Program-made: the position numbers and the translations under genes | Notes under the pieces: generated by a model | Databases searched by the model: none | What the model was told of the DNA's origin: nothing | What the model saw: only the letters and a program-made list of their open reading frames with translations | In this document: piece by piece, positions 1-27,885 of the stretch | How the letters are laid out: the number at the start of each line of letters is the position of its first letter | Position numbering within the stretch: the first letter of the stretch is position 1 | From: a virus | Length of the DNA: 27,885 nt | IMG/VR virus record: IMGVR_UViG_3300044712_000897 | Location: 1 to 27,885 of that record | Reading direction: 5' to 3' (one strand)

Positions 1-180
1 CAGGAGATCAAACCGTGGTATGGTGCGACAAGCGCGGGCCCCGCGAGTTGCGATTCAGTAATTGCAGTATGCTTCCGGTGGTCAACGGGGAATAGTGGCT
101 ATACCAGTCCATTACTCCATTCATCGGTGAATCTGCCCCCGGTCAGGTCCGCTGGCCGGGGGGTTAACTTTGAGGTAAAC

Positions 181-1233
181 ATGAGTGAATTGATAGATTT
201 GATCCAGGCGATCGAGGCCGAACGTCCCCGTCCGGCCCCTGACGCAGTGATTGTAGAGCCCGGCCCTGACTGGTCTGAGCTCGCCAATATGGTCAGGGCC
301 CAGGTCCACGGGATCGTGGTAGATTTGGCATTCGTGGCGCTGCGTGAGCTGCTGTCCATGATCCGCCGATACAACGAGCTCTACGCGGCCTACTGGGCTG
401 AGATCGACGACACCGCCGAGTACCTGGGCCGGCTGGAGGGAGCCTATGCCGAAATCCGCACGCTGCGGGAGCGGGTCGCCGACCTGGAACAGCGCCTCGC
501 CCAGCGGCCGGTCAATCCAAGCGTGACGATTCCAGCCCAGGACATCACGGTCCGCGCGCCGCTCCAACAGGAGATCCTGCGCGCGATCGCCGCCGGCCTG
601 GGGAGGAGCTGGCGCATCGGGGACCGCATGATTGCCCAGGGGCTGGCCAGCGATCGGTCGAGTTTCCTAAACGCCCTGCAAAAATTGACCGGCCGGGGCC
701 TGATCGCCGATTACCAGGAACGCGGCCGCGCCATCCGCTGGACCCCCACGGCCGGCGGCGGGCGCCGGCTGGTTATCCTCACCGACGCGGGGCGCGCCTG
801 GTGCGAGTCCGCGTTCGGCTATCCGCCGGCGGAGTCCGAGCTGCTGGGCATCGCGCGCCGGCACGGGATCTCGCACGGGGTGGGCATCCTGGAGGCGGCG
901 GATTATTTCCGTGCTGCCGGCTACGAGGTGGATAGCGCCCCCGAAGCGATCCTCGCCGGCCCGGAACGCTGGGGACCCAGGGCCGAGCCCGATCTGGTCA
1001 TCATTGCCGACGGCATGCGCTGGCCGGTCGAGGTGCAGCGCGAGGTGAGTGAGCGGCTCACCGATAAGTGGCGTAAAACGCTGGAGCTGGCGGGGTGCTT
1101 GGTCATTGTGCTGTTCAACGAAGAGGCACGAGAGAACCAAGCGCGGATACTGAAGCGGGCCGGGGTGGGGAATGTGGTATTGCTCAGCCTGGAGGCAATG
1201 GAGCGGGGAGGGATTGAGTTGTTACCTGGGTAA
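181..1233 (+). CDS. Winged-helix protein with C-terminal nuclease-like (PD-(D/E)XK-type) domain
   Basis: 350 residues. I chose the ATG at 181 because GAGGT sits five bases upstream. The frame is also open back to base 1 and has a GTG at 127, but that upstream translation does not look like protein. Seen: a helical/coiled-coil region (about 30-108), a winged-helix-like segment (about 125-205, with a KLTGRGLI recognition-helix-like stretch and a basic wing) and an alpha/beta domain (about 225-350). The last domain contains EPDLVIIADG (269-278) followed by WPVEVQ (281-286), the spacing of a PD-(D/E)XK nuclease core with Gln in place of the usual Lys. Such wHTH plus nuclease-like proteins recall the replication-relaxation proteins of mobile elements, but that link is inferred. 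It is the only plus-strand gene and converges on the HEPN gene at a shared terminator. It may be a DNA-binding regulator or replication protein; catalytic activity is uncertain. Confidence 0.75.
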   Translation: MSELIDLIQAIEAERPRPAPDAVIVEPGPDWSELANMVRAQVHGIVVDLAFVALRELLSMIRRYNELYAAYWAEIDDTAEYLGRLEGAYAEIRTLRERVADLEQRLAQRPVNPSVTIPAQDITVRAPLQQEILRAIAAGLGRSWRIGDRMIAQGLASDRSSFLNALQKLTGRGLIADYQERGRAIRWTPTAGGGRRLVILTDAGRAWCESAFGYPPAESELLGIARRHGISHGVGILEAADYFRAAGYEVDSAPEAILAGPERWGPRAEPDLVIIADGMRWPVEVQREVSERLTDKWRKTLELAGCLVIVLFNEEARENQARILKRAGVGNVVLLSLEAMERGGIELLPG

Positions 1234-1247
1234 CAAATAGATCAGTC

Positions 1248-1279
1248 AAGGAGGGTCCGGATCTAACAGGGCCCTCCTT
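1248..1279. terminator. Convergent (bidirectional) terminator
   Basis: Inverted repeat AAGGAGGG (1248-1255) and CCCTCCTT (1272-1279) with a 16-nt loop, lying between the stops of the plus-strand gene (1233) and the minus-strand HEPN gene (1297). No strong T-run follows on either side, so efficiency may be moderate. The position between convergent genes is the main argument. Confidence 0.6.
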
Positions 1280-1296
1280 GTAAGAAAGTTGAAATA

Positions 1297-2232
1297 TCAA
1301 CCTTCTACTCTTTGGGGTGCTTTTACAGTTTCAAGAACATCAATGATCTTTTTTGCGTAAATATAGTACTCTACAAAATTTCTCAATAACCCCCTGACCC
1401 TGCTTTTTGTAAGTTTTACACCTTTTAAATGAGCCGCTTCATTTCTTGCAATTCTTATTTCGTCAAATACTAACGATAGAATTGTGCGCATTCCTTCTTT
1501 TGCGCTTGCCGCGTCTAACTGAGCACTGAAGTCATTGGTTAGCTTTATTTTCATTTCTTCGAATTTTTCAGAAATGTTTTTTTTATTCTTTAGTTTGTCA
1601 GCATACCATTTCTTACTAGCTGGCTCACCCAGGCTTTCTTTTATTTTTTCGATCATAACATCTACCAATCTTTCTGATGCCATACCCAATAAAATTACGG
1701 CGGCAGTAAGATGATTATCCTGAAAAACAGCGATGCTTTCTTGTAGATAAACACGCATCTCTTCATCCGCTCCAGGGAAATTATCAAGATAACCTTCTGG
1801 ATCGTATACTTTTATTTCTTTATCTGGATCAGTAAGCTCGCTTACCCCATAAGGTGTTACCAAAAATGAATTCATACTAAAGTAAAAATTCATGCGGAAT
1901 CGCTGTCCATCGCTTGGCATCAATTCTTTTTCGGCGGTAGGAATTAAGATTCCTTGGAAATAATAGCGCCAGACTAAACTTCGTATCGATTCAACTAAAT
2001 ACTCTTCTACAGAATAATTAGGAAAGCTATCTGAAATATCAATGGAGGCTACACCTTGTTCGCATATAGAATCAATTGAGCGCCCCTTAAGATCTATCAA
2101 TCTTTTCATTTCTAATTTTCTGACTGTCATTCCTATGAGTTGGCGCACTCGCATTCTCTTGTTTCCATTTACCTCTATCTGATGCACAAGAACTTCTCTC
2201 ACAGTTTCTTCTATATGCTGCTCTGTAATCAT
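1297..2232 (-). CDS. HEPN-domain protein, putative defence or toxin-type cargo gene
   Basis: 311 residues from ATG 2232, preceded by AAGGA eight bases upstream; a TTG start nine codons earlier is less likely. Seen: the C-terminal helical domain (about 165-300) carries RNEAAH at 263-268, which is the RX4H signature of HEPN domains (metal-independent RNases or inactive relatives), preceded by the helix LTAAVILLGMASERLVDVMI. The N-terminal part (about 1-135) looks like a small helix-turn-helix plus a segment WRYYFQGILIP...VTPYGV, typical of uncharacterised proteins that often sit in variable islands. Base composition is clearly more AT-rich than all phage genes in the window and its codons differ, so it was probably acquired separately. 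It lies between two terminators with its own possible promoter, which is the layout of a prophage moron. A role in superinfection exclusion or abortive infection is inference. Confidence 0.75.
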   Translation of the reverse strand: MITEQHIEETVREVLVHQIEVNGNKRMRVRQLIGMTVRKLEMKRLIDLKGRSIDSICEQGVASIDISDSFPNYSVEEYLVESIRSLVWRYYFQGILIPTAEKELMPSDGQRFRMNFYFSMNSFLVTPYGVSELTDPDKEIKVYDPEGYLDNFPGADEEMRVYLQESIAVFQDNHLTAAVILLGMASERLVDVMIEKIKESLGEPASKKWYADKLKNKKNISEKFEEMKIKLTNDFSAQLDAASAKEGMRTILSLVFDEIRIARNEAAHLKGVKLTKSRVRGLLRNFVEYYIYAKKIIDVLETVKAPQRVEG

Positions 2233-2256
2233 TTTGCTAGTCCTTTGATTTTCTAA

Positions 2257-2285
2257 CAAGGTAAGATCCAGTCATATTTTAATCG
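2257..2285 (-). promoter_or_regulatory. Possible promoter of the HEPN gene
   Basis: On the minus strand, downstream of the 2315-2340 terminator, an AT-rich stretch contains a TAAAAT -10-like hexamer with GTGCAA (a weak -35 match) 17 bases upstream. It is plausible because the gene follows a strong terminator and needs its own start, but the match is weak and the boundaries are approximate. Confidence 0.3.
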
Positions 2286-2314
2286 TATTTAATGAAGTTT
2301 GCACTTTATAGAAA

Positions 2315-2340
2315 CGCGCCCGATCATAAGATCGGGCGCG
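2315..2340 (-). terminator. Terminator of the late operon
   Basis: Perfect 11-bp stem CGCGCCCGATC / GATCGGGCGCG with a 4-nt loop; on the minus strand it is followed by TTTCTATAAA. It lies 34 bases past the stop of the last late gene (2374) and before the HEPN gene. The U-run is short but the stem is very stable. This is the natural end of a transcription unit of more than 22 kb. Confidence 0.75.
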
Positions 2341-2341
2341 C

Positions 2342-2361
2342 ATCTGCGAATATTCGCAGAT
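2342..2361. repeat. 20-bp perfect palindrome, copy 1
   Basis: ATCTGCGAATATTCGCAGAT, a perfect palindrome with no spacer, directly abutting the late-operon terminator. An identical copy lies at 21588-21607 in the start of the portal gene. Similarity extends to a shared CGGGCGC one or two bases upstream of the palindrome and one extra A after it. A 10-bp palindrome CACTGCAGTG is also adjacent, on the side of the 98-residue gene. It is most simply a protein-binding or recombination site; function unknown. Confidence 0.85.
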
Positions 2362-2373
2362 ACCACTGCAGTG

Positions 2374-2670
2374 CTACGCCGGTGTAACGCCGATGAAAAC
2401 CCAGACTGGAGGATAACCAGGCATCAACACCTGTTCCTCCATATCGATCTTTAGGTTTTTCGCGATTGTCGTTATCTCGGTGGCTGCAAATTTATGGTAG
2501 TTTGCAGCCAGATACCTCGCAACCTGTTCATTCGTCTGCAGCGTCCCTGCCTCGGACTCAGCGACGAATGGATAATTATCGATGGTTCCTTCGACATGGT
2601 CAATGTTTCCCATCGTATACGCGAGAGTAATAACAACGTGTTTCGATTTTGAATTCACTTTGCTTCCCAT
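2374..2670 (-). CDS. Small protein at the end of the late operon, function unknown
   Basis: 98 residues. Start ATG 2670 is chosen because GGAGAAAGAGG lies directly upstream; an in-frame ATG at 2727 overlaps the fibre gene and has no such site. The protein starts with a basic segment (MGSKVNSKSKH), followed by a mixed alpha/beta sequence with VVITLAY and, at the end, PPVWVFIGVTPA. No transmembrane segment, signal peptide or catalytic motif is visible. It begins 10 bases beyond the fibre gene stop and is the last gene before the terminator. Candidates by position are a fibre-assembly factor or a minor virion protein, but nothing in the sequence decides this. Confidence 0.65.
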   Translation of the reverse strand: MGSKVNSKSKHVVITLAYTMGNIDHVEGTIDNYPFVAESEAGTLQTNEQVARYLAANYHKFAATEITTIAKNLKIDMEEQVLMPGYPPVWVFIGVTPA

Positions 2671-2680
2671 CCTCTTTCTC

Positions 2681-5191
2681 CTATGGCAATCCGTAGACTG
2701 GCTTGGCCAGCGCTCGCAGTAATGCAATTGTGTCGTTGCTGAACCACGACGCGAACCCTGCAGTTATTCCGATGTCTGCGTTGGCATGATTCAATCCGGG
2801 GGCATACCCAATGTCCAGCGGCTGAACCGAGGCGTTCATCGTCGCCGGAACTCCGACCGTTACATTTGCGTTGTTTCCGTTAACATCCAGATCGATTCTG
2901 GATGATGGTAGGAACCGGGCAGAGATAATCGCCCATGTTTCTACCGCCAGAGCGACGTTGATGTCTCCGTAATACCCAGACCCGTTATTCATCACGAAAT
3001 TTATCGACGATTGAGAATCCAGCGTCCCGAGAAAAAATGCACTGGCCGACGGAGTGGTCGAATATTTTGACACCAGCCCATGATACCCGGTCGGAGAGAT
3101 CGCATATGACCGAATGCGAGCGATTGTGATAACAGTAAACCCGCGGATATCCGATGCCATGTACGACTCGTTCCCCTGAATCGTTAGCCCGGCCTCGTGC
3201 GATCGGCTCAGATACTGCGAGGATGCGGACGAAAATACTCCATACCCGGCCCCATTGATTGAGTTAAACGTCACTGTGCCATTATTCGTCAGGGTTCTAC
3301 CCTGGCCGCTCAAATCATAGACGTTCCCGCTGTTGTCCAGGCTCGACATATTATAGAGAAATCGCAATCCGGGCAATCCCAGCAATGTAGCGATCAGTAA
3401 CGCCGCCCGATCATCCAAAAATTCCAGACCAGTGGCGTCAGGTTTTACCCGGACTCCGAAACCGCCAGCGTTGGTGTAGGACCCAGGAACGGCTTCCAGT
3501 TCGATGAACTTTAGTTTTCTGGATTCGTAGGCACCCTCGGATTCGTTTCCTACCAGAGTAAATCCATCATCGTGTGAATCCACTAATACGTCAGTTAGAT
3601 CTCCCAGCGTGGCTGTTAAATTCGCAGATAGCACATGCGTGGTTGGGTTCAGATCCAGATCTATCGTGGGGGTATCAGCGACTGAAATTTCAGCGACGCC
3701 GCCCCCAAATGGAGTATGAATGTGAGTGGCGTTTCCGATTCCGGCCACGTAGAGCGATACGGTAATCGTCACTGTATGTGTAGTTACAGCAAAATATTTA
3801 AAAACCAACCGATCCGTGGCCGCAACATCATGCGCACCTATAGCCGCATCGATCTCGTGATTGGTTACGGACGTTTCGTTTATTTCATCCGTAGTTAAAC
3901 TGAATAACTCAGTTTCGACTCCACCGGCAGTTCTTTTGTAAACCCGAATTACAATCTTGGTTATTCCAGTAGCCAGGGAAACTTTGCAATACGTGGGGGC
4001 ATGCCATGCTCCTCCGGGAATTCTGGTGATGCCGATTCCCGTTACCGGATAGGTAATAAACGATTTTATCAAAACCTCTCCAGTGGAGCTTGTGCAATTT
4101 GCGGTGTAAACGGTCTCCGCTGCGGTATCCGGCGTGTTTACTATTTTTTGATAGGTAGCCACATCCGCCGCCGCCGTTTGCAAGAAAATCTCCGCCTGAG
4201 TCAGGAAATTTTCACGGATGATCTGATCAACCTCAGCGGGTGTGGTGTAATCTGTAGGCGTCCATTTTGATCCATCCCACCCCAGCCCATCACCGGAGGC
4301 TGGAGATGCAGCGTCCACATTGGATAAATCGTCGAGGTCGGCCCCAAATTCCAGGGCCGTTTCTCCTGTATTCACGCGCACCAGTTTTTTTGATTGCCCG
4401 GTATAACTATCTGGCGTGTCGGAGAGCCTCAGGAATGACGGCGCGGTCGTTTGTTGCCCACTCAGTCGTAGATCAGGAATATCCCCCGCAAACCAATCCA
4501 CTGGAACCAACGGTGGCCGCAAGCGCACCGCCGCCGAAACATAACAATCTACCGGCGGAATGCTCAAATCCTCCAACTCGCTCACGCCTGGAGCGTAGAC
4601 CTGAACCGCGCCATTTGCATCCAGGTAGATCAACACCCAGCGCTCTTCACTGGCGTCGTAATAAGATGTCAAATCCACATCGACCGGATCGCGCACGAAA
4701 TGAAATTCTTCAGCGCAGTAGTAGGCCCCCCCCTGTACCACAATATGCCCGGCCGTTTCAGACGGCTGGACCCGTAACTCGTAGATTTGATGCATACTGA
4801 GCCAGGCTAACATATCATCGGCATCCTCTCTGAATTCGTGAGTAGATCCATGCAATGGGAGATCCCATATTCCCGGGGGAATCGCCGGGTTCCCGGCTAT
4901 TTCACCGGCCTGCAGGGCATTGGCGTCAATGTCAATAATGACCTGGCGGCCGGTGAGGGGATCGGTTTCAATTTTCACGGGGAGGTTCAGCCACCCCCGC
5001 ACACTCCCTGAATAGATTCCGGGTTCGTACCCGTTAGGCCTCACAACGCGCACCCACCATTCAGGGCGCTCATTTCCGGATTCGTCCAGGGGATGTAGAT
5101 TACCGTTGGCATCCCCTAAAATCCCGTAAAAAAACGGTCCCTTTTTGCGAATATCGTCTGATTGTTTCCGCAGGTCTCGTCGTCCAGACAT
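2681..5191 (-). CDS. Tail fibre / receptor-binding-like protein with C-terminal LamG-like domain
   Basis: 836 residues from ATG 5191, preceded by AGGAGG overlapping the end of the upstream gene; the longer in-frame extension to 5470 lies wholly inside that gene and is rejected. Seen: an N-terminal virion-attachment-like part (about 1-280, with EWWVRVVRPNGYEPGIYSG); a fibre-type segment (about 330-410) with LRLSDTPDSYTGQSKKLVRV and DLDDLSNVDAASPASGDGL, a pattern common in phage fibres; beta-rich repeats; and a C-terminal domain (about 606-836) starting LPGLRFLYNMSS and NVYDLSGQGRTLTNNG. That last pattern is typical of concanavalin/LamG-like jelly rolls that bind glycans. It probably recognises the host surface at the tail tip. 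Fibre identity is fairly sure; receptor class is unknown. Confidence 0.8.
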   Translation of the reverse strand: MSGRRDLRKQSDDIRKKGPFFYGILGDANGNLHPLDESGNERPEWWVRVVRPNGYEPGIYSGSVRGWLNLPVKIETDPLTGRQVIIDIDANALQAGEIAGNPAIPPGIWDLPLHGSTHEFREDADDMLAWLSMHQIYELRVQPSETAGHIVVQGGAYYCAEEFHFVRDPVDVDLTSYYDASEERWVLIYLDANGAVQVYAPGVSELEDLSIPPVDCYVSAAVRLRPPLVPVDWFAGDIPDLRLSGQQTTAPSFLRLSDTPDSYTGQSKKLVRVNTGETALEFGADLDDLSNVDAASPASGDGLGWDGSKWTPTDYTTPAEVDQIIRENFLTQAEIFLQTAAADVATYQKIVNTPDTAAETVYTANCTSSTGEVLIKSFITYPVTGIGITRIPGGAWHAPTYCKVSLATGITKIVIRVYKRTAGGVETELFSLTTDEINETSVTNHEIDAAIGAHDVAATDRLVFKYFAVTTHTVTITVSLYVAGIGNATHIHTPFGGGVAEISVADTPTIDLDLNPTTHVLSANLTATLGDLTDVLVDSHDDGFTLVGNESEGAYESRKLKFIELEAVPGSYTNAGGFGVRVKPDATGLEFLDDRAALLIATLLGLPGLRFLYNMSSLDNSGNVYDLSGQGRTLTNNGTVTFNSINGAGYGVFSSASSQYLSRSHEAGLTIQGNESYMASDIRGFTVITIARIRSYAISPTGYHGLVSKYSTTPSASAFFLGTLDSQSSINFVMNNGSGYYGDINVALAVETWAIISARFLPSSRIDLDVNGNNANVTVGVPATMNASVQPLDIGYAPGLNHANADIGITAGFASWFSNDTIALLRALAKPVYGLP

Positions 5192-5199
5192 ACCGCCTC

Positions 5200-8007
5200 C
5201 TAACGCGGCTTGAATTTTATGCCATACGCGGCGCCACCGCAGGTATATGGAATTGATCCCGTGTACGGCGCCGATCCGGGGCTGTTTCCGGCCCGGCCGA
5301 CCGGAGTCCCGCCGTCGCCGTTCACAGTAAAAATTATGTGAGGGCTTCCAGACGTTAAACCGGAATCCCTCCCGGTAATCATCCAGTCGGGATATCCGCT
5401 GACCGGAGTGAGCAAATGCGTCATTGCCGGAGAGAGCGTTGCCGGGCTCGCACTCACCAACGAGCTCCATCCGTCGATCGTGCGGAATATTTTAGAGGAA
5501 CTCATAATTCTCTGGGCGCTCCAGCTGGATGAGGATATAGCCAACGCATCAGGGTGTTGAATTCCCAGATTTTTGGAATCCTGCAATATGGTCGCGGTCA
5601 TCCCCGGGGCGGAGATCCGCACCAGATCTGGGCCGCCGTATCCATTCCCAGCCACCAACGCCTGAGACAACGAGAGCGCCGAAACGGACATCCAGGGAGT
5701 CCAGGCGCTAAATCCAAGACTCGACGAAACGCTCCAGTTGTCTCCACCATCTGAGCTATATGCGATTAAACCCCCTCCCTGGTTCCACGTACGCCACATC
5801 GTTGAACCATAAACAAACAAGGCCCCGGCCCCATATAGGGCACCATAGTCGAGAATTTTTTTAACGGTCCAATTGGCCCCATAGTCGACCGATTTAAACA
5901 GGTACTGACCTACGTCATAGATCCCTCCACTGAAATACGCATATACGGAACCAGTAGATTGATCCACGGTCACCCAATATAAAGTCCCGGCTCCGGCTCC
6001 GATCGCCGTCCGAGCCTGCGCCTGAGTCAGGGCTGGGCTCCAGCTCCCGCTGATAGTAGAACGAACATACACCGTGCGCTCGTCCTCGGTGATGCAATAC
6101 AGGTAATTGCGAGTAGGATCGTAATCCAGCTGGCGGATTTTTGTAGACAGCAGGCCATCGTTAATCGCGGTCCATGTGGGCTGTGAGAGGGATGTCGGGT
6201 CGACGAAGTTCGTGGTTTTGTAGACCCCGAGCAGGTTTGTGGGGACATATCCCTCTAACGGCCAGCTGGGCCGGGGCGGGATCGGGCGAATCGGCGGCGT
6301 GATCGGAGGGATAGACGGAGTCGGGATCACCACCGGGGGCGGTGGGGGAATGACTACCGCCGGAGATGTGGATCCGTAGGAGCGACCGATAACAGAATGT
6401 TTCCAGCGCAATTTTTCAGCATCAAACTGCAACTGGGATGATTCAATGGCGACTCTGACAGTGCCATCTTTGGTGTAGAGATCCACCAGTTTTGTGGTAG
6501 CCGGATCCACCACGGCATCCAACGGCAAGAACGTATATTTTTTGGAATAATTGGCAATCCCGATGTGCCGGCCGGCCCATAGCAGAATCTCGGCCTCTGA
6601 AATCGGGGCCAGACCATTGATTTGAGCCTGGCTCCCCCAGGGCTCGGGATGTGACGGCGCCCTGACTCGCGCCGGTGAAAAATTCCCACCGGTTCCTCTG
6701 TATACCCCATCGAGCATTGCCTCGCTCATGTCTGGCTGAGGGTTCTCGATTTGAATCTCATCCGCCACAGCCGATGAGCTGAGGGTGGTAGCAGACTGCG
6801 CTGCCCAGGCCGACGAGTCCCGGTACAGGTCCAACGTCGCCATGTAGATCCAACCGGTCCGGCCCCCGCGAAGGCCGTAAAATGCCGATTTGGCAATGTT
6901 TTCGATTTGCGCCGTCATATTGCCGGCCGGGAAATCCTGGCCGGCAATGTCGCGGCCAGTCTCCAGCGTGATATTGGCGATCTCCGGAATCGTCGAATGC
7001 CAGTACAGCATGAACCAAGCCGCGCGCGCCAGCGTGAGATCATAGACCTGTGACCAATCCGCAGGAGTCGTCACCCCGGTAATATTGTTGATCAACAGAG
7101 GGTAAGTGTGAAGATAGTCGCTGAATTTGAGCGCGGGGAGAATTTTATAAGAGGTTTTGCTGCGATCGAACGAATCACCCCGCTGATCGGCGACCAGATA
7201 TCCCACGAACAGCACCTCACGAGTATCAATGTCCACCAAGGCTACAGGGCTGTAGCGCAAATACTCGAATGCGATCTCCGACGAGAACGACACCTCCCAG
7301 CCCTTTCCGTCCTGGTAGTTCGCATCGACATTGGATATTTTTGTGAATGGACTCTCCCCTACCCAGACGGGAATGTAGCGTAGCGCTACAGTGCCATGAG
7401 CGTCAGTTACGGTAAGTTTTAAATATCTGAATCCCAGGGTGGAATATTGCACGGCCACCGTGGCCCCGCTGCCCGTAACGGCGCCTCCGGTCCCCGCGTC
7501 CCACGCATACGACAAGGGAGTCCCTGTGGCAATATTGGCAGCCGAACTGGCGGCCGACGCCTCAAATGATTCCAGGGCGTTGCACATCACGGCCTCTGCC
7601 CATACCCCTCCCGAGAGCCTGACCACGCAATTCGCCGTGGGAGGCAGATGGGCCTGCCAGGTGCCCGGAAATCCAATGTCCCAGTCCTTGTATACCACGC
7701 CCCCTGTAATCCGCTGGTAGCGGGGCCACGGATATCGGGCCTGATAGATAGCCAGCAGGTCATTTGAAACAAAACTGGCTGGATTCTCGGATAGTTTTAT
7801 CGTTCCTGCGCCCGTATCAACGGAGCGAATTCTAATCATCTCGGCGCCAGCGTGCACCAGCACCAGGCCAGCGTGCCAGGTCTGTAGGCTGTACAGGGTT
7901 GTGCTCACCGTCAGAGTGCAGGTTTCGGCATCGTAAGACGTAACCTTTCCCGTCCATAGAGGCGTGGTAGGGGCGAGCACGATTCCAAGCCGAGCATTCC
8001 GGTTCAT
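5200..8007 (-). CDS. Tail hub / tip protein with Ig-like, Pro-rich linker and Asp-box beta-propeller parts
   Basis: 935 residues; starts by an ATGA overlap with the previous gene. Domains seen in order: N-terminal beta-rich region (1-140); PKD/Ig-like segment (about 145-215, LSYAWDAGTG ... LKLTVTDAHGTVA); a hub-like region (about 220-545, containing SFDRSKTSYKIL and a tryptophan-rich helical part); a proline-rich linker (553-580); and a C-terminal half (about 585-935) with two Asp-box motifs, SVDYGANW (706-713) and SSDGGDNW (751-758). Asp boxes mark BNR/sialidase-type beta-propellers. By position, after the tape measure and a small tail protein, this is the expected tail tip or baseplate hub. 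The propeller may bind or cleave a surface glycan, but no sialidase active site could be identified. Fusion of hub and adhesin is inferred from the flexible linker. Confidence 0.8.
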   Translation of the reverse strand: MNRNARLGIVLAPTTPLWTGKVTSYDAETCTLTVSTTLYSLQTWHAGLVLVHAGAEMIRIRSVDTGAGTIKLSENPASFVSNDLLAIYQARYPWPRYQRITGGVVYKDWDIGFPGTWQAHLPPTANCVVRLSGGVWAEAVMCNALESFEASAASSAANIATGTPLSYAWDAGTGGAVTGSGATVAVQYSTLGFRYLKLTVTDAHGTVALRYIPVWVGESPFTKISNVDANYQDGKGWEVSFSSEIAFEYLRYSPVALVDIDTREVLFVGYLVADQRGDSFDRSKTSYKILPALKFSDYLHTYPLLINNITGVTTPADWSQVYDLTLARAAWFMLYWHSTIPEIANITLETGRDIAGQDFPAGNMTAQIENIAKSAFYGLRGGRTGWIYMATLDLYRDSSAWAAQSATTLSSSAVADEIQIENPQPDMSEAMLDGVYRGTGGNFSPARVRAPSHPEPWGSQAQINGLAPISEAEILLWAGRHIGIANYSKKYTFLPLDAVVDPATTKLVDLYTKDGTVRVAIESSQLQFDAEKLRWKHSVIGRSYGSTSPAVVIPPPPPVVIPTPSIPPITPPIRPIPPRPSWPLEGYVPTNLLGVYKTTNFVDPTSLSQPTWTAINDGLLSTKIRQLDYDPTRNYLYCITEDERTVYVRSTISGSWSPALTQAQARTAIGAGAGTLYWVTVDQSTGSVYAYFSGGIYDVGQYLFKSVDYGANWTVKKILDYGALYGAGALFVYGSTMWRTWNQGGGLIAYSSDGGDNWSVSSSLGFSAWTPWMSVSALSLSQALVAGNGYGGPDLVRISAPGMTATILQDSKNLGIQHPDALAISSSSWSAQRIMSSSKIFRTIDGWSSLVSASPATLSPAMTHLLTPVSGYPDWMITGRDSGLTSGSPHIIFTVNGDGGTPVGRAGNSPGSAPYTGSIPYTCGGAAYGIKFKPR

Positions 8008-8387
8008 GAAAGCACCTTCGCCAGCAGCACGAAATCAATGACCACATTCAAATATCGTCCACCCCACCGTTCCAGCGTCCCCGGATCGGGCAGCGTAGCG
8101 ATCGCCGTATAAACATAAAAATCCCCCATATCATCACTGGTCTCCACATACACATTCCCACTGTACCCAAACAATGTATGCAGATTTTCATATTGGGAGA
8201 TCGTTAGCGCAGCGTAGGTCCAGGTGGCATGCTCATAGCCCACAAATTCCGACAGCCCACTGGCCATCCGGATGCGTTCCGCCCCCGGGGAATAACTGGG
8301 CCGCGGTTGATTCCCCAGGCGCACCGATGCCAGATCGGTGTCATCGTCAAACGGCTGGAGGATTGATAATCGGTAATCGCCGGCCAT
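8004..8387 (-). CDS. Small tail protein between tape measure and hub
   Basis: 127 residues; AGGAGGGG precedes the ATG by seven bases. Starts MAGDYRLSILQPFDDDTDLASVRLG and is rich in aromatic residues and beta strands (NVYVETSDDMGDFYVYTAIATL), ending NVVIDFVLLAKVLS. No membrane segment or enzymatic motif. Size and place directly after the tape measure match the lambda gpM / distal-tail class of small tail-tip proteins. Its stop overlaps the hub start by ATGA, so the two are translationally coupled. Identity as a tail-tip component is by position; sequence alone would not name it. Confidence 0.65.
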   Translation of the reverse strand: MAGDYRLSILQPFDDDTDLASVRLGNQPRPSYSPGAERIRMASGLSEFVGYEHATWTYAALTISQYENLHTLFGYSGNVYVETSDDMGDFYVYTAIATLPDPGTLERWGGRYLNVVIDFVLLAKVLS

Positions 8388-8389
8388 TG

Positions 8390-10819
8390 TTATTCCCCTC
8401 CTATAATTCTGGCGACTTCCCCGATGACGCGATCCTCCATCTGGGACAAGCGATCATTGATCCATCCCTGATCGGCCCGGGCAACGCCATTTAAAACTGC
8501 ATTGATGGTAACGTTGACTCCGCCGGCACCGCGCGCCACTCCGGCCTGAGTCAGTGCTCCACCGGTGGCCGATTCAAGCTGGCGAGTAGTCTGGGAATTC
8601 AGAACGAACTCCCGGCCAGCCTCGCCCATCATATAAATTCCCCGATCGGCATATCCGCCGGCGGCCCGCGCTGCTACCCGACCAGTTCCGGAATTTCCGA
8701 CCCCCGCCGGCTCTGAATATGTGGGGATGGCAGCCGAAACGGCCGCCGATTCCATTCCCGACAGAAATGCCTGCAAATCAGCGCTCATTGCCGCGTAATG
8801 AGCAGCCCGGACCGCCTGCTCGCCGGTAAGGGTGGCGTCCAGGTCGGTGAGCTGATCGATAAATGCCTGCTGGCGGGCGGCTCGTTCGTCGTTGTACTGA
8901 GTTTGTAACTCGGACAGTGTTTCCGCGTTGTTGGTGCGCATTTGGTCCAGCTCTGCCTGGTGTTGTGTCGCCAATTCCGCGAGGCGAGCATTTTTATTTT
9001 CCAGGGCCTCGGCCTGCTGTAGTCTGAATTCCTCCAGCCGCTGCTGCCGCTGGGCCTCGAATTGCGCCTTTTGTTCATCCTGCTGGCGCTGATATTCCTC
9101 GGCCCGCTGGGTTTGCTGCTGCTGAAAACTGGCGTCCAGGTCGGCGATCTCCCGCGCGTAGTCCGCATTGCGCCGGCCGGCGGAGGTCTGATAATCCTCC
9201 TCGGCCCGGCGAGCATTCACGTCGTACTGACGTTTTGCGCGCACCAGCGCCGAAGCGTCACGCGCTACCTCGGCATCACCGACCTGCATGAGATAGTCCT
9301 CACGCATCCGCGCCATATTGCGCTCGTGATCCTCTTCGGCTCGCTGGACCTCAATCCCATAGGCCTCGGCCCGCTTTACCCGGTCGGCATAGTAAGCCGC
9401 TTCGGCCTGGGCCTGGCTGCGGGCGAAATCGGCCGCCGCTTTGATGTTGGAATTCTGGTAGTCTTTCCGGTATTGGGCCTCGCTGTGGTTGAAATCCGCC
9501 ACCGCCCGGGCCGCGTCTTTTTCGTAGGAGGCAATAATATCGGCCCGCGATTTTTCGTAATTCCGCTCCGACTCCGCCCGGGCTTTTCCGTACTGTTGCT
9601 GGATCGATAGGCGTTGCTTCTCATACTGCTGTTGGGACTCGGTATTTGATTTTTGGAAGCTGTCGTAGGCATCGACAGCTTGTTTCCAGACATCCTCGCC
9701 GACCTGGTCGCGCAGCGATCCGGTAGCGTCGGCCATCTGGTTGGTGGCCTCGGTCGCTTTTTCGGCCACGCCGGTAAATTCCGAGACGGCCTTGAACCAA
9801 TCGCCGCTTTTCCCAAACGGCATCCCGGCATAGTAGGCTACGACCGAGGCCAGCTTTCCGGTAGTTCCCGCTTGCATGCCGACAGATTTTCCGAAATCAG
9901 TTTGAGCCAGGCCCTCGAATCCAGCAGCGCCCAGGCCAACCCCGCCCAGGATCGAAAATGGGCTTATTGCCGCAGCTACAGATGTAGCGCTAACACCGCC
10001 CGCTGCTGTAAGTGGAATTCCAAAAGCTGTCGGAGCCACGGGAGCAGCTTTTCCAGCAGCCTCAGCCAGCCGTCGTTGGAGTTCCGTTTGCTGTGCGAGC
10101 ATGGGGCCAAAAATTGGATTACTGAAAATTAGATTCGATGCAGTTCCAGCTACTCCCCTACCGGAAAAAAATCCATCTAGTTTTTTTAAAATCTGGCTCC
10201 ATGCTCCTGGTTGCATTTTACCGGCGGCAATCGCCTGTTCTTTAGCCGCCTTGTCCATCAGTACTGCCGCCGCCATCTGCTGGGCGGAGGCTGCCAGGAA
10301 TTTCACATCGGCAACCAATTTGATACCGGTCCCAACTGCCGCCCCCACAGCGCCGATCCCCACCAACACTGCCGCCCCCTTCAGTGCCAGTTCGACCGTT
10401 CCGGGATTGGCCTCGACGAATTGAGACAATTTCTCTGCCTGAGCAGCGACTTTCTCCATATACGGAAGGGCCACCTGAGCAAGGGCGCGTCCAACCCGCA
10501 GCTGGGATTGCTGCATGTCATCGGTGGCTCGCAACCAGCGCCGGGATACATCCTCTGCGCGTCCGGCGGATTGAATATAGCTATTAATGGCCAGGCCGGC
10601 CGGCCCGATAACGGCAGCACCGACGGCAGCGATCGAAGCGCTGATCGCCGTGATTTTGTCGGCCGTTTCTTGCCATTTGGCCATGCGTTCCTGCGTGGCC
10701 TTAGCCTCGGCCTGCATTTTCTCCAAAGATTTGGTGATATTTTCTATCCCTTCCTTGGTTTTGGCCGTGGCCTGCGGATCGACGATAAATTTCAGGATGG
10801 CCTTGAGCTCTTTATCCAT
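8390..10819 (-). CDS. Tape measure protein
   Basis: 809 residues. It sets tail length and is expected to take part in DNA passage through the membrane. Seen: N-terminal helical part starting MDKELKAILKFIVD; two hydrophobic Ala/Gly/Val segments (about ISASIAAVGAAVIGPAGLAI and VLVGIGAVGAAVGTGI); a very long Gln/Glu/Arg/Ala-rich coiled coil in the middle to C-terminal part with repeated DYARE/AEEY/QQQ patterns; and a C-terminal GGYADRGIYMMGEAGREFVL, a recurrent ending in tape measure proteins. No peptidase or lytic transglycosylase domain is visible. It starts four bases after the chaperone T-frame stop, as usual in siphovirus tail clusters. Length relative to a roughly 1.5 angstrom per residue rise would predict a tail near 120 nm (inference). 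Confidence 0.92.
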   Translation of the reverse strand: MDKELKAILKFIVDPQATAKTKEGIENITKSLEKMQAEAKATQERMAKWQETADKITAISASIAAVGAAVIGPAGLAINSYIQSAGRAEDVSRRWLRATDDMQQSQLRVGRALAQVALPYMEKVAAQAEKLSQFVEANPGTVELALKGAAVLVGIGAVGAAVGTGIKLVADVKFLAASAQQMAAAVLMDKAAKEQAIAAGKMQPGAWSQILKKLDGFFSGRGVAGTASNLIFSNPIFGPMLAQQTELQRRLAEAAGKAAPVAPTAFGIPLTAAGGVSATSVAAAISPFSILGGVGLGAAGFEGLAQTDFGKSVGMQAGTTGKLASVVAYYAGMPFGKSGDWFKAVSEFTGVAEKATEATNQMADATGSLRDQVGEDVWKQAVDAYDSFQKSNTESQQQYEKQRLSIQQQYGKARAESERNYEKSRADIIASYEKDAARAVADFNHSEAQYRKDYQNSNIKAAADFARSQAQAEAAYYADRVKRAEAYGIEVQRAEEDHERNMARMREDYLMQVGDAEVARDASALVRAKRQYDVNARRAEEDYQTSAGRRNADYAREIADLDASFQQQQTQRAEEYQRQQDEQKAQFEAQRQQRLEEFRLQQAEALENKNARLAELATQHQAELDQMRTNNAETLSELQTQYNDERAARQQAFIDQLTDLDATLTGEQAVRAAHYAAMSADLQAFLSGMESAAVSAAIPTYSEPAGVGNSGTGRVAARAAGGYADRGIYMMGEAGREFVLNSQTTRQLESATGGALTQAGVARGAGGVNVTINAVLNGVARADQGWINDRLSQMEDRVIGEVARIIGGE

Positions 10820-10823
10820 CTCT

Positions 10824-11045
10824 CTATCCTCTTGTTGCCCTGGGGGGCGGCGGATTTTCCACCGAATAGGCGAGCTTCCGATTGGCTCGCTCGAACGCGA
10901 TCATTTCGGCCCGGCTCCACCGGGGTTCCTGGGCCCACTGCGCCGGCGTCAAGTGCCAGGATTTCATGACCTCGGCTTCCTCGAATTCTCCGGCGGCTGT
11001 AACAACGGGGTCTGCGTCCTTACGCGGTCGGCTCCGCAACGGCAT
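10824..11045 (-). CDS. Tail assembly chaperone, T extension (read by frameshift from the G frame)
   Basis: This frame overlaps the end of the G-frame gene and runs about 66 codons past its stop, ending four bases before the tape measure start. It encodes AGEFEEAEVMKSWHLTPAQWAQEPRWSRAEMIAFERANRK, where LTPxQWxxxPxW is the typical T-domain signature of G/T tail chaperones. No good independent start exists: the ATG of MKSWH has only poorly spaced GAGG. Expression therefore most likely needs a +1 (or -2) shift from the upstream frame, giving a GT protein of about 215 residues. The start coordinate given here is the codon after the best candidate slip site and is approximate. Confidence 0.65.
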   Translation of the reverse strand: MPLRSRPRKDADPVVTAAGEFEEAEVMKSWHLTPAQWAQEPRWSRAEMIAFERANRKLAYSVENPPPPRATRG

Positions 11046-11472
11046 CCCCTCCACCGCCAGCAGGAAATGTGGCCTCAACGGCCTCGACCTCCCCCTCAGA
11101 GATGGAGTGTCCGTAGGCGACTGCCATGATGGCGTCGATGTCTCCACCGGAAGCGATCAGACCATGCTCGATGTAATCGATTAGCAGGCCAAACTCTCCC
11201 TCACGCGGCCGGACCCCAGAGTAGAGCAACCCCCGGGGGATTTGCCACCCGACAGGAGGCTCCAGGTCAGGCATGGCCAGCAGATAGATCGAGAATCCAA
11301 TGCGCTCCTCGCGTTCATCCATGGCCCGCTGGTAGCGGGCCATGGCCTCAGCGTCACCTTTGTCCGACGGCGGATTGGGAACGGGATGCATCCGGGTTAC
11401 CGTCGCCACCTGGGCCGGGGGGACCGGGATTACATTAACCTCAACGCCAGACGAAAGCGTAATTTTTGGCAT
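11020..11472 (-). CDS. Tail assembly chaperone, G protein
   Basis: 150 residues from ATG 11472, with GGAGGT five bases upstream overlapping the end of the major tail gene; a longer in-frame extension to 11658 lies inside that gene and is rejected. Starts MPKITLSSGVEVNVIPVPPAQVA, a typical opening for the G protein that folds around the tape measure. A helical body follows (LLIDYIEHGLIASGGDIDAIMAVAYG) and then an acidic, Gly-rich tail where the frameshift would occur. Position between major tail protein and tape measure is canonical. Confidence 0.82.
   Translation of the reverse strand: MPKITLSSGVEVNVIPVPPAQVATVTRMHPVPNPPSDKGDAEAMARYQRAMDEREERIGFSIYLLAMPDLEPPVGWQIPRGLLYSGVRPREGEFGLLIDYIEHGLIASGGDIDAIMAVAYGHSISEGEVEAVEATFPAGGGGDAVAEPTA
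11044..11052 (-). other. Candidate programmed frameshift site
   Basis: In the G frame the minus strand reads GGA GGG GAT. P-site tRNA on GGG can re-pair with GGG one base downstream, moving into the T frame (+1). A second G-run with the same property, GAG GGG GAG, lies at 11089-11097. Both fall in the region where both frames are open. Which, if either, is used cannot be decided by eye. Confidence 0.45.
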
Positions 11473-11473
11473 C

Positions 11474-12319
11474 CTATACCTCCAACAGCACGATAATCCC
11501 AGCCCCATCAGCCGGCGCGGCTGTAAACGTGATTTTCCCGACCGCGATCGTAATGGCCGCCCCGGTAACCGCAGCATAGTCACCAGCCCCGGCCGTGGCT
11601 TCTTTGTAGACCGTGACTTTTGCGGCGGCCGTCGCTTCGGGAGAGAGCACGAACTCATCCTCAGATCCGGTACCCTCGAACCGAATCACACGCAATTTAC
11701 CCAGGCTGAACCCCTCCAACAGGGCCGTTTCCGTGAACCCGTTGGTGACCTCGGAAAACGCAATCCCGTTGATGTATTTCTTGGTGTTGCTGGCCGAGAT
11801 TTTGAACGTATTCTCGGTGGGATTGTCGTCCATGCTGTTGCCCATATCAATGAGCTGGCACTTCGGGATCAGGAACCAGTGGTAGCCCTGCTGGTTGTAA
11901 TTCGTGCTGGCAGGATTTTCATCCTTCGCAATTTGAAGGGCCAGCAGCATCACGTAGGGTTCATATCCGGCTTTATCGGTCGCCATGCCGCCGTATTTGT
12001 GCTCTCCTACGGTGGCGACCAGTTGATCACTCACATAGGCCTTGAAATCCAGATCGGCGGCCGCGACCTTCAGCTCCCCGTCGGGGAGCTCGTCGGGAGG
12101 CAACACGAACGTGGCCAGGACCCGATCGGCGCCCTTGTGATAAACCCGCTTGGGCTCCTTCCGGTTGATCGTCACTGCCCGGGGACCCACGACCAGGAAC
12201 CCCTGGTCCCCGGAGACTTCTTTCCCGGCCTCCAGCGCCGGCAACCCGTTGGCATCCAGGAGAATCACCTGAACCTCACGGCACCCCACACCACCGCCTT
12301 TTGAAAATGTAGTGGTCAT
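11474..12319 (-). CDS. Major tail (tube) protein
   Basis: 281 residues; AGGAGG precedes the ATG. The sequence is beta-rich with a tube-protein-like core (VGEHKYGGMATDKAGYEPYVMLLALQIAK, ENTFKISASNTKKYINGIAFSEV). The C-terminal Ala/Thr/Gly-rich part (about 230-281, SPEATAAAKVTVYKEATA ... ITFTAAPADGAGIIVLLEV) looks like an added Ig-like or spike domain ending in a beta strand. It lies between tail terminator and tail chaperone as in other siphoviruses and has one of the strongest ribosome binding sites in the operon, as expected for an abundant virion protein. Confidence 0.82.
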   Translation of the reverse strand: MTTTFSKGGGVGCREVQVILLDANGLPALEAGKEVSGDQGFLVVGPRAVTINRKEPKRVYHKGADRVLATFVLPPDELPDGELKVAAADLDFKAYVSDQLVATVGEHKYGGMATDKAGYEPYVMLLALQIAKDENPASTNYNQQGYHWFLIPKCQLIDMGNSMDDNPTENTFKISASNTKKYINGIAFSEVTNGFTETALLEGFSLGKLRVIRFEGTGSEDEFVLSPEATAAAKVTVYKEATAGAGDYAAVTGAAITIAVGKITFTAAPADGAGIIVLLEV

Positions 12320-12327
12320 AGTTCCTC

Positions 12328-12816
12328 CTACGAACGAGTAATGACGACATCCTCACGGATGATCTGATTTATCTCGGCATAGTGACAGAGCACCCCGCCG
12401 AACATTCGCAACTCTAAAACCCGCAGCTGGGCATAGGGGATCTCTGGATCGTCATCCGGGGTATCCGGGTGCAGCGTTTTGCTGCCATCCAGTTTCTGCA
12501 TTACCGACTCGGCCAGCGCCGCGAACGTTTTCTCGGTGGCGGCAGAGTCGTCCAGCGAGAAATACCCCCGAATGATATAGCTATAGGCGCGGCGAACGCA
12601 TGACCGCCCTTCAGTGTAGTATTTGTGGAATGATTCCTCCGTCCATCCGTTGCAGGTCACCGACCAGCCCCGAATGTAGCTCTGTCCAGTCGGCTTAAAC
12701 AGCGTAAGGAACTCGTCCCACGTATTACACCAACGGTCATAGTCGTGTACGACGCCGATCCCCGTGACGGAATTTAGAAGATTTGTCAAAACGGTACGTT
12801 TCGCCGACTCACTCAT
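12328..12816 (-). CDS. Tail terminator-like protein
   Basis: 162 residues; ATGA overlap with the gp10-like gene upstream. Begins with a helix (RTVLTNLLNSV) followed by beta strands with many aromatic residues (YSYIIRGYFSLDD), then a helix ATEKTFAALAESVMQKLDG and a C-terminal strand region. This alpha-beta-alpha-beta plan with a VxxxLxxx helix resembles tail terminator / tail completion proteins that cap the tube and contact the head connector. The call rests on length, fold pattern and position directly before the major tail protein. Confidence 0.65.
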   Translation of the reverse strand: MSESAKRTVLTNLLNSVTGIGVVHDYDRWCNTWDEFLTLFKPTGQSYIRGWSVTCNGWTEESFHKYYTEGRSCVRRAYSYIIRGYFSLDDSAATEKTFAALAESVMQKLDGSKTLHPDTPDDDPEIPYAQLRVLELRMFGGVLCHYAEINQIIREDVVITRS

Positions 12817-13358
12817 AATGTATCTCCCAGGGCCCGGATGATGTCATCCAGGGCCTTCTCTAAAATCTTGTTGATCCCCGGCTCGGCCTGCGCCAGTCCC
12901 AGCTCGAACATATGCGCCCCCTTGGTGCCCTTGTATTTGATGCGCCGGGCGATCGCAAACGCCACGCCTGGGACATCCGCATCAGGAACCCCGAGCACCC
13001 GCTTGACCCATAACTCCAGCGAGGGGACCGCGCTGAACGTTCCGTCCAGGTTGCGCACCATCGGAGCCTTCCCTGGAGCGCGCCCATATTCGACGGCGGC
13101 CCCATAAGGCAGGGGCGTGCTGATGGTGACCTGCACCGCGTCTCCCCTCATTACCGGCTCCCCGGAAGCGATGGATGCCCGCAGTTCTCCAGTCACTCCG
13201 ACCGGAGTATTTGCTGCAATGTTGAAAACAGCCTCCTCACCGGCCGCCCGCATGGCATCGACGACGATCTGATATAGTTCTCCGCTGCCGTCCTCGAACT
13301 CGGACAGCAGGGATGTGAGGCGTTTTAGATCAAAATCTTTTTGCAGTTGGGCACTCAT
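12813..13358 (-). CDS. HK97 gp10-like head-tail joining / tail completion protein
   Basis: 181 residues; ATGA overlap with the connector gene. Seen: N-terminal helices (LQKDFDLKRLTSLLSEF, LYQIVVDAMRAAGEEAVFNIAANTPV), then TGELRASIASGEPV, and the family signature YGAAVEYGRAPGKAP. These together match the HK97 gp10 / minor capsid family. It is expected at the neck, joining connector and tail. The Cys-free sequence and usual length give no sign of damage. Confidence 0.8.
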   Translation of the reverse strand: MSAQLQKDFDLKRLTSLLSEFEDGSGELYQIVVDAMRAAGEEAVFNIAANTPVGVTGELRASIASGEPVMRGDAVQVTISTPLPYGAAVEYGRAPGKAPMVRNLDGTFSAVPSLELWVKRVLGVPDADVPGVAFAIARRIKYKGTKGAHMFELGLAQAEPGINKILEKALDDIIRALGDTL

Positions 13359-14089
13359 CGGCGCTTCCGATGGTAGAGATACCGCGCCCCGGCCGGGTTC
13401 CGGGGTCCGCTCTCAATTTCAACAAATGCAGCCGCGGGCGCCGCCGGCTGCTCAGAGTCGTTTCCGACCCAGAGCAGGTAGTTTTTCATGTAATCCTTGG
13501 CCCGATTGGCCCACTCCTGCGCCCGGGACAAATGATTTACACTGTCCGCGCCGATCGTTGAATCGTTGGTCCGACTGTACCGGGCTGAAATCGCCGTACA
13601 GCAACAGGAGGCGGCCAGATAGCAGTATGCCGAGAAATACTGCGCGGGGATGTCCAGAGATTCAGGGCTCCCCGAAAACAGCCAGGGAGCGCTGTAGATA
13701 ATCCGCATTTTCTCTGTAGCCGCCGGCGTATGGTTGGGGAGTCGTAGATAAGTGTAGCCGCCGGCCTGATAATCATCGCGCCAATCATCAGGGATTAGAT
13801 AGTTTGGCGTTTCGTTCAGCGCTACATCCGCCGCCGGGTATTCGATCGAGATGATGCTGGAAAATTCATCCACCCAGCGGGAAAGCACCGTCCCGGATCC
13901 GACCAGGATATAGTATTTCGTACCGTTTCCGGTCACGTCCGCCGATACCCGGGCCGGAATATCCCGGCTAAATCGCTGTAGCGTGTCGTTTTTGATGATC
14001 GCATCAATCGACGCACTCGGGAGATCAGTTTCCTGAGCGTTGATCAGTATCGCGACCTGGGCATGAATGGCGGTCAATGTGAACGCCAT
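13355..14089 (-). CDS. Head-tail connector (adaptor) protein
   Basis: 244 residues; AGGAGG upstream of the ATG. Starts with helices MAFTLTAIHAQVAILINAQE and SIDAIIKNDTLQRFSRD, followed by a beta-rich middle (YYILVGSGTVLSRWVDEFSSIISIEYP, YTYLRLPNH) and a helical part with AYCYLAASCCCTAISARYSRT, an unusual Cys triplet. The C-terminus is basic (RKRR). The helical bundle and place between small head proteins and the gp10-like protein fit the gp6/adaptor class that docks under the portal. Functional naming is by fold pattern and synteny. Confidence 0.65.
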   Translation of the reverse strand: MAFTLTAIHAQVAILINAQETDLPSASIDAIIKNDTLQRFSRDIPARVSADVTGNGTKYYILVGSGTVLSRWVDEFSSIISIEYPAADVALNETPNYLIPDDWRDDYQAGGYTYLRLPNHTPAATEKMRIIYSAPWLFSGSPESLDIPAQYFSAYCYLAASCCCTAISARYSRTNDSTIGADSVNHLSRAQEWANRAKDYMKNYLLWVGNDSEQPAAPAAAFVEIESGPRNPAGARYLYHRKRR

Positions 14090-14097
14090 ACGTCCTC

Positions 14098-14370
14098 CTA
14101 CAGATACCCAACTGTGCAGGCCGGCGAGGTGCCAGTCAGGACAGCATAAAGGCCCGCCCCGACCGCCAGGGGCTGCGCCGGCGTGAACTGCACCGACGCT
14201 CCGGCGGCTGCTTTCACGATGGCCACGACGGTTCCCGATCCTGCCGTGTTGTTGTAAATCGTCAGCGATGCTGCGTCAGATCCGGCGGTAAGCAGGACGG
14301 AGCACAGGGAACCGGGCCCAGATAAAACCAATCCGGACGCCTCAAGGTATTTACTTCCGACTGGTTCCAC
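14098..14370 (-). CDS. Small beta-rich virion-associated protein, function unknown
   Basis: 90 residues from GTG 14370, which has GAAGGTG four bases upstream and lies 20 bases inside the preceding gene. The sequence is Ala/Gly/Ser/Thr-rich with alternating hydrophobic strands (SLTIYNNTAGSGTVVAIVKAAAG, LAVGAGLYAVLTGTSPACTVGYL), typical of small phage beta-barrel decoration or head-completion proteins. No catalytic motif. A decoration role is inferred from composition and its place in the head cluster. Confidence 0.6.
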   Translation of the reverse strand: MEPVGSKYLEASGLVLSGPGSLCSVLLTAGSDAASLTIYNNTAGSGTVVAIVKAAAGASVQFTPAQPLAVGAGLYAVLTGTSPACTVGYL

Positions 14371-14668
14371 GTTTCACCTTCGCTTCCACCGGCGGGGCCG
14401 GCTGCTCAACACTGGCCTCTGCTTCTATTTCCATCCGCTCTAAAATCTCCTGAACAGATGGGGCATCCTTGCGCGGCTTCAATTGCCGCATAATGAGTTC
14501 CCCGAAGGTTAGTCTATATTTCGGGCACCCCTTGATTCCGCGGTCGATAACCACGGTCACAATCTCTTCTTCCTGATCGGTTCTCAGCACCATGATCTGA
14601 TCAGGAGAGATCTCCAGAGCCCGACAGATCATTTCTCGCAATTGTCCTTCAGCGATCTTTTCTTCCAT
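14351..14668 (-). CDS. Small acidic/helical head-cluster protein, function unknown
   Basis: 105 residues. Helical N-terminus (KIAEGQLREMICRALEI), a central strand pair (EEIVTVVIDRGIKGCPKYRLTF), an acidic helix (VQEILERMEIEAEASVEQP) and a basic Pro-rich end (APPVEAKVKRGTSRK). No recognised family. Odd point: there is no Shine-Dalgarno directly before the ATG; instead a GGAGGAGG lies on the far side of a strong hairpin (14679-14698), so initiation may depend on that structure. It overlaps the next gene by 20 bases. Confidence 0.6.
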   Translation of the reverse strand: MEEKIAEGQLREMICRALEISPDQIMVLRTDQEEEIVTVVIDRGIKGCPKYRLTFGELIMRQLKPRKDAPSVQEILERMEIEAEASVEQPAPPVEAKVKRGTSRK

Positions 14669-14678
14669 TGGATTTAAA

Positions 14679-14698
14679 GGGGCGGGTCTCCCCGCCCC
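14679..14698 (-). terminator. Strong hairpin, attenuator or terminator
   Basis: Minus strand GGGGCGGG-GAGA-CCCGCCCC, a perfect 8-bp GC stem closed by a GAGA (GNRA-type) tetraloop and followed by TTTAAAT. It lies between the decoration-like gene (ends 14707) and the 105-residue gene (starts 14668). It could reduce transcription beyond the abundant head genes, protect the upstream mRNA 3' end, or act as a spacer between an upstream SD and the start at 14668. Confidence 0.6.
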
Positions 14699-14706
14699 TC
14701 CTCCAC

Positions 14707-15075
14707 TTACGCCAGGCCAGAACCGACAGCGACCGTCATGAACCCAATAATTTGGGTTCCGTTCGCGGCCGAGTTCGCATCAAACGTGATAACACTGCCG
14801 GCCGCCACAGTAACCGGAGTGTTGGTCCCGCCCATGGGGATGGACTTCCACGTCCCCGGCGTGGCTTTGGTCGCACAAGCCAGCGCGGTGATCACGCCGC
14901 TGCCGTCATCGTTGATATCCAACGTCAAACCGGTGTCGTCCGCCGACGGCGCAGCCGAGACCTCCAAAATGGTCACGTCAAACGGCAGCGTAATCGCCGC
15001 ATAGGCATCCCCCAGGGCCGCAGCCGCACCCGGATAAACTGCCGGGAGCGGGATCGTAATCAATCGCTCGTTCAT
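14707..15075 (-). CDS. Decoration-like head protein
   Basis: 122 residues; ATGA overlap with the CHAT peptidase gene and an AGAGGG motif seven bases upstream. Beta-rich with conserved-looking strands (DVTILEVSAAPSADDTGLTLDINDDGSGVI, GTWKSIPMGG, AGSVITFDANSA) and no long helices, membrane segments or enzyme motifs. Such small jelly-roll-like proteins after the capsid gene usually sit on the outside of the head. The hairpin after its stop may stabilise this part of the mRNA. Role as decoration protein is inferred from size, composition and context. Confidence 0.65.
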   Translation of the reverse strand: MNERLITIPLPAVYPGAAAALGDAYAAITLPFDVTILEVSAAPSADDTGLTLDINDDGSGVITALACATKATPGTWKSIPMGGTNTPVTVAAGSVITFDANSAANGTQIIGFMTVAVGSGLA

Positions 15076-15611
15076 CGTTTTTCCCTCTTTTCCATGAGTT
15101 TGAATTTCATGGCGTCCGCATCGGCCGCCCGATAGGACGAAAGCGCCAGGCGCGCTTTCGACAGAAACAACGCTTTTTTTGTGCCAATCCCGGCTTCCAT
15201 GAGGTTGAGAATGTACCGGGCCAGTAGATCAGCCCCAATCACCCGCTGAGCGGCCGCATAGTTTGGGCCACTACCGGCGATGACCGCGGAGGCCCCCGCA
15301 GCATAGAAGGCCTCCGGGAATTCACTGTCAGCGCCGTTGCAGGATGCAATCACCACCACGGCACCACCCACATTGGATCTCCGCACCGTCTCAGCTGTCA
15401 GGGCCTCGATCTGGTTTCCATCGTCTCCCTCGCCAAACCACACATCAGGAAGCCCATCAATGCCATGGAGCCGGATGTAGATCAGATCATGGCCGGCCAG
15501 CTGGGCCGGGTCCAGGTCACCAGTCGGGGGACTGGTGACCGGATCCACTCCCAAAGCGTTTTTTACAGCCTCACGGGCTGCCTGAGTGCAGTAGGCGAAA
15601 ACATCCATCAT
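15072..15611 (-). CDS. CHAT/caspase-like (clan CD) cysteine peptidase
   Basis: 179 residues; starts at the ATG at 15611 through an ATGA overlap with the membrane-anchored protein gene (second ATG at 15608). Seen: strand DLIYIRLHG with His49, then LTAETV (71-76), then strand VGGAVVVIASCNGAD with Cys91, followed by FYAAGASAVIAGSG and a helix before LLARYILNLMEAGIGTKKAL. This order (hydrophobic strand ending in HG, strand ending in A/S-C-N-G, then AGA-x-x-VI) is the core of CHAT/caspase-fold peptidases, with the His/Cys dyad 42 residues apart. There is no extra sensor domain; it is a minimal catalytic domain. It sits in the capsid cluster beside a TM-anchored protein that may be its substrate or anchor (inference). 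Known CHAT proteins act in host defence complexes and cell death, so a role in capsid processing or host manipulation would be new to me. Confidence 0.82.
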   Translation of the reverse strand: MMDVFAYCTQAAREAVKNALGVDPVTSPPTGDLDPAQLAGHDLIYIRLHGIDGLPDVWFGEGDDGNQIEALTAETVRRSNVGGAVVVIASCNGADSEFPEAFYAAGASAVIAGSGPNYAAAQRVIGADLLARYILNLMEAGIGTKKALFLSKARLALSSYRAADADAMKFKLMEKREKR

Positions 15612-16129
15612 TTTCCCGCCACCCAATAGAGCTTCGTGAGCGTGGTGACATCGCCCGCCTCGATTCCCACCGTAAAACTGGTAGCGTTACTGGTAAGAAT
15701 GTAGGCTGTCTGCGTCAGTCCATACGTGTAATTGGAACTGACGGAGATCGCCGTCGGCGTCGTAGTAAAACCGTGAGCGATCAACGTGCCACTGATCACA
15801 TTGGACGACGCGCCGTAATGCACCGCCCCGGTAAACGAATCAGAGCCCGCCACAATCGTGGCCCCCGTCACCGTCCCCGACGCGGAAATGCTCGAAAAAG
15901 ACGCGGCCCCGCTCACCGTCGCATTACCGCCAACGGACAGATTTTCGGTTACCGCCAGGTCGGTGATGTGGCTGGTTCCCATCATCTGGGTGTCCGTTGC
16001 CCCGGCCTCATTCAGGGCGGTTGCCTCGATCCCGAGACCGATCAGGCTCAGGATCAGGGCCGCTACCGCGACGAACTTCTCCCATGCAAACCGCTGTTTG
16101 ATCAAAACAGGCTTTTCCTTGTCTTCCAT
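15608..16129 (-). CDS. Membrane-anchored beta-repeat protein
   Basis: 173 residues from ATG 16129, with GAGGTGA four bases upstream overlapping the capsid stop; the longer in-frame start at 16186 lies inside the capsid gene. Seen: a charged N-terminus (MEDKEKPVLIKQRFAWEK), one transmembrane or signal-anchor helix (about 19-40, FVAVAALILSLIGLGIEATAL), then Ser/Thr/Gly/Ala-rich strands in a repeated pattern (LAVTENLSVGGNATVSGAASF, ISASGTVTGATIVAGSDSF) and a C-terminal beta domain (HGFTTTPTAISVSSNY ... LTKLYWVAGK). The repeats resemble beta-helical fibre or adhesin sequence. A membrane anchor on a protein encoded directly after the major capsid gene is unusual. It overlaps the CHAT gene by ATGA. 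Function unknown; virion protein or peptidase partner are the main options. Confidence 0.7.
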   Translation of the reverse strand: MEDKEKPVLIKQRFAWEKFVAVAALILSLIGLGIEATALNEAGATDTQMMGTSHITDLAVTENLSVGGNATVSGAASFSSISASGTVTGATIVAGSDSFTGAVHYGASSNVISGTLIAHGFTTTPTAISVSSNYTYGLTQTAYILTSNATSFTVGIEAGDVTTLTKLYWVAGK

Positions 16130-16139
16130 GCCATCACCT

Positions 16140-17795
16140 CTACACGTTGCTCTTGTGCAGGGGGCGGAAGTCCGAGACCGGAGCACAATTGTAGGTGGAA
16201 GAGAACCGGTACGACATCTGCCGTACCTTCCACCTCATTTCGTCATTGGTAAACATGGCCCCGCCGTCCTCGCTCCCGGCGCTCACCAGCATCGGGACCC
16301 GATTCCCGCGCAGGAACAACTGCCAGATCGCGGGGAAAATCGCCGGATCGGCGACCAAGCTCCAGTCGTTGGTGTCGGTCCATTCGGGAACTTTGACCAC
16401 GTCGAATTTCTGGAAGAAGGGGTTGATCGAGTTGTCCGTCACGCCGGGCTCTTTTTCCGAGTTGCGGATCTGCAGCGCCGTGGTCTCCAGGTCCGCGGGA
16501 ACCAGGATGTACCGAGGTTCGATCATCAGCCGCCGGCCAGCCCCCAACGGCTGATCCGTCTGCTTCAACATAGCCGTGCGCGCAGCCTTGAACGCCGCGA
16601 ACGACAGCGCCGTAGTCAACAGATTGGCGTGACCGCCAGGCGTCCCCACGGCCGTCGCATTGAAAAGCGCACCGGTGTCCGAAAGGACCGGTCCAGTGTT
16701 GGAGTTCGTGGTAAACACAGCCGCCACGCGGGCCGAGAGCGTGTTGTACCATGAATCAGCCAGCTTCCGGGGGATGTTGCGGATCACCGACAACTTGTCA
16801 CGCATCATGGCCTCGATGGTGACCCCCACGTAGTTGCCGTTTTTGACAAACTGCGCGGTTTCCTCATCGTCCTTCATGATGAGCGGCAGATAGGTCTGGC
16901 CTTCGTCGACCTCATTCAATATCGACAGCCCATAGACGCGCACCAGGGTCGCTTCGTCGGGGGTATCGAACTCATCGACCGTGACGATTTTGTTCCACCA
17001 TTCATCGCGCACCGAATAATCGGCCGCGAGAATGAGGTTGAGGGCATTTTTCGTGATCGAGCTCAGGCCGGAGGACATGATCGCCTCCAGAGCCCGATTA
17101 TCAACCATGGGATCTCCACCCAGCAGGTTGTAAACCAGATCGGAGAGCCGGCGGGTGCCATAGTTCGGCCGACCCGCATTGACCCAGGCATTCCAGGACT
17201 CGGGGCGGCGGCCGCTCACATAGTCCTTATCGATGGCTTCGATGGCCCGCAGACGTTCGCTTCCCACCATCAGGCGGAGCAGGTCCATCTGGGCCTTGTC
17301 GATCGGAGCCAGGGCGCCCCGCGTGTCCACCCCGCGCTGCTGGCCAGCACCAGCCGGCCGACCCGTGGGATCATGGGCCGCCTGGGCTTCCTTGGACCGC
17401 GCGATCACCCCATCCAATTCGGGCTTTTTGAAAACGCGCCCCGTGAACGCAGCCTCCACAACGCGCCGCTGGGCCGCATCCAGCCCCGAGGCTTCCAGCG
17501 CATCCCGCAGCATCAGCTGGCATTCCATCTGATGCAGGCGGGACTCCAGGCTCTCCTGAGCAGACGGGGCCGCAGCGGCCGGGGTTTGTACCGGGGCGGT
17601 GGCGGTGGTCGGTGCAGTAGCCTGGGTGGCGGATTCCTGAGATTCCATCCCCGGCTGCTTGTCTTTGCCGGGGGCACAGGCTTCCATCCCGGGACCCTCC
17701 CCACCATTGGGGGACAACATCTGAGCTGCAGCGGCCAGATTGGCCGCCGTTTGCCCCAGCAATTCCTGGAGCTGCTTCAATTGCATTTCGTCCAT
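16140..17795 (-). CDS. Nested in-frame product: scaffold plus major capsid protein
   Basis: Within the 965-codon frame, ATG 17795 (residue 415, MDEMQLKQLQELLGQ) is preceded by GGGAGGG with a 7-base spacer, as good as any true ribosome binding site in this operon. It falls exactly where the protease domain ends and the scaffold-like helix begins. Initiation here would make a 551-residue scaffold-capsid protein without 2H or protease, allowing many capsid subunits per protease copy. Phage lambda uses an in-frame internal start the same way (C and Nu3). Usage is inferred. Confidence 0.55.
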   Translation of the reverse strand: MDEMQLKQLQELLGQTAANLAAAAQMLSPNGGEGPGMEACAPGKDKQPGMESQESATQATAPTTATAPVQTPAAAAPSAQESLESRLHQMECQLMLRDALEASGLDAAQRRVVEAAFTGRVFKKPELDGVIARSKEAQAAHDPTGRPAGAGQQRGVDTRGALAPIDKAQMDLLRLMVGSERLRAIEAIDKDYVSGRRPESWNAWVNAGRPNYGTRRLSDLVYNLLGGDPMVDNRALEAIMSSGLSSITKNALNLILAADYSVRDEWWNKIVTVDEFDTPDEATLVRVYGLSILNEVDEGQTYLPLIMKDDEETAQFVKNGNYVGVTIEAMMRDKLSVIRNIPRKLADSWYNTLSARVAAVFTTNSNTGPVLSDTGALFNATAVGTPGGHANLLTTALSFAAFKAARTAMLKQTDQPLGAGRRLMIEPRYILVPADLETTALQIRNSEKEPGVTDNSINPFFQKFDVVKVPEWTDTNDWSLVADPAIFPAIWQLFLRGNRVPMLVSAGSEDGGAMFTNDEMRWKVRQMSYRFSSTYNCAPVSDFRPLHKSNV

Positions 17796-19037
17796 TTGAA
17801 AACCCTCCCGTTTTCTGATGGTAGTGATGAGCTCGGATTCAACCAAGCGGTCGATCCCTCCGCCCGCTCCCGGCCGGGCGACCAGATCGGCCGAGAAGAT
17901 CCTCTGAAATCCCCGAGATTTTTTATACCGTTGTCCGTTGTAGAGCACCTCCTGCTCATTGTCTGGGATGGTGTCGATACTCAAGCCGCCGATTTTGTCG
18001 ACGACTCCCAGGTCCCAGAAATTTTTAAGTTTATCCGCGATACCGCGGTCACCCACTTTTAAAACCCCCTTGAGCTTTCTCTCTTGGGCATCCCACCAGG
18101 GATCCGTAATTACGCCGACCAGCTCCTTTACCATGGAGCGCATCCCTGCCCGATCTGCAAATTCCTCGTCCGTCAGATGGTTGTCATAGACCTGACAACC
18201 ATCCCATCGGGGAACGCTTTCTTCCAGGCCGGCACACGAATAGAGCCGCCGATTGAGTGACTGTACGAATTCCTCACCGTCAATCATCACGACCTCGTCG
18301 GGGGATTTCGCCCCGATGAGCGTGACTTCCCAGGTGCTGCCATCGAAATCCGGCCCGTGGGGTTTCAGATCTGCCGGCTGGGCCTCGCGCCAGGACTCGC
18401 GCGCTTCATGAATCGAGGTATAGCAGATGGCGATGGCCCCCTGCTTGTCTTTTCCCTGTTTCATCACATCTTTCACGCACCGGTCCATTTTTCCCCACTG
18501 GGACTGGGGAAGGTTAGCGTAAACTTCCTGGGTCCGCAGATTGTACTCAACCCGACCATCGCCCCAGGCGAGGGAAACCGTTGAGAGCGTCATCTCGTCG
18601 TAATGCTCCCACGCCGGCATGGGGGCATTACCGGGAATGTAGGCCAGGGTAATATGAGGAATGAATCCATGCGTTTGCTCGCTCATATCGACCCCCAGGG
18701 CCTCGACCAGCTGCTGACGCCAGGCCGGCAACTCTGGGGAGTCGAACAGCGCCACAAAGGCGTCCTCGCCGTTGTCTCCGACTCCTATGAATCGGGCCAG
18801 CCCACCGATAGTCCCAGAGATCGGTGCATGAGACTCAACGAACGTTTTTAGGGCCTCCTCGATCCGGGGACGCTGCTCTTGCATGGCTGCGGATTCCCCC
18901 AAATAGACCAGCGTCAAGTGCAGGTCTCCGGCCGGCTCACCGCCAGGGATTGCCATTTTCTGGGCCATTTCCGAGCCGATAAAAAATGCCACCATGGCGC
19001 CCGTATGCCCGGCCGCCGTTTCCATTGAACGTTTCAT
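16140..19037 (-). CDS. Fusion: 2H phosphoesterase - prohead protease - scaffold - major capsid protein
   Basis: 965 residues from ATG 19037, set by an ATGA overlap with the MuF gene and GGGAGGA upstream; the extension to 19133 is rejected. Domains seen: 2H phosphoesterase (about 14-175) with both motifs, HLT (40-42, in DLHLTLVYLG) and HIT (128-130, in PHITLAYIP); Cys motif CVKDVMKQGKDKQGAIAIC (187-205), frequent in phage prohead proteins; prohead-protease-like domain (about 225-405) with His287 (YDNHLTDEE), LVGVITDPWWD, Ser353 (IGGLSID) and FSADLVARPGAGGG; scaffold/delta-like region (about 415-570, Gln/Ala/Pro-rich); and HK97-fold-like capsid protein (about 573-965) ending in MFTNDEMRWKVRQMSYRFSS. 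Protease-capsid fusions are known in some phages; the additional 2H domain is unusual. Self-cleavage at protease/scaffold and scaffold/capsid junctions is inferred. Assignment of the catalytic residues is by motif only. Confidence 0.85.
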   Translation of the reverse strand: MKRSMETAAGHTGAMVAFFIGSEMAQKMAIPGGEPAGDLHLTLVYLGESAAMQEQRPRIEEALKTFVESHAPISGTIGGLARFIGVGDNGEDAFVALFDSPELPAWRQQLVEALGVDMSEQTHGFIPHITLAYIPGNAPMPAWEHYDEMTLSTVSLAWGDGRVEYNLRTQEVYANLPQSQWGKMDRCVKDVMKQGKDKQGAIAICYTSIHEARESWREAQPADLKPHGPDFDGSTWEVTLIGAKSPDEVVMIDGEEFVQSLNRRLYSCAGLEESVPRWDGCQVYDNHLTDEEFADRAGMRSMVKELVGVITDPWWDAQERKLKGVLKVGDRGIADKLKNFWDLGVVDKIGGLSIDTIPDNEQEVLYNGQRYKKSRGFQRIFSADLVARPGAGGGIDRLVESELITTIRKREGFQMDEMQLKQLQELLGQTAANLAAAAQMLSPNGGEGPGMEACAPGKDKQPGMESQESATQATAPTTATAPVQTPAAAAPSAQESLESRLHQMECQLMLRDALEASGLDAAQRRVVEAAFTGRVFKKPELDGVIARSKEAQAAHDPTGRPAGAGQQRGVDTRGALAPIDKAQMDLLRLMVGSERLRAIEAIDKDYVSGRRPESWNAWVNAGRPNYGTRRLSDLVYNLLGGDPMVDNRALEAIMSSGLSSITKNALNLILAADYSVRDEWWNKIVTVDEFDTPDEATLVRVYGLSILNEVDEGQTYLPLIMKDDEETAQFVKNGNYVGVTIEAMMRDKLSVIRNIPRKLADSWYNTLSARVAAVFTTNSNTGPVLSDTGALFNATAVGTPGGHANLLTTALSFAAFKAARTAMLKQTDQPLGAGRRLMIEPRYILVPADLETTALQIRNSEKEPGVTDNSINPFFQKFDVVKVPEWTDTNDWSLVADPAIFPAIWQLFLRGNRVPMLVSAGSEDGGAMFTNDEMRWKVRQMSYRFSSTYNCAPVSDFRPLHKSNV
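17796..17809 (-). promoter_or_regulatory. Internal ribosome binding site at the protease/scaffold junction
   Basis: Minus strand GGGAGGG (17803-17809) followed by TTTTCAA and ATG. The Gly codons in this stretch encode REGF in the full protein, so the motif could be chance, but its strength, spacing and domain-boundary position argue for real use. Confidence 0.6.
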
Positions 19038-19963
19038 GCCATATCCTCCCGCCGCTTTACCTCGGCAGCGATGCGGCCGTCGAGCGATGATTTCGTAACT
19101 CCGATGGCCGGATGCACCGTTATTGGCCGACACCGGCAGTTAATCGTAAACCGGGGATCCGCCGTCGGATCGCCGGGATACATCAACTCATCCGTTCCCC
19201 GCGTGTCCTTCAGCACGAACGGCTGATTGACGGGGATGGGGTGGGCGTGATACTCCAAATGAGCCCGGATATGGGACTCTCGCGTCCTGCGGTCCGCCGT
19301 GGCCATCCAGGACTTCATCAAGCCGGGTACCGTCTCAGCCACTCGCTGCTGCTGGGCATAGCTGGACAAATTGAACGCCCGCTGCAGTTCAGTGCGCGCT
19401 ACCGCCTCCGCCCGGGCCGAAATTCCCCGCGCTACATCCGGCCGTGTGACGTAGCGGCCGGCCTGGTTCTCGGTCCCCAAGATGTACGTGATACGCTGCA
19501 TTACTTCGACGGGGGATTTCACGCCTACAATGGCCGCCCGCAGCTGGGCGCTTATCTGATCCCGCATGCTATCCCCAATCTGGCGGATCAGATCGGCGGT
19601 GTAATCGACAGCTGTATTCAACTGCGATAAACTGGGTGCGTTAAAAACCCCCTCGATGCCGGCGGCCCGCAGGGGGGCGGTGACTGAGGCGGCGCCAAAG
19701 TCTAGGGCCCCAGTTTTGGAATTCCGGATAGCGATCATGGCCCTCCGCTGAAAATCATCCACGTACCGCTGCAGGTTCTGGTCCAGTTCTCGCAGTCTCA
19801 TAGCCTCGCCGCTGCCGGCGGTCCCAATGTTGGCCGTGATTTGTTGCTGGAAATCACGGACGGCCCGCTGAATTTCGGCGGCGGTGGTATCCTCCAGGCG
19901 CCCATATCGGGCCGAGATTTTATTCAGCTGGGCCGCGAACCGCGCTTGCTCAGCGGTTGGCAT
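19034..19963 (-). CDS. MuF-like minor head protein (SPP1 gp7 family)
   Basis: 309 residues; CGGAGG six bases before the ATG, which lies 14 bases inside the end of the portal gene. Helical N-terminal two-thirds (AAEIQRAVRDFQQQITANIG, LRELDQNLQRYVDDFQRRAMIAI). The C-terminal MuF-type domain is about 180-285: RAEAVARTELQRAFN, then ADRRTRESHIRAHLEYH, then PGDPTADPRFTINCRCRP with the conserved Cys276-x-Cys278. This family binds the portal and is packaged in small copy number to aid head assembly or DNA exit. No toxin domain is appended at the C-terminus, which some MuF proteins have. Order portal-MuF-protease/capsid is canonical. Confidence 0.87.
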   Translation of the reverse strand: MPTAEQARFAAQLNKISARYGRLEDTTAAEIQRAVRDFQQQITANIGTAGSGEAMRLRELDQNLQRYVDDFQRRAMIAIRNSKTGALDFGAASVTAPLRAAGIEGVFNAPSLSQLNTAVDYTADLIRQIGDSMRDQISAQLRAAIVGVKSPVEVMQRITYILGTENQAGRYVTRPDVARGISARAEAVARTELQRAFNLSSYAQQQRVAETVPGLMKSWMATADRRTRESHIRAHLEYHAHPIPVNQPFVLKDTRGTDELMYPGDPTADPRFTINCRCRPITVHPAIGVTKSSLDGRIAAEVKRREDMA

Positions 19964-21641
19964 TCCAGGCCTCCGGGATCGGAGTAGCGCCCTGCGGCGT
20001 TTCGTCGCCGGGTTCCACCGGTGGATTCATACCGAACCAGGAGCCGGCCGCCGGCGGCGTGGGGTTGTTCTCTTCGGCCGCCTTCAATTCCCGCGCCACA
20101 TCGTAGTCAACCCCGAGTTCTTGCATCATTAGAGCCCAGGTCTGAGCGGCGGTCTCCTGCGTGATCCATTGCATTTCCAGAGCCGTTTGAAGCGACAGCG
20201 CCAGGTTGGACATGGCCGCCGTGACAGCGGTAATGTCCTTTGTGGTCATGCTGGGCATCGGGACGGAGATCTCCCGATCTTCGGGGGTTTCTGGGCGCCA
20301 CCGGCCGGCGATCTCGGCCTGATCGCGCACAAACTCACAGAGCGTGGTCAACATGTCTCCGATAATCCCCTGGTCGTGACTGAGGGATTTCCACGTCGGA
20401 TCCCCCTGGGCCTGGGCCGTAGCCCTGTTTGTCTCATCTCCGCTGCCATACCAGTGGGAGGGCAGCCCCAAACCGCCCAGGATGAAATCTAAAAGGGCCT
20501 TCGATGTCTCAATCGAGGGAACTTGTTTGAGGTCGGGGGTTTTGATTTCCCAAATCTCTTCCTCGTTATGAACGTTTATCGCCCCGTTTTTCGGGGGATT
20601 TTTCCGGATTTCCGCAGAACGCTTGGTAATATCCTGCTGTTGTCCCTTGAGGGTCACATCCCAAGAGAAGTAGCCGGCCCGCTGCTCTCTGTCGGCCAGA
20701 GAAAACAGCGTCTCATCCTGTGAGTCCAGCCAGTCGGCTTCCTGGAGTAGATCAGAGCTGCCAAAGCCCTGGTTGCTCACGGCATTGACTCTCTCGTAGA
20801 GGCAGGTTCCGCTGTAAGCGTCAAGACCGAACGAACGCAGCATGATCTCTTCCCACGGTTCCAGGTTGGCCTGATCGGCCGTCACCCACAAACCGCGCAA
20901 TTTCGTTGTTTTTACATCAGCGGGAAATGCATCGCGGGCCGGAACAACGACATCGTCATCTTTGCGAATCACCCGATAAACCCGGGTCCGATGATCCGCT
21001 TCCCAGGCGTTGATTTTTACCTGGGCCCGGATCACCACCGCCCAAATATCCAGCGCGTTCTCAGGGTGGAAAATCACCTGTTGGATCTGTTCCGGATCGA
21101 AATATCCAATCCGAACGCGACCGTCGGATCTCCGGACGTAGACCGGCAGGCACTGGGCCCCGAACAGGAACAACTGCAGCGCGAATTCCGACGAATGCCG
21201 GCGCATCCGGTTCTCATCCCAGAACTTTTTTAAAATCACCTGAAGCTGAGGGCTTTTCGCCTGCGGATCGACGGATCTGTCGATGACGTAATCTCGCTTG
21301 ATTTCCAGTGCCCTGTCGGCCACTGGATTCTCTTGCCATAACTGCCAGGCTCGCGCCATTGCCATGGCCGGATCAACGGCGAATTCCCGCGGCCCGTAGG
21401 AGGCCGAGCGGTATCCATAGCTGCGTAGGTCTCCGCTCGCCGGCTCATCATTCCGGGCATCCCGATACCCGTCCTGATAGGCCTCGCTGGATCGTTCCTC
21501 TACACGCTTCTCGACGCGGGCCATCTCGCTGGTATGCAACGAACGAGGAACGCCGCCCAGCGCGTCGATCGCGCGGGAGCGGGCGCTATCTGCGAATATT
21601 CGCAGATAAGACGGGCCTCGGATTTCTGATTTTTTACTCAC
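19950..21641 (-). CDS. Portal protein
   Basis: 563 residues from GTG 21641 through a GTGA overlap with the large terminase. Portal features: a wing/clip-like first half (IKRDYVIDRSVDPQ, LQLFLFGAQCLPVYVRRSDGRVRIGYFDPEQIQQVIFHPENA), a stem-like helix region and the second half ILGGLGLPSHWYGSGDETNRATAQAQGDPTWKSL, followed by a long helix (IIGDMLTTLCEFVRDQAEIAGRW) and a C-terminal crown-like Pro-rich tail. It forms the dodecameric DNA channel at the head vertex. The first 20 codons contain a 20-bp palindrome (21588-21607) that encodes RIFAD and is duplicated at 2342-2361. Confidence 0.88.
   Translation of the reverse strand: MSKKSEIRGPSYLRIFADSARSRAIDALGGVPRSLHTSEMARVEKRVEERSSEAYQDGYRDARNDEPASGDLRSYGYRSASYGPREFAVDPAMAMARAWQLWQENPVADRALEIKRDYVIDRSVDPQAKSPQLQVILKKFWDENRMRRHSSEFALQLFLFGAQCLPVYVRRSDGRVRIGYFDPEQIQQVIFHPENALDIWAVVIRAQVKINAWEADHRTRVYRVIRKDDDVVVPARDAFPADVKTTKLRGLWVTADQANLEPWEEIMLRSFGLDAYSGTCLYERVNAVSNQGFGSSDLLQEADWLDSQDETLFSLADREQRAGYFSWDVTLKGQQQDITKRSAEIRKNPPKNGAINVHNEEEIWEIKTPDLKQVPSIETSKALLDFILGGLGLPSHWYGSGDETNRATAQAQGDPTWKSLSHDQGIIGDMLTTLCEFVRDQAEIAGRWRPETPEDREISVPMPSMTTKDITAVTAAMSNLALSLQTALEMQWITQETAAQTWALMMQELGVDYDVARELKAAEENNPTPPAAGSWFGMNPPVEPGDETPQGATPIPEAWNANR
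21588..21607. repeat. 20-bp perfect palindrome, copy 2
   Basis: ATCTGCGAATATTCGCAGAT, identical to the copy at 2342-2361 and here extended by one base pair on each side (T...A). It lies within codons 12-18 of the portal gene. CGGGCGC occurs just before it, as at copy 1. Because it is inside coding sequence yet exactly palindromic and duplicated, selection for DNA recognition is likely. Confidence 0.85.
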
Positions 21642-23107
21642 CGTCCCCTCCGCCGTTGTGGTTTATAAATTTCTGGATCGACATCATTGTCGATCTCGCC
21701 GTCGGGATCGGCTGGCTTTAAAAGCCGCGCCTGGTGGGCAATAGCAATACTGTCTGCCCGATCGTCGTGCTCCCCCTCGGGAGCTGAGAGTGTTGAGCCC
21801 TCAATGCTGGCCAGCTGGAGATAGGTCTCCAGGCTGTGTAATAAAATCTCCGCTTCCCTCAGAGCCTGCGTGATACCGTCGTATAAAAGCACGTTCCCCA
21901 AGGGAGTAGAAATCCAACCATCTTTTCCGTCCCGACCGTGAATCAATTTGAGCCGCGAATGTTCAGCTATCCATTGCTGAACGGCGTGACCGTGATTATT
22001 CCGCTCCACCAATACCTGAGCGTTGTTGTACCATTTTCCGATTGCGTCGATCGCCGCCGCAAAAACAGCCGGCTGCAATCGGGCCGATAAAGCCGCCACC
22101 TCTTCGCCAGTCTCCATGTCCAGGACTGTCAGCGCCGACGGATCACTGGTAGGATTCCCCTCTGCCGGATCTGCCCCAATAACATATTGATGCCCGGGTT
22201 GTGGAACCTGATAAACCTCCAGAGCCTCGAAAATCGGGGCGTCTTCTGGTAGGTCAATCAGCGAAATAGGATCTCGCTCAAAAAATCTCGGCTTCAGGAA
22301 TGTTTCTGGTATCCGCTTGTCCGCCGATGACGGAGCCAGAGCCTCATCATCGGTGGCCGGATACTGCTCGTGCAAATCATCGAGATACCCAGTCCGAGCC
22401 AGGATTTCGGTTTTTTGTTTCCTGTACCAGGCCATTGTGCGCCCGGGCCGACCATACCACGGAACGAACACGGGGACCCAGTCCGTCTTTTTCTGTTTTG
22501 CTCCTCGGTAGATCTGCTTGAATTCACTGGCCGGCTTCTTTTTGTCTGACCTGCTAACTAGGATCATCCGGCCACCGTTATCGATGGTTGGCTTTACAGC
22601 TCTCATGAGCTGGTTGAGGTCTGGAACGAGATCGGCTTCATCGACAATGGCCAGGGTTGCGGTATACGAATCCCCGGCACTTGTCGGGAATGCCCGGGCA
22701 ATGCTCTCGTTGCTCAGTCTCCACTCGTGATCGTTGTCAACCTCCACCGAATCTGCCTGCAAATAGGAGGGAAGACGTTTGTACATCTTCTTCATTCGGT
22801 TTTTTAATAGGTCGACGGCCTCATCGTCGCGCCGGCTAAAAATCAATATAGAGGCCGATGCTCGAAACAGCATCAACCACAAAGCAAACGCGAGAACTAA
22901 CCACGAAAAACCGAGCTGGCGAGCCTTCAGAACTATCGTGAGCTTATTTTCAGAAATCGTTTTTAATGTGCTGGCTTGTGCTGGCCATAAACGGAATGGT
23001 ATCCACTCCCCGGCCTGCTGGGGATCATCAACCTGACAGTGCTTATGAACGAAGTAAAGCGGAGATTCCGAGCATCGCAGCCATTCTTCCTGCTCTTCCT
23101 CCGTCAT
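21638..23107 (-). CDS. Terminase large subunit
   Basis: 489 residues; ATGA overlap with the small subunit. ATPase domain: variant Walker A LKARQLGFSW (60-69), Walker B TLAIVDEADL (151-160, D156 E157), and a C-motif-like ILVSRS (182-187). Nuclease domain of RNase H fold: YVIGADPAEGNPTSDPSA with Asp313, VLVERNNHG with Glu369, and EHDDRADSIAIA with Asp448/449 near the end. Together these form the motor that pumps DNA into the prohead and cuts it. Length is normal and all key residues are present, so this gene appears functional. It is the best phylogenetic marker in the window. Confidence 0.95.
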   Translation of the reverse strand: MTEEEQEEWLRCSESPLYFVHKHCQVDDPQQAGEWIPFRLWPAQASTLKTISENKLTIVLKARQLGFSWLVLAFALWLMLFRASASILIFSRRDDEAVDLLKNRMKKMYKRLPSYLQADSVEVDNDHEWRLSNESIARAFPTSAGDSYTATLAIVDEADLVPDLNQLMRAVKPTIDNGGRMILVSRSDKKKPASEFKQIYRGAKQKKTDWVPVFVPWYGRPGRTMAWYRKQKTEILARTGYLDDLHEQYPATDDEALAPSSADKRIPETFLKPRFFERDPISLIDLPEDAPIFEALEVYQVPQPGHQYVIGADPAEGNPTSDPSALTVLDMETGEEVAALSARLQPAVFAAAIDAIGKWYNNAQVLVERNNHGHAVQQWIAEHSRLKLIHGRDGKDGWISTPLGNVLLYDGITQALREAEILLHSLETYLQLASIEGSTLSAPEGEHDDRADSIAIAHQARLLKPADPDGEIDNDVDPEIYKPQRRRGR

Positions 23108-23796
23108 TCCTCACCGTCATCCTCCGGTTGCGTGAGCGTTCCCTCAAGGAGTTGTTTCTCGAATTCGAGGGCATCTCGGCGCGCTTTAGAAAGGCGATCT
23201 GGGGTGACTTCAACCGTCTGTACCGGTCCGCCGCCTGGGCCGGTGAGCTCGACGGCAGACTGGGAGCGCCGGCCGCCAGTCTCGCGGGCGATGTCATCCA
23301 GAATTCCACGATATTCACTGATCAGTGGAGCGTTGAACCGCTCAATGTCTACCCGTTCGGCATACTGGCCGCCGCCGATCTGTTTCACATCAGGGAGCCA
23401 AACGTTGGGACGGCGTCCGGTCGTAGGGTCCTGGGTTTTGATTTCAGATTCAAGGAACGCGGCTATCTCTTGCAACTTGGCGACCCGCTCAAAATCAAGC
23501 GCTAGACCAGATTCCATGATTGCTTTTCGACGGGCGGCCAGAGCTGCGTTTTTCTCGGCCTCAATGCGGGCGTCGTATTCCTCGGCGCGCTCAGTCCAGT
23601 CAAACACTGTGGACCATCGTGCAAGAGTCCCAAATGACCTTGTGGGAGTTATCATTTGTTCGCTTTCGTTATACTTTTCGTTCAGAGAATTCAGCGAGCG
23701 ATGAAGTCCCAACCTTAAATAGTCGTTGCAGGCCTGAACGGCCCGGGATGACTCACCGGGCTTGCGTTCTCCAGCCAGCAACTCGATCTTGCTCAT
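23104..23796 (-). CDS. Terminase small subunit
   Basis: 230 residues; ATGA overlap with the gene upstream, GAGGGAA near the start. Seen: N-terminal DNA-binding-like segment with ACNDYLRLGLHRSLNSLNEKYNESEQ and TRSFGTLARWSTVFDWTERAEEYD, the pattern typical of small terminases that read like a helix-turn-helix on a tandem of Trp-containing helices. A long helix (RIEAEKNAALAARRKAIMES) follows, then a loop and C-terminal oligomerisation helices (LSKARRDALEFEKQLLEG). It recognises the packaging site and recruits the large subunit. Identity rests on the N-terminal pattern plus strict coupling to the large terminase. Confidence 0.8.
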   Translation of the reverse strand: MSKIELLAGERKPGESSRAVQACNDYLRLGLHRSLNSLNEKYNESEQMITPTRSFGTLARWSTVFDWTERAEEYDARIEAEKNAALAARRKAIMESGLALDFERVAKLQEIAAFLESEIKTQDPTTGRRPNVWLPDVKQIGGGQYAERVDIERFNAPLISEYRGILDDIARETGGRRSQSAVELTGPGGGPVQTVEVTPDRLSKARRDALEFEKQLLEGTLTQPEDDGEE

Positions 23797-24017
23797 TGTT
23801 CCCTCACACCAACAGAGCTTAAAATCACTGCTCGGTAATCGCCGATTTGATCCTGTTCGGTAATCTCTCGATAAAATCCGGATTGCCCATCCGCAGCGGA
23901 TACATGGGCAACTCTGACGTCAATTCGGGGATCAAGGAGACCGGACTGCGATTCAATCATGACTCGCATCCCGGCGACCTCCCAGATTTTCCCGATCAAC
24001 TGAAAAATCGTCATCAC
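23793..24017 (-). CDS. Small protein before the terminase genes, function unknown
   Basis: 74 residues from GTG 24017 (GTGA overlap with the coiled-coil gene) or the next codon ATG at 24014. Hydrophobic N-terminal helix (TIFQLIGKIWEVAG) then beta strands MRVMIESQ, IDVRVAHVSAADGQSGFY, and DYRAVILSSVG. No recognised motif. Its stop overlaps the small terminase start by ATGA, so its level is tied to terminase. Confidence 0.6.
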   Translation of the reverse strand: MMTIFQLIGKIWEVAGMRVMIESQSGLLDPRIDVRVAHVSAADGQSGFYREITEQDQIGDYRAVILSSVGVREQ

Positions 24018-24532
24018 CCAGCCACCTTCCGCGAATCCAACGGGCCCGTTTTCCCCCGGACTCTGGGGGTGTCGTGCCGATCTAATGACCAGTCTGGCGT
24101 TTTATCGTCTCGGATTATCTGATCAGTCAGAGCCTGCACGCCGGCCTTCAGTGTATCGACTTCCTGATTTAGCGTGTCGATACGGATCTGTAGCCGTTTT
24201 ACCTGCTCGTTCCGGTTCAGTTCCGATTTTCCCAGCTCTTCCAGGGCCCGTCGTGTCTGCGCTCGTTCCAAATCGAGAGCTTTTCGCAAGTCGTCAATTT
24301 CCACACGAGCCTGGGCAATCTCTTTGCGCAGCAGAGCGACGGCATCATCGGCCGCCGCCGTGGCTTCCTGAGCCGCCCTCGCTTCTTCTCCAGAGGCTTC
24401 GGCCTGGGCCTTTTTCAACGCAACACCGGCCGCCTGATGTTTCCGGTATTGCTCAAGAACAAACGAGATTAGCAATACAAACAAAACCAGGCGCTCTGCC
24501 CACTCACCCAGACCGGCCGCTAGGGATTCCAC
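24014..24532 (-). CDS. TM plus coiled-coil protein, i-spanin-like
   Basis: 172 residues from GTG 24532, just past the stop of the holin-like gene. Seen: one N-terminal membrane helix (about 14-27, RLVLFVLLISFVLE), then a long charged coiled coil (about 30-150; heptads rich in Ala, Glu, Arg, Leu) and a short polar tail. This topology matches inner-membrane spanins (lambda Rz class) and some holin-associated proteins. No outer-membrane spanin was found embedded or adjacent. If the host is monoderm, a spanin makes no sense and another membrane-tethered role is needed. The lysis assignment comes from topology and the neighbour only. Confidence 0.55.
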   Translation of the reverse strand: MESLAAGLGEWAERLVLFVLLISFVLEQYRKHQAAGVALKKAQAEASGEEARAAQEATAAADDAVALLRKEIAQARVEIDDLRKALDLERAQTRRALEELGKSELNRNEQVKRLQIRIDTLNQEVDTLKAGVQALTDQIIRDDKTPDWSLDRHDTPRVRGKTGPLDSRKVAG

Positions 24533-24535
24533 AGA

Positions 24536-25009
24536 CTACCCCCGCTCGGATTCCATCTGAATAGCGGACGGTTCACTGTGAACCGCGGGAACCGTCTGGG
24601 GATTTCCCCGCTGGATAACATGAAACAATTGATTGCCACCCACGCCCGCGAGAGCCACCGCAATCAGTTCCCAATAGGGTTGGATGGCCTGGATCACATC
24701 CGAAGGCACATTGTCCAGGATAGCTTTGGCCGCGATCGACAGCAGGATCGACAGTCCCACCTGAGACAACCGTTTGTAGAACGGCTCCAGCGATTGAAAC
24801 CACGACCACCGCTCCCCCAAAAACGACAACAGCGCACTTACCACAACCGCCGCGCCGCCGGCAATGAGCCACCTTAAGACCGATGTCAAATCACCCGGAT
24901 TAACATCCTGTGGATGGGCCGGGGCAGCAAAAACGGCCGGCACACATACACCGGCCGCGATAATGACAACCAACACAACGATCAACCCACGAAAAACAAA
25001 GCTCTTCAT
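24536..25009 (-). CDS. Signal-peptide, multi-TM protein; holin candidate
   Basis: 157 residues; AAAAGGGG six bases before the ATG. Seen: a signal peptide or first membrane helix (about 7-28, RGLIVVLVVIIAAGVCVPAVFA with an AFA-A cleavage-like site), a membrane helix at about 45-66 (RWLIAGGAAVVVSALLSFLG), another at about 82-99 (SQVGLSILLSIAAKAILDN) and a last hydrophobic stretch at about 113-130. The C-terminus is charged. Size and topology fit holins. It is the first gene after the leader terminator and the first of the late operon, beside an i-spanin-like gene. No endolysin is next to it. Confidence 0.55.
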   Translation of the reverse strand: MKSFVFRGLIVVLVVIIAAGVCVPAVFAAPAHPQDVNPGDLTSVLRWLIAGGAAVVVSALLSFLGERWSWFQSLEPFYKRLSQVGLSILLSIAAKAILDNVPSDVIQAIQPYWELIAVALAGVGGNQLFHVIQRGNPQTVPAVHSEPSAIQMESERG

Positions 25010-25029
25010 CGTTAACCCCTTTTACAAAC

Positions 25030-25079
25030 AAAAAACCCGCCTCCGGGGTGAGCGCTTTCGCGGTGACCCGATGGCGGGT
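25030..25079 (-). terminator. Intrinsic terminator in the late-operon leader
   Basis: Minus strand: CCCGCC (25073-25078) pairs with GGCGGG (25036-25041), followed directly by TTTTTTG. The loop contains a second possible small stem around GCGAAAGC. A perfect hairpin GCCGGA-TTT-TCCGGC lies just upstream (25083-25097). It sits between the micro-ORF stop (25105) and the first late gene (25009), so most transcripts from the 25238 promoter should stop here unless antiterminated. Confidence 0.75.
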
Positions 25080-25104
25080 GAGGCCGGAAAATCCGGCGTG
25101 ACCC

Positions 25105-25224
25105 TTAATTATTCAATTGTTTGATACTGGCGACTTCCTGAACATCTACGAAACGTTTTTTCAGCGCGTCGACGATGGTGAGGATGCCGCGAATGACCTG
25201 TGTCCAAAATTCCCGGTCAGACAT
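25105..25224 (-). CDS. 39-residue micro-ORF in the late leader
   Basis: ATG 25224 with GAGGTG seven bases upstream; encodes MSDREFWTQVIRGILTIVDA, then LKKRFVDVQEVASIKQLNN. It is a single amphipathic helix with a basic middle. Very short proteins of this style (xxxFWxxLxxAIxxIVxAIxxR) occur in other phage genomes, which supports it being real. It is the only gene between the promoter and the terminator, so it could be a regulator of late transcription or a leader peptide whose translation affects the terminator. Function unknown. Confidence 0.65.
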   Translation of the reverse strand: MSDREFWTQVIRGILTIVDALKKRFVDVQEVASIKQLNN

Positions 25225-25237
25225 TTGTATCACCTCT

Positions 25238-25265
25238 ATTTTACAACGTCTCTCGTCCCTGTCAA
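25238..25265 (-). promoter_or_regulatory. Near-consensus sigma70-type promoter
   Basis: Minus strand TTGACA (25260-25265), a 16-base spacer, then TAAAAT (25238-25243). Predicted transcription start is near 25231, so the RNA begins at or inside the GAGGTG ribosome binding site of the micro-ORF. This is the best promoter in the window and points into the late operon. Confidence 0.75.
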
Positions 25266-25287
25266 TGACTATAGTCATAATTGACTA
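25265..25287. promoter_or_regulatory. Operator overlapping the -35 element
   Basis: ATGACTATAGTCAT (25265-25278) is a perfect 14-bp palindrome touching the -35 hexamer; a further TAGTCA-TAAT-TGACTA inverted repeat (25272-25287) shares one arm with it. A protein bound here would block or contact RNA polymerase. The half-site recurs at 25356-25368. Confidence 0.7.
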
Positions 25288-25291
25288 CGGT

Positions 25292-25324
25292 CACACATTA
25301 CAATTGAGTTACAACTCAGTTACA
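25292..25324 (-). repeat. Three tandem 11-bp direct repeats (iteron-like)
   Basis: Minus strand TGTAACTGAGT, TGTAACTCAAT, TGTAATGTGTG, contiguous and each 11 bp, placing every TGTAA on the same face of the helix. Located 27 bases upstream of the -35. Likely an activator or regulator binding array. Confidence 0.75.
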
Positions 25325-25355
25325 TCGCCTCCTTTTACCGATGAATTGACCAATA

Positions 25356-25368
25356 GACTATAATAGTC
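25356..25368. promoter_or_regulatory. Second GACTAT/ATAGTC palindrome at the end of the FtsK-like gene
   Basis: GACTATAATAGTC, perfect around a central A, overlapping the stop codon of the ATPase gene. It has the same half-site as the operator at the promoter, about 90 bp away, so one protein may bind both and loop the control region. Confidence 0.6.
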
Positions 25369-26725
25369 CCGCCTCCGCCCCCGGTTGGACCGGGGTTGGA
25401 CTCCCCTGGACCGGGTTGGACCGGCTGGCCGGCTGGACCGCCAGGGCCTGCAAAACGGCCGTGATTTTCCGCGCATTTCCGGCCATCGGATCTTTCTGCA
25501 GCCAGCCGCGCAAATCCCACTCCTCTGCCAATTTCCGAGCAGCCTTCTCACCGACCCCGAGCTTTGACGCAATTGCCTCGCGCGGGAGATACCCACCCCG
25601 CTCATGCAGGGCCCACTGCACCAGATCCTGCTCGGCTTCCGTCAGTGCTCCGCCTACCGCATTCTCCCCGGCCAGCTCGACCAGCAGCTGCTTATCCAGC
25701 AGGAAGGTCTGCAGCGGCCCCCAGCGATCTGTAACGGCGAGGCCGGGCCGGCTGGCCGGAATCCGCGCGGCGGCTGGGATGCCGATGGCCTGGGCGATCT
25801 CGGAGCTGCGGACCCGGAAGCCGAAAACGGCGCCGACCTGGTCGCGCACCCGGCCCACAACCGCCTTACTGAAGTCCTGGGCCGCGAAGATCAGATTGAT
25901 CCCGAACTTCCGCCCCCGCCACCCCAAATCGGCGGCCGCATTAGCCAGCGCGCCTTTGGGACCTCCTGCCGCCGTCACTGTGGCGTTGAACTCGTCCAGA
26001 ATCACCAGGATGCGCGGAAGCGGGGCGAGACCGGCGGCGGTGGCCAGCGCGTTGTATTCTTCCAGCTTCTCAGGATAGCCGGGCATTTCTCGGTAGAGCG
26101 CAGCCCGGGCATCGCATTCGCCGACGGCGCGCTGGATCAAAGCCAGGGCCTCCTCTGGGGTGTGGGCAATGGGCGCCATCAGGGCCGGGTGATGTTCCAG
26201 CATGGGGAAGGTGGCGCCGTCCACATCGGACACCAGCAGGGAGCAGCCTTCGAGGATAGCCTGATAACCCAGGAGGCGCAAAAACACGGACTTCCCTGAG
26301 CCCGTCATGCCGGCAACCAGCAAGTGCCCCATCTGTCCCCAGGGAACGGTGACCGGGCCGCCGATCGCCCCAATCCCCAAGCCGGCCACTCCCCGCTGGA
26401 AGCCGGAGAACTCGGCCAGGCGCGGGAGCCGCGGCGCGGGGGACATCAGGACGGCGTAGCGCAGCCCGGAATGGTTGCTCAAGTAGACGGGCCGGCCGCC
26501 GATCGCCGTAGAGAGGTGATGCAAAATTGCATCGGTAACGTAGGGCTCCAGGCGCTCGATACGGGACACATCGAGCACGCCGAAGAGCCACACCAGCCCC
26601 GCGGGGCTTTGCGTGAGCATCCACTCAGAGAACGCCGGCTCAACTCCCCGCCCTTCCAGAATTCCAGGGATACGTCGCGCAATTTCATCGGCAGCCACAG
26701 CATAAGACCGCTGAATCTCAAACAT
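25358..26725 (-). CDS. FtsK/HerA-type DNA translocase ATPase with C-terminal winged helix
   Basis: 455 residues; overlaps the 134-residue gene by 8 bp, with AAGGA upstream. Seen: Walker A GMTGSGKS (139-146) after VPWGQMGHLLVA, Walker B ILVILDEFNA (239-248), the sensor-like FGINLIFAAQDFSKAVV (274-290) and FGFRVRSSEIAQAIG (301-315). The C-terminal part (about 360-412) reads as a winged helix (TEAEQDLVQWALHERGGYLPREAIASKLG, KAARKLAEEWDLRGWL). No membrane segments are in this protein; one is in the gene two upstream. Motor proteins of this class move DNA during segregation, conjugation or in phage-plasmids. The last 25 residues are low-complexity and the DNA there carries GGTTGGACC repeats. Which DNA is moved is unknown. 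Confidence 0.88.
   Translation of the reverse strand: MFEIQRSYAVAADEIARRIPGILEGRGVEPAFSEWMLTQSPAGLVWLFGVLDVSRIERLEPYVTDAILHHLSTAIGGRPVYLSNHSGLRYAVLMSPAPRLPRLAEFSGFQRGVAGLGIGAIGGPVTVPWGQMGHLLVAGMTGSGKSVFLRLLGYQAILEGCSLLVSDVDGATFPMLEHHPALMAPIAHTPEEALALIQRAVGECDARAALYREMPGYPEKLEEYNALATAAGLAPLPRILVILDEFNATVTAAGGPKGALANAAADLGWRGRKFGINLIFAAQDFSKAVVGRVRDQVGAVFGFRVRSSEIAQAIGIPAAARIPASRPGLAVTDRWGPLQTFLLDKQLLVELAGENAVGGALTEAEQDLVQWALHERGGYLPREAIASKLGVGEKAARKLAEEWDLRGWLQKDPMAGNARKITAVLQALAVQPASRSNPVQGSPTPVQPGAEAGLL
25383..25440. repeat. Short GGTTGGACC repeats at the 3' end of the ATPase gene
   Basis: On the plus strand GGTTGGACCGG occurs at 25383 and 25414, GGTTGGAC at 25394, with further TGGACCG copies at 25407 and 25434. 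They encode a Pro/Ser/Gln-rich tail (NPVQGSPTPVQPG), so protein repeats may explain them, but three near-identical copies beside an operator are notable. Confidence 0.55.
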
Positions 26726-27122
26726 TTTTCACTTCCTTGCTCATTTCGGCTAAGAGATCAATTACACAACTCATAACATCAGCATGTTTTCTGTTTTCTA
26801 ATGAATCAACAAGCATTCTGTAATTGTTATCGCCGCCGACTTTCATAACGATAATAAATTTACTCGGGCTGAAAACTGTGCCACCAGGAAAAGCAATGTA
26901 TAAACAATCGGCAGGAAAATGGTGCTCAATCAGAGTATTAATATCCTCTTCGAGACGGCAAGCCATGGCGTAACTCCCATCAGGGATCATTCGTAGACGC
27001 GGGGAAAACATATTGCTCAACCATCCCATCCCGTACTTAGCTTTGAATATCATTGGCTCAACCGGAGGAAACATTTCATCAAGCTGACGTTTCATTTCCA
27101 ACAAATCTTCAAGCATTCCCAT
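26718..27122 (-). CDS. Protein of unknown function in the FtsK-like operon
   Basis: 134 residues; GAGGAA six bases before the ATG. N-terminal helix MLEDLLEMKRQLDEMFPP, then strands and turns (MIFKAKYGMGWLSNMFSPRLRMIPDG, ADCLYIAFPGGTVFSPSKFIIVMKVGG), and C-terminal helices (RMLVDSLENRKHADVMSCVIDLLAEMSKEVK). No membrane segment, metal-binding or nucleotide-binding motif. More AT-rich in parts than its neighbours. It lies between the membrane protein and the ATPase and overlaps the ATPase start, so it may be an adaptor for that motor; nothing in the sequence proves this. Confidence 0.65.
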   Translation of the reverse strand: MGMLEDLLEMKRQLDEMFPPVEPMIFKAKYGMGWLSNMFSPRLRMIPDGSYAMACRLEEDINTLIEHHFPADCLYIAFPGGTVFSPSKFIIVMKVGGDNNYRMLVDSLENRKHADVMSCVIDLLAEMSKEVKNV

Positions 27123-27125
27123 TGT

Positions 27126-27885
27126 TCATTCCTCGCTTTCGATCGATGCAGTCAACGCCAGCGGCTCGACCTCGCCCAGCCACCCGCGCACCTCGCCCGG
27201 ATCCACAATCCTCACGGATGTGAGCGCCCGCTTCGGCTCACCGTCCGGCGCCGCCAGCACCCGGGCAGCCTGCGCCGGAGACACCCGCGGCCGCTGCGCC
27301 TGTGGAAGCCCGCGGCTGGCCAGATCGACGGCCTGATCCCGCGCCGTGACCCGCTCCTGCAGCTCGGGAGCCACAAGAGCCGGCTGAGTCACCACGCCGC
27401 CATCCAGGACCGTCGCCGGCCCGAAGGCGCGGTCAGGGTCTACGATGACCACCGACCCGTCAGGATTGCGCAACACCATCAGGGGGGCGTCTCCCCGCTG
27501 GTCGCGCTGGATCATCCGCGCGCGCACTTCCAGCGCCCGGATCGCCACAATGATCCCCCAGCCGATCAGCGCCAGCGCCGCGATTGCCAGCGCCCAGGGT
27601 CCCCAGGTCACCAACGGTTGGACAATCTTTTCCCGCTCCAGCGCCATCCGCGTCCGCTCAGCATCAGCGGCCTCGCGGGTCGCCTGGATGCGCCAGGCCT
27701 GAGCGGTGGCCTCTGCCGATTGCGCCCATGCCGTCGCCGTGGCGCGCTGTTGCGCCTGGCGTTCCTGGGTGGCCGCCGTCGCCGTGGCCTGCTGGGCCTG
27801 GGCCGTTGCGGTAGCCATCGCGGCCGAGGCCTCCACCGTAGTCTGCCACGCGGCCGCCGTCGCCGTGGCCTGCTGGGCCTGGGCC
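27126..27885 (-). CDS. Truncated membrane protein with Ala/Thr/Gln repeats (N-terminus beyond the window)
   Basis: At least 253 residues; the frame is open to the last base of the window, so the true start is outside (a GTG at 27836 is possible but sits inside the repeat). Seen: N-terminal Ala/Thr/Gln-rich helix repeats (ATAQAQQATATAA twice), a charged coil (TREAADAERTRMALEREKIV), one membrane helix (about WALAIAALALIGWGIIVAIRAL), a cytoplasmic part with VLRNPDGSVVIVDPDRAFG and a C-terminal acidic end. The upstream DNA repeat period is 81 bp (27 codons). Its style recalls Chloroflexota membrane proteins. It may anchor the FtsK-like ATPase to the membrane, as operon order suggests (inference). 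Confidence 0.75.
   Translation of the reverse strand, partial: AQAQQATATAAAWQTTVEASAAMATATAQAQQATATAATQERQAQQRATATAWAQSAEATAQAWRIQATREAADAERTRMALEREKIVQPLVTWGPWALAIAALALIGWGIIVAIRALEVRARMIQRDQRGDAPLMVLRNPDGSVVIVDPDRAFGPATVLDGGVVTQPALVAPELQERVTARDQAVDLASRGLPQAQRPRVSPAQAARVLAAPDGEPKRALTSVRIVDPGEVRGWLGEVEPLALTASIESEE
27771..27885. repeat. 81-bp-period direct repeat at the window edge
   Basis: A 34-bp sequence at 27771-27804 is repeated exactly at 27852-27885, one 81-bp period on, ending at the last base. It keeps the reading frame (27 codons) and codes for the AQAQQATATAA segment. More copies may lie beyond the window. Confidence 0.85.

Follow-up and report, generated by a model that had tools for sequence, protein, structure and literature searches.

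A predicted CHAT-fold peptidase family linked to a membrane-anchored stalk protein in phage head operons

Bacterial CHAT and caspase-like proteases are discussed almost solely as defense or cell-death effectors. What a protein of this kind might do in a phage head operon is the question raised by a short gene in the IMG/VR virus record IMGVR_UViG_3300044712_000897, the 27,885 nt of which make up the whole stretch of DNA analyzed here (hereafter referred to as the window).

Gene layout and predicted fold of the window protein

The minus strand of the window carries terminase, portal, Mu F-like, capsid, neck and tape-measure-like genes (Table 1). A preliminary description, made from the sequence, had noted in this capsid cluster a 179-residue, single-domain protein with a caspase-fold core, and both the open reading frame and its motifs are exactly as described there, with RLHG at residues 47–50, ASCNG at residues 89–93 and a subsequent AGASAVIAG. 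The gene lies just after the capsid ORF and a gene for a membrane-anchored stalk protein, and the reported coupling to both neighbors is likewise borne out: the stop of the upstream stalk gene overlaps the CHAT start by ATGA (GGGAAAATGATGG, AAAATGATGG), and a second ATGA overlap joins the CHAT stop to the start of the decoration-like gene that follows (AAACGATGAACG, CGATGAACG). The product may be the shorter of the two forms listed in Table 1, since homologues align from the second ATG. Judging from operon position, the CHAT gene is best read as being expressed late, together with the capsid proteins. The names given to the two neighbors hold in part, with "membrane-anchored" reflecting a hydropathy call (19-mer mean 2.17) and "decoration-like" agreeing with position and a small beta-rich make-up while finding no HMM support.

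Table 1. Features of the CHAT locus in the window.
Feature	Coordinates	Strand	Remarks
CHAT/caspase-fold peptidase gene	15072..15611	-	179 aa; with the second ATG (15608) as start, 178 aa
Codon of His49, predicted catalytic His	15465..15467	-	invariant in 24/24
Codon of Cys91, predicted catalytic Cys	15339..15341	-	invariant in 24/24
Codon of Cys8, only other Cys of the CHAT protein, end of strand beta1	15588..15590	-	invariant in 24/24
Membrane-anchored stalk protein	15608..16129	-	probable start at ATG 16129, preceded by AGGTGA; frame open to 16186
Predicted membrane helix of stalk protein	16019..16075	-	hydropathy
Q-M-M-G, window form of the juxtamembrane Q[EVTM]M[SG] motif	15977..15988	-	proposed recognition or cleavage site
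Small beta-rich decoration-like protein	14707..15075	-	ATGA-coupled to CHAT gene; 13 IMG/VR relatives
Head ORF	16140..19133	-	N-terminal 2H phosphoesterase, prohead-protease-like region, major capsid protein (Phage_capsid_4, E=2.6e-25)
Terminase large subunit	21638..23107	-	marks the region as phage
Portal protein	19950..21641	-	

Two further features of the window concern the genes flanking this pair. Just 3' of the decoration-like gene, a GC-rich inverted repeat at 14675–14700 (GGGGCGGGGAGACCCGCCCC, coding strand) is followed by TTT and may be a terminator within this head operon. In the 997-aa head ORF, residues ~41–199 form a 2H phosphoesterase/2'-5' RNA ligase-like domain (PF13563, E=2.6e-10; weak match to the anti-CBASS protein Acb1, E=4.7e-4) that precedes the prohead-protease-like region and the capsid protein, all in one reading frame.

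Profile libraries by themselves would have missed the CHAT assignment. The preliminary description had proposed a search against CHAT, C14 and C25 profiles; of these, only Peptidase_C25 (PF01364) returned a hit, which was sub-threshold (E=0.13, 11.9 bits against a cut-off of 23, residues 55–159) and confined to one member. The Pfam CHAT profile (PF12770) had no match in the window protein or in any of 21 members, the family being a divergent CHAT branch missed by curated HMMs. Pfam C14 had no match to the CHAT protein, and hhalign against two plasmid caspase-family proteins, a very small sample, gave a prob of 0.3. Searches of PHROGs, NCBIfam, PADLOC and PDB sequences yielded nothing convincing for the window protein, and the PDB search seeded with the family alignment returned only repeat-protein noise. 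The PHROG function "head maturation protease" found no match in the CHAT protein and was matched instead by the adjoining capsid ORF.

Structure prediction provides the assignment. An AlphaFold2 model built on 21 aligned sequences (pLDDT 90.7, pTM 0.89) is CHAT-like, as the preliminary description had claimed; the homologue alignment was needed, since the model from the single sequence (pLDDT 40.6) was unusable. CHAT structures occupy ranks 1–7 of a Foldseek search against the PDB, with no different fold among them, all with prob 1.00, E from 1.5e-5 to 4.9e-3 and query-length TM-scores of 0.54–0.65 (DdvA 8rot; SAVED-CHAT 8tl0; Craspase TPR-CHAT 7y84, 8d9f, 7zoq and 8d9h; Csx29 8eey). In an independent test at the sequence level, hhalign against ten plasmid CHAT proteins gave P=1.2e-4 (score 37.8, versus at most 19.0 in 30 column-shuffled controls) and aligned His49 and Cys91 with the CHAT His and Cys, respectively. 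The His-Cys spacing, which is 42 in the window protein and 36–54 across its family, fits those of the TPR-CHAT dyad (H585/C627, 42 apart; PMC9729208) and the Csx29 dyad (H615/C658, 43 apart; PMC10028731). By modeled fold and predicted His49/Cys91 dyad, the window protein belongs with the CHAT peptidases (clan CD).

Homologues and their genomic context

Used as a lone query, the window CHAT protein had no match in IMG/VR, GTDB genomes, INPHARED or PLSDB. Its family was reached through the decoration-like gene, which led to contig L015, where the syntenic gene encodes a protein 47% identical to the window CHAT, and alignment-based scans then identified CHAT homologues on a total of 23 other IMG/VR contigs, at the same kind of site. 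The resulting family comprises 24 sequences (23 different) with a lowest pairwise identity of 41%. All 24 share His49, Cys91 and Cys8 together with 28 other invariant positions (31 of 179), and the dN/dS ratio in five close CHAT pairs is 0.25–0.35. Neither of the two outcomes that the preliminary description had named as refuting it, another fold or a His and Cys that vary among homologues, was thus observed. The spread over 23 other contigs, the invariance of His49 and Cys91 at identities down to 41% and these dN/dS values indicate that the CHAT ORF is more than chance. In caspase-fold enzymes, an S1-pocket residue often lies at the end of strand beta1, as Cys8 does here.

Beyond this family, a two-sequence alignment detected no CHAT relative in GTDB species genomes, in a scan that relies on few peptide patterns and is non-exhaustive, and the CHAT consensus had no match in 50,697 phage records. 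The capsid relatives L002–L013 carry no CHAT gene by phmmer, and the FtsK-like and terminase genes have matches that are only remote and scattered.

The CHAT gene is found behind either of two unrelated head modules. Where the head is Mu-like (L029–L031, L033–L046, L072 and L082), the capsid gene is followed by CHAT and then by the anchored stalk; where it is of the window type (the window, L015 and L032/L047), the capsid ORF is followed by the anchored stalk, then CHAT, then the decoration-like gene. The stalk gene is the only constant neighbor, adjoining CHAT in both orders wherever the sequence on that side can be read (L048 begins within the stalk gene, and the contigs L040, L041 and L046 stop short of a readable stalk). 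Stalk genes are also found in the absence of CHAT (L018–L022 and L024–L027). We read CHAT and stalk as a co-inherited two-gene cassette behind two unrelated head types. By context, the CHAT gene is not a defense gene: the protein is a single domain with no fused sensor (TPR, SAVED) and no PADLOC match, and its neighbors are head genes.

Individual loci show some additional features. In L033 (4408–7181), a Mu-like head is accompanied by a CHAT protein that groups with the window head type, although with weak support (58/90), and by an anchor (QEMGVT) resembling that of L032; the two-gene cassette may here have passed from one head module to another. Some CHAT-bearing phages also have genes in their head/neck region that by eye look glycosyltransferase-, sulfotransferase- and glycoside-hydrolase-like, namely L029 (11487–12092), L042 (10338–10991) and L031 (10158–11210).

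The stalk protein and its juxtamembrane motif

Each stalk protein combines a basic N-terminus and a single hydrophobic helix with a body that varies in length, is beta-rich and abounds in Thr, Ser, Gly and Asp. In all 19 CHAT loci with a readable stalk, a Q[EVTM]M[SG] motif follows the helix within ~3–15 residues. The motif occurs 21 times in the 77,115 aa encoded by the CHAT loci, versus 2.5 occurrences expected by shuffling, and every one of these sites lies just after a membrane helix, 19 of them in the stalks and two in a second anchored protein of L031 and L044. Other proteins were considered as motif-bearing targets and excluded, the motif being found only after membrane helices.

The 86,385 aa from 25 loci without CHAT, among them the homologous stalks of L018, L021, L022, L024 and L026, contain no copy of the motif. 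These motif-free stalk relatives are few (~5 distinct) and form one related group, so the association between motif and CHAT is not phylogenetically independent. The motif was also spotted before counting, in the same loci; a more independent test comes from motif-seeded scans of IMG/VR, in which five of five contigs retrieved with an anchor-motif DNA pattern bear CHAT, and all six retrieved with an anchor alignment are CHAT contigs, one of them new and with its CHAT gene then found by a later scan. Across 16 Mu-like loci, CHAT distances track those of the anchor (first 70 aa) with a partial r of 0.68 given the capsid, a value reached in 0 of 2,000 permutations.

The second anchored protein of L031 (9500–10066, plus strand) and L044 (5533–6063, plus strand) has the same membrane helix and a YQVM anchor, here fused to a domain that is encoded anchor-free in other loci. 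The anchor seems to be a portable module.

Both the constancy of the anchored stalk as a neighbor and its motif go beyond the preliminary description. Taken together, these sequence patterns suggest a dedicated pair in which the stalk is the partner of CHAT and probably its substrate.

Proposed function and alternatives

We favor, at a confidence slightly short of even, a reading in which the family consists of compact single-domain CHAT cysteine endopeptidases, produced late with the capsid proteins and forming a cassette with the stalk, which would be cut at or near its motif to free the stalk or fibre. Fold, dyad conservation, late-operon position, linkage and motif specificity come from sequence and model, and from them we infer catalytic activity, substrate, cleavage site and purpose of release. 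The predicted His49/Cys91 dyad would recognize the stalk protein at Q-x-M-[S/G], just past the membrane helix, and CHAT would cut at or near this motif; the cut would separate the stalk/fibre domain from its anchor, either for attachment to particles or for release at lysis.

A substrate encoded next door has a precedent in Csx29, which cuts the neighbor-encoded sigma-factor inhibitor Csx30 between residues 427 and 429, a cleavage blocked by deletion of Met427 (PMC10028731). This is a precedent and no proof for the phage pair, just as the co-inheritance of CHAT and stalk falls short of proving cleavage. The main objection to stalk cleavage is topological: the basic stalk N-termini predict an N-inside/C-outside orientation that puts the motif outside the membrane (L082 also has a lipobox-like LAGC), and no signal peptide is evident in CHAT. 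With the motif facing outward, cleavage might take place at lysis or before insertion, or there might be none, the motif serving instead as a binding site.

Among the alternatives, an active CHAT might cleave a host protein during infection, or after being packaged and injected, for instance to assist lysis, redirect host regulation or disable a defense, with the stalk linked to it for some other reason. This would agree with known CHAT proteases, which cut regulatory or effector proteins (Csx29 on Csx30; PMC10028731), and with an accessory distribution in which close relatives lack CHAT. It is unlikely, given that the sequence offers no pointer to a host target, that a late-operon position is ill-suited to early counter-defense, an earlier suggestion that gained no specific support, and that the exclusive link with a motif-bearing anchor is left unexplained.

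Head proteins were also put forward in the preliminary description as possible targets, and CHAT could act as an auxiliary maturation protease on capsid, decoration or scaffold proteins. The gene is always found near head genes, directly 3' of the capsid gene in all Mu-like loci, and in the window it is coupled to the decoration-like gene. Several observations weaken this suggestion and make it decidedly unlikely. A prohead-protease-like region or gene is already present in both head types (the Mu gpI-like assignment was made by eye), so a second head protease would be unnecessary for assembly, and L016, L017 and L023, all closely related, assemble the same head with neither CHAT nor stalk gene. 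Furthermore, CHAT divergence does not track that of the capsid once the anchor is accounted for (partial r of -0.19 in the 16 Mu-like loci), and the decoration-like gene is not adjacent to CHAT in Mu-like loci.

Catalysis itself may be questioned, since the Gly that follows the catalytic His in 18 of the 24 sequences, the window included, is replaced by Arg in four and by Ser in two. Together with a predicted topology that makes direct cleavage difficult to envisage, this would be compatible with an adaptor that has the CHAT fold but no catalytic activity and would bind the stalk anchor or serve as a decoy of host CHAT defense proteins. Such a role is very unlikely, as His49 and Cys91 both map onto the CHAT dyad and never vary while most positions do. 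Finally, a chance resemblance, with the family being some other Rossmann-like or flavodoxin-like group devoid of CHAT ancestry, could draw on the flavodoxins that rank below the CHAT structures in Foldseek (E ~0.01) and on the lack of significant Pfam and PHROGs matches, but it is extremely improbable in view of the seven top-ranking CHAT structures and a CHAT profile that aligns both catalytic residues.

Read as stalk-processing enzymes, the phage CHAT proteins resemble known systems in part. They share the fold and a His/Cys dyad ~42 residues apart with TPR-CHAT/Csx29 of Craspase (type III-E CRISPR), and like csx29 their gene lies beside that of a candidate substrate; unlike Craspase, they have no TPR sensor, no second CHAT subdomain and no CRISPR partner, comprise 179 aa in total and are encoded among phage late head genes. 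SAVED-CHAT (8tl0; E=3e-4, prob 1.00) has the fold in common with them, together with a SAVED sensor domain and a defense operon that they lack. More generally, the anti-phage CHAT systems (Craspase, SAVED-CHAT, CHAT-gasdermin) are distinguished by sensor fusion or a defense operon, neither of which is seen for the phage CHAT. The best structural match, the transmembrane anti-sigma factor DdvA (8rot; E=1.5e-5, 20% identity in the aligned portion), is a membrane protein of 897 residues, whereas the phage CHAT stands alone and the anchor resides on the neighboring protein. We read the Foldseek match as indicating a CHAT-like domain in DdvA, on which we found no paper in the open-access literature. 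C25 peptidases (gingipain, PF01364) belong to the same caspase-like clan, but the phage CHAT falls below their cut-off and has no C25 architecture.

Sortase/exosortase-type systems combine a short motif beside a membrane helix with a dedicated Cys enzyme. The phage pair follows a like logic, with a motif at the helix that co-occurs only with one Cys-peptidase family, and no homology is implied: its motif follows an N-terminal rather than a C-terminal anchor, the fold is unrelated, and the phage CHAT, unlike the sortase/exosortase enzymes, is not predicted to lie in or outside the membrane. Among viral proteins, two BFVD entries of 264–320 aa, as compared to the 179 aa of the phage CHAT, have similar predicted folds with weak scores (A0A8S5MXG5 from Myoviridae sp. 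ctWaE18, E=0.014; A0A1P8DJ94, E=0.046), so caspase-fold proteins in phages are not entirely unprecedented. Phage CHAT proteases are not described in any paper that we found in the open-access literature, and what is presented here is a new CHAT family, representing a known kind of enzyme in a new setting, the late head operons of phages.

The existence of such a family, invisible to Pfam, PHROGs, NCBIfam and PADLOC, means that viruses too use the CHAT fold. The linked juxtamembrane motif provides a concrete candidate substrate and cleavage site, which makes the function testable by expressing two short genes. The family would also supply small stand-alone CHAT enzymes for studies of catalysis without a sensor domain. 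A broader proposal, plausible if doubtful, is that of a phage motif-directed processing system in which a stand-alone CHAT would specifically mature or release anchored stalks marked by Q-x-M-[S/G], with the cassette moving between unrelated heads. If true, CHAT peptidases would here serve virus assembly or surface display instead of defense or cell death.
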